A stretch of 64,000 nt of DNA from Rhodopirellula halodulae. GTDB taxonomy: Bacteria; Planctomycetota; Planctomycetia; Pirellulales; Pirellulaceae. Positions 1 to 64,000 of this stretch are shown piece after piece. The notes under the pieces are model-generated. The model worked only from the letters and a program-made list of their open reading frames with translations, ran no database searches and was not told where the DNA came from. A program made the position numbers and the translations under genes. The stretch lies in contig NZ_JAJKFV010000029.1 in the NCBI RefSeq assembly GCF_020966775.1, positions 241,001-305,000 on the forward strand, written 5' to 3'. Numbering within the stretch: the first letter of the stretch is position 1; each line of letters begins with the position of its first letter.

Positions 1-1107
1 CTTTCCGAAGATGACATCCAAGCGATCTTGGACGAAGGCAGTCGTTGGCGCAACTCGGCCTTGGGTGCATTGTTCCAACTGAAGCGTCCGATCGACGAGG
101 CCACGGCGGAAAAACTACGAACCTTGGATGACGAGCTCAGCGAAGAAACGAAAGTCGACGACGTGCACCGTCGTTTGCGAACAGGCATCATCGCGATGTT
201 GGCTTCCTCATCGGACGATGCCTCCGCGGCCCACCTGCGAAAAATCTGGCGAACCGAACCGCAACGCCGGGCCGTGGTGGCCATGGCGCTCGCTCAGAAT
301 CCTGATGGAGAGAATTGGGATTACTTGGTCCGCAGCTTGAACGTATTGGATGGTCCAGCCGCCAATGAAGTCGTGACGCGGCTTCAGGGTGTGCCCATCG
401 CAACGGACGATCCAATGGCTTTGCGTTCGCTCGTGCTGATGGGGCTGCGTGCGGAGAAAGAAGGGACCAACTTTGAGCCCGTGGAACGTTTGCTGGAACA
501 CTGGACCGGCATGCAGCGTCCGGAAGGCGTGAAGCGGTCCATGGCGCCATGGCAGCGTTGGTATGCGAAGACATTCCCCGACCGTCCAGTAGCCGAATTG
601 CCTCGCGAAGACGAGTCTCGCTGGGACTTCGAGCAGTTGATGACTCACTTGGAAAGCAAAGAAGGCGAAGCGGGCGACGCACATGCCGGAGCCGAGGTGT
701 TTGCACGGGCTCAATGTGCGAGCTGCCACCGGGCTGGCAATCAAGGCACTGTGATCGGACCAGATCTGACCAGCGTTGCTCGACGCTTCACCAAACGTGA
801 GATCATGGAGTCCATTTTGTATCCATCCCATGTCGTCAGTGACCAATACGCCAGCAAGAAAGTGTTGACGTTGGACGGTGAGGTTTATGTGGGCATGGTC
901 AGCAAAGCTGGGAGCGAGCTGCAAATTCGCGATGCGAACAATCAAGTCACCACGCTGTCGGAAGCCGAAGTGGACCTGATTCAACCAAGCCGTTCCAGCA
1001 TCATGCCCAGTGGCTTGCTCGACGAACTGTCGCTGCAAGATATCACGGACTTGATGGCTTTCCTGAACGAGTCGCGACGCGTCCAAGTCGCGACCCGTCC
1101 TGAGTGA
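1..1107 (+). CDS. PVC-type heme-binding (CxxCH) protein, 5' end outside window
   Basis: The reading frame is open from the first base, so this is the C-terminal part of a larger protein. The first ~200 residues are helical and HEAT-like. A single c-type heme motif, CASCH, lies at nt 715-729, followed by the conserved tail (GPDLTSVARRF, then ILYPSH and a DGEVYVG stretch) and a final helix. This layout is that of the planctomycete/verrucomicrobial heme-binding C-terminal domain found on large exported proteins, often behind propeller and HEAT domains. It probably acts outside the cytoplasmic membrane in electron transfer or polymer/sugar oxidation; the substrate cannot be read here. The next gene is convergent. 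The family is fairly sure, the function is open. Confidence 0.8.
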   Translation, partial: LSEDDIQAILDEGSRWRNSALGALFQLKRPIDEATAEKLRTLDDELSEETKVDDVHRRLRTGIIAMLASSSDDASAAHLRKIWRTEPQRRAVVAMALAQNPDGENWDYLVRSLNVLDGPAANEVVTRLQGVPIATDDPMALRSLVLMGLRAEKEGTNFEPVERLLEHWTGMQRPEGVKRSMAPWQRWYAKTFPDRPVAELPREDESRWDFEQLMTHLESKEGEAGDAHAGAEVFARAQCASCHRAGNQGTVIGPDLTSVARRFTKREIMESILYPSHVVSDQYASKKVLTLDGEVYVGMVSKAGSELQIRDANNQVTTLSEAEVDLIQPSRSSIMPSGLLDELSLQDITDLMAFLNESRRVQVATRPE

Positions 1108-1148
1108 TCGACGTCACTCGGAATTGCATTGACGTCTGAGAGGTTGGG

Positions 1149-1176
1149 TGCATCGACCATGCCAATGGTCGCTGCA
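1149..1176. terminator. Hairpin in a convergent gap
   Basis: GACCAT (1155-1160) and ATGGTC (1165-1170) form a perfect 6-bp stem with a 4-nt loop, and TGCA on both sides extends it past one mismatch. It lies between the stops of two convergent genes (1107 and 1200). There is no T-run, so a bidirectional terminator role is only inferred. Confidence 0.35.
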
Positions 1177-1199
1177 TCCAGCGGTTGAACCTAGATTGC

Positions 1200-2147
1200 C
1201 TACCAACTCGGCAGTCCAATCCGCATCGCGCTGGTTCTCTCGGCAAGGTCAAACTCGTAAGGGTCGACCGGTCCGATCCATTCCATCATGTCCTCGTGTT
1301 GTTTGTGGTTTGGATCAGCGAGGGCATCAAGCAGATTGATGTATCCCCACACGCCACCGCAATCTTCGGGCGGACAGGCATGTTCCCCTGCCGTGCAGCG
1401 GGGGAATGTCTCACGCGGTTCGCGGTTGTCGCGGAGAATTTTTTCTAGCTTGATCTCATGCTCCCAACCGTCGCCGAAGTCGTATTCGTAGCGTAGTTTG
1501 AGCTTGTTGCCGAACTGACGCACCAAGTCGCTGATCAGCATATTGTCGTAGGCTTCGCTGTTGCCGTCGTCGTACTCCAAAAACTTGGAAGAACAATACG
1601 TTCGATCCTTGATCTTGAACTGGTGCAGGTGCGAATTGGTCCAACCCATCGCGGTTTGGATATGTGAATGGAATGTTTCCATGTCCACGTCCGTCGTTTC
1701 GATCTGCCGCCAAATCGTCGGAGTCGAATGAATCAATGTGATTTTGAAACGATAGATGTCGGACGTCATGCGCTCTTTCCACTTGGCCAAATTTTTGGCT
1801 CGGCGTCGCTCCGTTTTGCGTCTTGCGATGATTTCATCCGCTCGTTGGTCGATGAGTGTTTGGGGAGCGTCTTTCGGTGTCCAAAATTGCAAGCTGACGT
1901 GTATCGCTTTCCTCCATTTGGGAAGTGAAGCCGGATTCACCAGTACTTCAACGGATCTAGCTTCACCGTCCTTTCGCTCAATCAGACCATTCTTTTCGAG
2001 CGTCTTGAACATGCCGCTAACCGAGGCCGTGGAGACCTCCAATGCATCCGCCACATCTTGCATTGAAGGCGGTTCGCCCGCCGCTTCGGTATAGGCATGG
2101 ATGAACGATAGGTATCTCGCTTGAGTCTTGGTTGGCTGGTTGGGCAT
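1200..2147 (-). CDS. LexA-type winged helix fused to pRiA4b ORF-3-like domain
   Basis: 315 residues, ATG start. Residues ~5-75 read as a LexA N-terminal winged helix: TKTQARYLSFI, then PPSMQDVADAL, VSGMFKTLEKNGLI and a basic wing. There is no S24 peptidase domain, so it cannot self-cleave like LexA. From ~residue 125 to the end it matches the plasmid pRiA4b ORF-3 (IS1096 TnpR-like) family: TPTIWRQIE, MGWTNSHLHQF, YDFGDGWEH, the CPPEDCGG cluster and a final DP.EFD stretch. A stand-alone ORF-3 domain is usual; the DNA-binding fusion is less common. The conserved Cys/His/Asp cluster suggests a metal site. The gene stands alone between convergent and co-directional neighbours. A transcription-factor role is inferred; targets are unknown. 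Confidence 0.75.
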   Translation of the reverse strand: MPNQPTKTQARYLSFIHAYTEAAGEPPSMQDVADALEVSTASVSGMFKTLEKNGLIERKDGEARSVEVLVNPASLPKWRKAIHVSLQFWTPKDAPQTLIDQRADEIIARRKTERRRAKNLAKWKERMTSDIYRFKITLIHSTPTIWRQIETTDVDMETFHSHIQTAMGWTNSHLHQFKIKDRTYCSSKFLEYDDGNSEAYDNMLISDLVRQFGNKLKLRYEYDFGDGWEHEIKLEKILRDNREPRETFPRCTAGEHACPPEDCGGVWGYINLLDALADPNHKQHEDMMEWIGPVDPYEFDLAERTSAMRIGLPSW

Positions 2148-2269
2148 GGTGAACTCGCGAGATTTGAGAGATCAAGGTGTGTCATTCAAATGGTTTCACT
2201 GACGAACTTCTGGTCGCCAATGCAGCGGTGACGTGTGTTCCTGTTCCGATCCACTTGATGGTTGAGATT

Positions 2270-3688
2270 TTAGACCAGTCGCTCGAGCAGGACAGTTGCC
2301 ATGCCTAGCACCAAGAAGAAACCGCACATGTCGGTGACGGTGGTGAGCAAGGGGCCACTGGCCACGGCAGGGTCGAACCCAAAACGCTTCAGCAACAAGG
2401 GCACGGTTCCACCGATGGAGACGGCGATCAGCGTGTTGGCGCACAAAGCGAATCCGACCACCAGTCCCAGGTACGGGTTGCCATTCCAAATCACCGCGAC
2501 AATGGCGACTAGCAAGCCCAGCACGGTGCCGTTGATCAGACCCACGCTGACTTCTTTCATCCAAACCAGCAGCATCTCGGTGGGACGCACCAAACCGAGT
2601 GAAAGTTCTCGCATGCTGACCGCGACGGCTTGGTTGCCACTGCAGCCACTCATGTCGCTGATGATCGGCAGGAACACCGCCAACGCGATGACTTGAGAGA
2701 GTGTTTCTTGGAACACCGCGATCACGGCCGCGGCACCAATGTTGAGCAAAATGTTGATGCTGAGCCAACTCAGACGCCGTCGCGATCGCAGCCACAAAGG
2801 CATCGTGCGTAGTTCTTCGCCGATGATCCCTTGGCTCTTCAGGAAGTCGCTTTCGGCCGCACGGGTCGATTCATAGTCGACGGCGTTTCGGTGAACGACG
2901 CCCAAAAGTTTGTTTTGGTCGTCGACCACGGGCACGCCCAAGAAATGATGGGCATCGAAGAAGTCGCGTAGTTCATCCAGTGGCATGCTGGCGGTGATCG
3001 ACAGCGGATCCAGGATCATGATGTCCGCGACGGGATCGGTTCGGCGAGCGAACAACAAATTCCGCATCGGCAACACTCCGACCAGTTTACCGTCGTCGTC
3101 GGTCAGATAAGCGTATTGGACGTCGTAGTCACGAAACTCTTCGGCGTTCTCCGAAAGCGTGGTGATGACCTCGTGAACCAAGCTCTTTTGGTTGAAACGT
3201 AGGATCTCGCGCACCAGCAGACCACCGGCCTGGTCGTCACTGTAGGCGGCAAGTTCGCGAACCGAGGCGGCTTCCTCGGGCGGCAACGCTTGCAAAATGG
3301 ATTCGGCATGTTCGTCATCCAAGTCACCCAGCAAGTCGGCCTGTTCGTCGCTGGACATCTCGTGGACGATGGCCGCAGCGTCGGCGGCTTCCAGCCCATC
3401 CACCAATTCTGCAGCTTGGGTTTCGCTGAGGTGTCGCAGAACCTCGGCGGCTTCTTCCGCGGGCAGCAGAGTCAGCACCGCCGTGTGATGCTCTTCATCG
3501 AGACGGCTCAACGACAACGCTTGATCGCTGGCCGACAGATTCGAGAGATAGTCCTCCAGTCCCTCGCCATCGCCTGAATCCACCAATTCAGCCAGTCGTT
3601 CCCAAGGACGCCAATCCGCTTCGTCTTGCGGTTTGTCGAGGTTGGCAACCGAGGTGGTTTCTGGCGCATTCAGTTCAGGTGCATTCAC
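2270..3688 (-). CDS. mgtE: Magnesium transporter MgtE
   Basis: 472 residues, the normal size for MgtE. It has an Ala/Glu-rich superhelical MgtE_N domain (~40-150), a CBS pair (~155-290; DPLSITASMPL, HHFLGVPVVDD) and about five C-terminal membrane helices. The pore signatures LPIISDMSGCSGNQA and ASGPLLTTVTDMCG are present, including the Asp that binds Mg2+ in known MgtE channels. It is a cytoplasmic-membrane Mg2+ channel gated by Mg2+ binding to the cytosolic domains. The start is GTG at 3688, because no in-frame ATG lies near it. The 72-bp gap to the divergent ArgE-like gene must hold both promoters; no Mg2+ riboswitch fits in that space. Confidence 0.93.
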   Translation of the reverse strand: MNAPELNAPETTSVANLDKPQDEADWRPWERLAELVDSGDGEGLEDYLSNLSASDQALSLSRLDEEHHTAVLTLLPAEEAAEVLRHLSETQAAELVDGLEAADAAAIVHEMSSDEQADLLGDLDDEHAESILQALPPEEAASVRELAAYSDDQAGGLLVREILRFNQKSLVHEVITTLSENAEEFRDYDVQYAYLTDDDGKLVGVLPMRNLLFARRTDPVADIMILDPLSITASMPLDELRDFFDAHHFLGVPVVDDQNKLLGVVHRNAVDYESTRAAESDFLKSQGIIGEELRTMPLWLRSRRRLSWLSINILLNIGAAAVIAVFQETLSQVIALAVFLPIISDMSGCSGNQAVAVSMRELSLGLVRPTEMLLVWMKEVSVGLINGTVLGLLVAIVAVIWNGNPYLGLVVGFALCANTLIAVSIGGTVPLLLKRFGFDPAVASGPLLTTVTDMCGFFLVLGMATVLLERLV

Positions 3689-3760
3689 AGGTGCGGTATA
3701 CCGTTGGAAGGGTTAAATTGATGATTCGTAATCGCCAGGACGTTCTAACGAGATTCCGCT

Positions 3761-4999
3761 TTGTCACTTGCTGTTCGCCTACTGTCCGAACTGATCGGTT
3801 TCCCGACGGTCAGCCACACCAGCAATCAGGAAATCACGGAATGGGTAGCGAAGCGGTTGGCGTCTCTCGGTTTTGAATGTGAGCAAACTCGATACCTGGA
3901 CGGCGAAGGTGTCGCAAAATTCAATTTGATTGCCAAGCGTTCACCCCACTGTTCCACGTCAGATTCCGGCAAATTGTCAGAGCCCGGTGAGGACGGTATC
4001 TCAGCCAATTCGGGCGAAGGGAGCGTTGTCGCACCCGAGAATCAAATGGGGGTGGCTTACTTTTGCCATACCGACGTGGTGCCCGCCGATCGATGGGCGG
4101 GACCAGGGGGCAAAGCGTTTCAGCCGGTCTTGGAGGGCAATCGGCTCTATGGGCGTGGGGCTTGCGACATGAAAGGGTCCCTCGCAGCGATGTTGGCGGC
4201 GGTCGAAGCGGTCAAGCAAGAAGATCAGTCCGCGCCGATTTGGATTGTCTGCACGGCTGACGAAGAAGTTGGGCTTCGCGGGGCCCGAGAATTGGTGCGC
4301 AGGAGCGAAGCCTATCAAGAAATCGTGCGGCACGATCCGCTGACGTTGATCGGCGAACCCACTGAGTTACAGGTTGTGTACGCGCACAAAGGCATGAGCG
4401 GTTTTCGTGTGGTGTCGCACGGTCGAGCGGCCCACAGCAGCACCGATGAAGGCGTCAATGCGAATGTTTCGATGATTCCTTTGTTGCAAACCGTTTTGGA
4501 ACTGCATGAACGGGTGCAGTCCGATCCGATGCTTCGCGACGACCGGTTTGATCCGCCGACGTTAACGTTCAATTTTGGGATCAGCGATCACGCGGAAGCG
4601 ACCAACATCGTTCCGGATCGCAGTGAGCTGTGGGCGAATTGGCGAACGATGCCAAACGTGGATGGAGCATGTTTGATTGATGATGCCAAAGCCGCCGCCG
4701 AAGCATTGGGGTTGGAGTTTCGAGGCTATTCAGCGGTCGCTCCATTGGAAACGCCAATCGACGATCCCGCTTTGCTTCGCATGTGTCAACTTGCGCAGCA
4801 ATACGGCGCCGATCAAAAACCGATGACGGTTTGTTATGCAACGGATGGTGCGGCGTTGGAAACACTGAGCCACCGCGTGGTGTGTGGTCCGGGGAGCATT
4901 CGGCAAGCACACACCGTGGACGAATACATCGAAGTGGAGTCATTGGAATCCGGCGTTTCGCTCTTTCGCGATGCCATCCAAGCATTCGCCATGAAGTGA
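3761..4999 (+). CDS. argE: M20 zinc deacylase, acetylornithine deacetylase-like
   Basis: 412 residues from a TTG start. M20 metallopeptidase motifs occur in order: HTDVVPA (metal His and Asp), GRGACDMKG (bridging Asp), DEEVGLRGA (catalytic Glu and metal Glu), GEPTEL, then the lid-domain stretch HSSTDEGVNAN, and a late metal His in RQAHTVDEYI. The spacing is that of the ArgE/DapE branch and the GEPT/HSS signatures favour ArgE, which removes acetate from N-acetylornithine in arginine synthesis. DapE or another amidohydrolase is not excluded. An insert after the first strand region (~residues 63-95, Ser/Gly rich) looks specific to this lineage. It is a soluble cytoplasmic protein and faces mgtE divergently. 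Confidence 0.8.
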   Translation: MSLAVRLLSELIGFPTVSHTSNQEITEWVAKRLASLGFECEQTRYLDGEGVAKFNLIAKRSPHCSTSDSGKLSEPGEDGISANSGEGSVVAPENQMGVAYFCHTDVVPADRWAGPGGKAFQPVLEGNRLYGRGACDMKGSLAAMLAAVEAVKQEDQSAPIWIVCTADEEVGLRGARELVRRSEAYQEIVRHDPLTLIGEPTELQVVYAHKGMSGFRVVSHGRAAHSSTDEGVNANVSMIPLLQTVLELHERVQSDPMLRDDRFDPPTLTFNFGISDHAEATNIVPDRSELWANWRTMPNVDGACLIDDAKAAAEALGLEFRGYSAVAPLETPIDDPALLRMCQLAQQYGADQKPMTVCYATDGAALETLSHRVVCGPGSIRQAHTVDEYIEVESLESGVSLFRDAIQAFAMK

Positions 5000-5004
5000 A
5001 CGTG

Positions 5005-5022
5005 GCGTTCTTCGATGAACGC
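5005..5022. terminator. Short hairpin between convergent stops
   Basis: GCGTTC and GAACGC form a 6-bp stem around a 6-nt loop inside the 30-bp gap between the ArgE-like and YraN stops. No T-run follows. It is a possible bidirectional terminator. Confidence 0.3.
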
Positions 5023-5029
5023 GATGGGC

Positions 5030-5533
5030 TTATCCGAAGAAGGCATCCACGCCGGTTGCATCGAATGCGGATTCAATGTGTTCAATGCGAGTTGGCTGCG
5101 GTTCCTCTCGGGGCCACCAAATCGCCACCACGTCGAATCGGCAGGGGATGCCGAGCAGCCGTTTTCGTTTGAGGTAGCGAAGTGCTGCTCGGGTGATGCG
5201 GGCCTGTTTGTTCTCGTCGACTCGATCGGCTGGATGGCCGGGGCGCGTGGTGGAGAGTGTTTTGACTTCGACAAACACCATCAATCGCGGTTTTTTCCGT
5301 AGGGCGATCAAGTCAATCTCGCCGGCGCGGTCCGATTCGCTTTCCGCGATGATCTGCAAACCCTTGCGTCGCAGTTCTCTGGCGGCCACCTGTTCGCCGC
5401 GCCGGCCCAGCGGGGCCGTTGGGTTGATCGAGCCGAAGCGGCGATCAAGGTACCAGTCCTGGATCAATCGCCGCCAATTTGAGAGCGACGCAAGCCGTTT
5501 GTGAATCCGAGAAAACAGCGATTGCGTTCCCAC
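5030..5533 (-). CDS. yraN: YraN / UPF0102 family protein
   Basis: 167 residues, GTG start, 8 bp behind the stop of the upstream von Willebrand gene. UPF0102 signatures are clear: GRRGEQVAARELRRKG near residue 43, then GEIDLIA and VFVEVKT, which together form a PD-(D/E)xK-like nuclease core (E, D, ExK). Family members are ~120 residues; this one has ~40 extra basic N-terminal residues. The family is often assumed to be a Holliday-junction-resolvase-like nuclease, but its activity is poorly established. As the last gene of a three-gene minus-strand group it may simply be co-transcribed with its neighbours. Confidence 0.88.
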   Translation of the reverse strand: MGTQSLFSRIHKRLASLSNWRRLIQDWYLDRRFGSINPTAPLGRRGEQVAARELRRKGLQIIAESESDRAGEIDLIALRKKPRLMVFVEVKTLSTTRPGHPADRVDENKQARITRAALRYLKRKRLLGIPCRFDVVAIWWPREEPQPTRIEHIESAFDATGVDAFFG

Positions 5534-5541
5534 GGTGCGGC

Positions 5542-7065
5542 TCAGGGTTTGGGGACGTGACGATACTGCCCAAAGTTCTTTTCTGCGATGCGTCGCATGC
5601 GACTCTCGCCTTCGCGGGAATGGTAGCTGATGGTGTGGATGATGCTGATCGGATTGGATTCTCCAAATAGATTCGTCACCCGGTTCTCTTCGTTGAGCAA
5701 ATCTTCGATGCCTTGTGGGAACTCACCATCCGAAAGCAAGAAAATGACATCAGGTTTCAGCTCCAGTGCGAATCGCAATGGTTCATACGGTGCCTTGCCC
5801 CGGTCCATCGAAACTCGCATGGCCCAGTTACGGATCGATTGCTTGTTTTGCGCGGTGGCATAAACGCTGCGGCTTTCAGGTTCAGCGCCCGACAGCGTCA
5901 TGTAGTCGCACTCGGCATCGAAGAACACAACATAGAATCGTTGTTTCTCACCGAGCATGTCGATCGATTGAAGCAGAGCCGTGCGAGCGGACTTGAATGC
6001 ATCACCCATGCTGCCCGAACTGTCGACAAGATACACGAAGTGGTTCCCGCCACCTTCGACCCCGCAAAACTCCATTTGCGACTTTGCATCGGAGGACAGT
6101 TTCTGCATCGCTTGGGATGTCGCCGAATTGGAACTCGCCAGCGACGACAGCTTCGAAACGGAGGAATCGACGGGATTCACCGCGGTAGAAGTGATGTCGA
6201 CGATGGCCATCTCGCCGATCTCGCTGACGTCGTATTGGGTTTCTTCGGGTTGAGTTTCCGTCGGTTCCGTGATGGGTTCGGAGGATTCAATGGCAAAGGT
6301 TTCGAAGGAGGACTCTTCGCTTTCGCTGGCGGTGGAGGCTGCGAACGCCATCTGGTCTTTGGGACGCGTTGTGCTGAGCGTGAACAGCCCGAGAGCCAGA
6401 ATCAGAACTGCGTGCACGACCGCGCTGATGATGACCGCGGCGGGGCGTCGACGTCGGCCGGCGGTATCCGTTTCTTCGTCCGAGGTAACAACGCCCGGCA
6501 GATTAACGGTCGAGGCTGAATCCGCCGGTGCTTTGTCGTCAAAGGCAGCTGAGACATCGACGTCGTCAGTGTTGGATGAATCGAGGTCAGCGGTGTCGAC
6601 CTGTGTGTCTTCCTTGAAGGCGTTGTCGTCGGTCGGCTCAGTGAACTCCTTCGTTCGTGCGTCGGGGTCGGCCAAACGCCGCAACTTGGGCGCTCGCACC
6701 ATTGGCCCGTGTGCCGCGTCCCGCCGGGTGGCGACTTTGGTGAAAGTCTCGAGTGCTTCACGGACTTCGCCCCAGCTGGCAAACCGTTGGGCAGCGGGGT
6801 GTTGGAGCTTGGCCGGTGAGAATCCTGGTGTCTCGGATCCGCTAGCGGCTCGATCGGATGATTCGAGCGACTGCAGCTCCGATTCAATCTGCGACGCCGT
6901 TGCCTCCAACCGAGCGGCGTTGGCTTCCAGTCGGGCCGCGTGGGCTTCTCGCCGAACGCGAGCCAGTTCCGACTGCAGTTCGCGTTTGCGATCGTTCAAC
7001 GCATCGACGTGATCCGGTGGAAGTCCGGAACTGAGGTCGATGCGTTTCGGATCAGGAGCGTTCAT
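5542..7065 (-). CDS. Membrane-anchored von Willebrand factor A protein
   Basis: 507 residues. An N-terminal coiled coil (~25-65, repeated Ala-Arg-Leu-Glu units) is followed by an acidic, Ser/Thr/Asp-rich linker, one membrane helix (~212-232, AAVIISAVVHAVLIL) and a C-terminal vWA domain beginning about residue 325. The metal-ion-dependent adhesion motif DSSGS is intact (YLVDSSGSMG), and LLSDGEFP gives the later conserved Asp. The vWA domain therefore lies on the far side of the membrane from the coiled coil. The start codon overlaps the stop of the PfpI-family gene (TGATG at 7063-7067), indicating translational coupling. Function unknown; a scaffold for protein complexes is a guess from the vWA fold. 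Confidence 0.75.
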   Translation of the reverse strand: MNAPDPKRIDLSSGLPPDHVDALNDRKRELQSELARVRREAHAARLEANAARLEATASQIESELQSLESSDRAASGSETPGFSPAKLQHPAAQRFASWGEVREALETFTKVATRRDAAHGPMVRAPKLRRLADPDARTKEFTEPTDDNAFKEDTQVDTADLDSSNTDDVDVSAAFDDKAPADSASTVNLPGVVTSDEETDTAGRRRRPAAVIISAVVHAVLILALGLFTLSTTRPKDQMAFAASTASESEESSFETFAIESSEPITEPTETQPEETQYDVSEIGEMAIVDITSTAVNPVDSSVSKLSSLASSNSATSQAMQKLSSDAKSQMEFCGVEGGGNHFVYLVDSSGSMGDAFKSARTALLQSIDMLGEKQRFYVVFFDAECDYMTLSGAEPESRSVYATAQNKQSIRNWAMRVSMDRGKAPYEPLRFALELKPDVIFLLSDGEFPQGIEDLLNEENRVTNLFGESNPISIIHTISYHSREGESRMRRIAEKNFGQYRHVPKP

Positions 7066-7637
7066 CAGTCGGCCGAAAGAAGCTTGTTGAATTCACGCAT
7101 CCATGCGGGGTGAGCGGGCCAAGCGGGGGCAGTCACGAGGTTCCCGTCGACGTGAGCCGTGTCCATTCCATCACCGGGTGGCACATAGGTTCCGCCTCCG
7201 ATCTGGACTTCGGGGGAAACGGCCGGGTAGCAACTGCACTGGCGGTCTTTCAAAACGCCCGCAGCGGCCAGGATCTGTGGACCGTGACAGATGGCGGCAA
7301 TGGGTTGCTTTTTGTCCGCGAAATGTCGGACCAGATCCAGCACCTCTTCGTTCAGTCGCAGATATTCGGGGGCTCGCCCGCCGGGGATCACCAACGCATC
7401 GAAATCGCCAGCGTTCAGCGTCTCAAAGTCACCGGTCACGGCGAAGTTGTGCCCGGGTTTTTCGCTGTAGGTTTGGTGTCCTTCGAAATCGTGGATCGCG
7501 GTGGCAACCGTGTCGCCAGCGGATTTGCCGGGGCAGACCGTTGTCACTTCATGGCCCAGCATCAGCAACATTTGATAGGGCACCATGGCTTCGTAGTCTT
7601 CCACGAAGTCGCCGACGAGCATCAGTATCTTGGCCAT
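7065..7637 (-). CDS. DJ-1/PfpI family protein
   Basis: 190 residues starting [11 protein letters not shown]; a longer in-frame reading upstream exists but lacks family similarity. The nucleophile elbow AICHGPQIL carries the reactive Cys, and DYEAMVPYQ supplies the conserved Glu near the N terminus, as in the PfpI/YhbO branch. The family has been linked to protease, glyoxalase and deglycase activities; which one applies cannot be decided from sequence. The protein is cytoplasmic. Its stop overlaps the next start (TGATG), so PfpI, the vWA protein and YraN probably form one minus-strand operon. The promoter should lie in the 283-bp divergent region shared with the PQQ-like gene. Confidence 0.87.
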
Positions 7638-7920
7638 TCTGCCTGCTGTGAATGAAAAAGGTCGAAAGAGGAGAGGCTCGTTGACTTCCACGAGGGCTGT
7701 TCGAAACAGTGGATGTCTCAACAGGGGGGGAAGAGCGTGCCTCATTCTAAACGCGAAAAAGGACAATGGTTTGCGCGGATTGCAGCGATTTTTTCGCGTC
7801 CCCAGGAATGTCACGGAGTGTAGCGAAAAACGTTGTTGTCGGAAATTCGCTCCTGGCAGCATCCTGGATTATGCTGAACGGTCTTCCGGATGGCTCCTAT
7901 TCTTTTCTGGTTTTGCTGTG

Positions 7921-9540
7921 ATGCAACGCTTCTCTCTTCCGACGTTCGTGTTCTCCGTGGCCTTGGCGATTTCGCAAGCGGGCGGCTGGTCGGGAACGGC
8001 CCAGGCCGACACGCAATTGCTCGGCCCCGTTGAAACGCGGCAGTTGGGGTTGGAAGAGGTTTGGCGACGCAACCTCAGCGTTCCGGCTGGCCGTCAATCG
8101 ATCATCGACCAGAAAATGGTGGTCCATCAAACGATGAGCCATTTGTTCGTCGAAGTCATTGAGAAGTCCGCCCAAGGAGCGGAGCCAGCCGAAGCCGTCT
8201 CGGCCGACGATGCTGCGGCGGAAGAACCAGTGATCGACGAGAACGCGACGGTCTACGCTCGGATCGCTGTCGACATGGACCTGGAAAAGCGTGGTGCCGT
8301 CGATGAGGATGAAGCCAATCGCTTGGGACGGCTCGAAATCCTGCGGCTGAAACGTCGCGGCATCGAAGCCGAACTGCGGACGCGAAAAGTGCCGATGATT
8401 CGTTTCTACACTCTGTCCAATGACGGAACGGTGGAATGTCGCGATGCGGAATCAGGCGAACTGATTTGGCTGCAGCGTGTCGGAGGTGCGGGGCGAACGT
8501 ACGGTGGATTGGGAGTCGATGAGACCTACGTGACCGTTGTGAACGGCGGTGAGCTGATCAAGTTGGATGTCGCCAATGGTCAAGAATTTGGCGTCACCAA
8601 ACTGGATTACGTGCCCACGGGAGGCGCCATGCACTGCAATGGTTATGCGGTGGTGCCTTCGGTTGGCAGTCGCATCGTTTGCTACGACCTGAACAATTCC
8701 ATCCCACCGCCGTTTGCAGAAATCGTTGCCGGTGGCACCTTGAAGATGCCGGCACACTTGGCCGATGCCAACAAGGTTGCCTGGGGAACCGATCGCGGCT
8801 TTGTTTATCTGATGGAACTGGAGGGTGAGCCCAACGTGCAGTTCCGGCTGAACACCGACGGAATTGTCAGTGGTACCCCGGCGGTCGCGTCCGGCGAACG
8901 TTTCTTCTTTGGCTCGGAGTCCGGCCAAATCTACGGCTTGAAAGCCACACGTACCGGTGAGGTGTTGTGGAGTCGTCCAACGGGCGAGCCAATCTACAAC
9001 AGCCCCATCTTTTACGACGAAAAGGTCCTCTACCCGACGGCCTATGGCAATTTGATGTGTGTCTCGGCCGAAGATGGTTATTCCGTCTGGCCGAACATGG
9101 TTCCCGGCGTTCAGGAACTGCTCGGCGGCATCGATGGCAAAATCTACGCTCGCAGCATGGCGGGGTCGTTGATCGTGGTTGCGGCAGAAGACGGCAAGCT
9201 GCTGGGCCGCTTCCCGAACATTCAGCCCGATTCGTTGGTCGTCAATCGCTCGACGAATCGTCTGTATTTGGTGAACGAACGTGGCACGATGCAGTGCTTG
9301 CGTCGTCCGGGGGCGGTGTTACCGAAGGTGATTCAGTCATCCGCTCCTCCGGAAAAGGACGAGGAAGAGGCCGAACTGGAGAAGCAGGAGCCGGAGAAAA
9401 CCGATGGGGGTACCGGGACCCCGTTTGATCCAGGCGGCAATCCTTTTGGTGGCGATGGCAATGACCCATTCGGTGGCGACATGGCGGATCCGTTTGCTCC
9501 AGCCGGGGGTGCCGATCCCTTCGGCGACAGCCCTTTCTGA
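7921..9540 (+). CDS. Exported PQQ-like beta-propeller protein
   Basis: 539 residues from the ATG at 7921, which gives a signal peptide (MQRFSLPTFVFSVALAIS, cleavage after an AQA-type site). An in-frame extension to 7630 runs through the divergent promoter region and was not used. The mature part has blade repeats of the PQQ-like kind (ESGELIWLQRVGG, RTGEVLWSRPTGEPIY, EDGKLLGRF), each pairing a strand with a D/E-G turn and an aromatic. The last ~60 residues are Glu/Lys then Gly/Asp/Pro-Phe rich (FGGDGNDPFGGD) and look disordered. Such propellers without cofactor residues usually act as scaffolds in the periplasm or envelope. Whether it binds PQQ is unknown. Confidence 0.75.
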   Translation: MQRFSLPTFVFSVALAISQAGGWSGTAQADTQLLGPVETRQLGLEEVWRRNLSVPAGRQSIIDQKMVVHQTMSHLFVEVIEKSAQGAEPAEAVSADDAAAEEPVIDENATVYARIAVDMDLEKRGAVDEDEANRLGRLEILRLKRRGIEAELRTRKVPMIRFYTLSNDGTVECRDAESGELIWLQRVGGAGRTYGGLGVDETYVTVVNGGELIKLDVANGQEFGVTKLDYVPTGGAMHCNGYAVVPSVGSRIVCYDLNNSIPPPFAEIVAGGTLKMPAHLADANKVAWGTDRGFVYLMELEGEPNVQFRLNTDGIVSGTPAVASGERFFFGSESGQIYGLKATRTGEVLWSRPTGEPIYNSPIFYDEKVLYPTAYGNLMCVSAEDGYSVWPNMVPGVQELLGGIDGKIYARSMAGSLIVVAAEDGKLLGRFPNIQPDSLVVNRSTNRLYLVNERGTMQCLRRPGAVLPKVIQSSAPPEKDEEEAELEKQEPEKTDGGTGTPFDPGGNPFGGDGNDPFGGDMADPFAPAGGADPFGDSPF

Positions 9541-9590
9541 TTTCCAAAGCATGCGCTGCACCACCCGCTGTGACGGGGGGCGGTGCCATG

Positions 9591-9616
9591 GGAGCCTCGG
9601 TCGGAGGCTCCGTTTT
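9591..9616 (+). terminator. Rho-independent terminator-like hairpin after the PQQ-like gene
   Basis: GGAGCCTC (9591-9598) pairs perfectly with GAGGCTCC (9604-9611) across a 5-nt loop, followed by GTTTT. It lies ~50 bp after the PQQ-like stop and ahead of gyrB, so it probably separates the two transcripts. Confidence 0.6.
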
Positions 9617-9801
9617 CCGGGGAAATCATCATCGCGGCCGACCAATGGGGTGTCGGGGCCGATTGGGCACGTGATCTAACGCAAAGGCGTGGTTTTTGAT
9701 AGAATCTTGCCTGCTAATTGACGCCTTTTTTCGATGGGTCACCGGAACGGTTGAACGCGTCGAAAACCCCGCATTTGACGGCCTCCACGGGCCGCCCATT
9801 C

Positions 9802-12408
9802 ATGAGCGATTCTGCTTCGACTGACAACGATTCGAACGACCCCACCCAGGATCCCAACGCAGTGCCCGCCGGAGCGGTTGCCGGCGATGCGGGAGCAGGC
9901 GAAACCGAACAGTCCCCTCAGGCTCCGTTGGAACGCGTTTCCACCAGTCCCGCGGCGAACTCGGAGTACACCGACAAGGATTTGTTGCACCTTTCCGACT
10001 TGGAACACGTGCGTGAACGTCCCGGGATGTACATCGGTGACACCACCGCTCGCGGTTTGCACCACCTCGTCTACGAAGTGGTCGACAACTCGATCGACGA
10101 AGCGATGGCTGGGTTTGCTCAAGCCGTCAGCGTGACGGTTCACACCGATGGCAGTGTCACGGTCGAAGACGACGGCCGCGGAATTCCCGTGACCCGGCAC
10201 GACCAATTGTCCGAAGAACTCGATCGAGAAGTCAGCACGTTGGAAGGCGTGATGACCGTGTTGAAGTTCGGCGGCAAGTTTGAAAAAGGGGCTTACCAGA
10301 CCTCCGGTGGTCTGCACGGCGTCGGTGTCACCGTGGTGAACTTCCTGAGCCAATGGACCGAGGTCGAAGTCAGCCGCGATGGATCGACGTGGACCCAGGG
10401 CTACGAGCGCGGTGTGCCAACCGGTCCGATCCAAAAAGGCCGTCCAACGAAGAAGACCGGAACCAAGACAACGTTCAAAGCGGACGGTCAAATCTTCAGC
10501 GTCACCAAATACAGCTTCGACACGCTGCAAAAACGTTTGCAGGAACTCGCGTTCCTCAACAGTGGTGTGCGAATCAAGTTCCTGGACGAGCGAAACGGCG
10601 AAGGCGGCGACTATCAATTCGATCGCGGGATCGTCGAATTCGTGGAACACCTGAACCGTGCCAGCGATGCGTTGCACAGCGACGTGATTCAGTTTGTTGG
10701 CAGCAAGGACGGAGTCGAATACGACATCGCTCTGCAGTACAGCACCGAGTTCACCGAAACCGTTCAATCGTACGTCAACAACATTCACACGATCGAAGGC
10801 GGAACGCACGTGTCGGGTTTCCGCTCGGCATTGACGCGAACCCTGAACAACTACGGCAAGAAAGAAGGGCTGTTCAAGAACACCACGCCGACCGGTGATG
10901 ACTTTCGCGAAGGATTGACGGCGGTCATCAGCGTCCGTGTACCGCACCCGCAGTTCGAAGGCCAAACCAAAACCAAGTTGGGCAATGGTGAAGTCGACGG
11001 AATCATCACCAGCGGTGTCGGCGAGTCGTTGACGAAGTACTTGGAGGAGAATCCTCGTACGGCCAAGGCGTTGGTCCGGAAGGGATTGTTGGCCGCGGAA
11101 GCTCGCGAAGCGGCTCGCAAGGCCAAAGACCAACTCCGCAAACGAAAGGATGCTTTGGGCGGCGGCGGGCTGCCAGGAAAGCTCCGGGACTGCATCTCCA
11201 AGAACATGGAGGAGTGTGAAGTCTACTTGGTCGAAGGTGATTCGGCAGGTGGATCGGCCGAAGGTGGCCGGATGCGAGAGTATCAAGCCATCCTGCCGCT
11301 TCGCGGTAAGATCATCAACGCTTACAAGAGCCGCGAAGACAAGGTGCTGGCCAACGAAGAAGTCCAGTCCATGATCCAGGCGATCGGGACCGGTATCGGA
11401 GCCGATCAAGATCTCTCACGTCGACGTTACAACAAAGTCATCATCATGACTGACGCCGACGTCGACGGCAGCCACATTCGCACCTTGTTGTTGTGCTTCT
11501 TCTATCGACAGATGTACCAGTTGGTGGCCGCCGGGCACGTGTACGTGGCTCAACCGCCGCTGTTCCGGGTTTCTCAAGGAAAGAACCGGTACTACGTCCA
11601 GTCCGAAGACGAAATGAAGAGCCAGTTGCTGGATCGTGGTCTGAATGACACCCGGTTTGAAACCGAGGATGGTCGCAGTGCGGAAGGCGATGCGATGCGA
11701 GCCTTGTGCGTGGCGTTGGCGTCCATGGAAGACGCGATCGTGGCGTTGGAACGTCGCGGTGTTGGCCTTCGAGTTCACGCGGAACGCTTCGATCCGGTCA
11801 CGGGCAAGCTACCGCCGTTCTTGTTGACGATCCAAGGCGAAGAGCATTGGTTCATGAAGCAAGCCGATGTCGAGACCTACCTGGAACAAAACAACGCGAC
11901 GCTGGACATCGATCAACCCGAAGACGAGACCGTCGAGGAAGCCGAAGCCACCGAGAGTGACGAACCGTCCAAAGTGGTCGCTCACTTGGCTGAGCTGCAC
12001 GAAGTGCGAACGATCAACAGTGGTTTGAAGGACATGGAGCCGCTCGGGTTTGGTTTGCAAGACTTGATCCCAATGGATCGAACCGGATCGACCAACCCGC
12101 GTTTCGAGTTGGTTCGTGGGGAAGACCTGCGACGACCAATGGAGGATTTGCGAGCGTTGTTGCCGGAGGTTCGAGCCGCCGGTGAAAAAGGCTTGCAAGT
12201 GACTCGCTTTAAAGGGTTGGGCGAAATGAACGCGGAAGAGCTTCGCGAAACAACGCTCGATCCAACGAACCGAACGTTGATCAAGGTCAATCTGACGGAC
12301 GCCGGTGCGGCGGACGAAATGTTCCGACTGTTGATGGGCGACAAGGTCGAACCTCGTCGCGAATTCATCGAAACCCACGCACTTGATGTGCGAAACTTGG
12401 ACGTCTGA
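9802..12408 (+). CDS. gyrB: DNA gyrase subunit B
   Basis: 868 residues from ATG 9802; an upstream TTG in frame adds 28 residues without similarity. The first ~60 residues are an acidic, low-complexity leader. The GHKL ATPase follows (DNSIDEAMAG, DDGRGIPV, GLHGVGVTVVNFLS), then the transducer, then the TOPRIM domain (YLVEGDSAGG, DADVDGSHI) and the C-terminal RFKGLGEMNAEEL motif. A ~170-residue insert sits between the DxD motif and RFKGLGEM, as in Gram-negative-type GyrB, and includes a Glu/Asp-rich loop. It forms the ATPase half of gyrase, which supercoils DNA. gyrA, dnaN and recF are not adjacent; instead a moxR gene starts 3 bp after the stop. Confidence 0.97.
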   Translation: MSDSASTDNDSNDPTQDPNAVPAGAVAGDAGAGETEQSPQAPLERVSTSPAANSEYTDKDLLHLSDLEHVRERPGMYIGDTTARGLHHLVYEVVDNSIDEAMAGFAQAVSVTVHTDGSVTVEDDGRGIPVTRHDQLSEELDREVSTLEGVMTVLKFGGKFEKGAYQTSGGLHGVGVTVVNFLSQWTEVEVSRDGSTWTQGYERGVPTGPIQKGRPTKKTGTKTTFKADGQIFSVTKYSFDTLQKRLQELAFLNSGVRIKFLDERNGEGGDYQFDRGIVEFVEHLNRASDALHSDVIQFVGSKDGVEYDIALQYSTEFTETVQSYVNNIHTIEGGTHVSGFRSALTRTLNNYGKKEGLFKNTTPTGDDFREGLTAVISVRVPHPQFEGQTKTKLGNGEVDGIITSGVGESLTKYLEENPRTAKALVRKGLLAAEAREAARKAKDQLRKRKDALGGGGLPGKLRDCISKNMEECEVYLVEGDSAGGSAEGGRMREYQAILPLRGKIINAYKSREDKVLANEEVQSMIQAIGTGIGADQDLSRRRYNKVIIMTDADVDGSHIRTLLLCFFYRQMYQLVAAGHVYVAQPPLFRVSQGKNRYYVQSEDEMKSQLLDRGLNDTRFETEDGRSAEGDAMRALCVALASMEDAIVALERRGVGLRVHAERFDPVTGKLPPFLLTIQGEEHWFMKQADVETYLEQNNATLDIDQPEDETVEEAEATESDEPSKVVAHLAELHEVRTINSGLKDMEPLGFGLQDLIPMDRTGSTNPRFELVRGEDLRRPMEDLRALLPEVRAAGEKGLQVTRFKGLGEMNAEELRETTLDPTNRTLIKVNLTDAGAADEMFRLLMGDKVEPRREFIETHALDVRNLDV

Positions 12409-12411
12409 TTC

Positions 12412-13446
12412 ATGGTCACACCGCCACCCAAAGATGATTCTGCTGGTTCGGATGTTGAAGTGGCGGAGGCGTTGATTCAAAGCGTTTCGCAGGTCAAAGA
12501 GCAGGTCGGCCGAATCGTGGTCGGCCAGGGTGAGGTGATCGAGCAGTTGCTGATCGCCATCTTGGCTCGCGGGCATTGTTTGCTTGAAGGCGTGCCGGGT
12601 TTGGCGAAAACGTTGATGGTCAGAACATTGGCCAGTTCCATGAACCTGGATTTTCGGCGGATTCAATTCACGCCGGATTTGATGCCGGGCGACATCACCG
12701 GAACCGACATCATTCAGGAAGACCACGAAACCGGACATCGCGAAATGTTGTTTCGGCCTGGGCCCGTGTTCACGCAAATGCTGTTGGCCGACGAGATCAA
12801 CCGAACACCGCCAAAGACGCAGGCGGCATTGTTGGAAGCGATGCAGGAGCACGAGGTCACCGCGGGCGGCAAGACCTATGCATTGAAAGAACCGTTCTTT
12901 GTCTTGGCCACGCAAAACCCAATTGAGCAGGAAGGCACTTACCCCTTGCCGGAAGCTCAACGCGATCGTTTCCTGTTCCATGTTGTGGTTGGCTATCCGT
13001 CACGCGATCAAGAGGCCGAGATTGTGGAACGAACGACGTCCGGCGATTTGGCGGATGTCCAACCGGTGGTCAGCGGCGAGGACATTTGCCGATTCCAGTC
13101 CGTGGTGCGTCGCGTTCCGTTGCCGGAGCATGTCAAGAATTGGGTGATCGATGCGGTTCGGTCCGCTCGACCCAACGAAGCCGACGCGAAAGATTGGGTC
13201 AAGGAATGGATCCAATGGGGGCCGGGGCCTCGGGCGAGCCAGCAATTGGTGCTGGCGTCCAAGGCTCGTGCGTTGTTGCACGGTCGAACCCACGTCACGT
13301 TGGAAGACGCGCAAGCATTGGCTTTGCCGGTCTTGCGTCACCGAATCGTGCCGACGTTTTCCGCGGAAGCCGACGGGATCTCGGTGGAGGACTTGGTGGG
13401 CCGTTTGGTCGCCGAGCAATCCGCCGGTGCCGCGTCCGTTCTGTAG
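12412..13446 (+). CDS. MoxR-family AAA+ ATPase (first copy)
   Basis: 344 residues. Walker A is GVPGLAKT, Walker B LLADEINR, with the family's [14 protein letters not shown] and the sensor stretch [19 protein letters not shown]. MoxR ATPases act as chaperones that mature or insert metal cofactors into partner proteins, usually beside von Willebrand partners. Here no partner follows: the gene starts 3 bp after gyrB and runs into the convergent pheA 20 bp beyond its stop. It is close kin to the second MoxR at 25.4 kb and the two share most signature stretches. Expression with gyrB is inferred from spacing. Confidence 0.9.
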
Positions 13447-13466
13447 CCAATCGCGGCTGGCGATCC

Positions 13467-14543
13467 TCAGCCCTCAGCCCTCGCGCCTTTCGCGTAGCTG
13501 CCCAGCACATGCGTGTGATGCGTGGCGGATTGCAACGCTTCGATGGCGTTGGCGACCTTCGTGTCTTGCTGGTGACCGGGGAACTCCACGACGAAGAAGT
13601 ATTCGTTGTGGGTACCTGGTTGAGGGAAGGATTCGATCCAGGTCAGGTTGAGGTCGTGCTGTTTGAAGATGCCCATCACATCGGCGAGGGCACCGGGTTG
13701 GTGAGCGACTTGGAAGAGCAGCGTGGTTTTGTCGTTTCCGCTTGGCGTGGGTTGATCATGTCCGAGCACGGCGAATCGTGTGACGTTGTTCCGATTGTCT
13801 TCAATGTTCGCGCCCACCACTCGCAATCCTTGTCGACGACCGGCCGCTTCACTGGCGATCGCCGCGATGCCGGGTTGAGAGGCGGCGAGTTTTGCTGCGG
13901 CGGCGGTCGAGCTGCACTCAATCAATTTTGCTTTGGGCAGATGAGTGTTCAGCCAAAGGCGGCACTGCGAGATCGCTTGAGGTTTGCTGTGCACTTCAGT
14001 GATGGATTCGCGATCGCACATCGCCAGCAGTTGATGATGGATGGCCAATTGGACCTCACCCACGATCGATGCTTCGCCTTGGGAGAGTCTGCCGAAGGTG
14101 TCCACGATTCGTCCGTCGGTGCTATTTTCAATCGGCACGATACCGCCGGCGCAGTCGCCACGTCCCACCGTTTCGAAGACGGTGCCAATGGAGCTGACGG
14201 GCAGCAGGTTGGCGCCTTCGCCGAAATAAGCAATCGCCGCCAAGTGACTGTAGCTGTCCATCGGACCCAGGAACGCGTAGGCACCTGGATGCGATGCTCG
14301 CCAGCATGTCGAGGCGATGTGACGTAGCACGTCGCGTTGGTCGTCTTGGCCAATGGGTGAGTTGGCTTGGTCCGCGACAAGTTGGTCAATGATGCAGAGA
14401 GTTTGCGCCCAAGAAATGCTGACTTGGCGCTCATCGTCTTTGCCGTCGTCATCCGCTTTCATGGCGAGGCAGCGTCGCTGCAGCAGTTCCAGGATCTGTT
14501 GATCGATGGAACGGATCGTATCGCGTGATTCAGGTGTGCTCAT
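13467..14543 (-). CDS. pheA: Prephenate dehydratase with degenerate chorismate-mutase-like N terminus
   Basis: 358 residues from the ATG at 14543 (MSTPES). Residues ~1-80 resemble the first helix of an AroQ chorismate mutase (IRSIDQQILELLQRR), but the Lys/Arg-Glu catalytic pattern of the later helices is hard to find. The dehydratase part begins AYAFLGPMDSYSHLA, includes GIVPIENSTDGR and the key Thr-Arg-Phe in NNVTRFAVLG. A C-terminal ACT domain follows with HQPGALADVM and IESFPQP, where the usual Phe-binding ESRP is changed. It converts prephenate to phenylpyruvate in phenylalanine synthesis. The stop codon lies in a CTCAGCC-type short repeat. Mutase activity is doubtful. Confidence 0.9.
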   Translation of the reverse strand: MSTPESRDTIRSIDQQILELLQRRCLAMKADDDGKDDERQVSISWAQTLCIIDQLVADQANSPIGQDDQRDVLRHIASTCWRASHPGAYAFLGPMDSYSHLAAIAYFGEGANLLPVSSIGTVFETVGRGDCAGGIVPIENSTDGRIVDTFGRLSQGEASIVGEVQLAIHHQLLAMCDRESITEVHSKPQAISQCRLWLNTHLPKAKLIECSSTAAAAKLAASQPGIAAIASEAAGRRQGLRVVGANIEDNRNNVTRFAVLGHDQPTPSGNDKTTLLFQVAHQPGALADVMGIFKQHDLNLTWIESFPQPGTHNEYFFVVEFPGHQQDTKVANAIEALQSATHHTHVLGSYAKGARAEG

Positions 14544-14740
14544 TCGGGCGAAAATTCGGGCAAGAGCAAAGGGTGACTGCCGATTTGGCAAGCCGGCATT
14601 GTGGCATGGGGGCGGGTTGAGAAGGGGCTGCCAAAATCGTTTTTAAAGATTTTTTGAAAGGATGCTGGGTTGCGAAAAAGCAGTGAATTGCTGTGTTTTC
14701 TGTGTGTGTCGTTTTGGCAAGTAGAGCGAAGAAAGGCCTC

Positions 14741-14756
14741 TGGCACAGATCTTGCC
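14741..14756 (+). promoter_or_regulatory. Sigma-54 type -24/-12 element upstream of dnaK
   Basis: TGGCACAGATCTTGCC matches the RpoN consensus TGGCAC-N5-TTGC, with GG at 14742-14743 and GC at 14754-14755 separated by exactly 10 bases and a pyrimidine before TGG. It points at dnaK, whose ATG is 130 bp downstream, predicting a leader of ~120 nt. An AT-rich tract (ATCGTTTTTAAAGATTTTTT near 14636) lies ~100 bp upstream, where an IHF or activator site might be. No CIRCE element was found. No transcription data are available. Confidence 0.5.
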
Positions 14757-14885
14757 ATATCTGGCGATCGAGACAAAAGGCTGACGAAATGGACCGCCAA
14801 GGTGCCCCGGTCGGCCCAACGAATAACAAATTCATTACCAAACACTGACACCACCATCCCGTTCGGACACAGGAGTACCCGCACC

Positions 14886-16823
14886 ATGGCACAAGGCGAA
14901 AAAATCATTGGTATCGACCTCGGGACCACGAACAGCGTGGTTGCGATCATGGAAGGGAGTGAGCCCAAGGTCATTCCCAACCCCGAAGGCAACCGACTGA
15001 CACCCAGTGTCGTCGCTTTCACCGACAAGCAAGAGACCATCGTCGGCGAACCAGCCCGACGTCAAGCCGTCACCAACCCGAAACGCACCGTTTACTCGGC
15101 GAAGCGTTTCATGGGGCGTCGTCACAACGAAGTTCAATCGGAAGAAAAAATGGTGCCCTACGGCATCACCGGTGGAGCAGGTGACTACGTCAAAATTCAA
15201 GTTGGCGACAACGAATACACGCCTCAAGAAATCTCGGCCAAAGTCCTTCGCAAACTGAAGGAATCGGCTGAGTCTTACTTGGGGCACAAGGTCAACAAGG
15301 CCGTCATCACCGTTCCCGCTTATTTCAACGACGCGCAACGTCAAGCGACCAAAGACGCTGGGCAGATCGCAGGTTTGGAAGTCGCGCGGATCATCAACGA
15401 GCCCACCGCGGCTGCTCTCGCTTATGGTTTGGACAAGACCAAAGACGAAAGCATCATCGTGTTTGACCTTGGTGGTGGTACGTTCGACGTTTCCGTCTTG
15501 GAAGTTGCCGACAGTGGTGACGAAGAGCAGGAAAGCCGAGTCTTCCAAGTGGTCAGCACCTCGGGTGACACGCACCTCGGTGGCGACGACTTTGACGAAG
15601 CCTTGATCAACTACGTTGCCAGCGAATTCCAAAAGGAAAACGGCATCGATCTGCGGAACGATGCGATGGCACTGCAACGTTTGCAAGAAGCCTGCGAAAA
15701 GGCCAAGAAAGAACTGAGCTCGTTGCCAGAAACCGACATCAACTTGCCCTTCATCACGATGGACGCTTCCGGACCGAAGCACCTGACGATGAAGATCACT
15801 CGTTCGAAATTCGAAGAGCTGATTGATGATTTGGTGGAACGTTGCCGCGGCCCAGTGTTGCAAGCATTGAAAGATGCTGGTTTGGATCCCAAAGACATCG
15901 ACGAGATCGTCTTGGTCGGTGGTAGCACGCGAGTGCCAAAGGTTCGTGAAGTTGTCAAAAGCATCTTCGGAAAGGACCCGCACCAAGGTGTGAACCCCGA
16001 CGAAGTTGTCGCCGTTGGTGCTGCGATTCAAGGCAGCGTCTTGGCGGGTGATCGCAACGACGTGTTGTTGTTGGACGTGACTCCATTGACCTTGGGAATT
16101 GAAACCGAAGGTGGTGTGATGACCGCTTTGGTCGAACGCAACACCACGATTCCGGCGGAAAAGAAGAACGTCTTCAGCACCGCCGCCGACAATCAAACCG
16201 CGGTGACCGTTCGCGTGTTCCAGGGTGAACGCAAGATGGCCAACGCCAACCGGTTGCTTGCTGAATTCAATCTGGATGACATTCCAGCCGCCCCGCGTGG
16301 CGTGCCTCAGATCGAAGTCAAATTTGACATCGACCAAAACGGCATCCTGAGCGTTTCGGCGAAGGAACTGAAGACTGGAAAAGAAGCCAACGTCGAAATC
16401 AAAGACAGCGGTGCGTTGTCCGAGAGCGACATCGAGCAGATGCAAAAAGATGCCGAAGCCAACGCCGAAGAAGACAAGCGTCAATTCGAGTTGGTGGAAG
16501 CTCGCAACAAGGTGAACCAGCAGGTTTACCAGCTCGAGAAGCTGATGACCGAAAACGATGAGAAGCTGTCCGATGACGACAAGGCTCCGATGAACGCTGC
16601 GATCGAAAAAGTCAAGAAAGCCGCCGAAGGCGATGACTTGGCTGAGATCAAAGCCGCCTCGGATGAATTGGAAGCCGCATCGCAAGCCTTCAGCAAAGTC
16701 TTGTACGAGAAGACGGACGCTGCGGGTGACGCGGGAGCCGATGCTTCAGGAGCCGCCGGCGCGGCTGCTGGAGGCGGTGATGACGACGACGCAATCGACG
16801 CGGAGTTCGAAGTCAAAGAATGA
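14886..16823 (+). CDS. dnaK: Chaperone DnaK (Hsp70)
   Basis: 645 residues from ATG 14886, preceded by GGAGTACCC; the longer reading frame to 14670 covers the promoter. Hsp70 signatures are complete: [39 protein letters not shown], the linker [11 protein letters not shown] and the substrate domain, then a helical lid and a Gly/Ala-rich tail ending DAEFEVKE. It is the ATP-driven cytoplasmic chaperone. grpE and dnaJ are not next to it; clpB follows 225 bp downstream behind a terminator. A sigma-54 type element sits upstream, which would be an unusual control for a dnaK. Confidence 0.98.
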
Positions 16824-16879
16824 CCTAACCGATGTGAGTCGGATGGTTTCACCTTTCGGCTCGCACGTTCTTGATAACG

Positions 16880-16929
16880 GCGAGTCTCGTTCGGCTGTTT
16901 CGGCAGCCGAATGGGCGCTCGCTTTTTTT
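16880..16929 (+). terminator. Rho-independent terminator after dnaK
   Basis: An inner perfect stem TTCGGCTG (16890-16897) / CAGCCGAA (16904-16911) and an outer stem GCGAG (16880-16884) / CTCGC (16918-16922) are followed at once by seven T (16923-16929). It lies 57 bp after dnaK and should separate it from clpB. Confidence 0.8.
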
Positions 16930-17048
16930 ATGCCTCCTTTCGACATGGTTTTTGTGCAAGTCGACCGACGCGGAGTCGTTTTGCATCGCCAAGTGGCCTC
17001 CGCGACCCACCAACTTATCCCACCCTTTTCTCTGCCCCGGAGGTTCCG

Positions 17049-19694
17049 ATGGCTTTTCGAATCGATAAATTGACAACTCAAGCCCAAAACGTGGTGGCCG
17101 AAGCTCAGGCTCAGGCCAGTTCCGCTGGGAACGCTGAAATTGATCCATTGCATGTGCTCGCTGCTGCGGTGAATCAGCAAGACGGCATCACCAAGCCGCT
17201 GCTGGAAAAAATCAATGTGGATGTGCCCAAGCTGAAGTCGCTGATCGAGAGCGAGCTGGCGAAGTTGCCGCATTCTTCAGGAATGGGGCAGGCTCGTGTT
17301 TCCGCGAAATTGCAGGCGTCGTTGGAAGCGGCTGCGAGTTCCGCGGAATCTCTGAAAGACGAATACGTCAGCACCGAGCATCTGCTGGTTGGTTTGGCAC
17401 GAACGGACAACAAAGCGAAAAGCTTGTTGTCATTGTTGGGCGTTACCGACAACGATCTGTTGACCGCGATGAGTCAAATTCGTGGTTCGGCTCGTGTGAC
17501 CGATCCGAATGCGGAGTCGACTTATCAAGCTCTGGAAAAGTTCGGCATCGATCTGACTCAGTTGGCTCAAAGTGGCAAGCTCGATCCCGTGATCGGTCGC
17601 GACAATGAGATTCGCCGAGTCATTCAGGTGCTTTCGCGACGCACGAAGAACAATCCGGTTTTGATTGGCCAACCCGGTGTGGGGAAAACCGCCATCGCGG
17701 AAGGGCTGGCACTGCGGATTTTCGAAGGTGACGTGCCACAAAGTTTGAAGAACAAGAAGGTGGTCTCGCTCGACATGGGCGCCTTGGTCGCCGGAGCCAA
17801 ATTCCGTGGTGATTTTGAGGAACGTTTGAAGTCGGTGCTGCGCGAGGTCAAGGATTCCGACGGCAAGGTGATCTTGTTCATCGACGAATTGCACCTGGTC
17901 GTCGGTGCGGGCAACGCGGAGGGTTCGGCCGACGCGGCAAACTTGCTCAAGCCGGAACTGGCTCGCGGTGCGCTTCGATGCATCGGTGCCACCACGCTGG
18001 ACGAATACCGACAACACATCGAGAAGGACGCGGCGTTGGAACGGCGTTTCCAACCGGTGTTTGTTGGTGAACCCAATGCAGAAGACACGATTGCGATTTT
18101 GCGGGGCCTGAAGCCTCGCTACGAATCGCATCACGGCGTTCGGATCACGGACAGCGCACTGGTCGCGGCGGCCAATCTTTCGGATCGCTACATCGCGGAT
18201 CGGTTCTTGCCGGACAAGGCAATCGATTTGATCGATGAGGCGGCCAGTCGCTTGGCAATGGAAAAGGAAAGTGTTCCAGAACCCATCGATCGTTTGCAGC
18301 GACGACTGCGGCAACTCGAGTTGGTGCATCGCCAGTTGGAGGATGAGCAAGAAGCGTCAGCAGTCGAGAAACGTGTCGACGTGGAAGAGGAAATGGAAGC
18401 GGCCAAAGCTGAGTTGGCGAGCCTGAAGGAGCAGTGGGAAGCCGAGAAAATGGGGCTCGACGATGTGCAGTCCGTGCGTCAAGAGGTCGACCAATTGCAA
18501 CATCGGTTTGCTCAGTTGGATGCGGAAGCCAAAGAGAAGCAGCTTCGTGGCGAAAGCCCCGAGGAGGCGTATCGGGAAATGCTTCAGGTTCAATCGCGAC
18601 TTCGTGAATTGCAGTCTCGAATTGATGAAGCGGAAAGCCGCGATCAGTCCGCTGACGATACGAAAGACGATGCCGCCGACGAAAAGCGTCGCTTGCTTCG
18701 CAAAGAGGTGACGGAAGAAGAGATTGCCGAAGTCGTCAGCACTTGGACCGGGGTTCCGGTGACTCGCATGATGGAAACCGAACGCGCCAAGTTGTTGGTG
18801 ATGGAAGAGCGTTTGCACCAGCGAGTCGTTGGGCAAGATGAAGCCGTCACCGCCGTGGCGGACGCGGTGCGTCGCAGCCGAAGTGGTTTGCAGGACCCCA
18901 ATCGTCCGATTGGTTCGTTCCTGTTTCTCGGGCCAACCGGCGTCGGGAAGACGGAGTTGTGCAAAGCGTTGGCGGAGGTGATGTTCGATGACGAATCGGC
19001 GATGGTGCGGATTGACATGAGTGAGTTCATGGAACGTCACAGCGTGTCGCGGTTGATCGGTGCGCCTCCCGGCTATGTCGGCTACGAAGAGGGGGGCAAA
19101 TTGACCGAGGCCGTTCGGCGGCGTCCGTATGCCGTCATTCTGCTCGACGAGATGGAAAAGGCTCATCCGGATGTGTTCAACATTCTTTTGCAGGTGCTCG
19201 ACGATGGGCGTCTGACGGATGGACAGGGTCGGACAGTCGACTTCACCAACACGGTGATCGTGATGACCAGCAACGTCGGCAGTCAGGTCATTCAACGTGT
19301 CACCGAAGAAGGTGGCGGCGAAGATGAGATGCGAAATGCGGTGGAGGAGGCTTTGAAGGCCAGGTTCTTGCCCGAGTTCCTCAACCGAATCGATGACACC
19401 GTGATCTTTCATCCGCTGCAGCAAACGCAGATTCGAAGGATCGTGGAACTGCAGTTGGAAGACTTGCGTTCGCGACTGGCAGCCAACGGGTTGTCGGTGG
19501 AGATTTCCGATGCTGCGGTGGATCGCATTGCGGACGAAGGGTACGACCCCGCCTACGGGGCTCGTCCTTTAAAACGTGTGATTCAGCGAGAAGTTCAGAA
19601 TCCGTTGGCCACCGCGATTTTGAAGAATAGTTATCCCGAAGGCACGGTGATCAAGATCGATCACAATGTCGAGGGATTCACTTTCTCGGACTGA
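17049..19694 (+). CDS. clpB: ATP-dependent disaggregase ClpB
   Basis: 881 residues from ATG 17049, 7 nt behind CGGAGG. Order: Clp N-domain repeats (~5-150), first AAA+ module with Walker A GQPGVGKT (~206), a middle coiled-coil domain (~400-560) rich in Glu/Gln/Arg, and second AAA+ module with Walker A GPTGVGKT (~629) and the GYVGYEEGG pore loop. The coiled-coil middle domain marks it as ClpB rather than ClpA or ClpC. It works with DnaK to pull proteins from aggregates. The middle domain has an extra Asp/Glu-rich stretch ([14 protein letters not shown]) before the second module. Its own promoter is not obvious. Confidence 0.97.
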
Positions 19695-19732
19695 TGAAGC
19701 GTCCAGATTGCGGGTGAATGAGAAAGCAAACG

Positions 19733-19766
19733 GAGCGGTCGGCGGTGTCGGCCGCTCTGTTTTTTT
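19733..19766 (+). terminator. Rho-independent terminator after clpB
   Basis: GAGCGGTCG (19733-19741) and CGGCCGCTC (19749-19757) form a 9-bp stem with one G-T pair, followed by TGTTTTTTT. It starts 39 bp after the clpB stop. The rest of the 308-bp gap up to the YceI-like gene shows no gene. Confidence 0.8.
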
Positions 19767-20002
19767 GCGCTGTCGTATCCATCGAGTTCGCGAAGCTGCC
19801 CTTTTCGTTCATCATTTTGTAACAACTGGGGTGTCAGGGCGGTCCGCTTGTTGTTGCTCGCTTGAACGGATGCGACAATTCTTTGGTGGAAGCCTATTCT
19901 TTTATCAAGTGGGTTTCGTTTGGCGGACAGTTGCATCGGAAGGGCATGCCGAGGGGACTGGCGTTCAAAATGTTTTGTCAAACCATTGCAGAAAGGTTGT
20001 TC

Positions 20003-20554
20003 ATGATGTTGCAACGAGTCGGATTGATGTTGTCGTTGGTTTGCATTTCCGCAGTGGTGGGAACGGCGGATGAGAAACCGACCTTGGATTTGGAAAAATC
20101 GAAGATCTCATTCGTTGGTTCGAAACCAGACGGGAAGCACGACGGTGGGTTCAAGAAGTTCACCGCGGATGTGGTGTTGAACGTTGAAGAGCCCAGCGAA
20201 GGATCGCTGAAGATCGAAATCGATACGACCAGCCTTTGGTCAGACGATGACAAGCTGACCAACCACTTGAAGAACCCCGATTTCTTTGATGTGCGAAAGC
20301 ATCCCAAGATCACATTTGAAGCAACCAAGATCGAGCACGATCCTGCGGAAGATAGCGTCAAGCTTGTTGGGAAATTGACCATGTTGGGCAAGGCCGTGGA
20401 GGTCACCATTCCAGCTCTACCGAGGTTGACCGAAGAGATGTTGGTCTTGGCCGCGAATTTTGACATTGATCGAACCAAGTGGGGAATGGACTACGGCAAA
20501 GGCAAGATCAACGACGAAGTTGCCATCCGCGCTTTGCTGGTATTCAAGCGATAG
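20003..20554 (+). CDS. Exported YceI-like protein
   Basis: 183 residues from ATG 20003, chosen because AGAAAGG lies 6 nt upstream and the product then begins with a signal peptide (MMLQRVGLMLSLVCISAVVG). The mature part follows the YceI/lipocalin-like pattern: an early strand with FVGSKPDGKHDGGF, SLKIEIDTTSLWSDDDKL, the family hallmark HLKNPDFFDVRKHPKITF, then GKLTMLGKAVEVTIPA and DRTKWGMDYG. YceI proteins are periplasmic beta-barrels that bind isoprenoid-type lipids. The ligand here is not known. A membrane-protein gene begins 4 bp after the stop, so the two are probably co-expressed. Confidence 0.88.
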   Translation: MMLQRVGLMLSLVCISAVVGTADEKPTLDLEKSKISFVGSKPDGKHDGGFKKFTADVVLNVEEPSEGSLKIEIDTTSLWSDDDKLTNHLKNPDFFDVRKHPKITFEATKIEHDPAEDSVKLVGKLTMLGKAVEVTIPALPRLTEEMLVLAANFDIDRTKWGMDYGKGKINDEVAIRALLVFKR

Positions 20555-20558
20555 ACCG

Positions 20559-21461
20559 TTGGAAACTGAAATCCTTTTATGGTGCGTGATAACGCCAGCG
20601 ATCATCTCGCTGGCGTTTGTCATTGGTGCTTGGCGAGCAAGTCGTTGGGACGGCGAATGGATCGGTCACCGGTTGCCGGCCTCGCTGTGTGTTGTCGGAT
20701 GGTCGGCGGCTGTTGTTGCGAGTTTGGTTGCCCGCCAGGATTTGGACTTCGATTCGTTGGAGTCGTGGCAGATGGCTCTGGTTCCCGTTGTGCTGGGATC
20801 GTTATTGATCGCGGTCCTGTCCCCTACAAAAGACTCGTTCGCTTCCGAGCAGACGCACGGCCACAGCATCACAGCGCTGATCGCAGGGTTGGCTGGTGTC
20901 GCAACTGCAATGTGGAGCATGCCGACCGGTGATGGCTGGGTGGACATGTTGCCCCTGCATCGGCCTTGGATGGCAGCGGTAGCCGCCGCCGCGATGATCA
21001 ATCTTTGGGCACTGAATCGCATGCAGCATGCGGGAGCGACGGCATGGATGATGTGGGTGGCGTTGGCTGGATTGTTCGCACCAACATTGCTCGCCGCCAG
21101 CGCCTACGGTGGATTCGCCGAGTGGTTGGTCAGTGCTCTCGTCGCGACCACCGTTTTCGCGATCGGGTGCAGCGGTCTATCGTTAGCATCGTTTGCGAAG
21201 TTAACTCCTGCCGTCGTGTTGTTGTCGGCAAGTGCGACCGCGACCGGACGGTTTTACACTTACGAAGACCATCCGGCGTGGCTTTATAGCGTGATTCTGT
21301 TATCACCCTGCATCATTACGGTGGCGGACATTCCTCTTCGCGAACGCTCCACCAAGGTGCGAGTGCTGGTGGCGGTTCTCGTGACCGTGGTGTTGCTGGT
21401 CCTGGTGGCGTGGTACCTGTTCAGTGATTCGTTGTTTGGTGACCCGGCGGAAGAATGGTGA
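20559..21461 (+). CDS. Polytopic membrane protein of unknown function
   Basis: 300 residues if the TTG at 20559 is used; a longer frame starting inside the YceI-like gene exists but its first 33 residues are hydrophilic and unlike the rest. At least eight hydrophobic segments can be seen, e.g. LLWCVITPAIISLAFVIGAW at the start, WMMWVALAGLFAPTLLAAS in the middle and VLVAVLVTVVLLVLVAWYLF at the end. No family motif was recognised. The gene starts 4 bp behind the YceI-like gene. It may handle the same lipid or quinone ligand, but that is only a guess from position. Confidence 0.65.
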   Translation: METEILLWCVITPAIISLAFVIGAWRASRWDGEWIGHRLPASLCVVGWSAAVVASLVARQDLDFDSLESWQMALVPVVLGSLLIAVLSPTKDSFASEQTHGHSITALIAGLAGVATAMWSMPTGDGWVDMLPLHRPWMAAVAAAAMINLWALNRMQHAGATAWMMWVALAGLFAPTLLAASAYGGFAEWLVSALVATTVFAIGCSGLSLASFAKLTPAVVLLSASATATGRFYTYEDHPAWLYSVILLSPCIITVADIPLRERSTKVRVLVAVLVTVVLLVLVAWYLFSDSLFGDPAEEW

Positions 21462-21640
21462 ATGGTCCGTCGCGGATCTGCGTATCTAGATTCTTGCTGG
21501 GGTTTGCCCGCATGGGTTTCTTAGGGCGAACGGCTTGCCCATCGGTCTTGGATTCGGCGGTAAAGATTTGACTGGCGTGTGCGGTTGGGTCAGAGTCTCG
21601 GCAGCTTTTAGTTTCATCTTCGTGAGAAATCGGCAATCGC

Positions 21641-23308
21641 ATGACCGTCAGTATTTTCAATGATGTCATCGGCCCGGTGATGCGTGGTCCCAGTAGTTCG
21701 CACTGTGCGGCTGCACTGCGAATCGGCAGGTTGGCTCGCGATTTGGTGGAGGGCGACCTGCAGCATGTGCTGATTCAATTCGACGAGAGTGGATCGCTTC
21801 CAGCGACGCACACAAGCCAAGGGTCCGACATGGGATTGTTTGGCGGATTGTTGGGATGGGAGGCCCATGACGAGCGGTTGCCAAATTCACGACGTCACTT
21901 GGTGGAGCAAGGAATCGCGTTTGAGTTTGAGTATGGCGACTTCGGTGACCGGCATCCCAACACGTACCGGTTGACGGTTTGTGGGGGCCAGGGTTCGCAC
22001 ACGTTGATTGCGATTTCGACTGGCGGTGGAATGATCGAGGTCATCTCGATTGATGGTTTTGATGTTTCGATGGATGGTGGCTTTGACGAAACGTTGGTGC
22101 CATTGATCAGTCCAGCAAAAGACGCGTCCAGCGATGTTCTCGACTGTGAAATCATTGCGGAGAAAATCGGAGCGGATCGAGTGCATGTGCGCACGCTCGA
22201 TGACCAAGTCTTGTTGCAGGTTCAATCGAGTCGCCCCGTCACGACCGCGGCATTGGATACGGCTTGTCCCTGGGAAGTGGCCGAGCCGGTTTTGCGTTTG
22301 CAGCCCGTATTGCCCATTCGGTCTCGTCCAAACGCGAAGGTCCCCTTTGAAGATTGCCGGACTCTGATGGCATTGCCGGACGCGAATGAAAAGCCGCTTT
22401 GGAAGTGGGCGGTGGAGTACGAAGTGCAACGAGGGGGGCTGAGTGAATCAGAGGTGATTGATCGCATGGTCGACATCGTTCGCATCGCTCGAACAAGCAT
22501 CGAGTCAGGTCTCGCCGGAACCCGCTACGACGATCGTGTGTTGGGATATCAGTCAGGTGGGTTTCAAAAGAAGTTGGATGCAGGCCAGTTGTTGGATGCC
22601 GGCGTCTTGAACCAAATGGTTCTCTACACGACGGCCATGATGGAAGTCAAAAGTTCCATGGGCGTGATCATCGCCGCACCGACCGCGGGTGCATGTGCTG
22701 CGTTGCCAGCCTCTTGTTTGGCGATGGGCGAATCGTTGTCGCTCACCGACGAGGAAATTGCCAAGGCATTTTTGGCGGCGGGGTTGATTGGTGTCTTCAT
22801 CGCCACGGCGTGGAGTTTCGCGGCTGAGGTGGGCGGTTGCCAGGCCGAGGGTGGATCGGCCGCCGCGATGTCGGCAGCGGCACTGGTGACGATGGCCGGC
22901 GGGAACACGGCCCAGGCGACCGGTGCGGCTTCGATGGCATTACAAAACATGCTGGGGTTGATCTGTGATCCCGTGGCCAACCGCGTGGAAGTCCCATGTT
23001 TGGGAAAGAACGTGATCGCAGCCAGCAATGCGATCTCTTGTGCCAACATGTGTTTGGCTGGTTTCGATCCGGTGATTCCACTGGATGAAACCATCGACGC
23101 TGCTCGTCGTGTATCAGAGCGGATGCCGCGCGAGCATCGCTGCACGGCTCTTGGTGGATTGGCAACCACACACACGTCGCTGCAAATCGAAAAACGTCTG
23201 CAGCAATGTGGTGCCGGATGTGGATGCGGTACGCCTCCGCCCGTTTCGCTATCGGTGAGTGGGAAAGAGGCAGCCTCGTCCCGAGTCATTCCCGAACGCA
23301 GTTGCTAG
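21641..23308 (+). CDS. sdaA: L-serine ammonia-lyase, iron-sulfur type
   Basis: 555 residues. The N-terminal beta domain begins FNDVIGPVMRGPSSSHCAAA, the usual substrate-pocket GPSSSH. The C-terminal alpha domain has MMEVKSSMG, APTAGACAALP, EVGGCQAEGGSAAAMSAA and MLGLICDPVANRVEVPC followed by NAISCANMC, which supplies the [4Fe-4S] cysteines. Both domains are on one chain, the single-subunit arrangement. The enzyme deaminates L-serine to pyruvate and ammonia. The typical GLVEVPCIKRN is altered (NRVEVPCLGKN), with the cysteines kept. Its TAG stop overlaps the stop of the convergent DUF1559 gene. Regulation is not visible. Confidence 0.93.
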   Translation: MTVSIFNDVIGPVMRGPSSSHCAAALRIGRLARDLVEGDLQHVLIQFDESGSLPATHTSQGSDMGLFGGLLGWEAHDERLPNSRRHLVEQGIAFEFEYGDFGDRHPNTYRLTVCGGQGSHTLIAISTGGGMIEVISIDGFDVSMDGGFDETLVPLISPAKDASSDVLDCEIIAEKIGADRVHVRTLDDQVLLQVQSSRPVTTAALDTACPWEVAEPVLRLQPVLPIRSRPNAKVPFEDCRTLMALPDANEKPLWKWAVEYEVQRGGLSESEVIDRMVDIVRIARTSIESGLAGTRYDDRVLGYQSGGFQKKLDAGQLLDAGVLNQMVLYTTAMMEVKSSMGVIIAAPTAGACAALPASCLAMGESLSLTDEEIAKAFLAAGLIGVFIATAWSFAAEVGGCQAEGGSAAAMSAAALVTMAGGNTAQATGAASMALQNMLGLICDPVANRVEVPCLGKNVIAASNAISCANMCLAGFDPVIPLDETIDAARRVSERMPREHRCTALGGLATTHTSLQIEKRLQQCGAGCGCGTPPPVSLSVSGKEAASSRVIPERSC

Positions 23309-25077
23309 GGAAGATTCAGCGGTTCGCGACCCGCACGCGTGAGCATCTTCCGGAAGAGCTCTGCATCGATGTTTTTAGTGATGAATTTCACCGCTCCATC
23401 GGCCATTCCGACATGAAAGCCGCCAGGCCATGCGTTGCCCAAGCCGTCCAGAGGCGATTCCATTTCCATCGAAATGTCGTCCGGTTTGGTCCAAAAGACC
23501 GATTCGGTTGGGTTCGTTTCAACAATCAGAATGGTGTTGGATAGGCCATCCATGAATTCGCGAAAGTGGATTGCTTCGGTGGGCAGCAGACCTTTGGCTT
23601 CCCCCACCGACGCTTGGTAAATCGTGTGGCCTGGTTCGAGCGGAACGCCGACTGGCTGGTAGGTCGCGGGCACTCGCTCAGCGACTTGCAGGTTGTGCTC
23701 ACTGTCCCACGGTTCATCCAATCGGAACTGTTGATAGAGCTCAGCTTCTTCTAAGAACGGAAGCAACTTCACTCGCCAGCTCAACAGTGGTTTTCCGTTT
23801 TCGTCGGTGATGGCGGCGGCCGGTAGTTGTCGGTAGGCAGCGTGGTGATTGTGCATCGCCAACATGATCTGCTTGATGTTGTTGGACGATTGCACACGGC
23901 GGGCAGCTGTTCGGCCCGCCTGCACGGCGGGAAGAAGCAATCCAGCGAGAACTCCCGTGGAGGCAACACTCAGTTCCGATTCGGTTTGAATGGTGACATC
24001 GCGGCCCACCCGCAACGGTTGCAAAGCTTGTAGAAGCATGGCCGAGATTCGAGTGGCGTAAGCCTGCACCGCTTGCTGCATCGCGGGGGATGCGTCGGAT
24101 CCGGCGAGTTTTTGCTGAATCATGTCCATTGCCAAGACCTGCGCTTCGATGAGCGAATCCTGCAAGATGCTTTCGATTTGTTCGGAGGCGGGTTCATCGA
24201 TGCCGACGAGCGTCAATTGGATGGCAACGGCTTCTCCTTGAAAGTCGACATGCAGCAGGATTGCGTCGGTCAATCCTGGAAGTTGTCCAAGTGGTTGCAA
24301 GCGAGGCGGAAGTTGTGCCGCCGCGTGCATCGCGAATCCGCTGACCAAAGGTCGGATCGTTTTCATCTCCACCACCGCGGAGATCCCGTCACGCTTCGGA
24401 AGGGAAGCCAAACGCACAGGAAGCGGGCCGCGTTCTGATGAGTCCACTTCGTCGCTAGCCGCAGCGGTCTCGACCAGCCATTCGGGCGAACCGATGTACC
24501 AGATCTCTCCGGATTCGCCGTCGTCGAATTGGGCATCGGCGGACAATCGACTCAGGACCATTGGGAATTGCCCGCGAATTCGCACGGCTTTGTGTTCACC
24601 AATGTCGATTGGTTGAGGCTCCAGGTCCAAGGCTTCTTTCAGCGTCTTGCCATCGATCTTGCCTTTCAAACTCAAGACGGCTGAAAACAACGGCTGTCCG
24701 GTTTCCATCGACAAGCCAAACGTTGCTTGGACTCGGTGGATCTCCTGCGGATCAATCCCAATGGATTCTTTCGCTTGCACGCGAAGGATCTCGGTGGGGT
24801 AAAGGCGGAACATTTCGTTGTCCCACCAATTGGACGGAGCCACCGAGAGGAATCCGATGGATTGATCGTGGACATATCGCCCGCCAATCGAACCGCCCGA
24901 ATCGGATTCGGTCACTAAGTCTTTGGGACCACCGATCGGTTGAAGTTGGTTCTGGGCGACGAGCGTCGAGGTCAACGCCAGGCTGGCGAACGAGAGGAGT
25001 GCAAACGTCCACCTGAGCTGTGGAGCTCGTGACGAACCAAGACGGATGAATCGAGAAGTGTCCCGCATCGCAGCCAT
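23305..25077 (-). CDS. Exported protein with C-terminal DUF1559 domain
   Basis: 590 residues from ATG 25077 (an in-frame TTG lies 30 bp earlier). A signal sequence (LRWTFALLSFASLALTSTLV) is followed by ~340 residues with no recognised family. From about residue 375 the DUF1559 signature appears: LLLPAVQAGRTAARRVQSSN, IKQIMLAMHNHH, SWRVKLLPFLEEAELY and the end HVGMADGAVKFI. Most DUF1559 proteins carry this directly behind an N-terminal prepilin helix with a cleavage motif; here it is placed at the far end of a large exported protein. The planctomycete family is heavily expanded, with unknown role. The stop bases are shared with sdaA. Confidence 0.8.
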   Translation of the reverse strand: MAAMRDTSRFIRLGSSRAPQLRWTFALLSFASLALTSTLVAQNQLQPIGGPKDLVTESDSGGSIGGRYVHDQSIGFLSVAPSNWWDNEMFRLYPTEILRVQAKESIGIDPQEIHRVQATFGLSMETGQPLFSAVLSLKGKIDGKTLKEALDLEPQPIDIGEHKAVRIRGQFPMVLSRLSADAQFDDGESGEIWYIGSPEWLVETAAASDEVDSSERGPLPVRLASLPKRDGISAVVEMKTIRPLVSGFAMHAAAQLPPRLQPLGQLPGLTDAILLHVDFQGEAVAIQLTLVGIDEPASEQIESILQDSLIEAQVLAMDMIQQKLAGSDASPAMQQAVQAYATRISAMLLQALQPLRVGRDVTIQTESELSVASTGVLAGLLLPAVQAGRTAARRVQSSNNIKQIMLAMHNHHAAYRQLPAAAITDENGKPLLSWRVKLLPFLEEAELYQQFRLDEPWDSEHNLQVAERVPATYQPVGVPLEPGHTIYQASVGEAKGLLPTEAIHFREFMDGLSNTILIVETNPTESVFWTKPDDISMEMESPLDGLGNAWPGGFHVGMADGAVKFITKNIDAELFRKMLTRAGREPLNLP

Positions 25078-25297
25078 TCCAAAGAAAAGAAAGTTTTTGA
25101 TTTTCAAGCCAGTTTCACGTCGGTCAATTGCCTCAGCCTAACGAATGAGCGGTCCTCTCGTGGGGCTGTGATCTCCCGCAAACGTCGCGAAACGTTGGGT
25201 TTCATCGAATCCTCATGTTGCCAAGGCCGCATGAAACGAAATGGCCCATGGCATCCTGTTGCAGACAAAGTTGGGCTGTACCGAATTTCTCGCGACT

Positions 25298-25327
25298 TTG
25301 CGGGACCGTCTCTTGGGTGGTTATATT
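25298..25327 (+). promoter_or_regulatory. Weak sigma-70-like promoter ahead of the second moxR
   Basis: TTGCGG (25298-25303) and TATATT (25322-25327) are 18 bp apart and end 40 bp before the ATG. The 290-bp divergent region must hold the operon promoter, but planctomycete consensus promoters are poorly defined, so this is a tentative match. Confidence 0.25.
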
Positions 25328-25367
25328 AGCCCGCTGGCTTGCTCAAAAATAACGACGGGAAATTCAG

Positions 25368-26402
25368 ATGTCGCAATCGGTGGTGCCCAATCAATCGTCT
25401 CCTGGTTCCGAGCCCACGCTGAGCGACGACGATGTTGAAGCAGTCGATCGTTTGGGACGGTTAACGCAACAATTGCGTGATGAGTTGGCCCGGGTCATTG
25501 TGGGACAACGCGAAACAATCGATCTGTTGCTGGTGTGTTTGTTTGCAAGACGCCATGCACTGTTGATGGGTGTGCCGGGTTTGGCAAAGACATTGTTGGT
25601 CAGCAAGTTGGCCGAGACGATGTCATTGAAGTTCAATCGCATTCAGTTCACGCCTGATTTGATGCCGATGGACATCACCGGAACGGACATCTTGCAAGAC
25701 AGTGGAAGCGGTCGACGCGAATTTCATTTTGCTCATGGGCCCGTGTTTGCCAACATCGTGTTGGCTGACGAGATCAACCGAGCCCCGCCCAAGACGCAAG
25801 CTGCGATGTTGGAAGCGATGCAGGAACATCGCATCACAGTGGTCGGCAAAGGGTTTGATCTGCCACCGCCGTTCATGGTGCTCGCCACGCAAAACCCGGT
25901 GGAGCAGGAAGGCACGTATCCGTTGCCCGAAGCCCAACTGGATCGCTTCATGGCGTTGATTGAATTGGACTATCCGTCGGAAGAAGAAGAGATTGCCATC
26001 GCACGCACCACCACCGGTGGTGGATTGCCAGAGCTACAGCACTTGATGACGGCGGAGAACATCATTGCGAATCAAGATCTGGTGCGACGCATTCCCGTTC
26101 CGGATCACATCTACACCGAAGCAGCGCGGTTGGTCCGAAAGACACGACCCGCAGGAGGAACCGCACCGGCTTGGTTGTTGCCATTGGTTTCATGGGGTGC
26201 CGGCCCTCGAGCGGTTCAAGATTTGATCTTGGGTGCGAAATCGCGAGCCGCGTTGGAAGGTTCTTACATGGTGCGAACCGAAGACGTGCGAGCCGTCGCC
26301 CAACCCGTGTTGACCCACCGATTGATCACGACCTTTGCCGCCCAAGCCGAGGGAATGACCGCCCGAGACATCGTCGCAAGGTTGCTCGATGAGGAAGGCT
26401 AA
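25368..26402 (+). CDS. MoxR-family AAA+ ATPase (second copy, operon leader)
   Basis: 344 residues, ATG behind ACGGGAA. Walker A is GVPGLAKT, Walker B VLADEINR, with PPKTQAAMLEAMQE and [19 protein letters not shown]. It is the first gene of a long same-strand cluster with DUF58 and von Willebrand proteins, the classical MoxR partners, so it probably uses ATP to mature or remodel a complex that they hold at the membrane. The expected tight junction to DUF58 is missing: a 655-bp insertion with a DUF559 gene and repeats separates them. It is closely similar to the MoxR behind gyrB. Confidence 0.92.
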   Translation: MSQSVVPNQSSPGSEPTLSDDDVEAVDRLGRLTQQLRDELARVIVGQRETIDLLLVCLFARRHALLMGVPGLAKTLLVSKLAETMSLKFNRIQFTPDLMPMDITGTDILQDSGSGRREFHFAHGPVFANIVLADEINRAPPKTQAAMLEAMQEHRITVVGKGFDLPPPFMVLATQNPVEQEGTYPLPEAQLDRFMALIELDYPSEEEEIAIARTTTGGGLPELQHLMTAENIIANQDLVRRIPVPDHIYTEAARLVRKTRPAGGTAPAWLLPLVSWGAGPRAVQDLILGAKSRAALEGSYMVRTEDVRAVAQPVLTHRLITTFAAQAEGMTARDIVARLLDEEG

Positions 26403-26411
26403 AAGAAGGCT

Positions 26412-26439
26412 AGCTGTGAGCTGCTAGTTGTTAGCTGAA
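26412..26439. repeat. Left degenerate 7-bp repeat array
   Basis: Four 7-bp units in register: AGCTGTG, AGCTGCT, AGTTGTT, AGCTGAA. It begins 10 bp after the moxR stop and lies outside the left inverted repeat. Read on the other strand it resembles the array on the right side, so the two seem to mirror each other. Confidence 0.55.
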
Positions 26440-26466
26440 AAGGAAGGAGCGTCAGCGACGCGAAGT

Positions 26467-26510
26467 CCCCTCTCCCCCGGCTTCCGGGGGAGAGGGGAAG
26501 GGTGAGGGGG
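26467..26510 (+). repeat. Left inverted palindromic repeat of the DUF559 cassette
   Basis: 44 bp, almost purely C then G on one strand. CCCCTCTCCCCCGG pairs with CCGGGGGAGAGGGG to give a 14-bp hairpin stem, followed by an AGGGTGAGGGGG arm. Such CTCCCC/GGGGAG plus GGGTGAGGG elements recall REP-type sequences seen in many bacterial genomes. Confidence 0.7.
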
Positions 26511-26541
26511 AATCCAAACCAAGTCTGAAAGACAACCCACC

Positions 26542-26910
26542 ATGCCAATCCGCCAACCAACTCGACTCACCCAAAACGCACGCGAACTTCGCACCAAGCA
26601 AACCAAGCCCGAATCACTCGTCTGGACACTCCTCCGCAACCGCCGACTCAACGGACACAAGTTTCGACGCCAGTTTCCTATTCCACCTTTCATTGCCGAC
26701 TTCGCCTGCATTGAGAAACGATTGATCGTTGAACTCGATGGCGACTACCACGAACATCAAGAGCAACAAGACATGGACCGAACGGCTCATTTGAACCGTG
26801 AAGGATGGACCGTTTTGCGGTTTTGCAACGCGGATGTTTTGGAAAACACCGAAGCGGTCGGTGTGGCGATCTTGCGGGCGATGGGAGAGGAATGGCGAGG
26901 TGGTGAATGA
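26542..26910 (+). CDS. DUF559 (Vsr-like endonuclease fold) protein
   Basis: 122 residues. The family pattern is complete: NARELRTKQTKPESLVWTLL at the start, then LNGHKFRRQFPIPPFIADF, LIVELDGDYHEHQ and the end GWTVLRFCNADVLEN. The Asp in IADF and the Glu/Asp in VELDG correspond to the PD-(D/E)xK-type site shared with very-short-patch repair (Vsr) endonucleases. No DNA methylase gene is nearby, so a Vsr role is unlikely. It lies between two inverted palindromic repeats, in the way RAYT transposases accompany REP sequences; action on those palindromes is inferred. Neighbours on both sides belong to the MoxR/Bat operon and are unrelated. Confidence 0.85.
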   Translation: MPIRQPTRLTQNARELRTKQTKPESLVWTLLRNRRLNGHKFRRQFPIPPFIADFACIEKRLIVELDGDYHEHQEQQDMDRTAHLNREGWTVLRFCNADVLENTEAVGVAILRAMGEEWRGGE

Positions 26911-26925
26911 TGATTCTTGGAGATG

Positions 26926-26969
26926 CCCCCTCACCCTAGCCATCTCCCCCGGAAGCCGGGGGAGAGGGG
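26926..26969 (-). repeat. Right inverted palindromic repeat of the DUF559 cassette
   Basis: Inverted copy of 26467-26510. The differences are confined to a 5-bp stretch (TGGCT in place of GGGGA when read in the left orientation). It begins 15 bp after the DUF559 stop and could also end its transcript. Confidence 0.7.
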
Positions 26970-26999
26970 ACGACGTGTCGCTTCGCTCCTTCGGAAACT

Positions 27000-27055
27000 A
27001 GCACCTAGCACCTAGCACCTAGCACTCAGCACTCAGCACTCAGCACTCAGCACTC
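27000..27055. repeat. Tandem 7-bp repeat array (3 x AGCACCT, 5 x AGCACTC)
   Basis: Eight perfect 7-bp units in one register: three AGCACCT (27000-27020) then five AGCACTC (27021-27055). The array ends 2 bp before the TTG start of DUF58, so it occupies the place where a ribosome-binding site should be. It resembles the short tandemly repeated heptamers known from cyanobacteria. Confidence 0.9.
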
Positions 27056-27057
27056 TT

Positions 27058-27969
27058 TTGTCCGAACAACACACTCCTCGCGAATTTTTGGATCCGGCTG
27101 TCTTAGCAGGCTTGGCTGGGTTGCCGTTGTTTGCTCGTCGAGCGATGCGGGGGAATGTCTCCGGTCGGCACACCAGCCCGATGCGTGGTGCGAGTGTCGA
27201 GTTTGCTGAGTATCGGAAATACGTTCCGGGCGACGATCTGCGACGATTGGATTGGCGGGCACATGGACGAACCGATCGTTACTACGTCAAAGAATTCGAA
27301 GCCGATACAAACTTGCGTTTGCAGTTGGTTTTGGACACCAGCGGTTCGATGGATTACGGATCGGGGGAGCTGACCAAACTTCAGTACGCTCGCCGGATCG
27401 CTGCGGCGATTGGCTACTTGGCGGTGCAGCAAGGCGACGCGGTGGGATTGTCGTGCGTGGCCAACGGCATCACCCATCATCTGCCGGCTCGACGCAATCC
27501 TGCGCACCTCAAGAACATTTTCGACACGTTGGAAGTCGCTCGTTGCCAAGGTGAAACGCACTTGGTGGAGGTCCTGCATGAGCTGGCTGAAACCACGGCG
27601 CAAGCTGCGATGGTGATCGTGATCTCAGACTTCTTCGTGGATCCGGATCCGCTCAGGAACTGTTTGGAGCATTTGCGATTTCGGAAGCACGATGTGTCGT
27701 TGTTTCACTTGCTTGATCCCATGGAACTGAATTTTGAGTTCTCGAGACCGACCCGTTTCTTAGACATGGAAGGAGGCACGGCGATCTTTGCAGAACCAAG
27801 CGAGATTGCGGCCCGTTACCACGAGGCGTTGCGTGGGTATCTGGAACGGGTGCAGGAGATCGTTTCTTCATCGGGTATCGACTATCTGCGTGTCAGCATC
27901 GACCAGCCCTATCCCGAAGTGTTAACGAATTTCTTAACTCGGCGTGCCATGGCAAAGGGGGGACGATGA
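27058..27969 (+). CDS. DUF58 domain protein (MoxR partner)
   Basis: 303 residues from TTG 27058. The N terminus (FLDPAVLAGLAGLPLFARRA) and GRHTSPMRGASVEFAEYRKY, DDLRRLDWRAHGRTDRYYVK are the DUF58 hallmarks. A von Willebrand-like fold follows with DTSGSMDYG as adhesion site and VIVISDFF. DUF58 proteins are cytoplasmic-side partners of MoxR ATPases. No Shine-Dalgarno is visible because a 7-bp repeat array abuts the start, and translation may depend on another signal. The gene ends in an ATGA overlap with the BatA-like gene. Separation from moxR by the DUF559 cassette is the only break in the cluster. Confidence 0.9.
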   Translation: MSEQHTPREFLDPAVLAGLAGLPLFARRAMRGNVSGRHTSPMRGASVEFAEYRKYVPGDDLRRLDWRAHGRTDRYYVKEFEADTNLRLQLVLDTSGSMDYGSGELTKLQYARRIAAAIGYLAVQQGDAVGLSCVANGITHHLPARRNPAHLKNIFDTLEVARCQGETHLVEVLHELAETTAQAAMVIVISDFFVDPDPLRNCLEHLRFRKHDVSLFHLLDPMELNFEFSRPTRFLDMEGGTAIFAEPSEIAARYHEALRGYLERVQEIVSSSGIDYLRVSIDQPYPEVLTNFLTRRAMAKGGR

Positions 27970-30029
27970 GTTTTCTACAGCCATGGATGTTGTTCGCACT
28001 GCCGATCGCTTTGTTGCCGATCGTGATCCACTTGATCAATCAGCGTCGGTATCAAACGACGCAGTGGGCCGCCATGATGTTCTTGCTGGCCGCGAACCGG
28101 ATGAACCGGGGATACGCCAAGATTCGTCAGTGGGCCATTTTGGCGTTGCGAACGATGGTCTTGTTGGCATTAATCATTGCGATTGGACGACCTTTGGCCA
28201 GCGGTTCCTTGGGAGGCGGCTTGATCGGCAGTCTCAGCGGCGGTGCCTCCGCCAACACGATTGTTTTGCTGGATCGTTCGCCCTCGATGAGCGCCAACGC
28301 CGCCGGTGGAGCGAGAACGAAATTAGAAGCCGGCGTCGCCCAAATCGCGGAAACGTTGGATACCTTGGGTGTGCAACGATTGTGGCTAATCGATAGCAAC
28401 ACTGTTCTGGCATCCGAAACACAAGCGGCTCGCGAATTGGCGTCGCCGGAAGAATTGTTGGAAGTGCCTCAAACCGGCCCGTCGGATGCGTCGGCCGATA
28501 TCCCGGCGATGATGCTGGCGGCTTTGGACACGATCCAAGCCAATTCGATGGGGCAAACCGATGTATGGATTTGCTCGGATGGTCAGCAGACGGATTGGCA
28601 GGCACGGGATGGACGTTGGCCATCGCTTCGCGAAGCCCTGGCCCCACTTGGCCGCCGCGTTCGATTTCGATTGTTGTCGGTGTCCGGTTCCGACCAGCTG
28701 AACCGATCCATTCGCATCGATGAGTTGCAGGTGCGTGGGGAAGGTGATGAGCGTGAATTATGGATCTCAGGAAAAATCCAGAACTCATCCAGCGAAGAGG
28801 ATCCGCCGGATGCTTCGAAGCAATCCTCTTCCGTGCGAATGGATTTGGCCGGGGCGGAGTCCATTGTGGAGTTGCCACTGGAGTCCGCGTCGGGTGAGTT
28901 CTCTCAAGTCCGCGTTCCGTTGGGCAGCGATCAAGAGCGAGGATACGGGCACGTCTCCTTGCCAGCCGATGGCAATAACGCGGACAACACGTTTTACTTC
29001 GCATTCGATCAACCGCCGCCACGTCGCAGTGTGATTGTCTCTGAGAACGAAGAGGTCGCGAAAGTTTTGAGTTTGGCCGCAGGGATCAGTTCCGACGCCA
29101 GTTCGGAGGCATCGGCCGAGGTGATCACGACCAGCGAAGTTCCCGCGATTGCTTGGGGCGAAACGGCATTGATCTTGTGGCAGGCTTCTTTGCCAACCGG
29201 AGCGAAACACGAGAGTACCCGTCAGCGATTGCAAGGATTCTTGGATCGAGGCGGGCGAGTGATCTTTTTCCCCTCCGAGAACCCCAACGCAAGCGATGAG
29301 TTGTTTGGTGTCTCGTATGAGAATTGGACCAAGCTGGGCGACGACGTGACGATCTCCAGTTGGCGAGGCGAAAACGACTTGTTGGGCAAAACCCTCGCGG
29401 GGATGTCCTTGCCAGTTGGCAAATTGGTCGTGCGCCGTTTGGCTTCCATGTCGGGTGAGACGACAACGCTGGCGAAGTTATCCAACGATGAGCCCGTGTT
29501 GGTGCGAGTGCCCACGGAAAAAGGAGGTGTCTATTTCTGCGGAACGACGCCGGTCTCGCTGGACAGTTCGCTGTCGTCGGACGGCATCGTGTTGTATGTG
29601 ATGATCCAACGTGCGTTGATCGCGGGAGCCGAATCGTTGGCGAACACCGGTCGCTACGACGCCGGTGCCGTGAATGTCGATGCCGCTTCGAACTGGCGCC
29701 GTGTGCAAGGGAAGAAAGACGCCTTGTCCACCGAACATGCTTTTTCCGCAGGTGTGTATGCCGATGCGGATCGCTTCAACGCAATCAACCGTTCGCAAGC
29801 CGAAGATTCGCCGGGGCGGCTCAGTACCGATCAGGTGGATGAACTGTTTCAAGGTTTGGTGTTGGAACGTGTCAGCCAATCAGGCGGTGAAACCAGTTCG
29901 TTAGTCGACGAGGTTTGGCGAGCATTTTTGATCCTGATGCTGATCGCGATGGTGGGGGAAGCCATTTTGTGTTTGCCTCGCCGATCCGCGGAGACCGCGT
30001 CGCCCAAGTTTGGGGGAATCACGACGTGA
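27966..30029 (+). CDS. BatA-like membrane protein with von Willebrand domain
   Basis: 687 residues. The BatA N-terminal domain is clear: MSFLQPWMLFALPIALLPI then HLINQRRYQTTQWAAMMFLL, followed by a second membrane helix (AILALRTMVLLALIIAIGRP). A vWA domain starts about residue 95 with LLDRSPSMSA (DxSxS intact). A long extracytoplasmic region and a C-terminal helix (FLILMLIAMVGEAILCLP) follow. Bat proteins occur with MoxR and DUF58 and were first linked to aerotolerance in Bacteroides. The start overlaps DUF58 by ATGA and the stop overlaps the next start by TGATG, so its level should be tied to theirs. Confidence 0.87.
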   Translation: MSFLQPWMLFALPIALLPIVIHLINQRRYQTTQWAAMMFLLAANRMNRGYAKIRQWAILALRTMVLLALIIAIGRPLASGSLGGGLIGSLSGGASANTIVLLDRSPSMSANAAGGARTKLEAGVAQIAETLDTLGVQRLWLIDSNTVLASETQAARELASPEELLEVPQTGPSDASADIPAMMLAALDTIQANSMGQTDVWICSDGQQTDWQARDGRWPSLREALAPLGRRVRFRLLSVSGSDQLNRSIRIDELQVRGEGDERELWISGKIQNSSSEEDPPDASKQSSSVRMDLAGAESIVELPLESASGEFSQVRVPLGSDQERGYGHVSLPADGNNADNTFYFAFDQPPPRRSVIVSENEEVAKVLSLAAGISSDASSEASAEVITTSEVPAIAWGETALILWQASLPTGAKHESTRQRLQGFLDRGGRVIFFPSENPNASDELFGVSYENWTKLGDDVTISSWRGENDLLGKTLAGMSLPVGKLVVRRLASMSGETTTLAKLSNDEPVLVRVPTEKGGVYFCGTTPVSLDSSLSSDGIVLYVMIQRALIAGAESLANTGRYDAGAVNVDAASNWRRVQGKKDALSTEHAFSAGVYADADRFNAINRSQAEDSPGRLSTDQVDELFQGLVLERVSQSGGETSSLVDEVWRAFLILMLIAMVGEAILCLPRRSAETASPKFGGITT

Positions 30030-32287
30030 TGGAATCGCAGTCTCTCTCGTTTGCTTGGACACCCTGGACTGTCACCATCGCGGTGCTGGTGATCCTGTTG
30101 ACGTTGGTGTTTGGCGTTCTCGCCTGCGTGCGAACGCGTTGGCGCAAAGCCACTGTGTTCTTGGAAGTCGTTCGACTATTGGCGGTGACGTTGGCCGTTG
30201 TGTTGTTGGGCGGTCCGGAATGGGTGGAGCAATACGTTCCCGATGACAAACCCGTGGTGGCGGTGTTGTGGGACGATTCGGGTAGCATGGCGACTCGCGA
30301 TGTGATGCAAACGGAATTGCAGTCCCGCAAAGAATCGATCGAGTCGTTGACCCGAACGGAGGCTTGGCAATCGCTGGCTGACCGTGCCGATGTCATCATC
30401 GAACCTTTCGCGGAAACCAAAGTCGCCACGCCTGACCCGACCAAGATCAGTCCCATTTCCAACCCGGGTGGCAAAGACGTTGCGTCCGCCGAGGTGACTG
30501 CCGACAAAGGGACGGACCTGTCCGGGCCTCTGTTAGATGTGGTGCAGAAGCATCCCAATTTGCTGGGCGTGGTGATGGCGTCCGATGGGGATTGGAATCA
30601 AGGTGGCGCTCCGGTGCGTGCGGCCGGGCGATTGCGTTCGATGGGCGTTCCGGTGTTCACGGTTCCCGTGGGTAGTGAAGAACGATTGCCCGATGTGGAA
30701 CTACTGAGCTTTGATGTGCCGACCTTTGCAATTGGTGGAAAGCGAGTTCGCATTCCGTTTTCCATTGAAAGCTCTCTGCCACGTGACCATGTTGCCTCGG
30801 TCACGATGACCACATCGAAAGGCGAGACCATCACCAAGGACGTTCGGATCGCTGCGATGGGACGGACCAACGACGCGATCGATTGGCAGCCCGAAGAACT
30901 GGGGGACGAGACGTTGACATTGACGGTCAGCAAACAGTCCAGCGAGCTTCGGGGTGACAACAATGAACTGACCGCTCCGATTTCCATTCGCGAAGAGAAA
31001 CTGCGCGTGCTGGTGATTGAGTCGGTTCCGCGTTGGGAGTATCGCTATCTTCGCAATGCGTTGTCGCGTGATCCGGGGGTGGAAGTCTCCTGCTTGCTCT
31101 ACCATCCTCGTTTGGATTCCCGCGGTGGTGGCAATGCGGACTACATCGCGGCGTTCCCGGCAACCAAAGAAGAGCTTGCTAAGTTTGATGTCGTGTTTTT
31201 GGGTGACGTCGGATTTGAAGACGATCAACTGACGATGGAGCAATGCGAGTGGCTGCATGGATTGGTCGAACAACAAGCCAGCGGTTTGGTGTTCATGCCG
31301 GGTTGGGAAGGACGCCAGTTCCAATTGCTGGAAACGCCTTTGAGGGAATTGATGCCTGTCACATTGGACGAGGCGCAGCCCGGTGGTTGGGGTTCGCGAA
31401 CGCCGCAGCACTTTGAGCTGACGCAACTTGGCCGACGAAGTTTGCTGACGAAACTGGCCGACACCGCCGATGAAAATTTGGAAGTGTGGGGCAATCTGCC
31501 TGGCTTCCAGTGGTACGCACCCATCCTGGCGGCCAAGCCTGGTTCAGAAACGCTATTGGTCCACCAAGATGCATCCAATCGTTTCGGCCGTCTGCCGTTG
31601 TTGGTCACCCGAACATTCGGTGCCGGCAAGGTGTTATTCATGGGGACCGATGGTGCCTGGCGTTGGCGAAAGGGCGTCGAGGATTTGTACCACTATCGGT
31701 TCTGGGGACAGGTGGTTCGCTGGATGGCGTACCGCAGAAACATGGCCCAGGGCGAAACGATGCGTTTGTACTATTCGCCCGAACAGCCTCAAGTTCGCCA
31801 AACGGTGAGCGTCAATGCGAACGTGATGGAGAAAAGCGGCGAGCCACTATCAAGTGGCGAAGTCACGCTGCAGGTCGTCTCGCCACAAGGCAAAACGCAG
31901 ACGATTCAGCTCGAATCCTCGGGAGAAGCCTGGGGAGCTTTCGCGGGTCGGTTCACGCCCAAGGAGCCAGGGGAGCACAAGTTGACCCTGTTTTGCAAGG
32001 AAACCGGCGACTCGCTGGAGACCACGATCTTTGCTCAAGGCGTGGCTCTGGAGCAGATCGGCAAACCGGCTCGTCCAGAAGTCTTACAAGAAATTGCTCG
32101 CATCACCAACGGTCAAGTTTTTACGATAGACCGTGTGGATGACATCGTGGCGTGGTTATCGGCGATGCCGGATCGCCCGCCAGCGATACGTCGCATCGCT
32201 TTGTGGAGTCACCCGGTTGTGGTGGGCGGCTTCATCCTTTTGTTGGCATTGTTTTGGATCGGTCGCAAAGGAGTCGGATTGATATGA
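30029..32287 (+). CDS. Membrane protein with von Willebrand and amidotransferase-like regions
   Basis: 752 residues from ATG 30029, the overlap start; a longer frame runs back into the previous gene. Two membrane helices lie at ~10-35 and ~45-62. A vWA-like part follows with VLWDDSGSMATRD. From about residue 325 the sequence LRVLVIESVPRWEYRYLRNA ... DVVFLGDVGFED resembles the class I glutamine-amidotransferase-like fold found in planctomycete Bat-type operons, without a visible catalytic Cys triad. A last membrane helix lies near the C terminus. It overlaps the neighbours by TGATG and ATGA. A stalk-and-scaffold role at the membrane is inferred. Confidence 0.8.
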   Translation: MESQSLSFAWTPWTVTIAVLVILLTLVFGVLACVRTRWRKATVFLEVVRLLAVTLAVVLLGGPEWVEQYVPDDKPVVAVLWDDSGSMATRDVMQTELQSRKESIESLTRTEAWQSLADRADVIIEPFAETKVATPDPTKISPISNPGGKDVASAEVTADKGTDLSGPLLDVVQKHPNLLGVVMASDGDWNQGGAPVRAAGRLRSMGVPVFTVPVGSEERLPDVELLSFDVPTFAIGGKRVRIPFSIESSLPRDHVASVTMTTSKGETITKDVRIAAMGRTNDAIDWQPEELGDETLTLTVSKQSSELRGDNNELTAPISIREEKLRVLVIESVPRWEYRYLRNALSRDPGVEVSCLLYHPRLDSRGGGNADYIAAFPATKEELAKFDVVFLGDVGFEDDQLTMEQCEWLHGLVEQQASGLVFMPGWEGRQFQLLETPLRELMPVTLDEAQPGGWGSRTPQHFELTQLGRRSLLTKLADTADENLEVWGNLPGFQWYAPILAAKPGSETLLVHQDASNRFGRLPLLVTRTFGAGKVLFMGTDGAWRWRKGVEDLYHYRFWGQVVRWMAYRRNMAQGETMRLYYSPEQPQVRQTVSVNANVMEKSGEPLSSGEVTLQVVSPQGKTQTIQLESSGEAWGAFAGRFTPKEPGEHKLTLFCKETGDSLETTIFAQGVALEQIGKPARPEVLQEIARITNGQVFTIDRVDDIVAWLSAMPDRPPAIRRIALWSHPVVVGGFILLLALFWIGRKGVGLI

Positions 32288-35200
32288 AGATTGCAGACAA
32301 CCATACGCCGGCGCAGGATCATCTGCGGATTCCTGATTCGCTGCAAAAGCAGTTGTTGGCGTATCGGCGTCGTGTCCGGCAGATCAAATTGACCGAAGCC
32401 ATCGCCATGGTGGTGGCTGGATTGGGAGCCGCGTTCCTGATCGTTTACGCAGTGGATCGCCTGACGAACACGCCGGCTTTGTTTCGGGGCGTGCTTTGGC
32501 TGAGCGGTTTGGCTTTGTTGGGAGTCGTACCATGGGCGATTCGAAAATGGGTGATTCAGCATCAAGCCTTGGAGCCATTGGCACGATTGCTCAGTCAGAA
32601 GAAACCCGCGATCGGCGACCGGTTGCTCGGCGTGATCGAGTTGACGCATAACTCATCCGAACAAGCCCGTTCACCGGAGTTGTGCCAAGCGGCAATGGCC
32701 CAAGTCGCCAACGATGCGGCGGGACAAGATTTTCGCGAGGCGGCTCCTGATTCTCGTTACAAATTGTGGGCCTCGATCGCGACGTTGGTGGTGTTGGTCA
32801 TGGGCATGCTCGCGGTGCTGTATCCAGCGGCCAGTGGCAACGCACTGGTTCGTTTGATAGCCCCGTGGTCCGCGACGCCTCGCTACACATTCACTCGGAT
32901 CGAACCGCTAAATGAAGACGTTTACATCCCGCACGGTGAACCCGTTGTGCTGCCGGTCGCTCTGCACGCCGACTCGCGTTGGCAACCCGAATCGGCTGAA
33001 TTGCATATCGGCCAACAGGAAACGATTCGCGGGACATTGAAAGATGGTGGCTACGCGTTTGCGGTTCCACCACAACTCAGCGAACAACCGATGTCGTTGA
33101 ACGTTGGTGACGTTCAACAAACCGTGACTTTGAAACCGACGCTGCGGCCCGAGCTGTCTGGCATCGTCGCGAATATTCAGTTGCCTGATTATCTACAGCA
33201 AACCGAGTCGCGTGAAATCAACACGCGTGGCGGTTCGTTGTCGGTCGTCCGAGGCAGCCAAGCTGTGGTCACCGCCATCGCGAATCGCGAATTGGCCGAT
33301 GGGTCTGTGAATGAAAAGACACGACCCGTGAATGGTCCGCAATTGGCGAGTGCACCGGTGAAGGCCAATGACATTGCCCAGTTGCAATTTCAATGGCGTG
33401 ATCAGATGGGACTGACCGGGCGAGAACCGTTCACGCTTTCGATCGAAGCCGTCGATGATGAGGCTCCCACATTGATCTGCGATGGGCTGGATCGACAGGC
33501 GGTCGTGTTGGACTCTGAAACGCTTAGCTTCCAAGTTCGCGCCAACGACGACTTTGGGATTCGTCGGATCGGCATTCAGTGGAAAGGATTGGATGTTGGG
33601 GCGGTGCAGGAACCGGCGGTGGGCGAGCGTGCCTTGGCGGCGGGCGGACCGGACAAAGACAGCGTTGAAGCGTTGGGGACTTTTTCAGCAAAGTCACTCG
33701 GCATTCCCGCTCAGCCCATCGAGTTGCAGGTGTGGGCGGAAGACTACTTGCCGGATCGTTCGCGAGTGGTTTCGCCGCCCTATTTGTTGTACGTGCTAAC
33801 GCCGGAGCAACATGCGATTTGGATGACGGAGCAATTGAGCAAATGGCATCGTCAGGCCCTCGATGTTCGCGATCGGGAACGCCAACTGCATGAAAAGAAC
33901 AAAGAGTTGCGGTCGTTGACGGCGGATGAGATCAATCTTGATCAGCATCAACGCGATATCGAGCGTCAGGCATCCGCCGAGCGTTCCAATGGACGTCGGC
34001 TGGATCGGTTGGGGCAACTCGGTGATGAGTTGGTGTTGGCCGCGTCGAAGAACCCAGAGATCGGAGTGGGGCACTTGGAACGCTGGGCCGAGATGTTGCA
34101 GGTGTTGCAGGACCTATCGGAAAACCGCATGCCCAGTGTGGCCAATTTGTTGGACGATGCATCGAAGGAGGCACCCAAGTTGGCATCGGCTGGTGGACCT
34201 CGCAAACCAGGTGGTCCCAAGGCGGGACAAAGCCGTGCGGGTGGACCCGGTCCAGGGGCCAAAACATCCAAGCACCCCGGTCCAAAGCCACGGGAAGCAC
34301 CTCAGATCGCGGACATGGAATCGTCGGCGAACTCACCTGACGAAGGCAAAGGCACAGCGGGCGGTCCGAAGAAACCTAGCAACCCCGCGTTGCGTTTGGC
34401 TCAGACCACCGTGATGGGCAAAAGCCAGCCATCGGATCAAGAGTCCAACAAGGATGAACCGCTGAAAATGAACCAGGCGATCACCGAACAGAAGGAATTG
34501 CTCGACGAGTTCGACAAAATCGCGGACGAACTGAACCTGGTGTTGGCGAACTTGGAAGGCAGTACGCTGGTCAAGCGTTTGAAGGCTGAATCGCGAAAAC
34601 AGAACTTGATCGCCAAACGTTTGACCAATCATTTGGAACCCGCGTTTGGTCAGCAGAAACCTCGTATCACCGATGAAGTGATGGGGGTGTTCCAAGAATT
34701 GCAGGGGACCGAGCAAGAGAGCACAGAGCAGGTTTCCTACATCATGGATGACATGGAAGCTTATTTCGAGCGGCGTCGATTGACTCAGTTCAAAGTCACG
34801 TTGGATGAGATGAAGTCCGAGGATGTGATTGGTGGACTGCGTCAACTATCGACGGCAATTGAAAAGCAGCAGGGGATCTCGGTGGCTCAGTGTGAGTTCT
34901 GGTCCGATTCGTTGGATCGATGGGCGGAGAATTTGGTGGATCCCGCTTGCAACGGAAGTTGTCCTGGCGGGAAGTCGCCGGAGAGCCTGCCGCCGTCGAT
35001 TGTTCGTGACGTTTTGCAAATCCTCGAATCCGAGGTCAACCTGCGGGATGAAACTCGCGTTGCGGAGCAAGCCAAAGAGGCGGTGGATGCCAAACAGCAT
35101 CAAGCGACCTCAGAGGCACTGTCCAAGACGCAGTCCGAAATCAATGAACGAGTGGTGGATGTGCTGGCTCGCATCAAAGAGCTTCCCGATGCGACCAAAC

Positions 35201-35568
35201 ACTTCGGCAAAGAACTGAAGATGCTGTCGGCCGTGGACGTGGTGATGACCGATGCCGCATCCATTCTGCAACGAGCGGAGACCGGTTCGCCGGCCATCGC
35301 CGCGGAAACCGAAGCGATTGAATTGCTTTTGCGATCCAAACGCATCAATCCGAAAGGTGGCGGCGGTGGCGGCAGTTCACCGGGTGGTGGCTCCGGCGGA
35401 GGAAACAGCAACGATTCTGCTTTGGCGTTGCTCGGAAAGAGTCGCAACGAAAAAGAAATTCGTGAGAACAAGAACGTGACGCAGTCCACTGGTGACACCG
35501 GCGTCGAATTGCCGGAAGAATTTCGTCGTGGTTTGGATCAGTATTTCAGCCGCTTGGGAGGCACCTGA
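32284..35568 (+). CDS. DUF4175-like large membrane protein with Gly/Pro/Lys linker
   Basis: 1094 residues from ATG 32284 (ATGA overlap). Three membrane helices lie within the first ~190 residues (AMVVAGLGAAFLIVYAV, WLSGLALLGVVPWAI, ATLVVLVMGMLAVLYPA), followed by a beta-rich extracytoplasmic part and a long helical, charged region. A Gly/Pro/Lys-rich linker occupies ~635-700 (GGPRKPGGPKAGQSRAGG). A Cys pair (CNGSCPGG) lies about residue 897, and the C terminus has a poly-Gly stretch (GGGGGGSSPGGGSGGG). It resembles DUF4175-type proteins that accompany MoxR/Bat genes in planctomycetes. Function unknown; probably a structural part of the complex. Confidence 0.75.
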   Translation: MKIADNHTPAQDHLRIPDSLQKQLLAYRRRVRQIKLTEAIAMVVAGLGAAFLIVYAVDRLTNTPALFRGVLWLSGLALLGVVPWAIRKWVIQHQALEPLARLLSQKKPAIGDRLLGVIELTHNSSEQARSPELCQAAMAQVANDAAGQDFREAAPDSRYKLWASIATLVVLVMGMLAVLYPAASGNALVRLIAPWSATPRYTFTRIEPLNEDVYIPHGEPVVLPVALHADSRWQPESAELHIGQQETIRGTLKDGGYAFAVPPQLSEQPMSLNVGDVQQTVTLKPTLRPELSGIVANIQLPDYLQQTESREINTRGGSLSVVRGSQAVVTAIANRELADGSVNEKTRPVNGPQLASAPVKANDIAQLQFQWRDQMGLTGREPFTLSIEAVDDEAPTLICDGLDRQAVVLDSETLSFQVRANDDFGIRRIGIQWKGLDVGAVQEPAVGERALAAGGPDKDSVEALGTFSAKSLGIPAQPIELQVWAEDYLPDRSRVVSPPYLLYVLTPEQHAIWMTEQLSKWHRQALDVRDRERQLHEKNKELRSLTADEINLDQHQRDIERQASAERSNGRRLDRLGQLGDELVLAASKNPEIGVGHLERWAEMLQVLQDLSENRMPSVANLLDDASKEAPKLASAGGPRKPGGPKAGQSRAGGPGPGAKTSKHPGPKPREAPQIADMESSANSPDEGKGTAGGPKKPSNPALRLAQTTVMGKSQPSDQESNKDEPLKMNQAITEQKELLDEFDKIADELNLVLANLEGSTLVKRLKAESRKQNLIAKRLTNHLEPAFGQQKPRITDEVMGVFQELQGTEQESTEQVSYIMDDMEAYFERRRLTQFKVTLDEMKSEDVIGGLRQLSTAIEKQQGISVAQCEFWSDSLDRWAENLVDPACNGSCPGGKSPESLPPSIVRDVLQILESEVNLRDETRVAEQAKEAVDAKQHQATSEALSKTQSEINERVVDVLARIKELPDATKHFGKELKMLSAVDVVMTDAASILQRAETGSPAIAAETEAIELLLRSKRINPKGGGGGGSSPGGGSGGGNSNDSALALLGKSRNEKEIRENKNVTQSTGDTGVELPEEFRRGLDQYFSRLGGT

Positions 35569-36326
35569 TGTGGCCACGGTTCACGATCGGGATGCTGCTG
35601 TGGATGTTTGTCTCGCAGTCATGGACGTCGTCCGCTGAGGCTCAGAATCAACTGGTTGAGCTGGTGGAAGCTGTTCAGGTCAATGAACAAGAGGCGGAAG
35701 GCGATCCACCCAAAACGCCGGCCGTTCTGAAGTCGTACGTGAACGCTGAGATCTCATTCATCAAACGAGTCTGTGACCTGAGTGATGAACAATTGGAGAT
35801 GGTGGTTGAATCGGCGGAGCAGGCGTTTGAGGAGATGAACGACTTGGTTGCGCCGCAAAACCAAGTCATCCGTGTGGCACAGGTGCACTATCGAGGCGTG
35901 AATGGTGTGTCGTTCAAAGGGGATCCCGTCAAGCGTGTCCGTCAAGACGCAGAGGAGTACCTCCCGCTGATTTTGACAGAGGCTCAGCACCAGAAGTACA
36001 CGCGTGAGTCATCGCAGCGACAACGCGCGGAACAAGAGGCCGCAGCAGATTGTTTGGTTCATCTGGTGCATTCGAAGGTCTTCTTGCGTGAACGTCAGCG
36101 AAAGAAACTCCGCGACGTGTTCTTAGAAGAATGGGAGTCTTTGGACATCAACTGGGTTTGGAATTATTTGAACAACCCTCAGTTTGTTCCGATCATTCCC
36201 AGCGGCCTCCTTCGCGAAACGTTGACCACGGAACAAAAGGCAGCTTGGAGTTCGTTTCAACAGGTCTCGATGAGTGTGATGGTTTCGGGTTCGCAGATCA
36301 GCCTGGACGAGGATTGGTTGCAATGA
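35568..36326 (+). CDS. Small exported helical protein with LTxxQ-like motifs (first of pair)
   Basis: 252 residues, TGATG start overlap. A signal peptide (FTIGMLLWMFVSQSWTSSAE) precedes an almost wholly helical, charged protein. Four motifs of the form L(S/T)x(E)Q recur: LSDEQLEM, LTEAQHQKY, LRERQRKKL and LTTEQKAAW, similar in kind to the LTxxQ motifs of the periplasmic CpxP/Spy chaperones. Two Cys (VCDLSD and DCLVHL) could pair. No database family was recognised. It is embedded in the coupled MoxR/Bat operon and followed by a second protein of like design. A chaperone or anti-aggregation role in the periplasm is inferred only. Confidence 0.7.
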   Translation: MWPRFTIGMLLWMFVSQSWTSSAEAQNQLVELVEAVQVNEQEAEGDPPKTPAVLKSYVNAEISFIKRVCDLSDEQLEMVVESAEQAFEEMNDLVAPQNQVIRVAQVHYRGVNGVSFKGDPVKRVRQDAEEYLPLILTEAQHQKYTRESSQRQRAEQEAAADCLVHLVHSKVFLRERQRKKLRDVFLEEWESLDINWVWNYLNNPQFVPIIPSGLLRETLTTEQKAAWSSFQQVSMSVMVSGSQISLDEDWLQ

Positions 36327-37114
36327 CTTTCGCGAGCCGAATGGTGATTGCGTGTCTGACGCTCTTCCTTTTTATGGTGGATGCGGCGGCCACGTCGTGT
36401 GTGGCACAAGTTCAGATTGATCTTCGTCAGTTCGACAGTTGGATGTTTCAAAGCCACGGGCGAGATGAAACTCAGTGCCGAAAAAGCTTGCTCGAGAAGA
36501 TTGAGTTGGAGTTTGTGCGAATCGAACAATCGGCTCCCCTTTCTGAAGAACAGAAAGAAGCTCTTCGGCTAGCGGGACGCGGAGACGTCAAACGATTCTT
36601 TGACCGGGTCAATGAAGCACGCCGTGAGTTCATGCAAATGGACGGCAAGAATCAACAGGCTTTTGTGAACGAGGCTTACATGTTGGCTCAGCCGTTGCAG
36701 CAAGAGCTTTCCGAAGGGTTGTTTGGAAACGATTCCTTGCTGCATAAGGTGAAGAAGGGTGTGATGACCCGCGAGCAAACGAAGGAAATGAACGCTCAGA
36801 TCAAGCTCGAGGCGATCGAAGCATGGAAGGTCCGCGTCCGGCTGTTCGCTGCGACGACGGGAAGGGGGCTGGCACTAACCGCGAAACAGCAGGAGAGGTT
36901 CTCTGACTTGGTAATCGCGCAGATCGAACCTCACGCATCGGCGGACCTTTCCCGGCAGCATGCGGACATGTTGATCAACTATGGGGTTTTCAAATGTGAA
37001 TCGAAGTCGTGGGAAGCATTCTTGGACGACGACCAGATAGCGGCGGTTCAGACTCTCTCTCGCCGCGGACAAGGCTACGAGAGACAACTTCAACGCGATG
37101 GAGTGATTCAATGA
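36323..37114 (+). CDS. Small exported helical protein with LTxxQ-like motifs (second of pair)
   Basis: 263 residues from ATG 36323, overlapping the previous stop by ATGA. It has a signal peptide (MVIACLTLFLFMVDAAATS) and a helical body with LSEEQKEAL, MTREQTKEM and LTAKQQERF, the same LTxxQ-like pattern as its upstream neighbour, with which it shares size and layout but little direct identity. Cys residues occur near the N terminus (QCRKSL) and near the end (FKCESKSW). The stop overlaps the next start by ATGA. The pair may have arisen by an old duplication. Function unknown. Confidence 0.7.
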   Translation: MTFASRMVIACLTLFLFMVDAAATSCVAQVQIDLRQFDSWMFQSHGRDETQCRKSLLEKIELEFVRIEQSAPLSEEQKEALRLAGRGDVKRFFDRVNEARREFMQMDGKNQQAFVNEAYMLAQPLQQELSEGLFGNDSLLHKVKKGVMTREQTKEMNAQIKLEAIEAWKVRVRLFAATTGRGLALTAKQQERFSDLVIAQIEPHASADLSRQHADMLINYGVFKCESKSWEAFLDDDQIAAVQTLSRRGQGYERQLQRDGVIQ

Positions 37115-38172
37115 ATTTGCGATGCAAAAGCCGTTGCGTAGCCACGCTGGCGTTCGCGTTTGCGTTCTGTTTGTCAGAGGCTTCCGCCCAGTTGCCAACG
37201 GCACAATTGGGCGACGTGGTGCCTCGCGATGTTCGTGAGATGTATGAGAAGGGATTGGATTTCCTTGCCAAATCGCAAAGCGAATCCGGCGAATGGGGTG
37301 ATGGGAGTTACACGGGGCCGGGTGTGACGGGCATGGCCGTGATGACCTTTTTGGCATCGGGTGAAGATCCAAATTACGGGATCTACAGCGGCAACATTCG
37401 TCGTGGGTTGCGTAGCATTGTCAACTCGCAGGATCCCAATTCAGGGATCTTGGGCGGGATGACCGGGCACGCGAGTATGTACAACCATGGCTTTGCCATG
37501 CTCGCTCTCGCGGAGGCCTATGGTGTTGTCAATGAACGGCTGCTGAACAGTGGAAGTAGCACGATGAAGCGTTCGTTGGGGGAAGCTTTGGAGTTGGCCG
37601 TTCGTGGGGCGGTGACATCACAGAAGAAAAACTCTTATGGAGGCTGGCGTTATGGTGCCGACGCGAGAGATGCGGACACCTCAGTGAGCGGTGCGGTGAT
37701 GGTCGGTTTGCTGGCGGCTCGCAACGCGGGGATCAAAGTGCCCGATGAGGCAATTGATCGTGGGGTGGCCTACTTCAAATCCATGACCAGCGATTCTGGG
37801 CAGGTGGCCTACGCGGGCTTGGGTGGGTTCAGTCACTCGACGCCACGCATCTCGATTGGATGTTTGGTCTATGCCGTTTCGCGACGGAAAGACATGCCTG
37901 AATTCAAAGCCACCCTGACCGCGTTGACCAATCAAATGGACGTTTCCGGGGGCGTCTATCAGAGTTACGGCAACTACTATCAGGCCCAAGCGTTGTTTCA
38001 AGGCGACGTCGAGGTCTGGGAAAAATGGAACGGGCAGTTGATTCGACAAATGAAAAACAGCCAGAACGAAGATGGCAGCTTCTCCGGCAATTACGGAACT
38101 ACCGTTGAGACCTCTTTGTCACTTCTCGCCATGGCGCTCAACTTTCGCTTTTTGCCGATTTACGAACGATGA
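37111..38172 (+). CDS. Exported squalene-cyclase / prenyltransferase-repeat protein
   Basis: 353 residues from ATG 37111 (ATGA overlap). After a signal peptide (LAFAFAFCLSEASA) it shows repeats of the terpene-cyclase alpha-toroid kind: GLDFLAKSQSESGEWGDG, GGWRYGADARDADTSVSGAV, MKNSQNEDGSFSGNYGTTVE, each a Q-x-x-x-G-x-(F/W) unit with helices. There is no DxDD catalytic motif of squalene-hopene cyclase, so catalysis of cyclisation is unlikely. Planctomycetes hold many such exported toroid proteins of unknown role. In this operon it may bind a hydrophobic chain or serve as a scaffold. Confidence 0.85.
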   Translation: MNLRCKSRCVATLAFAFAFCLSEASAQLPTAQLGDVVPRDVREMYEKGLDFLAKSQSESGEWGDGSYTGPGVTGMAVMTFLASGEDPNYGIYSGNIRRGLRSIVNSQDPNSGILGGMTGHASMYNHGFAMLALAEAYGVVNERLLNSGSSTMKRSLGEALELAVRGAVTSQKKNSYGGWRYGADARDADTSVSGAVMVGLLAARNAGIKVPDEAIDRGVAYFKSMTSDSGQVAYAGLGGFSHSTPRISIGCLVYAVSRRKDMPEFKATLTALTNQMDVSGGVYQSYGNYYQAQALFQGDVEVWEKWNGQLIRQMKNSQNEDGSFSGNYGTTVETSLSLLAMALNFRFLPIYER

Positions 38173-41033
38173 AATCATTTGAGCGTTTTGCATGGTTAAA
38201 GAGCTGCATTGCCAGTGTAGTTTTCGCGTGCTGCGCGGTGGACGCCGTTTCGGTCGGTGGTGCGGAGCCTTCGCTTGGCGTTCTGCGATTGCACAACGAC
38301 GACTACGTCACCGGAAAATTCGCAGCCACGGACGCCGTGGATTCTGGTTCGGTCAGCACACTGCGATGGCGTCACCCGGATTTCGCGACGCCGTTTGAGT
38401 TTCCGTTGAAGTCACTGATGTCGCTGTCGTTTCCAATGCTGGAGACGCCCGAGTTCGCCAAGGGGCGGTTTGCGTTTGAACTGGCAAACGGCGATCGGCT
38501 GTACGGTGACGTTTTGGAATTCGGCGACCCGTTGCGGGTGCGGCTAGGCGATCAGGAAACAACCTTGCCCGTGAACGCGGTGCGTCAAATCCGCCAGTGG
38601 AACGATGGCGAAGCCTTGGTGTATCACGGACCGGGATCGCGTGAGGAATGGCAGTCCAGCGGCTCGATCGAAGATTGGAGTGAATCCAGCGGTGTGTTGG
38701 AAACGCAGTCGACTTACGCGACGCTGTTCCGTGATTTGCAATTGCCTTCGCTTGCCAGGGTCGAGTTGGACGTATCATGGGAAGGGCAGCCGAACTTCGT
38801 GATCGCGGTCGGAGTGGATCCCCTCAATGCGGAAAACACTTGGGCGGACGCGTTCCACATCGAAGTCTGGGATGAAGACACGGTTGCTGTCTGGGAGGAT
38901 GGCACGTTGGCGGGCGTGGAATCCATTGCGAAAGTCAAGGACTTGGGTAACCGGCTGCAGGTGACATTGAAGATCGATCAAACCAAGCGGCAGGTGATGA
39001 TTGAATCGATGCGAGGCAAGACGCTATCGTATTACACGTTGCCCATCAAAGAACCGCGGATCGCTCAAACAGGAATCCTGTTTCGAAACGTGGAGGGGAA
39101 GTTCCGAGTTCACTCGTTGAAAGTGATGCATGCGTCGAGTCTCACGCCTCCGGAATCCGAGTCGCAAGCAGAATCGGCGGCGGCTGATGGTGGAGATGGC
39201 GTTGTGCACTTGGTCGACGGATCAGCCATCCGAGCAGAATGGACCGGAGTGCAAGACGATGGATGGGTGTTTTCGGAGGACGATGGCGAGCGAGTCGTTC
39301 CTGCGAATGAAATCCAGGTGTGGGAACAATTGACCGACGCGGAAGCATCCGCCGAGGAGCGTGCCGAAGATGATCGTTTACAGCTCAAGTCATTCGACGG
39401 GCTGCGAGTTACCGGAACTCTCGAAGGCGTGACCGATGACGCGTTGCGATTGGCCGCAACCATCACCGGCGAAGAGATGACATTCCCATTGAAGAACATC
39501 GAGGCGGTCGATTTTGTCACGGAAGAACCGTTGCGAAATCGGATCGTTGGGATGATGCGTCTGGAGTCGGCTGATACGAGGCTGCATGGCAAATTGGAGG
39601 ATGTTGAACCGGAGACGTCGGTCACTCCGATGAGCTTTCGACCGGCTGGTTCTGAGCCTTCGGTGATGTTGCCAACGATGAAGGGCAAGGTCTTGTTGCA
39701 ACCAAAAGCCGTCACGGTCACCACGCCCATGGAATCGCAGATGACCGCGTTTCAAGAACGGGTCAACGCTGAACGGGCCAAGCAGGCACAACAGCGAGTC
39801 GCGCAAAGAGTTCAACAGCAACAAAAAAAGCCGGTGTGGGGAGTCTTCAATCGAGTCTTTGATCCCCAGCGAACGCTTGATGTCCTGGCAGGGAAGCCGA
39901 TCCATTTGAAAACAGGCGAAGTGCTGCCCGGTCGCGTGCTTTCGATCAATGAAACAGAGGTCTTGTTCAAATCAGCGCTGACCAAAAAACAAACCCTGCC
40001 GCGTGAACAAATTCGTGCCATTCATTTGTTGGGCGATTCGGAAACATTCACCGTTGATGCGGAGCAACGAACGCAGCTTTTGACCGTGCCTCGCAATCGA
40101 AAGCAGGACCCGCCAACGCATCTCTTGGTCGCTAAGAATGGAGACTTGATGCGGTGTCGTCTGATTCAGATGGATGAAGAATCGGTCGAGGTGGAAACGC
40201 GATTGGAAACGCTTTCGATCCCCCGCAAGGTTGTGGAGAAGATCATCTGGTTGATTCCTGCTGAGGACGCTTCCGATGAAAAGAAGGAAGAAACCAACGA
40301 CGGCGAGGAAAGCCTTGTCTCGACATCAGATGAATCCGACCGGCTGACCGTTCAAGGCGTGATGCACGATGGAAATCGATTGTCGCTGGTGCCCAATAGC
40401 GTGATCAATCAAACGCTGATTGGTGAAAACGAACTTCTAGGGCCAATACGATTGCCGTTTGCCAAATGCGAGGAGTTGTTGCTGGGGATGACCAGCGACA
40501 CTTCGCAACCGAATTCGCCGTACTCGGAGTGGAAGCTCGTCAATGCTCCCGAACCGATGATCGGAGGCTCCGGTGGTGAAGGGGACGCGGCGGCGGGCAC
40601 AAGGTCCGCCATGGTGGGTAAGCCGGCACCCGATTTCAATCTCGTGATGTTGACTGGCGATCGGTTCCGTGTGTCGGATCAAACCGGAAAGACGTTGGTG
40701 TTGGATTTCTGGGCCACGTGGTGTGGTCCCTGTTTGCGGGCGATGCCCATGATCGAAGAAGCGGTTTCTGAATTCGATCCGGAACAAGTGCGATTGGTGG
40801 CGGTCAACTTGCAAGAGGGCGAAGAAGACATTCGTCAAACGCTCGAGCGTATCGGTGTCCAACCGGAAGTCGCATTGGATATCGACGGCATTGCTGCCGG
40901 ACGTTACGAGGCCAATGCGATTCCACAAACCGTTGTGATTGACAGTGAAGGCAACGTGACTCGGGTGTTCGTTGGTGGCGGGCCCAAGCTCGGCGAGCAA
41001 TTGGCCGAGGCAATTCGCGAAACGTTGGAATGA
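38169..41033 (+). CDS. Small-barrel-repeat protein with C-terminal TlpA-like thioredoxin domain
   Basis: 954 residues, ATGA overlap with the upstream stop. After a signal peptide, the first ~800 residues contain about seven units of the form (N/D)GDxLxGxV ... P...I..I, e.g. LANGDRLYGDVLEF, FDGLRVTGTLEGV, LKTGEVLPGRVLSI and KNGDLMRCRLIQM, which suggest repeated small beta-barrels. One longer concanavalin-like stretch (~165-320) interrupts them. The last ~140 residues are a thioredoxin domain: PAPDFNLVMLTG, FWATWCGPCLRAMP (redox pair) and the cis-Pro NAIPQTVVID. It is the last gene of the coupled operon and probably a periplasmic thiol-disulfide factor. Confidence 0.85.
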   Translation: MKSFERFAWLKSCIASVVFACCAVDAVSVGGAEPSLGVLRLHNDDYVTGKFAATDAVDSGSVSTLRWRHPDFATPFEFPLKSLMSLSFPMLETPEFAKGRFAFELANGDRLYGDVLEFGDPLRVRLGDQETTLPVNAVRQIRQWNDGEALVYHGPGSREEWQSSGSIEDWSESSGVLETQSTYATLFRDLQLPSLARVELDVSWEGQPNFVIAVGVDPLNAENTWADAFHIEVWDEDTVAVWEDGTLAGVESIAKVKDLGNRLQVTLKIDQTKRQVMIESMRGKTLSYYTLPIKEPRIAQTGILFRNVEGKFRVHSLKVMHASSLTPPESESQAESAAADGGDGVVHLVDGSAIRAEWTGVQDDGWVFSEDDGERVVPANEIQVWEQLTDAEASAEERAEDDRLQLKSFDGLRVTGTLEGVTDDALRLAATITGEEMTFPLKNIEAVDFVTEEPLRNRIVGMMRLESADTRLHGKLEDVEPETSVTPMSFRPAGSEPSVMLPTMKGKVLLQPKAVTVTTPMESQMTAFQERVNAERAKQAQQRVAQRVQQQQKKPVWGVFNRVFDPQRTLDVLAGKPIHLKTGEVLPGRVLSINETEVLFKSALTKKQTLPREQIRAIHLLGDSETFTVDAEQRTQLLTVPRNRKQDPPTHLLVAKNGDLMRCRLIQMDEESVEVETRLETLSIPRKVVEKIIWLIPAEDASDEKKEETNDGEESLVSTSDESDRLTVQGVMHDGNRLSLVPNSVINQTLIGENELLGPIRLPFAKCEELLLGMTSDTSQPNSPYSEWKLVNAPEPMIGGSGGEGDAAAGTRSAMVGKPAPDFNLVMLTGDRFRVSDQTGKTLVLDFWATWCGPCLRAMPMIEEAVSEFDPEQVRLVAVNLQEGEEDIRQTLERIGVQPEVALDIDGIAAGRYEANAIPQTVVIDSEGNVTRVFVGGGPKLGEQLAEAIRETLE

Positions 41034-41121
41034 ACGGCTTTCCTCCGTTGGTTGGCTGCGAATAAAAATATTTGTCGACGGGCGTGAGATCCCGGCAGGA
41101 TGAGGGACTGAAGATTGTAGG

Positions 41122-41139
41122 CGACGGTCATCGCCGTCG
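41122..41139 (+). promoter_or_regulatory. Hairpin in the leader of the sigma-factor gene
   Basis: CGACGG and CCGTCG pair around a 6-nt loop, 27 bp before the ATG and 14 bp before the GGAGGCGG ribosome-binding site. There is no T-run. Its role is unknown; it could affect mRNA stability or translation. Confidence 0.3.
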
Positions 41140-41165
41140 AATTGCTTGATTTGGAGGCGGTCCCC

Positions 41166-41747
41166 ATGCATTCTCCCGAAACTCGCCCGAGCTTGATCGT
41201 TCGATTGGGCGGAGCGGAAGACCAATCGGCATGGTGGGCGTTTGTCGAAGCCTATGAGCCGTTTCTAAAACACTTGGTCGCACGTCAGGGAACGCCACCG
41301 TCGCATGTCGCGGATGTGACCCAGCAAGTGTTGATCGCAATTGCACGCAGCGTCGACGGGTTTCGGGACGATGGACGCGACGCTTCATTTCGTCGTTGGG
41401 TGCATCGAGTCTCACGAAACACCGTGATCAAGTATATGGCTCGTCAACGTCGCCAGATCAGCGGGCAGGGCGGTACCGACGCGCTGTTGCAATTGGATCA
41501 GCAACCGGCGGTCGAAGATCCGGTCTTGGACAATCAGTACCAACACGAAATGATCGTTTGGGCGGCGAGCAAGGTGCAGTCGGAGTTCTCGTCATCCAGT
41601 TGGACCGCGTTCTGGGGCACGATGATCGAAGGACGCAGCGTTGCAGCACTCGCGGAGGAACTCTCGGTGTCACCGGGTAGCATCTACATGTCCCGAACGC
41701 GAATTTTGCGTCGGATTCGTCTGTTGATTGATGAGGTGATGAAATGA
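41166..41747 (+). CDS. ECF-type RNA polymerase sigma factor
   Basis: 193 residues from ATG 41166 behind TTGGAGGCGG. Region 2 includes FVEAYEPFLKHLVARQG, HVADVTQQVLIAIARSV and FRRWVHRVSRNTVIKYMARQ; region 4 includes SVAALAEELSVSPGSIYMSR, a helix-turn-helix. The planctomycete ECF groups with kinase partners have this form. The next gene, a Ser/Thr kinase with a zinc-type N terminus, overlaps by ATGA, so the kinase probably controls the sigma factor. No matching promoter was recognised upstream, so autoregulation cannot be judged. Confidence 0.9.
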   Translation: MHSPETRPSLIVRLGGAEDQSAWWAFVEAYEPFLKHLVARQGTPPSHVADVTQQVLIAIARSVDGFRDDGRDASFRRWVHRVSRNTVIKYMARQRRQISGQGGTDALLQLDQQPAVEDPVLDNQYQHEMIVWAASKVQSEFSSSSWTAFWGTMIEGRSVAALAEELSVSPGSIYMSRTRILRRIRLLIDEVMK

Positions 41748-43222
41748 ATCCTCATCCCAGTGACGAGCTGTTGCGTCGTGTGCTCGATGAAGACGCGGAC
41801 ATGCAAACGGACCAAGTCATCACCTCTCACGTGAGTGATTGTCAGCAATGCCAATCACGTTTGGACGCGATCGTTCAAAACCCCAACGAAATTCGTGATG
41901 TGTTGCTGCGTGAAACCTGCTCGGGCAGTTTGTCATCAGATCGCTTGGCCGCGGCCCCCACGTCAGCCCTACGAGTCAACGACGAAGAATGGATGGCCGA
42001 CTTCGCGGTTTCATTTTTGGAGCCGAGCCACCATGTCGACGCGATGGGACGACTGGGGGAATTTGAAGTGCTGTCGGTGATCGGTCACGGCGGCATGGGA
42101 ATTGTCTTGAAAGGCTTTCAAACAGAACTCAATCGCCCCGTGGCGATTAAAGTCATGTCGCCGCATTTGGCTTCGATCGGGACCGCTCGAAAACGTTTTC
42201 TACGGGAAGCTCAAGCGACCGCCGCGATCGTCCATCCCAATGTGATGCCCATTCTGTCCGTCTGTGAATCGGCGACGCTGCCGTATTTGGTGATGCCCTA
42301 TGTTCCCTGCCGAACTTTGCAGCAGCGAATTGACTCCGAGGGACCGTTTCCTATCGAAGAGGTATTGCGGATTGGGATCCAAGTCGCCGCGGCACTTGCC
42401 GCCGCTCACCGGCAAGGATTGGTGCATCGTGATGTGAAGCCGGCCAATATTCTGATTGAGCCCGCGGTCGATCGAACCATGTTGACGGACTTTGGTTTGG
42501 CCAGAGCGGCAGATGACGTGACGGTTACGCGGTCGGGTGTCATCGCTGGAACGCCTCAGTACATGTCACCCGAACAAGCTCGTGGAGAGTCCATCGATGC
42601 GAGGAGTGATTTGTTCGCTTTGGGCTGTGTTTTGTACGCGATGACCGTGGGGCGTCCGCCGTTCCGATCGGAAACCAGCTACGGAATTCTGCGACGTATC
42701 ACGGATCATCCGCATCGGCCGATGCGAGAGAGTCGGCCTGAAATTCCTGTTTGGCTGGATCGGTTGGTGGATCGCTTGCTTTGCAAAGACTCCGCGGCAA
42801 GGCTGGGCTCCGCGGAGGAAACTCAACGTTTGATGGAAGCTTGTTTGGCCCATTTACAACAACCCAGCAACCCTCTTCCGAGCGAAGTGATGGCATCGAA
42901 AAGACCCCACATCCGTCTCGCGATTTTATTGACGGTTCTGTTTCTGGCTTCTATCCCATTGGCGGCGATCAATTTTTGGGACCGATCGGGAGCAACGAAA
43001 CCGCCTGTCATTTTCACACGCCCCGCCAGTCATCCGTCCTCGACTCCGTCCGAATCGGTCGCTCCCGAGTTTGCGCTTGCGGCTCCGATCACTGAATCGG
43101 TGTGGACCGAACCGACGAAGAACGAAACGACCTCGCTGGCCGAGATCGATTCCCAATTGGAACTCATTCAGAAGCAGATCGAGTCGCTGCAACGAAGACT
43201 TGATGTTGATCAAACATTTTAG
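41744..43222 (+). CDS. Ser/Thr protein kinase with anti-sigma-like N terminus
   Basis: 492 residues. Residues ~29-36 (HVSDCQQC) form an HxxxCxxC motif as in zinc anti-sigma domains. The Hanks-type kinase domain runs from ~110 to ~370 with GHGGMGIVLKG, the Lys of VAIKVM, HRDVKPANIL, DFGLARA and PQYMSPEQARGE, all catalytic residues intact. One membrane helix follows (~389-411, LAILLTVLFLASIPLAAINF) and then a short coiled coil outside (LELIQKQIESLQRRL). ATGA overlap with the sigma gene implies a one-to-one pair: the N-terminal domain may hold the sigma factor and phosphorylation may free or block it. The signal is unknown. Confidence 0.9.
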   Translation: MNPHPSDELLRRVLDEDADMQTDQVITSHVSDCQQCQSRLDAIVQNPNEIRDVLLRETCSGSLSSDRLAAAPTSALRVNDEEWMADFAVSFLEPSHHVDAMGRLGEFEVLSVIGHGGMGIVLKGFQTELNRPVAIKVMSPHLASIGTARKRFLREAQATAAIVHPNVMPILSVCESATLPYLVMPYVPCRTLQQRIDSEGPFPIEEVLRIGIQVAAALAAAHRQGLVHRDVKPANILIEPAVDRTMLTDFGLARAADDVTVTRSGVIAGTPQYMSPEQARGESIDARSDLFALGCVLYAMTVGRPPFRSETSYGILRRITDHPHRPMRESRPEIPVWLDRLVDRLLCKDSAARLGSAEETQRLMEACLAHLQQPSNPLPSEVMASKRPHIRLAILLTVLFLASIPLAAINFWDRSGATKPPVIFTRPASHPSSTPSESVAPEFALAAPITESVWTEPTKNETTSLAEIDSQLELIQKQIESLQRRLDVDQTF

Positions 43223-43380
43223 CGGCTGTCCGATTCATCTTGCAGGATTCATCGGTCGCACCAGAGTAGAACCGTTGTCCCCAACTGTTCCGTCGGGCAT
43301 TTCTCCGACGTCAAGCCTCGTCGTCCCTATCACATTCGAAACCGTTCACGCTTCGCTGCTCGAAATCACAAACCCATCAC

Positions 43381-43405
43381 CATCGCCAGGTGAGACCTGG
43401 CCTAC
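43381..43405 (-). repeat. REP-like palindrome, copy 1
   Basis: CATCGCCAGGTGAGACCTGG followed by CCTAC. GCCAGGT and ACCTGGC form the stem. It lies just upstream of the GGAGGAA ribosome-binding site at 43408-43414 of the next gene. Confidence 0.75.
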
Positions 43406-43418
43406 TCGGAGGAATCTT

Positions 43419-44549
43419 ATGTGCACGCGTCTGAGTCTGCTGTTTGCGGTTGTCTTCTCATTGATGCTTGGCATCGACGTGCCCACTCGATCGCTATGGG
43501 CACAAAGAGGAATGGACATGGGCATGGGCGACATGATGATGATGAGTAGCTTGGACAGGGACATGAGGCTGGATCCTCCATCACCTTCCGAACTCGCTCT
43601 CAAGGTCACGATCCTTCTCGGTCCCGACTATGACTTCGAGACCAAACCCTTCATGACAGTCCAGGACGTCCTGAAGTGTTTTCCACCCCAACACCACGCC
43701 ATGGGTGGTGGAATGGGAGGCATGGGCGGCATGCCAGTCTCCGCCGTTCAGTATCGAAAACCCACTTCTGGCTTGATCGACTTGGACATGAAACTCTCAA
43801 TCCCCGACAAACCCGAGCGGCACGTTATCGCTCGCATGCCGGAGGGATTGAAAGAAGAAGACGTCGATTCTTGGAAACGAAAGATCCGCCTCAAAGCCCT
43901 GCGATTCGGTTTGAACCGAGTGACGTTCCTGCCCAGTGACTTCAGTATTTCCAAAGACCAAAGCAGCATTTGGTTGCAGGTCCCGGTCGGGAGCCAGGCG
44001 ACCTTGAAATCCAACATGGAACAACACGTCGCGATCGCGTTGGATTTGGCCGAGTCATCCGAAACCAGCGGCCGACGTCCACGCATCGACCTGTTCTTCT
44101 CACAAGAATTGATGAACCGCAACCCGTTTGCCGATCCTAACGGCGATCCGTTTGCCAGGGGGCCCGCGCCCAGTGCTCAGCCTGATCCGTTTAGTGCTCG
44201 TCCCATCAACGGGCCGTTTGCCGCTCCACCGGCCAACATTGCTTCGATCTCAAAGGTTGTCGAGAAGACTCAGAGAATTCGCCAGCAGATCGCGAAAGAG
44301 CTCGAGAGTTTGAGCGATGCGGGCTTGGAGGAAGCATCCAGCGAAGATCAATCAAAAGCCAAAGAACGAATCAAGGACATGTTCATCCAGTTGGAAGTCG
44401 AACAAATCCGAATGAAACAATTGCACATCCAGCAACTGGAAAAACAACTGCAACAAATCAGTGAGTCCATCGAAGAACTCAGCCGCCCCGAAGCAGTCGA
44501 GCAGCGAGTTCAGAAACAACTGGAATTACTGGAGAACAAGCTGGAATAG
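43419..44549 (+). CDS. Exported Met-rich / coiled-coil protein of unknown function
   Basis: 376 residues from ATG 43419, with GGAGGAA 5 nt upstream. A signal peptide (LSLLFAVVFSLMLGIDV) leads into a Met/Gly-rich stretch (MDMGMGDMMMM, later GGGMGGMGGMP). A middle globular part follows, then a Pro-Phe-rich linker (NPFADPNGDPFARGPAP) and a C-terminal coiled coil (~280-376; QLEVEQIRMKQLHIQQLEKQ). Met-rich clusters can bind copper(I), but the spacing here is not a known copper motif. The last ~20 codons are duplicated 218 bp downstream. It is not recognised as a known family. Confidence 0.7.
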   Translation: MCTRLSLLFAVVFSLMLGIDVPTRSLWAQRGMDMGMGDMMMMSSLDRDMRLDPPSPSELALKVTILLGPDYDFETKPFMTVQDVLKCFPPQHHAMGGGMGGMGGMPVSAVQYRKPTSGLIDLDMKLSIPDKPERHVIARMPEGLKEEDVDSWKRKIRLKALRFGLNRVTFLPSDFSISKDQSSIWLQVPVGSQATLKSNMEQHVAIALDLAESSETSGRRPRIDLFFSQELMNRNPFADPNGDPFARGPAPSAQPDPFSARPINGPFAAPPANIASISKVVEKTQRIRQQIAKELESLSDAGLEEASSEDQSKAKERIKDMFIQLEVEQIRMKQLHIQQLEKQLQQISESIEELSRPEAVEQRVQKQLELLENKLE

Positions 44550-44575
44550 ATGAGGTGTCAGCCGACCATTTTCTT

Positions 44576-44601
44576 GTAGGCCAGGTTGTACCTGGCGATC
44601 G
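44576..44601 (+). repeat. REP-like palindrome, copy 2
   Basis: GTAGGCCAGGTTGTACCTGG then CGATCG. The stem is GCCAGGT / ACCTGGC around a short loop. Opposite orientation to copy 1. Confidence 0.75.
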
Positions 44602-44676
44602 CAGTCGATGCTTTGGAACAAAGCGAGACGTGTGATTTGACGTCGCTCGCGAGCGTATTGTGTGATGGCGTGTCAC

Positions 44677-44704
44677 CATCGCCAGGTGGAACCTGGCCTA
44701 CATG
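44677..44704 (-). repeat. REP-like palindrome, copy 3
   Basis: CATCGCCAGGTGGAACCTGG then CCTACATG. It is an inverted mate of copy 2, ~100 bp away, so the two could form a larger cruciform or a paired unit. Confidence 0.75.
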
Positions 44705-44793
44705 GCTGAAGCAGTCGAGCAGCGCGTTCAAAAGCATTTGGAGTTGCTGGAGAACAAGCTGGAATAGATGAGGTGTCAGCCGACCATTCCCTT

Positions 44794-44819
44794 GTAGGCC
44801 AGGTTGTACCTGGCGATCG
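44794..44819 (+). repeat. REP-like palindrome, copy 4
   Basis: Same sequence as copy 2, 218 bp further on, inside the second duplicated unit. Confidence 0.75.
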
Positions 44820-44894
44820 CAGTCGATGCTTTGGAACAAAGCGAGACGTGTGATTCGGCATCGCACGCGAACGCATTGTGGGCCGGCTTGTCAC

Positions 44895-44922
44895 CATCGC
44901 CAGGTGGAACCAGGCCTACATG
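44895..44922 (-). repeat. REP-like palindrome, copy 5
   Basis: Like copy 3 but with AACCAGG in place of AACCTGG, which breaks one base pair in the stem. Confidence 0.7.
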
Positions 44923-44930
44923 ACAATGAC

Positions 44931-45054
44931 GTAGCCAGATCGGCCAAGTATTTGATGGATGACCCAGCGATGACGTAGCCGGATTCGTCAAGAATTCGGA
45001 GCGTGACAAAGCGAAGGTGTGGCCCGATTCGTCAAGAATGCGGAGGGTGACGTC
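44931..45054. repeat. 44-bp tandem repeat, three degenerate copies
   Basis: Units begin at 44931, 44975 and 45019. The core is GTAGCCGGATTCGTCAAGAA, with TTCGGAGCGTGAC following. Units 2 and 3 are most alike (ATTCGTCAAGAA at 44983 and 45027, exactly 44 bp apart); unit 1 is more diverged. The last unit runs to the stop of the minus-strand oxidoreductase gene. Together with the palindromes it fills the 505 bp between two convergent genes, where no gene was found. Confidence 0.75.
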
Positions 45055-46404
45055 TTAAACCGTGGGCAACTTCCATGGGGCCCGATATTCGTAGTGCAAC
45101 ATCTCGTTGGCAGACTCGTCATTGGTGAAGCGTTCGGCTTTCGCATCCCAATCCAATCGTTTGCCGAGTGACTGGGAAATATTCGCCAGGTGGCAGAACG
45201 TCGTGCTGCGATGGCCGATCTCGATGTCTGCGTGACACATCTCGCGAGAAGTCATGCAGTCTAGGAAGTTGCGAGCATGCTTGACCGTTAGCACGTGGTT
45301 GTTGGAAGCTTCGGAACGTTTCTCTGGTTTGCTGAAGTCATCCTGTTTCGAGAACTGACCACGGCGTTCCGGGATGATTTCGTATTCTCGTTCAGAGACA
45401 TAAGCGGTGCCGCGTGTTCCTCGCAGTTCAATCTCACCGGCGGCGAGCGTTGGGTTCATGCTGGTTTCGTATTGACCAAACACCGCCAGGCGACCCGATG
45501 CGAATTGGAAGGTGACTTCCATCGTGTCAGGGATCGTTCGGTCATCGTCAACGCCAAATCGCCCGCCCATCGCGCAGATGCTGGAGGGAGCCTCCTCACC
45601 CAAGCACCAACGAATGGCGTCCAAGTAGTGAACGCCCCAGTTGCCCATTTGCGAGCTGTAGTCCTGCCACCAGCGAAATTTGTACGGAGCGATGTTGTCT
45701 TGGTACGGTTGCTCGGCGCGTGGACCGACCCACATGTCCCAGTCCAGATGAGCGGGCGGATTGGTGGTCGATCGTTTGCCAATGCCAGCCGGGGCCATGT
45801 TGCTGAGTCGATAGGCGCGTGACACGCAGACTTTTCCGAGCAGGTCATCTTGGACTCGGCCGGACAGTTCTTGATACAGCGGGCTGCTGCGGCGGTGCGT
45901 GCCGACTTGGGTCACACGCTTGTACTTGCGAGCTGCGTTGACCATGGCACGGCCTTCCACGATCGTTGCGGAGAGCGGCTTTTCAACATAGACGTCTTTG
46001 CCCGCTTGGCAGGCCATGATCATTTGCAGAGCATGCCAGTGATCCGGGCTGGCGATCACCACCGCGTCCACATCGGATCGTTCCAGGACCTTGCGAAAGT
46101 CACCTGTTTGATAAACGCCTTCTCCGGCTGTTTCGGATGCCTTCGTCGCGGCGGCATCCATCGTTTGGGAATCCACATCGCAAACCGCGACGGGTTGGCA
46201 GTCCGCGTGCTCGGCGAAAGCTTTCATCAATTGTCCGCCACGGTTGGCGACCCCGATGAATCCCAAGCCGACTCGATCGTTGGAACCGGCGGCACGGGCA
46301 CGGGAAAGAGCGGTGCCCGCGGAGAGGACAAAGGTGGTTGCGGCCGTTTTTTGAAATCCACGACGGGAAACGGACGGGGAACCAGAATTTCGCGGCTGGG
46401 ACAT
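45055..46404 (-). CDS. Tat-exported Gfo/Idh/MocA family oxidoreductase
   Basis: 449 residues. The N terminus has a twin-arginine signal (SRRGFQKTAATTFVLSAG). The Rossmann part begins VGLGFIGVANRGGQLMKAF, a variant of the GxGxxG turn, and the family's VVIASPDHWHALQ and EKPLSATIVEG (Lys involved in catalysis) are present. The C-terminal domain has DWDMWVGP, FRWWQDYSSQMGNWGVHYLD and a late His region. It belongs to the large planctomycete group of exported NAD(P)-dependent sugar dehydrogenase-like proteins with tightly bound cofactor. The substrate is unknown. The gene is divergent from the M13 peptidase. Confidence 0.92.
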   Translation of the reverse strand: MSQPRNSGSPSVSRRGFQKTAATTFVLSAGTALSRARAAGSNDRVGLGFIGVANRGGQLMKAFAEHADCQPVAVCDVDSQTMDAAATKASETAGEGVYQTGDFRKVLERSDVDAVVIASPDHWHALQMIMACQAGKDVYVEKPLSATIVEGRAMVNAARKYKRVTQVGTHRRSSPLYQELSGRVQDDLLGKVCVSRAYRLSNMAPAGIGKRSTTNPPAHLDWDMWVGPRAEQPYQDNIAPYKFRWWQDYSSQMGNWGVHYLDAIRWCLGEEAPSSICAMGGRFGVDDDRTIPDTMEVTFQFASGRLAVFGQYETSMNPTLAAGEIELRGTRGTAYVSEREYEIIPERRGQFSKQDDFSKPEKRSEASNNHVLTVKHARNFLDCMTSREMCHADIEIGHRSTTFCHLANISQSLGKRLDWDAKAERFTNDESANEMLHYEYRAPWKLPTV

Positions 46405-46725
46405 AGTGACCTCGCAGAATGTCGAGAGGCGGGAAGGTGGGAGGGAACGCCATCTTACTCGGCTGCCGTGGTGCGATGGGGCATTGGACCACTCAGCATT
46501 GACTCACACGGCCTCGCTCGCGGAGGGCATTCGATCGGGCCGCACGGGGGCGCGGGAATGATCCTGACAACCGTGCTTTTTTGTGGGACGATGATCGCGA
46601 ATCTTGATGGCGGAATGCAGGCTGAACTGGCCGTTGACTGACCCCGTATTGGCTGCCGCCGCGTGCAGCTTGTCTGCCTCAATCGTTTGTCTTCAATCGA
46701 CTTGTTTCGAAATAAAGGATTGCTC
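46405..46725. other. Divergent intergenic region, no gene seen
   Basis: 321 bp between the oxidoreductase and the M13 peptidase, which are divergent, so both promoters should be here. A weak hairpin GCACGG / CCGTGC with a 24-nt loop and TTTTTT lies near 46541-46582. No convincing -35/-10 pair or operator was found. Confidence 0.4.
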
Positions 46726-48843
46726 GTGACCCATCGTTTGCCTCAAGCCGTGTCGAAACGCGTTTCGCGTTACAGCCGCTTGCACCGTGTCTGGATCTCC
46801 ACCGGCGTGTCATTGGCTGTGTTTGCCGGAATCACCAACAACGCGATGGCGGAAGCTGCGAACTCATCCAGTGCAACGGCTTCCAACGCATCCAAGGTTT
46901 CCGGAATCGACCAATCGTTGTTCAGTGCCACGGTCGAACCGGGCGACAACTTCTATCTGCACGCCAATGAAAAGTGGTTGAAGGACACGCCCATCCCATC
47001 GGACAAATCCAACTATGGGATCTTCACGGTGTTGGATGACGCGACGCGTTCGCAAGTTCGCGAATTGATCGAACAGGCTGCGGAGGAGAAAGCGGAAAAG
47101 GGAACACCGGCGCAGAAGGTCGGCGATCTTTATCGCAGCGTGTTGGACGTGAAAAAACGCAATGCGTCGGGGCTGAAGCCGATCGAGCCCGTGTTGCAGA
47201 TCGTGCAGCAACTGAATTCCAAAGACGACCTTGGGTCGATCATGGGCCAGTTGTCTCGCGTGGGTGTGGGGGCTCCTTTTGGTGCCTACGTCAGCGTGGA
47301 TGCCAAGGCGAGCGATACCTACACGGTCTACCTGACGCAATCGGGGCTCAGTCTGCCTGATCGTGATTACTACCTGGAGGACGATCCTCAATACGTCGCC
47401 GCTCGCGAAGCGTTGCAAGTCTACGTTCGCGACATGTTGCAAGCTTTGTCGGTTGAGCAAGCCGATGATTTGGCAAAGCAGGTGGTTGCGATTGAAACCG
47501 AGTTGGCAAAGAACCAATGGACGAAAACCGACAATCGCGACCCGGAGAAGACTTACAACAAAAAGTCATTGCAGGAAGTCAACGAAGCCGTCGAAGGCCT
47601 TGACGTTCCCGCGATGACGAAGGCGATTGGTTTGACCGACCAAGACGCCTTCGTGGTTCGGCAACCGAGTTATCTGGAATCGTTGAGCGGCATCATCGAC
47701 GGCCATGAGTTGGCGGCTTGGAAAGCTTACTTCCAGTTCCATACGATTGATGCGTATGCATCGGTGTTGACGGAAGACCTCGAGCGTCGGCATTTCGAAT
47801 TCCACGACAAAACCATCTCGGGGATCGACGAGCAGCAACCACTTTGGAAGCGAGCCGTCGATTTGACCGGTAGTGTTTTGGGCGAAGTCGTTGGGCAGCT
47901 CTACGTTGAAAAACACTTTGCTCCCGAAGCCAAGCAACGCATGAATGAGCTGGTCGAGAACCTCAAGCGAGCCTTTGCTGAACGCATCGAAACGCGAGAG
48001 TGGATGAGCGAAGGCACCAAGAAGCAAGCATTGAAGAAATTGAGCCAGTTCCACACCAAAATTGGATACCCCGATGAGTGGAAGGACTACACAAAGCTAG
48101 AGATCACCGACGAATCCCCCGCGACCAATTTGATTGCCGCGGCAGTTTTTGAAACGGAGCGTCAGCTCGATAAGCTGGGCGGGCCGATTGATCGCAATGA
48201 ATGGCACATGACGCCTCAAACGATCAATGCCTACTACAACCCGACGATGAACGAAATTGTTTTCCCGGCCGCGATTTTGCAGCCTCCGTTCTTCAACATG
48301 GCGGCTGATGACGCGGTCAACTATGGCGGCATCGGAGCCGTCATCGGGCACGAGCTGTCACATGGATTTGATGACAAAGGCAGCAAGTACGATGGCAATG
48401 GAAACTTGGTGAACTGGTGGACGCCCAAAGACCGCGAGGAATTCGAAAAGCGTGCCTCCGGATTGGTGGATCAGTACAACGAGTTCAAGCCGTTTGAAGA
48501 CATGAACGTCAACGGCGAGTTGACGTTGGGCGAAAACATCGGCGATCTCGGGGGGCTCAGCGTTGCGTACGAGGCGTACCAATTGTCGTTGGAGGGTGAG
48601 CCCGCCAAAGTCATCGACCGGCTCACCGGTGACCAGCGATTTTTCTTGGGATGGGCGCAAATTTGGCGTCGCTTGTATCGCGAGCCGGAGTTGCGGAAAC
48701 GTTTGATCACCGATCCGCACAGTCCCAGCGAATATCGAGTCAATGGAATCGTTCGAAACATGGACGCTTGGTACGAAGCGTTCCGTATCGACGCAACGGA
48801 CCCGTTGTATTTGGCTCCGGACGAACGCATCCGGATCTGGTGA
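46726..48843 (+). CDS. pepO: M13 family zinc endopeptidase (PepO/neprilysin-like)
   Basis: 705 residues from GTG 46726, chosen because AAAGGA lies 6 nt upstream; the frame continues back without a better start. A signal/anchor segment (VWISTGVSLAVFAGITNNAM) precedes the M13 domain, which starts GDNFYLHANEKWL. The catalytic zinc motif HELSH (VIGHELSHGFDD), the second ligand in GENIGDLGGL, the NAYYNPTMNEIVFPA substrate motif and the C-terminal CxxW-less end RIW are all in place. Family members cleave short peptides at the amino side of hydrophobic residues. It is probably periplasmic. It stands alone, with no sign of operon partners. Confidence 0.93.
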   Translation: MTHRLPQAVSKRVSRYSRLHRVWISTGVSLAVFAGITNNAMAEAANSSSATASNASKVSGIDQSLFSATVEPGDNFYLHANEKWLKDTPIPSDKSNYGIFTVLDDATRSQVRELIEQAAEEKAEKGTPAQKVGDLYRSVLDVKKRNASGLKPIEPVLQIVQQLNSKDDLGSIMGQLSRVGVGAPFGAYVSVDAKASDTYTVYLTQSGLSLPDRDYYLEDDPQYVAAREALQVYVRDMLQALSVEQADDLAKQVVAIETELAKNQWTKTDNRDPEKTYNKKSLQEVNEAVEGLDVPAMTKAIGLTDQDAFVVRQPSYLESLSGIIDGHELAAWKAYFQFHTIDAYASVLTEDLERRHFEFHDKTISGIDEQQPLWKRAVDLTGSVLGEVVGQLYVEKHFAPEAKQRMNELVENLKRAFAERIETREWMSEGTKKQALKKLSQFHTKIGYPDEWKDYTKLEITDESPATNLIAAAVFETERQLDKLGGPIDRNEWHMTPQTINAYYNPTMNEIVFPAAILQPPFFNMAADDAVNYGGIGAVIGHELSHGFDDKGSKYDGNGNLVNWWTPKDREEFEKRASGLVDQYNEFKPFEDMNVNGELTLGENIGDLGGLSVAYEAYQLSLEGEPAKVIDRLTGDQRFFLGWAQIWRRLYREPELRKRLITDPHSPSEYRVNGIVRNMDAWYEAFRIDATDPLYLAPDERIRIW

Positions 48844-49130
48844 TTGGCGTTCTGGTCAACGACTTGTCCGATGACCTAGTCAATGACGCCGTGACATCGT
48901 GAGAGATTGCCGCGACCTCGTCCAAGATGAACGGGGCGCGGCACCTGGGCAGCTAGTTTGCTCGAATTGCCTAGCTTGCCAGCGGCAATCGCGGGACCTT
49001 GGGAATTCACCCAAAGGGGCCTCTTCGTCGCGTTGCCGCCCTCGAACCAACTCACCTTGACCAGTAAATTCCCGTGGAGATACCCTCTGCGGTTTGATTT
49101 GCAACCATTTTTTGTTTTCTGGGCCCACCG

Positions 49131-51542
49131 ATGAGCAGCAGTCCGTTCGAGATCTTTCGACGCAACCTCAAGCCACTGATGGTCTTGTTGACTTTGTTGG
49201 CATTGTTCGCGTTCGTCGTCTTGCCTGCACTGGACACCTATTTGCGCCGAGGTGGTGGGGCGAGTTCCGATCCCGTGGCGGCCGTTTATGACGGTGTGAC
49301 GCTGACCCAAAGTCGGGTGGAACGCACCACGCAGCAGCACCGCGCCGTGGTTGGTTTTCTCAGCGATTTGGGACAGGAAACCATTCGTCGCGGAGGGGTG
49401 CCCCAGGTACCTGGGTTCCAATACGACCAGCAGTCCGGGCAGATTCAATCGATCGGGATCGACGCGAATCCTAGCCTCGAAGCGACGATCAACACGATGC
49501 GTTTTTACAACGAAGCCAAGAAAGCTGGCTTTGAGTTGGACGACACATCGATCCGCAATTGGCTCAGCCGCTACACGGATGGTTTGCTCAGTGACAACGA
49601 GATCGGCAGCATGCTGATGCAGTTCACCAGCAACCAGATGGGGCCCATTCAGTTGTACGAACAACTGCGAATGCACTTGCTGGCGGACCTGTATCAGCGT
49701 AGCTCGATGGTCGGTTTGACCAATGGCCAAATGCCCGTGGTCACTCCGCTGGGGCAATGGCGTAATTTCTTGAAGACCAATCAATCCGCCACCATCGATG
49801 CTTATGGCGTGTTGGTGTCGGAGTACATCGACAAAACCGACGAATCGCCCAGCCAGTCAAGAATCAACGAGGTCTACGAGGAAGGCAAGGATCTGCTGGC
49901 CTATCCAAACGACCAAGATCCCACCCCCAAATTTCGTCGGCCCGATTCGGCTGAGATCGAGTACGTCTTCGCCGATCTGAACGAGTTCATCGAACGCGAA
50001 AAAGCCAAGTTGTCGGAAGAGGCCATTCGCGCGGAGTACGAGCGACGATTGGCTGGTGGTGATTTCCAACTGCCGGTGGAAGAAACCGAAGAGGCGACTG
50101 CCGAACTCGAAGCAATGGAGAACGCGGCGGAAGAAGCTGCTGAACCCGCCGATTCTGACGCGGAAACACAACCCGAGTCAGAAGAAGCTGCGACGGAAGA
50201 GCAGCCTGCCAGCGAAGAGGAAATGAAGGAAGAGGCAACGGAAGAAACCGCTTCGGAAGAGAAGACAACCGAAGAACCTGCTGGCGAAGAATCGCCCGCT
50301 GAAGAATCGACTCCGGAAGAAGCTGCAGCTGAAGAAGCCACTTCGGATGGTCCCGCGGAAGAAGACAGCTCGATGCGAATTCGTCGTGATGAAGCGGTCC
50401 AGTTGGTTTCGGCGTTGCAGGAAGACGACGAGACGGAAGCAGAGCCCGCTGAGACTGCGGCTGAATCGACCGCAGCAGACGAGGAAGCAGCAGATAATGA
50501 AGCAGCAGCCGATGAAGCGGCCAGCGATGAAATGGAACTGGGTGACGAACCAGACGAAACCAAGCCGCAGCCCTTCGAAGAGGTTCGCGACGAGATCGCC
50601 ACGGCCATGGTTTCCGAGACCGCTCGCAACCAGTTGGACAACACCGTGACCGAAGTCAACGCGTTGATGCGTGATTATTTCAGCGAGCTGTCAGTCCACG
50701 AAAGCAATGTTTCGGTTGGTGTTGCAACCGAAGAAGACGCTCCCACGCGTCCTGATCTGCAGGCGATCGCCGAGGAAAAGGGCTTGGGCTACGGCACCAC
50801 GGGAATGGTCAACCGAATTTCGGTGGCCGATGAATTGGTCGGCGAGTCCTTTGGTTTGGGGCAATCGCTTCAGCGTCGTGGGGCTCCTTATTACGCCATG
50901 ATGTTTGGTGCGGCGATGCAGGATGGATCAACGATTCCACCACAACCTGAATTCTCACCGCAACGTTCGGTCGATTTGGACAAAGCACGCACCTACGTGT
51001 CGTGGAAGACCAAAGACGTTCCGGCTTACACGCCCGAGTTGGATGAGGTCAAAGACGAAGTGATCTTGGCGATCCGAACCGAGGAAGCTCGCGAATTGGC
51101 CCGCGAAGCGGCTCAGAAAATCGCGGATTCGGTTACGGAAGGAAAGTCCTTGGCAGATGTGATTCCTGAAGGCAAAGAGGCCAACTTGTTTACCGGTTTG
51201 GGGCCGTTCAGTTGGCTGGACATGGTCGGCATGATGCAAACCACGATCGGCAACGTTCCTGAACTGGACTCGGTGGGAACCGAATTCATGCAAGCCGTTT
51301 TCAGTACCGAGGCGGGCAACGTTGGCGTTGGCGCGAATGCTCCTCAGACGGTGATCTACGTGGTTCAGCCGAAGGAGTTTCAGCCTGAAATGGATCAGCT
51401 TCGGGAGCAGTTCTCTCAGCCCCAACAGCGTTTCATGGCGCAATTCATGGGCAGCGAAGAAACCAACAACATCATTCGCGGTTTCTACGAAACCATCAAC
51501 GAACGGACCGGTTTCGAAATCAAACTCGGTGAAGAGCAGTAG
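49131..51542 (+). CDS. PpiD/SurA-like anchored protein with acidic low-complexity insert
   Basis: 803 residues. Like PpiD it has a short cytoplasmic N terminus (FEIFRRNLKPL), one membrane anchor (~16-36) and a SurA-N-like helical region (YDGVTLTQSRVERTTQQHRA). Residues ~315-470 are an Ala/Glu-rich tract with repeated EEAAE/EE-T units. The C terminus (LDEVKDEVILAIRTEEAREL ... SLADVIPEG) is like the helical tail of PpiD. A parvulin domain, with its usual conserved His/Phe core, could not be found at the expected place. It is probably a periplasmic folding helper without isomerase activity, though a diverged domain is possible. A strong terminator follows. Confidence 0.7.
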   Translation: MSSSPFEIFRRNLKPLMVLLTLLALFAFVVLPALDTYLRRGGGASSDPVAAVYDGVTLTQSRVERTTQQHRAVVGFLSDLGQETIRRGGVPQVPGFQYDQQSGQIQSIGIDANPSLEATINTMRFYNEAKKAGFELDDTSIRNWLSRYTDGLLSDNEIGSMLMQFTSNQMGPIQLYEQLRMHLLADLYQRSSMVGLTNGQMPVVTPLGQWRNFLKTNQSATIDAYGVLVSEYIDKTDESPSQSRINEVYEEGKDLLAYPNDQDPTPKFRRPDSAEIEYVFADLNEFIEREKAKLSEEAIRAEYERRLAGGDFQLPVEETEEATAELEAMENAAEEAAEPADSDAETQPESEEAATEEQPASEEEMKEEATEETASEEKTTEEPAGEESPAEESTPEEAAAEEATSDGPAEEDSSMRIRRDEAVQLVSALQEDDETEAEPAETAAESTAADEEAADNEAAADEAASDEMELGDEPDETKPQPFEEVRDEIATAMVSETARNQLDNTVTEVNALMRDYFSELSVHESNVSVGVATEEDAPTRPDLQAIAEEKGLGYGTTGMVNRISVADELVGESFGLGQSLQRRGAPYYAMMFGAAMQDGSTIPPQPEFSPQRSVDLDKARTYVSWKTKDVPAYTPELDEVKDEVILAIRTEEARELAREAAQKIADSVTEGKSLADVIPEGKEANLFTGLGPFSWLDMVGMMQTTIGNVPELDSVGTEFMQAVFSTEAGNVGVGANAPQTVIYVVQPKEFQPEMDQLREQFSQPQQRFMAQFMGSEETNNIIRGFYETINERTGFEIKLGEEQ

Positions 51543-51592
51543 TTCTCACCGCGTTGCTTGTTGAAAAACAACGCCAAGCATTGCATCACTTT

Positions 51593-51628
51593 GCCACGTC
51601 TCGTTTCCGCGAGACGTGGCATTTTTTT
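51593..51628. terminator. Strong Rho-independent terminator between convergent genes
   Basis: GCCACGTCTCG (51593-51603) and CGAGACGTGGC (51610-51620) form a perfect 11-bp stem with loop TTTCCG, followed by A and seven T (51622-51628). The T-run serves the plus-strand gene. On the minus strand the hairpin lies 18 bp past the stop of the converging gene but lacks a T-run. Confidence 0.9.
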
Positions 51629-51637
51629 GTGGTGTTT

Positions 51638-54184
51638 TTACAGTGATGTGGTTCCGCGATGTGCCTTTGCACGCCGATCGCCACGGCGGTTCAGTCCGGC
51701 GAACAGCAGGGCACCGGCGATGGCCATCACAACCGCGATGGCGGCGATGGTTCCAATCCAGCGGACTCCGATTGGGTCCGTGGAAACAGGCGTTCGGTCG
51801 ATCCAGCGTCCGGCAATCACCAGCGGGGCAAATTGTTTGCCACCATGTGAGGCCATGAAGTCAGACTCGTAGCTCCACAACCGATAGAAGAATCCTTCGA
51901 CACGGACTGGTTTGGCGATGGTGCCGGACAAGGCATCGCTCGATCCCAAGAAGGCCGGCAGTCGAGCGGTCACGAAGGTCATGGGAAAACGATTTTCCAT
52001 CGTCACGGTTTCGCCGTTCCCCGTTGCGATCTTCAGTTGCACGTTGCCAAGGTCACCAATCGCGTCCAGTTGGAAGTAGTGGTCCTGGCCGACTTGTTGT
52101 TGCCGTGTTTCAGATTCAATCGCGACTCGCGTCCAGCGCACGGTTTCCGCATCCAAGACGATCCATTGTCCGAGCCACTCTTCAGGTGATTTCAGCAGGT
52201 CCGCTGGTTTGACCTCGGCCACCGCGGCGCGCATCGCGGAAACGGTGGGGCCGAGTGGCTGTTGATCGGTGGTCATTGTTCCGGCTTGATGTGCTGCCCC
52301 GATCATTGAAAAGAAAATTGTGGAGTCGCGGTCACCCAAAGGCTGGCGGCTCAAGGTCGCGATCTCAGGAAGTCGCGAAAGGTCCACGTCCAATTCGCCC
52401 AAGACTTCCCATCCGAGTGAGGTTGGATTGCGAGGCTTCCACCGCAGGTTGCCCGCCGCGGCGACGGTCACGGTGGAAGCGGTTGGCGATTGATTGGTGG
52501 TTGAAGACGATTCCGCTTCTTCGAGTGCCACGCCAATTCCCGAGACTTCGTCACCAACCGCCACCGCATCGGGGAGAGGCCCGCAGACCAATCGAAGTGT
52601 TGCGGAGTCGGGGGTGTGAATCTCAAGTTCCACCACCTGTCGCAGATTGAGGAATTCGACCAGCTCCGCTGGCACTTGGATCAAACGCAGCGATTCGATG
52701 GTTCCCGCAATCTCGATCGCGTCGCCAATGGATGCTGCTGAATCAGAAGCTTCATTGGCTCGTTGTTGCAACACATCATCCGAGAGACGTTTCAAGCGAA
52801 ACACCAACTTGGCTTGTTCACTCACCGCTTCACGTCGTTGTGCGGCGTCCTTCATTTGATTGCCGAGTTGCCGTAAGCGAGGCAGATCAAACCCGGGCAG
52901 CACGTCCAAGAGCGAATTCGCTGTTGTGGCTGAGTTGTCTTGAGCGGATGCCACCGGAAGTCCGAAGCATCCGATGCTGAGAGCGGTCGCCAGAACAAGC
53001 AGCGTTGGCAGGTTGACGTTCCTGGCGTTGCGTCGGGCTCGCATGCGTTGATGCAGCACGCGAGAACGCCACATCACCACGATGCCCAGTGTCAGACCGA
53101 TTAGCGTGGCGATGCCGACCAGTGTTCCGATGGAGACGTCATTGGATTGAGTCCGCGGAGCCGTCGTCGACGATTGGCGCGCGGCAGAGCGTAGTCCCGC
53201 TGCAACGACACGATTTCCGTTGGACCGAACCGCATGCACGTGTCCGACCACCACTGGAGTCAGCTCGGCTCCATTGGCGGATTGATAGGACAGTCTTTTG
53301 ATGAACTCGCCTTCGACCACAATCGTGGGCCGTGGTGACGCGACATCCACGGAAGCGGGGTTTGTCTCCGCGGGAGCGAGTTGGCGAAGGCCGCTGGGGA
53401 GATCGGGAACGATCGTCAGCCAGGGTCGTTGGCTTCCGTCTTCCGGTTGCAGCCAGCATTCCCAGTAGTGATCGATGCCCCAATGGTTCGAATTGGCTTG
53501 GACTCGATTCAGGCGAGCGAGTTTGCCCACGCCGCGAACGGTTCGTCCTTGATAAACGTCTGGTTGTTGCAGCAGCGGCAAAACACCAGTCTCCACCACC
53601 GGTTCGAACGGCGGATGTTGATTCCAAGCACCGGGTGATTCACCTCGCGACTCACTCGGGGAGCGGTGCAGTGCCAGAGTTGCACAGAGGGCGGGTTGAT
53701 CTGCGGCTCGCCAAACCGTTCCGTCTTTGATCTGCGCGATCAATGACTCTTGTTCCATACGAGAGGGAGTACGTTCGGTATCGTCGAGCGTTCCTGCTTC
53801 AGAGAGACCTCGTTCCGAGAGAATCTGCTGAGCAATTTCTGCTTGCAGTGTTTCCCACTCGTCAGTGGTGGTGTTGGTCGAAGCGTTTGGTTCAGTGGCT
53901 TCCCCGGTTTGCGATTCGGATGCCAGTCCGGGGGCTGGTTCGCCGTTTGAGACTTCTCCGGAGGGGAGTGGTTCCTGCTGGCTGGGTCCAGGCTGAATTT
54001 GGACCATCGTCTCTGGAAAGAAGATCGCGTAGACGCCCGGTCGTGCGGCCTGCTTCATGACCATCAAAACCAAGACCAGTGCGAGCAACAATCGGAACAA
54101 CCGCCGGTAGGTTTGTGTCGGCGTGCTGATTCGTTCACGCCGACTGTAGAGGTTATCGCGGTTGATTTGGTTGGGGATACGCAT
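51638..54184 (-). CDS. Large membrane protein built from a duplicated module
   Basis: 848 residues from ATG 54184 (an in-frame GTG lies two codons upstream). One membrane helix sits near the N terminus (~27-44, LFRLLLALVLVLMVMK). A module with WLTIVPDLP, a strand VVEGEFIKRLSYQSANG and ELTPVVVGHV at about 200-320 is followed by a membrane helix (TLVGIATLIGLTLGIVVMW). A related module at about 680-810 (VRVEGFFYRLWSYES, FAPLVIAGRW) precedes the last helix (IAAIAVVMAIAGALLF). A third, weaker region with OB-fold-like strands lies in the middle. No family was recognised. It faces the TPR-like gene divergently, so they may be co-regulated. Confidence 0.7.
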   Translation of the reverse strand: MRIPNQINRDNLYSRRERISTPTQTYRRLFRLLLALVLVLMVMKQAARPGVYAIFFPETMVQIQPGPSQQEPLPSGEVSNGEPAPGLASESQTGEATEPNASTNTTTDEWETLQAEIAQQILSERGLSEAGTLDDTERTPSRMEQESLIAQIKDGTVWRAADQPALCATLALHRSPSESRGESPGAWNQHPPFEPVVETGVLPLLQQPDVYQGRTVRGVGKLARLNRVQANSNHWGIDHYWECWLQPEDGSQRPWLTIVPDLPSGLRQLAPAETNPASVDVASPRPTIVVEGEFIKRLSYQSANGAELTPVVVGHVHAVRSNGNRVVAAGLRSAARQSSTTAPRTQSNDVSIGTLVGIATLIGLTLGIVVMWRSRVLHQRMRARRNARNVNLPTLLVLATALSIGCFGLPVASAQDNSATTANSLLDVLPGFDLPRLRQLGNQMKDAAQRREAVSEQAKLVFRLKRLSDDVLQQRANEASDSAASIGDAIEIAGTIESLRLIQVPAELVEFLNLRQVVELEIHTPDSATLRLVCGPLPDAVAVGDEVSGIGVALEEAESSSTTNQSPTASTVTVAAAGNLRWKPRNPTSLGWEVLGELDVDLSRLPEIATLSRQPLGDRDSTIFFSMIGAAHQAGTMTTDQQPLGPTVSAMRAAVAEVKPADLLKSPEEWLGQWIVLDAETVRWTRVAIESETRQQQVGQDHYFQLDAIGDLGNVQLKIATGNGETVTMENRFPMTFVTARLPAFLGSSDALSGTIAKPVRVEGFFYRLWSYESDFMASHGGKQFAPLVIAGRWIDRTPVSTDPIGVRWIGTIAAIAVVMAIAGALLFAGLNRRGDRRAKAHRGTTSL

Positions 54185-54264
54185 GGTCACGTGAGGGATT
54201 CATGGACACATTGGCTGCAAAAGGTTGCTCCCGATACTTTCGCACTTTAATCTAGTCTTTTGCG

Positions 54265-57200
54265 ATGCAATACAACCGCAAGGGTCGCGGCAGCACCATC
54301 CGAAGCTCTTCTCCCACCTCGTCTGCACCCACCATGCCAGCACCGATCTCATCATCACGACGCCGGGCTCGTTCAATTGTTCGAGTCGTGGTGGCGATGC
54401 TCTGCATTTCGACTTTGGTTCCATCGTCCTTCACTGCCGCGGAAGGTGAACCGGCAGAAGAATTTTTAAAGCGTTTGCGTGCCGCCGGCTATTACGATCT
54501 GGCGGACGCATATCTGGAGCGGGTGACAAATTACCCCGGCGTCTCCGGTCGATTGAAGTCATCGATTCCGCTCGAGAAGGCTCAGAATGCTATCGACGCC
54601 GCGATTGCGTCGCGAAGCGTTTCGCAACGTGATGAAGCGTTTGAGCAAGCCGAATCGCAACTGCAAGCGTATTTGGATGCGAACCCGTCGCATGAACGAG
54701 CCAGCGAAGCTCGATCAACGTTGGGCAAGTTGCAAATGGTGCGTGCGGCTCAGTACATGAGCGGCGAGCCGGATAACGAGGCACGCAAAAATGCCCGTGA
54801 CACTTACGCGAAAGCAGCCACCACGTTCGAGAACATCCAGGCCGATTTGAAGCAGAAGCTGGAGGGAATGCGAGGGGCCAAGATTGATCCCGTGAAGGAT
54901 CCGGAGAAGGCCACGCTTCGCGATCAGTACCGATTTGAATACTTGATGGCTCGCCAAAACACCGGCGAGGCCCAATTGATGGGGGCCAAGACATTTGAGG
55001 ACCCATCCAAAGACGGCAAGGAACTGCTCGAAAAAGCCCTCGCTGAAATGGTGGAGCTGAGCGAGAAGTACGATGACTACGTAATCGGCGCATCGGCGTT
55101 TCGCGTTCGAGGTGACATCGAACGATTGCTTGGTCAAAAGGACAAAGCGATTGAAAGTTACACGCGAATGTTGGAGCAAGGTGAAGCGGATGCGTTGCGT
55201 GAACCCAAGATTGGTGCGGCTACCGGATTGATCAAGTTGTCGCTTGCCAACGATCCACCAAAATACACCGAAGCAATCAAGCAGGGGGAAGAGCTGGAAA
55301 AGTCTCTGCGCCCGAACGAGAAACGTTTGCCCGCGTCACAGGAATTACGCATCGAATTGGCCAAAGCGTTTGTGGCGATGAGCAAGGATGAAGAGAACAC
55401 CAAACCCAATGAACGCAAACGAGCAACCAGCGACGCTCGGCAGTTGCTTTTGGCAGCGAACAAAGTGGACGGACCTCACACATCGGAAACGCAAGCGTTG
55501 CTCGCCGAGCTCGGTGTCGAAGTCAGTGACGAGATGGTTGAGTTGCCAACCGCGGACGAACCGGCAGGATTCGACGAAGCGTTCGCCTCGGCCAACCAAT
55601 TGGTCCAGACTTCTCAGCTACTGACCGAGCAGGTGAAGAAGCTGCAGGCGGACAAGGCTCCCGCTGACCAGATCGAGGAGGTGCAGCAATCGTTGGTGGA
55701 TGCCCGCAAAACAGGTGTGATCTTGTTGCGGCGTGGTCTATCAATGATCGATTCCGAATCGGACACGACTCAAATCAACGAGGCACGCAAGTTCCTCACG
55801 TTTTTGTTGCAGCAAGAAGGTCAATATCGAGACAGCTTCGTGACCGGTCGCTACCTCGCGCAGAATGCACCCGGGACGGACGCCGGATTGGTGGGCGGCG
55901 TGTTGGCCCTCGGTTCCGCTCAAACCTTGATCACGCAGTCGGGTGACCGCGAAGCGGAGTATTGGTTGAAAGAACTGAAGTCGGTTGGCGACTATCTCGT
56001 TCGCGTGTGGCCGGATGATCCGAAGGCCGCCGCTGCCCAGGACATCATGGTGCGGTTGGCGCTGAGCAAAGATGACTTTGACAGCGCACGCAAGTTGATT
56101 GACGAGATGGCCGATGGACCGCAGAAGTTCATGCTAGCACGGTTGTTCGGGCAAACCCTTTGGAACGACTCCATTGGATTGCTTTCCGAAGACAAAGCGG
56201 AAGAAGCCAACAAGCAAATGAAAGCCGCTGCGGTGGAATTGCAGCGAGGCTTGGATGGAATTTCGGGCGGCTTGGTGTCGATGGAAGGCTATCAAGCGGC
56301 ATTGACCCTCGCGAAAATTCGCCTGCGATTGAATGAGCCGCAAGCGGCGGTGGAGGTGTTGGACAACAAGCAATACGGTCCCATCGCTAACCGAGAAAAA
56401 TTGGATCAGCCCACCGGCACCATGATCTCGGACTTGTATCGCACTGAACTTCAAGCGGTCGTTGGTTGGATGACCAGTAGTGATCAAAATGCGGACAAGT
56501 TGCTGGATCGGGCTGCGGGTGCGATCGATGCTCTGCGAGAGAATTCAAAGGGACCGGATGGCGAAAAGCGTTTGGTCGGCACGTTTGTGTCGTTGGCCAC
56601 GGACATTCGCAATCAACTGGACACGGCACCACCAGCCAAGAAGGCGAAGCTGATCGATGCCTTCAACGTCTTCCTGACTCGCATTGCGGATTCCACGAAG
56701 GACAAAGCCACGTTGCAGTGGGTGGGCCAAACCCTGATGGAACTGGGGCAGGCTTCGATGAGGCCTGGCCAAGTCAAAGCGGACGGCCAAGCCGCAACAC
56801 TGCTGCAATCTGCGGCGGACACATTTGAAGGCCTGAAGGATCCCAGCGAAAACGGTCTGACCAACCGATTCTTGCTCGGCAAGACCTACCGAATGTTGGG
56901 CGAGTATTCCAAAGCACTCAATGAACTGGAAAGCGTGCTGAAACAAAAAGCGATGATGCTGGACGCGCAAACCGAGGCTGCGTTGACCTACGAGCAATGG
57001 GCCGGCCAGTTGGATTCAAAGTTTGCTGGACGAGCCTACAAATCCGCGCTCAGCGGTGGTCGCCCCGGTCCGGATAAGAAGAACACGATTTGGGGTTGGG
57101 GTCGAATCAGCCAACTGACCCAACGCAACGAACAGTTTCGAGAAGTGTTCTTCGATTCGCGATATCACGTCGCGTTGTGTCGCTACCTTCAAGGCAAAGC

Positions 57201-57375
57201 GACTCAAAGTGATGCTCTGATTCAACAATCGCTTCGCGATATCACTTCGCTGATCGTGTTGTATCCGGAACTGGGCGGTCCAGAGCAGAAAAAGAAGTTT
57301 GATGCTTTGATCCGCAAGATTCAAAAAGATGCGGGGAAACCGGTGGATGGTTTGCCTGAACCCAAAGCTCCTTGA
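54265..57375 (+). CDS. Exported TPR-like helical repeat protein
   Basis: 1036 residues from ATG 54265; a second ATG at 54334 gives a more typical signal peptide (RSIVRVVVAMLCISTLVPSS) and could be the real start. The rest is helical with paired-helix repeats of the TPR kind, e.g. YDDYVIGASAFRVRGDIERL, DKAIESYTRMLEQGEADALR, LLGKTYRMLGEYSKALNELE. No catalytic motif was seen. Such long exported TPR proteins in planctomycetes are of unknown function and probably act as assembly scaffolds. A second, smaller TPR-like gene starts 62 bp downstream in the same direction, probably in the same transcript. Confidence 0.75.
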   Translation: MQYNRKGRGSTIRSSSPTSSAPTMPAPISSSRRRARSIVRVVVAMLCISTLVPSSFTAAEGEPAEEFLKRLRAAGYYDLADAYLERVTNYPGVSGRLKSSIPLEKAQNAIDAAIASRSVSQRDEAFEQAESQLQAYLDANPSHERASEARSTLGKLQMVRAAQYMSGEPDNEARKNARDTYAKAATTFENIQADLKQKLEGMRGAKIDPVKDPEKATLRDQYRFEYLMARQNTGEAQLMGAKTFEDPSKDGKELLEKALAEMVELSEKYDDYVIGASAFRVRGDIERLLGQKDKAIESYTRMLEQGEADALREPKIGAATGLIKLSLANDPPKYTEAIKQGEELEKSLRPNEKRLPASQELRIELAKAFVAMSKDEENTKPNERKRATSDARQLLLAANKVDGPHTSETQALLAELGVEVSDEMVELPTADEPAGFDEAFASANQLVQTSQLLTEQVKKLQADKAPADQIEEVQQSLVDARKTGVILLRRGLSMIDSESDTTQINEARKFLTFLLQQEGQYRDSFVTGRYLAQNAPGTDAGLVGGVLALGSAQTLITQSGDREAEYWLKELKSVGDYLVRVWPDDPKAAAAQDIMVRLALSKDDFDSARKLIDEMADGPQKFMLARLFGQTLWNDSIGLLSEDKAEEANKQMKAAAVELQRGLDGISGGLVSMEGYQAALTLAKIRLRLNEPQAAVEVLDNKQYGPIANREKLDQPTGTMISDLYRTELQAVVGWMTSSDQNADKLLDRAAGAIDALRENSKGPDGEKRLVGTFVSLATDIRNQLDTAPPAKKAKLIDAFNVFLTRIADSTKDKATLQWVGQTLMELGQASMRPGQVKADGQAATLLQSAADTFEGLKDPSENGLTNRFLLGKTYRMLGEYSKALNELESVLKQKAMMLDAQTEAALTYEQWAGQLDSKFAGRAYKSALSGGRPGPDKKNTIWGWGRISQLTQRNEQFREVFFDSRYHVALCRYLQGKATQSDALIQQSLRDITSLIVLYPELGGPEQKKKFDALIRKIQKDAGKPVDGLPEPKAP

Positions 57376-57437
57376 TTCTTCTCCACGATCTCGCCTCCTC
57401 GCTCTCTTCTCAATCAATCCGACCGTAGCGAACAACC

Positions 57438-58472
57438 ATGATTGCCATTACCCGTTCATCGTTCTGTTGCAGTGCTGTTTTGTTGACCCTGATGGTCGCA
57501 TCGCAGGCGGCTGCACAAACCGATCGTCTCTATCCTCGTGGCGGAGAAGTTGTGCTGGGCAGGATCAAGAGCATCAGCAAGAACGGCATCGTGATGACGG
57601 TCTCGGGAAAGGACCAAACATTCAACGCGGGGGCCATCGAAAAGGTTCTCTTTCAAGGTGACCCAAGCGGCCTGACCGAAGGCCGTGAGTTCGCGTTGGA
57701 CAATCAGTTCGAGCAAGCCATCACCGAATTGAAGACGGTTGATGCCGGAAAGCTCAATCGCGACGAGCAAAAGGCGGATTTCGCTTTTTACGTGATGTAC
57801 TGCAACGCTCAACAGGCTTTGTCAGGCAATGGCGATCTTCGTTCGGCAGCGTCGGGGGCGTTGAACTTCATCAAGCAAAACACCAACTCATGGCACTTCT
57901 TCGAAACCGCGAAATTGTTGGGTGATTTGGCGATGAGCCTGAAGTCCTACGACCAAGCCTCGAAGTACTACGGATCGTTGAGGACGGCACCATCGGCGGA
58001 GACGAAGATTGAGTCGATGTATCTCAATTCGTTGGTCAAATTGGCCCAAGACAACGCGGCGGATGCTGCCAGCGATCTGCAGAAGATTGTTGGGATCAGT
58101 GTGCAGTCGGCTGAGGGGGCTCGCCTTCAAACGTTGGCCAAGGCGGGATTGGCGGTGGCATTGGCGAAGCAGGGCAAGGGCGACGAAGCCATCTCGACGG
58201 TCAATGAATTGATCGCGAAGTTGAACCCAACCGACACCGAAACCGCCGCTGCCATCTACAACGCGCAAGGCGCGAGCTACGCCGCCATGGGCGACAACGA
58301 AGGAGCCTTGCTGGCGTATTTGCACACGCATTTGATGTTCTCAACCTATCCAGCCGCCCACGCGGAAGCCCTCAAGCAGCTTGCGGAATTGTGGACTCAA
58401 GTCGGCAAACCCGACCGCGCCGCCGAAGCCCGATCCGAGTTGCAACAACGCTACCCCGGGCTCAGCGGTTGA
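57438..58472 (+). CDS. Exported TPR-like protein with N-terminal small-barrel unit
   Basis: 344 residues. A signal peptide (SSFCCSAVLLTLMVASQAAA) is followed by one unit of the form RGGEVVLGRIKSISKNGIVM ... GAIEKVLFQG, the same small-barrel pattern repeated in the 38-41 kb thioredoxin-fused protein. Then come TPR-like helix pairs (~85-335), e.g. GDNEGALLAYLHTHLMFSTY and KQLAELWTQVGKPDRAAEAR. It probably acts with the larger TPR-like protein 62 bp upstream. Its stop is 30 bp from the stop of the convergent DUF1501 gene. Confidence 0.75.
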   Translation: MIAITRSSFCCSAVLLTLMVASQAAAQTDRLYPRGGEVVLGRIKSISKNGIVMTVSGKDQTFNAGAIEKVLFQGDPSGLTEGREFALDNQFEQAITELKTVDAGKLNRDEQKADFAFYVMYCNAQQALSGNGDLRSAASGALNFIKQNTNSWHFFETAKLLGDLAMSLKSYDQASKYYGSLRTAPSAETKIESMYLNSLVKLAQDNAADAASDLQKIVGISVQSAEGARLQTLAKAGLAVALAKQGKGDEAISTVNELIAKLNPTDTETAAAIYNAQGASYAAMGDNEGALLAYLHTHLMFSTYPAAHAEALKQLAELWTQVGKPDRAAEARSELQQRYPGLSG

Positions 58473-58485
58473 TGCGAGAATGACG

Positions 58486-58515
58486 CATGTTCGCGTGTGC
58501 GATCACGCAAACATG
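58486..58515. terminator. Long hairpin across a convergent junction
   Basis: CATGTTCGCGTG (58486-58497) pairs with CACGCAAACATG (58504-58515) at 11 of 12 positions around a 6-nt loop. It overlaps the last codons of the DUF1501 gene. No T-run is present, so termination is inferred from position. Confidence 0.5.
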
Positions 58516-59960
58516 TCGGTGACGACTCGCGAGGGTTGAGTGACGTTGGACAGACGTTGCGGCAGACCCTGGCTCATGTAGGTCAGTTTGTGATGGTCGA
58601 TGCCGAGCAGGTGCTGGAGTGTGGCATGCAAATCGTGGGGTGAGACTTTGTTCTCGACCGCTTCATAGCCGATGTCGTCGGTGTGTCCGATGCTGACACC
58701 CGGTTTGATACCGCCACCGGCGAACCACATGGTGAATGCACCGGGGTTGTGGTCTCGGCCGATCAATTTCATTTCGCGGCCGCCACGGTTTTCACGCATC
58801 GGTGTGCGGCCAAACTCGCCGCCCCAAACCACCAGCGTGTCGTCGAGCAGGCCTCGTTGATCCAGGTCTTTCAGCAGAGCCGTCATTGGTTGGTCCACTT
58901 CCCGGCAACGGTCGTGAAAGCCTTTGTTGATGGCTTCGTTGGCACCCGCACCATGTGAATCCCAACCCCAATGGAAAAGCTGGATGAAGCGAACATCTCG
59001 TTCGGCCAAGCGGCGGGCTAACAAGCAATTGTTGGCGAACGATTCCTTGCCGGGCTCTGTTCCGTACATCGCGTGAACGTCGGCGGTTTCCTGCGTCAGG
59101 TCAAAGGCTTCCGTGGCGCTGGTCTGCATCCGGAACGCCATCTCGTATTGGGAGATTCGGGTGAGAACCTCCGCATCGCCTGTTTGCTGGAACGTTTCGC
59201 GATTCAGTTTCGCCAACGCATCCAACGCTCTTCGACGTTGTTCGCGACTGACGCCGTCGGGATTGGAAAGGTACAGCACCGGGTCACCTTGGCTACGGCA
59301 CTGCACGCCTTGATGAACGGAGGGCAAGAATCCGGATCCCCAAACGCTCTTTCCAGCCGAAGGCGTTTTGCCACCGGAGACGAGCACGACGAAGCCGGGC
59401 AGGTTTTGGTTTTCGCTGCCCAGTCCGTACATGGTCCAAGCGCCGAAGGATGCCGCACCGAGGTTCTGATTGCCGGTGTGCAGCAGAAGTTGAGCCGGAG
59501 CATGATTGAACTGCGTGGTGTGCATTGATTTGACAAAGCAAACCTTGTCCACGACCGATTGGAAGTGCGGCAGACGATCGGACACCCACGCTCCACTTTC
59601 ACCATGTTGGGCAAAAGGGAATTGCGGTCCCAGCATCTTGGGGACTCCCTGAATGAAGGCGAATCGCTTGCCTTCGAGGAAGCTGGTCGGGGTGTCTTGT
59701 CCGTCCAGTTGTTGCAAATCCGGTTTGTAATCGAACAGCTCAAGCTGGCTGGGGCCACCAGCCATGTGCAGAAAGATGACGCGTTTGGCTTTGGCGGGAA
59801 AGTGCGGCGGGTGCTGACCGGAGCTTGAATCAGCCGAGGCGTTGGTGGCCTGGCTGCCCAGCCACATGCCGGCCAAACCCAGGGAGCAGTCTTTTAAAAA
59901 GTGGCGTCGCGTTTGCCATTGAAGGAAACCATGACGCGCGGAGTCGAGTGGCATGTTCAT
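58503..59960 (-). CDS. DUF1501 family protein (sulfatase-like fold, Tat-type signal)
   Basis: 485 residues from ATG 59960, which overlaps the stop of the PSD1 gene by ATGA; a longer frame upstream has no similarity. The N terminus reads QTRRHFLKDCSLGLAGMWLG, a twin-arginine signal. DUF1501 marks follow: KRVIFLHMAGGPSQLELFDY, KPDLQQLDGQ, the middle GKSVWGSGFLP, RFIQLFHWGWDSHG, then VVWGGEFGRTP and GRDHNPGAFTMWFAGGG. The fold is related to sulfatases/alkaline phosphatases, but the catalytic Cys/Ser site is not the usual one. These proteins nearly always pair with PSD1 cytochromes in planctomycetes. Function unproven; probably envelope polymer turnover. Confidence 0.9.
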   Translation of the reverse strand: MNMPLDSARHGFLQWQTRRHFLKDCSLGLAGMWLGSQATNASADSSSGQHPPHFPAKAKRVIFLHMAGGPSQLELFDYKPDLQQLDGQDTPTSFLEGKRFAFIQGVPKMLGPQFPFAQHGESGAWVSDRLPHFQSVVDKVCFVKSMHTTQFNHAPAQLLLHTGNQNLGAASFGAWTMYGLGSENQNLPGFVVLVSGGKTPSAGKSVWGSGFLPSVHQGVQCRSQGDPVLYLSNPDGVSREQRRRALDALAKLNRETFQQTGDAEVLTRISQYEMAFRMQTSATEAFDLTQETADVHAMYGTEPGKESFANNCLLARRLAERDVRFIQLFHWGWDSHGAGANEAINKGFHDRCREVDQPMTALLKDLDQRGLLDDTLVVWGGEFGRTPMRENRGGREMKLIGRDHNPGAFTMWFAGGGIKPGVSIGHTDDIGYEAVENKVSPHDLHATLQHLLGIDHHKLTYMSQGLPQRLSNVTQPSRVVTDMFA

Positions 59961-62900
59961 TTGGTCAAGGCTTTGTCGAGGTTCAAGATGGTGCTGGCAA
60001 CGATCGCAAGGGCGGGAGCGTCGATGGTGGTCGATTCCGCGTCGGTCTCGGGGGCTTCTTTCAGGTCTTTGTACAGAGCAACCAATTCGGACCGTTCTGT
60101 TTCGGACGGTTGCGATTGAGTGACCCAAACGAAGATTTGAGAGATCAGGGAGTCGATCGTGTCGTTGTTGGAGGAACTTTGTTTCATCACGCGTGACACG
60201 AGGGCTTGTGCGCATTCGTGATAGACCGGATCGTTCAGCGTGACCAAGGCTTGCAGGGGCGTATTGGTTGCGATGCGACGCGGAGCGCAGAGGTCCCGTG
60301 TCGGCGAGTCAAAGGTTAGGAAGCTTGGATAAGGACTCGTGCGACGCCAGTAAGTGTAAAGCCCACGTCGATAGCGGTCGTTGCCCTCGGCTGTTTTCCA
60401 CGATGCTCCGCTGTAAACGGTTTGCCAAACACCATCGGGTTGAGGCGGCATGACCGACGGCCCGCCAATGGTATCTGAGATCAGTTCCGATACCGCCAAT
60501 GCTTGGTCGCGTACCATCTCGGCGGACAAACGAGTGCGGGGGCCACGTGCCAGCCATTGATTTCTGGGGTCCGCTTTTTGAAGGTCCTCGGCAACATGGT
60601 TGTTTTGCCGATAGGTTGCTGATAGCACTAGTTCGCGTAGGAATGGTTTCAAATGCCATTTGTGTTCATCACGCAGTTGAACCGCCAGATGATCCAGCAA
60701 TTGCGGGTGCGTGGGCTGGAGACCGCTGGAACCAAAGTCCTCTTGGGTTTCCACCAATCCGATTCCGAAAAGTTGGGCCCAAATGCGGTTGGCCCAAACA
60801 CGAGGCGTCAGTGGGTTTTGGTTGGAGACCAACCACTTTGCCAGTTCCAGGCGATTGTTGATGTGTTCAGGGACAACCGTGGTGCCTTCGGTGAAGGCGA
60901 CCGGAATCGCGGGGGAGATCACATCGCCACGGTCCATCCAGTTTCCGCGAAGGAAGAGGCGGGTTTCGCGTTTGGCGGTCTCCGGACGATTGCAAATCAC
61001 GGGCAGGTTGGGGCCTGAGATTTTGGAAGCCGCCTTTTTTGCCGATTGCCAGTCTTGGTTGATTGCCGACCATCGTTCGCTTTGCAGCAAGTTTTGCATG
61101 ATTGCATTGGAGGTGCCGAGCCACTGGAAACGGCGAATGGGCGTGGCAACGTTTCCCGAGGTCGAGTGAGATTGAACCATCGTCAATTTCAACGCACGAA
61201 CGTTCTTCTCTTGGAGTGACTCCAGCGATGCGGGCTCCGCCAAGACGAAAACGGTGAAGCGTGGTCCCGTTAGTTTCGGGTATTCACCGGTGCCGGTGGC
61301 GTTGCCGCGAAGTGCATCGGATGGGTCATTGCTTCCGGTGATTGCGTCCACGAAGACTTCTGAAATGGCGATCGCTTCGGCTTGGTTGTCCGCGTCGATC
61401 CATTCGGCTTTGAAGTGGCTCAGCACGGAACCTTGCTCGGGCCACTGAGCGGGATCTTGGTTTCGCGGCGAGATGATGACTTGCAACGCCGAAAGCGTTT
61501 GCTCTTCGAGTTGTGAGGTCAGCGTGTCTAAATTGAACTCGACTGTGTACTGGTTGCCGGGAGGAAACGTGCCTCCGTCAGTCATGATCTGATCGCCGTC
61601 ACGTCTCAATTGGCCGTTTTGAGTTGCAAATTCAGTTGCTGGAAGGGAGTTCCATGAAATCGATTCCGCGACTTGCCAACCGAGTGCGTTGCGTTGATGA
61701 CGAAGCGATTCGGCTTCGCGTTGAAGTTGAACCGCGGATTCGATGCTGTCGCGGTCTTTGGGGATACGAAGTGTGGGGTAATCGTTGTCGAGGTCCGCAT
61801 CGACGGTGTCATTGAACATCGCCAGCGAAGCGTAGTACTCGCTGTGTTCGATTGGATCATAGGGGTGTGAGTGACACTGCACACAACCAAAGGTGCTGGC
61901 TTGCCAAACGATCCAAGTTGTGTTGACGCGATCGATCAGGGCCGCGATTCGGAATTCCTCGTCATCGGTTCCGCCTTCGGTATTGGTTTGGGTGTTGCGA
62001 TGGAACGCGGTCGCGATCCAGTCGTTGGCCGTGGCATTGGGAATCAGGTCACCGGCGAGTTGTTTGAGTGTGAACTCGTCGTAGGGCATGTCGGCGTTGA
62101 ACGCATCGATCAGCCAATCACGATAGGGCCACATGTCACGATGTGGATCTTTTTCGAAGCCTTTGGAATCGGCGTATCGAGCCAAGTCCATCCAAACGGA
62201 GGCCCAACGTTCACCGAAGTGTGGCGATGACAACAGGGTGTCGACCTGAGCGGCGTAAACGGATTCGCGATCGCCGGGGGTGGAAGCTTGTTCGAGTTTT
62301 TCAAGGAACTCAGCAAGTTGTTGTTCGCTGGGCGGCAATCCGATCAGGTCGAACGCCGTCCGACGAAGCCACTGAGACGGAGGAGCTTCTTCGCTGGGTT
62401 CCAATCCGCGTTCGTTTAGTTGAGCGTGAACAATTTGATCCAGTTGCTGAGTGCCCCACGCATTTGATGTCGTCCCGGTGGGGGTGTCTGATTGCGGAGC
62501 AAGTGGGCCCAGAGCCCACATGTTTTGCCAGTTGGCTCCTTGTCGAATCCAACGTCGCAGTAAGTCAACGTCTTCGGCAGACAAGGGATCCGGATGTTCA
62601 TCCGGCGGAGGCATTCGGATGTCCGCGTCTTCCGTGGTGATCCGTTTCATCAGAATGGATGCTTCGGGATCGCCCGGCTCCACGACCCAACCGTCGGGCG
62701 GAAGCACATCGGAGCCGGAGATGAATGAGAGGTCGCCGGCTTGCTTCACGCCGCCGTGGCAAGACGTGCAGTTGGCAACCAAGATCGGACGGATTTGCGA
62801 ATTGAAATCGACTCGGTCGTCAGCATTCGTTTGTGTCGAGGACGTTGCCGCTGGAGAATTGGATGCATCCAAGGTGGGTTCGTTCGCGAGGCACAATCCG

Positions 62901-62968
62901 TCAATAACCTGACACGGATCCGCGAGCAACGCGAACGCCACAGCCAATGCCGTGAAGCGAGAGAGCAT
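59957..62968 (-). CDS. PSD1-type cytochrome c / DUF1549-DUF1553 protein
   Basis: 1003 residues from ATG 62968 (a frame start 36 bp upstream is possible). A signal peptide (LSRFTALAVAFALLADP) leads into the planctomycete cytochrome C domain with one heme motif CTSCHGG and the tail DLLRRWIRQGANW. DUF1549 follows (PSQWLRRTAFDLIGLPPSE, VWMDLARYADSKGFEKDPHR) and the C-terminal DUF1553 (NRLELAKWLVSNQNPLTPRV, WAQLFGIGLVETQEDFGSSG, RPRRIATNTPLQAL-type end). A second possible site in the middle (FGCVQCHSHPYDP) gives CVQCH, another heme motif. A LamG/DUF-like insert lies between. It is exported and paired with DUF1501. Confidence 0.93.
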   Translation of the reverse strand: MLSRFTALAVAFALLADPCQVIDGLCLANEPTLDASNSPAATSSTQTNADDRVDFNSQIRPILVANCTSCHGGVKQAGDLSFISGSDVLPPDGWVVEPGDPEASILMKRITTEDADIRMPPPDEHPDPLSAEDVDLLRRWIRQGANWQNMWALGPLAPQSDTPTGTTSNAWGTQQLDQIVHAQLNERGLEPSEEAPPSQWLRRTAFDLIGLPPSEQQLAEFLEKLEQASTPGDRESVYAAQVDTLLSSPHFGERWASVWMDLARYADSKGFEKDPHRDMWPYRDWLIDAFNADMPYDEFTLKQLAGDLIPNATANDWIATAFHRNTQTNTEGGTDDEEFRIAALIDRVNTTWIVWQASTFGCVQCHSHPYDPIEHSEYYASLAMFNDTVDADLDNDYPTLRIPKDRDSIESAVQLQREAESLRHQRNALGWQVAESISWNSLPATEFATQNGQLRRDGDQIMTDGGTFPPGNQYTVEFNLDTLTSQLEEQTLSALQVIISPRNQDPAQWPEQGSVLSHFKAEWIDADNQAEAIAISEVFVDAITGSNDPSDALRGNATGTGEYPKLTGPRFTVFVLAEPASLESLQEKNVRALKLTMVQSHSTSGNVATPIRRFQWLGTSNAIMQNLLQSERWSAINQDWQSAKKAASKISGPNLPVICNRPETAKRETRLFLRGNWMDRGDVISPAIPVAFTEGTTVVPEHINNRLELAKWLVSNQNPLTPRVWANRIWAQLFGIGLVETQEDFGSSGLQPTHPQLLDHLAVQLRDEHKWHLKPFLRELVLSATYRQNNHVAEDLQKADPRNQWLARGPRTRLSAEMVRDQALAVSELISDTIGGPSVMPPQPDGVWQTVYSGASWKTAEGNDRYRRGLYTYWRRTSPYPSFLTFDSPTRDLCAPRRIATNTPLQALVTLNDPVYHECAQALVSRVMKQSSSNNDTIDSLISQIFVWVTQSQPSETERSELVALYKDLKEAPETDAESTTIDAPALAIVASTILNLDKALTK

Positions 62969-63344
62969 ATTGATTGAGGTGGGAGGGAGGCGGGGTTCTA
63001 GCAATTGATTCAGAACCTACGCATTATAACGAAGGCACGTTTTTTGACAGAAAATATGGACTTTGCGCGGCGAGAGCGTGATGGCGGCGTGAAACATTGC
63101 ACTCTGTTAAGACGCGTGGCCAGGGGGCTTTGGGTGCAGGCCGCTGAGTTTGCTGGTTGGGTTGCGAGTGACGATTTTTCGGATTTTCCGGGTTTTCGAT
63201 GCAGGATCTCAACAATTCGGGTCGATACGACTGGTGAGCCGGTGATTCTCGACCGACGACGCGGTGGCGACATGGATTGTCAGAAGCGTTGACGGGGTCG
63301 AGCCTCACCTCCCCCCCCGACTCCAGCATTGATGGGTGACGCCC
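62969..63344. other. Divergent intergenic region between PSD1 and the BBP7-like gene
   Basis: 376 bp with no gene seen. On the minus strand a perfect TATAAT (63023-63028) lies ~57 bp before the PSD1 start and could be its -10 box, though the base pattern 17 bp further upstream is not a good -35. On the plus strand a TTGACA (63044-63049) has no fitting -10 box. An eight-C run occurs near 63311-63318. Confidence 0.35.
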
Positions 63345-64000
63345 GTGTCAAAACGTCTAGTTACAACCTGTGTCTTTGGGCTGCTCGCCTTGATGGCGGC
63401 TCCTCTGCATGCACAAACACGATCATCCCGATCCGCGCAGTCGGGTTCGGTGCGAAACGCCAGCTACATCGAGCAGGACGCTCGTGCATCTTGGCAGCCC
63501 GTTCGTGATCTTTCGAAGAAAGCATCTGCTGCTTCGACCCGAACCAGCCAGCCTCAATCGGCCAACGTTCGATTGGTGGACCACACGGCGACGTTGCCCG
63601 CACCTCCGATGCCACCTTCGATCGATCCAATCATCGAGAGCGGCACGATCAGCCACTCGATGCCTTTGGATGGCCAAGTGGTTTACGATCCAATGCTGGA
63701 TGGCGGTTGCGACTCCATGCCCATGGGAAGCTGTGGATGCGGCGACCACGGATGCGATGGTGGTTGCGGCTCAATGACCTACGGCGGGTGCGACGGCATC
63801 GGTTGCGGTGCCGGGGTGTGCCACAATGGCGACCCAATGTGCGGCGAATACAACGATTGCGATGCGATGCGTCCCTGCGTCACGCTTTGCTGGCCTCAGG
63901 ACGGTTGGTTCTCGGCAGAGTACCTGCTGTGGTGGCAAGACGGCATGGCTTTGCCACCGTTGGTGTCCACCGATGTGTTGCCTTCGCAACGATTTCCGAA
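63345..64000 (+). CDS. BBP7-type outer-membrane barrel protein, 3' end outside window
   Basis: The frame opens at GTG 63345 and stays open to the window edge (218 complete codons). A signal peptide (VFGLLALMAAPLHA) is followed by a Ser/Arg/Gln-rich stretch and a Pro-rich linker. Then comes a Cys/Gly/Asp-rich segment with 13 Cys at about residues 125-186 (e.g. CGCGDHGCDGGCGS). The BBP7 entry motif WFSAEYLLWWQDGMALPPLV then starts the barrel. BBP7 (beta-barrel porin 7) proteins are planctomycete outer-membrane proteins, present in many copies. The dense Cys/Asp segment could form disulfides or bind metal; that is inferred. An ATG 48 bp downstream is too far into the signal peptide to be the start. 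Confidence 0.8.
   Translation, partial: MSKRLVTTCVFGLLALMAAPLHAQTRSSRSAQSGSVRNASYIEQDARASWQPVRDLSKKASAASTRTSQPQSANVRLVDHTATLPAPPMPPSIDPIIESGTISHSMPLDGQVVYDPMLDGGCDSMPMGSCGCGDHGCDGGCGSMTYGGCDGIGCGAGVCHNGDPMCGEYNDCDAMRPCVTLCWPQDGWFSAEYLLWWQDGMALPPLVSTDVLPSQRFP

Follow-up and report, generated by a model that had tools for sequence, protein, structure and literature searches.

The window, a stretch of 64,000 nucleotides of the Rhodopirellula halodulae genome (genome G000), contains a small cassette within an operon-like gene cluster. A 655-bp stretch separated the moxR gene from the DUF58 gene; its order from the outside in was a 7-bp repeat array, a hairpin-forming inverted repeat and a DUF559 open reading frame (ORF), followed by the mirror image of the array and the repeat. 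The features, in window coordinates, were as follows.

25368-26402, plus strand: moxR-family AAA ATPase gene, the left host gene (PF07726, 208 bits)
26409-26437, no strand: left 7-bp repeat array, a common repeat of the genus, probably outside the unit
26443-26514, no strand: left inverted repeat, with an outer stretch, a hairpin (26466-26498) and a G-rich tail (26500-26510) toward the gene
26542-26910, plus strand: gene of a DUF559 Vsr/EDxHD-like predicted nuclease of 122 aa (PF04480)
26922-26992, no strand: right inverted repeat, with a minus-strand G-rich tail toward the gene, a hairpin (about 26940-26968) and an outer stretch
26998-27055, no strand: right 7-bp repeat array, a common repeat of the genus
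27058-27969, plus strand: DUF58 gene, the right host gene, with a TTG start immediately 3' of the array

The initial annotation had described a single DUF559 gene between mirror-image repeats, splitting moxR from DUF58. The ORF and its flanking inverted repeats were found as claimed, and both host genes were identified by profile on either side. The cluster had also been described as a tight operon in which every later junction overlaps; the DUF58 gene did overlap the next ORF (27966), which was the sole later junction looked at. Three other ORFs over the cassette had no Pfam match, and no ORF of the cassette had a profile match to a transposase. Elsewhere in the window, at 44490-44922, a 218-bp unit was present in two copies with a 90% match.

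The arms of the inverted repeat were 61 nt long (26454-26514 and 26922-26982) and 89% complementary, and the pair grew to 26443-26514 and 26922-26992 when gaps were allowed (locus L001, converted to window coordinates). The core, previously given as a 44-bp palindromic repeat with 41 of 44 positions matching, differed at three positions when read by eye, in agreement with that count. In each repeat, the hairpin had pyrimidines in its 5' arm and purines in its 3' arm, and a G-rich tail extended toward the gene. Folding of the two hairpins as single-stranded DNA was compared with 200 shuffles and gave z values of -3.7 (none of the 200 was as good) and -2.4 (3 of the 200 were as good). Four G-runs with a spacing suitable for a G-quadruplex were read by eye in this window-type repeat.

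The DUF559 ORF matched PF04480 with 131.4 bits against a curated cut-off of 20.6, and the domain spanned residues 8-113. The ORF also matched the MTES_1575 profile below the cut-off of that profile, and it had no Y1 transposase match. An AlphaFold2 model of the protein, built from an alignment of ten sequences, had a mean pLDDT of 84. The nearest structure was 3hrl, the endonuclease-like protein NGO0050 of Neisseria gonorrhoeae (profile E 4e-35, Foldseek E 6e-7), followed by 3r3p, the catalytic domain of the homing endonuclease I-Bth0305I (profile E 1.1e-4, Foldseek E 6.4e-4); E. coli Vsr (1vsr) was a weaker match (Foldseek E 0.06). These structure and profile matches bear out the Vsr-like nuclease fold that had been proposed. 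DUF559 is still labelled as a domain of unknown function in Pfam, though the structure of one member (3hrl) has been solved. Over 103 DUF559 loci, D53 was conserved in 101, E64 in 103, D66 in 100, H70 in 101 and D77 in 103, and these acidic and histidine positions are probably the catalytic residues.

The occupancy of the moxR-DUF58 junction was studied in the genus. DUF58 orthologues with 74-89% identity were present in 10 of the 12 other genomes, and genomes G007 and G008 had only distant ones. The junction carried the cassette in G000, G002, G003, G006 and G012, and in G004 the contig broke at the palindrome, which left the junction on two contigs. The contig-end locus of G004 (L016) was identical over 1859 bp to that of R. 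europaea 6C (L007). Empty junctions, which the initial annotation had suggested seeking in relatives, were found in G001, G005, G009, G010 and G011, where the moxR and DUF58 alignments lay 9-32 nt apart; thus, six genomes of the genus, including that of the window, were filled and five were empty. Relative to the empty relatives, the cassette is an insertion, as judged from these alignments. The window-type repeat pattern, searched with at most 2 mismatches, was found in exactly the six cassette genomes among 13 and was missing from the other seven, and its reversed control gave 2 matches. Because the six cassette genomes share one site, a single insertion event in their descent is the best reading. 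Similarly, because the same single site was occupied in six species, the window-type cassette has not moved there recently.

The 7-bp arrays, which had been taken for the outer layer of the cassette, turned out to be a separate repeat class of the genus that is not special to the cassette. The heptamer pattern was found in 12 of the 13 genus genomes, often away from the cassette site. Such arrays (TAGCTCC, TCGCAAC and the like) occurred in many places with variable length, and the unit sometimes drifted along the array; examples are G003:C1:4790613-4790871, G000:C11:316204-316329 and G000:C12:202686-202790. Heptamers also ran in frame inside an rfbB-like gene. Since heptamers were present elsewhere in the genus, and in the rfbB-like gene of G000 without any palindrome, the arrays were ruled out as a part of the element.

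The initial annotation had suggested looking for many copies of the palindrome in the window genome. Instead, the repeat was nearly confined to the DUF559 locus, and no clear copy of the window-type palindrome was found elsewhere in G000, except for one looser hairpin at C29:1439944. Because there was no clear solo copy, this genome came close to having the repeat nowhere but at the cassette, an outcome that the initial annotation had named as refuting its reading. Solo palindromes away from the gene were present in relatives, and similar palindromes were abundant in other Planctomycetota genomes. Within the rfbB-like gene, window-type palindromes were found in frame in G002 (2), G003 (2), G004 (1) and G012 (4), and a second palindrome type was found in frame in G012 (2) and G001 (2). 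Overall, 5 of 11 genus genomes had in-frame palindromes in this gene and 6 of 11 had none (G010 and G011 were outside the sample). The second type flanks another group of DUF559 genes (loci L022, L027-L029 and L033); second-type palindromes were present in G001, yet this genome had no DUF559 match.

The variable linker of the rfbB-like sugar dehydratase (L184-L194) accepts whole palindromes of the two types in frame, and they encode peptides such as VPSPPxTGERARVRG. At another place, G012:C1:5812082-5813089 (L027/L033), two DUF559 genes stood in tandem about 0.7 kb apart, and the homologous stretches of G002 and G004 showed one; the tandem looks as if the unit had been duplicated.

The surroundings of DUF559 genes were then considered beyond the genus. 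A profile search found PF04480 in 146 of 392 Planctomycetota genomes. The 103 loci used were stand-alone, strong and author-selected (36 + 60 + 7); 101 were left after removal of L125 and L008, which had short flanks. Loci cut by contig ends (L007, L011 and L016), fragments or weak matches (L031, L032, L035, L036 and others) and multi-domain ORFs (for example, L084, L092, L096, L099, L101, L103, L107 and L024-L026) were excluded, and some strong matches were left unsampled. A flanking inverted repeat with a score of at least 20 was found at 64 of the 101 loci and at none of 109 control windows shifted by 1500 bp; loci from related genomes are non-independent in these counts. Mismatched pairs of loci reached a score of 20 in 21 of 596 cases. 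The top two scores, those of L153 (G255:C3, 413.5) and L148 (G095:C1, 202), came from very long inverted duplications, not from hairpin repeats.

C-first hairpins within 300 nt on both sides were found at 67 of the 101 loci. The remaining loci comprised 3 more in which the hairpin on one side was G-first, 23 with a hairpin on one side only and 8 with none within 300 nt. Among 150 control windows, 135 had no hairpin, 15 had one on one side and none had hairpins on both sides. The G-rich tails at 163 hairpins pointed inward, toward the gene, in 112 cases, outward in 18, in both directions in 5 and in neither in 28. Outside Planctomycetota, scores from 26.5 to 43 were obtained for DUF559 genes of Desulfobacterales, Sideroxydans, Burkholderiaceae, Azonexus and Bacteroidales MAGs, and the Rickettsiales locus L013 had a score of 15.5. 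From the records of a plasmid collection, 16 of 44 matches were chosen by taxon; 6 of these 16 loci (from Azospirillum lipoferum, Sphingomonas, two Deinococcus, Qipengyuania and Pseudanabaena) scored at least 20, and the highest of 32 controls was 14.5. The other 10 scored below 20, and eight of these were not above the highest control. By these counts, the association of DUF559 genes with flanking palindromes is far beyond chance and extends to several phyla.

The boundaries of the unit were determined by comparison of locus L150 (G398) with L139 (G155), L140 (G334) and L157 (G211). Homology extended over 449-454 columns with 77.5-78.8% identity and stopped at the outer edges of the repeats, with offsets of 0/0 for L157, 1/-1 for L139 and -6/0 for L140. 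In the compared stretches, nothing else of L139 or L140 matched L150. Only the comparisons with L150 were used for the unit ends, because L139, L140 and L157 have part of their flanks in common. The stretch of about 470 bp that L022 (G007) has in common with L027-L029 and L033 started 4-5 nt from the outer edge of the left repeat and stopped before the right repeat, and homology ended less sharply in the other locus pairs that were compared. Aligned in this way, a unit of about 450 bp, with the repeats as its ends, recurs in places that have no other homology. Inspection by eye of 18 printed loci revealed neither a target-site duplication nor a consensus target.

Of the 101 loci, 68 with a score of at least 18 and a repeat of at most 100 nt were used to compare protein identity with repeat similarity. 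Within one host family, r was 0.79 (24 loci, 248 of 276 pairs), and over all 68 loci, r was 0.54 (2212 of 2278 pairs); in each case, none of 2000 permutations reached the observed value. Both correlations were computed after removal of flank-sharing pairs, and the permutations for the 68 loci were unstratified by host. When the permutation was stratified by host family and flank-sharing pairs were kept, the observed value was 0.63 and the highest of 2000 permutations was 0.37. Paralogues within the same genome had a mean repeat similarity of 0.26 at less than 45% protein identity (12 pairs) versus 0.74 at 60% or more (3 pairs). At the level of sequence, the fact that repeat and protein vary together shows that the parts of the unit descended together; recognition of the repeat by the protein may be one reason for the co-variation, among other possible ones.

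The genome-wide load of palindromes was estimated by counting the pattern CCCCTN{2,16}AGGGGN{3,7}GGGG, overlapping matches included, in the 392 Planctomycetota genomes; the window's own repeat type lies outside this pattern. The thresholds were set by the authors: E of at most 1e-20 for strong DUF559, a set that includes some long or broken ORFs; at least 20 more matches than for the reversed pattern for palindrome-rich genomes; and E of at most 1e-10 for strong Y1. Palindrome-rich genomes made up 46 of the 74 with strong DUF559 versus 9 of the 318 without it, and 22 of 49 versus 7 of 316 after removal of the richest family. In 14 families containing both DUF559 states, the presence of DUF559 went with a higher median in 9, a lower one in 3 and an equal one in 2. 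No palindrome excess was found in 17 of the 74 genomes with strong DUF559. Five of the nine palindrome-rich genomes without strong DUF559 had weaker matches (G058, G094, G261, G318 and G325).

Such palindromes might instead be REP-like sequences that are moved in trans by RAYT/IS200-type Y1 transposases, with DUF559 as a passenger caught between repeats. Y1 genes were indeed present in 250 of the 392 genomes (E of at most 0.001), including the window genome, and strong Y1 was itself associated, though less strongly, with palindrome richness (7/113 versus 2/205 without DUF559, p 0.011; 41/61 versus 5/13 with DUF559, p 0.065). However, the effect of DUF559 was strong in both Y1 strata, namely 41 of 61 versus 7 of 113 palindrome-rich genomes with strong Y1 and 5 of 13 versus 2 of 205 without it. 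Moreover, the repeat type tracked the DUF559 subtype, and the lack of paired hairpins in the 150 control windows beside DUF559 loci, a limited test for other trapped genes, also spoke against a passenger. Trapping by a Y1 system is therefore considered improbable. The earlier description of an element without a Y1 transposase holds for the cassette itself, which has no Y1 match. Y1 genes are present in this genome and in many others, although the DUF559 link persisted in both strata.

About equally unlikely is a resident role for DUF559 in repair or hairpin processing, in which the nuclease would remove or cleave palindromes and lie among them because it tolerates or requires them, but would not mobilise them. 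The Vsr fold is consistent with such a role, and according to the available text of PMC12907096, the Caulobacter DUF559 protein VsrA is needed for the DNA-damage response of cells that lack a cytosine methylase. Nevertheless, a resident nuclease leaves unexplained both the repeat-bounded units in places without other homology and the empty junctions. C5 methylases (PF00145) were missing from five of the six cassette genomes, which also argues against it. The claim that no methylase is near is thus upheld for the C5 type in these five; the sixth, G000, has a C5 methylase on a different contig. A partnership in restriction-modification or of the Dcm/Vsr kind was disfavoured on the same count, which covers C5 methylases only and not the N4 or N6 types.

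A role of the hairpins as terminators or insulators, selected to make insertion into an operon tolerable and not recognised by the nuclease, would fit the position of the cassette in an operon-like cluster and the good folding of the hairpins as DNA. A T-run within 10 nt of the stem was present at 14 of the 163 hairpins, and the repeat of Azospirillum lipoferum has five T at its end. Yet the T-run was missing at the other 149, and insulation requires neither a subtype-specific sequence nor many solo copies, so this role is very unlikely and termination was disfavoured as a common feature. Action of the purine strand through G-quadruplexes, for which the suitably spaced G-runs of the window-type repeat speak, is the least credible of these explanations and was rejected as a common feature, as a canonical G-quadruplex motif occurred at only 52 of the 163 hairpins.

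The association could also be studied in E. coli, in which the DUF559 gene is ycjD, located between sapF and fabI. Matches to ycjD were found in 3365 of 5426 complete genomes, and the gene is present in MG1655. In MG1655, an intact palindrome of the same build stood downstream of ycjD together with degenerate ones; upstream, no palindrome of that build was seen, so the gene was flanked on one side only. The gene occupies MG1655 1351407-1351760 (L196:2408-2761), and its 3' end extends into the first of the palindromes, which is degenerate. The 43-nt E. coli palindrome had matches in 5377 of the 5426 genomes, at a median of 19 places. At least 80% of the sapF-ycjD-fabI query was held by 3333 of the 5426 genomes. 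No clean empty ycjD junction was found; the type strain has other genes next to fabI. Two sampled O157 genomes, whose best place covered only the fabI end, had 5 palindrome places each.

At the zntA-tusA palindrome, 50 of 60 sampled genomes covered the whole query in one piece, and the others had extra DNA or a partial match. No clean empty site was found there; the palindrome is apparently missing from L201, but the surrounding sequence is different in this locus. In some E. coli strains (L201 and L202), the zntA-tusA palindrome was accompanied by additional repeats and a small gene for a hypothetical protein.

With a probability of about 0.62, the cassette represents a minimal mobile unit that is widespread and in which a Vsr/EDxHD-like nuclease acts on its own hairpins. 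This reading draws on the comparisons that revealed the insertion, the unit ends, the co-variation, the solo palindromes and the genome-wide co-occurrence, and under it the DUF559 protein would recognise, cut and move its palindromes. The nuclease may recognise its own hairpin and tail, either as a folded single strand or as a cruciform, and it would then nick or cut the hairpin or a target. Through repair of the break, either the whole unit or just its hairpin could be copied to new sites. By analogy, the logic of such a unit would be like that of REP/RAYT systems and its chemistry like that of a homing endonuclease.

A broader proposal, put forward tentatively and at somewhat less than even odds, is that DUF559 units form a distinct class of autonomous mobile elements of about 450 bp. 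Their sole protein would be the nuclease, the repeats would be both the termini and the non-autonomous progeny, and copying would proceed via nuclease-made breaks and not via strand transfer by a transposase. Such a class would explain scattered families of C-first palindromes, including those near ycjD. Palindromic repeats are common in bacteria, and some of their families have no known dedicated enzyme, as PMC3733652 states for the CGTC-tagged REPs, a different class. Here, the C-first palindrome class gains a candidate enzyme, and, if the proposal is true, a nuclease can sustain a REP-like life cycle without a transposase. The link is testable in E. coli K-12, which has ycjD with adjacent palindromes. 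Among the open-access papers searched that name DUF559, no title or abstract opening was about palindromes flanking the gene.

The unit was compared with known systems. Like insertion sequences and MITEs, it is bounded by inverted repeats and occurs in places without other homology; it differs from them in that no match to a transposase was found and the 18 loci inspected by eye showed no target duplication. With the Vsr mismatch endonuclease, it shares the fold (1vsr), whereas five of the six cassette genomes lack a C5 methylase and the DUF559 gene is flanked by repeats. The EDxHD homing endonuclease I-Bth0305I, whose family is treated in the available text of PMC3943268, is similar in fold and sequence in its catalytic domain. 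In contrast, the DUF559 ORF is intergenic, encodes 122 aa and is bounded by hairpin repeats; because the protein has this length and its domain covers residues 8-113, it would lack the extra DNA-binding regions described for I-Bth0305I. A homing endonuclease cuts an unoccupied allele and is copied into it; for the cassette, occupied and empty junctions both exist in the genus.

According to the available text of PMC3733652, CGTC-tagged REPs are palindromic repeat families said to be without a dedicated transposase, and their stems almost invariably start with AT pairs and carry CGTC-like tags. The palindromes flanking DUF559 genes, in contrast, are C-first. The sequence ATTGCGAG or its complement, which we take to be the CGTC-type REP core, had 7 occurrences in 6 of the 103 DUF559 loci within 700 nt of the gene. 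Identity with CGTC REPs was therefore rejected.

The closest likeness in organisation was to REPtrons, which combine REPs with a RAYT (TnpA-REP) gene. As far as the available text of PMC8266576 and PMC3733652 describes them, these have one gene between hairpin repeats, many solo repeats, and an enzyme that diverges together with its repeat. DUF559 units behave in the same way with respect to co-divergence and numerous solos, with no clear solo in the window genome, and this likeness is one of analogy, not of membership. No GTAG tag beside the stem was read by eye in the window and the printed loci; a G-rich tail toward the gene was found instead. The enzyme also differs, being a PD-(D/E)XK/Vsr-type nuclease by prediction and not an HUH/Y1 transposase. 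Because its organisation resembles that of a REPtron and its chemistry would resemble that of a homing endonuclease, without the defining enzyme of the REPtron, the cassette was placed under the theme of a palindromic repeat with its own enzyme.
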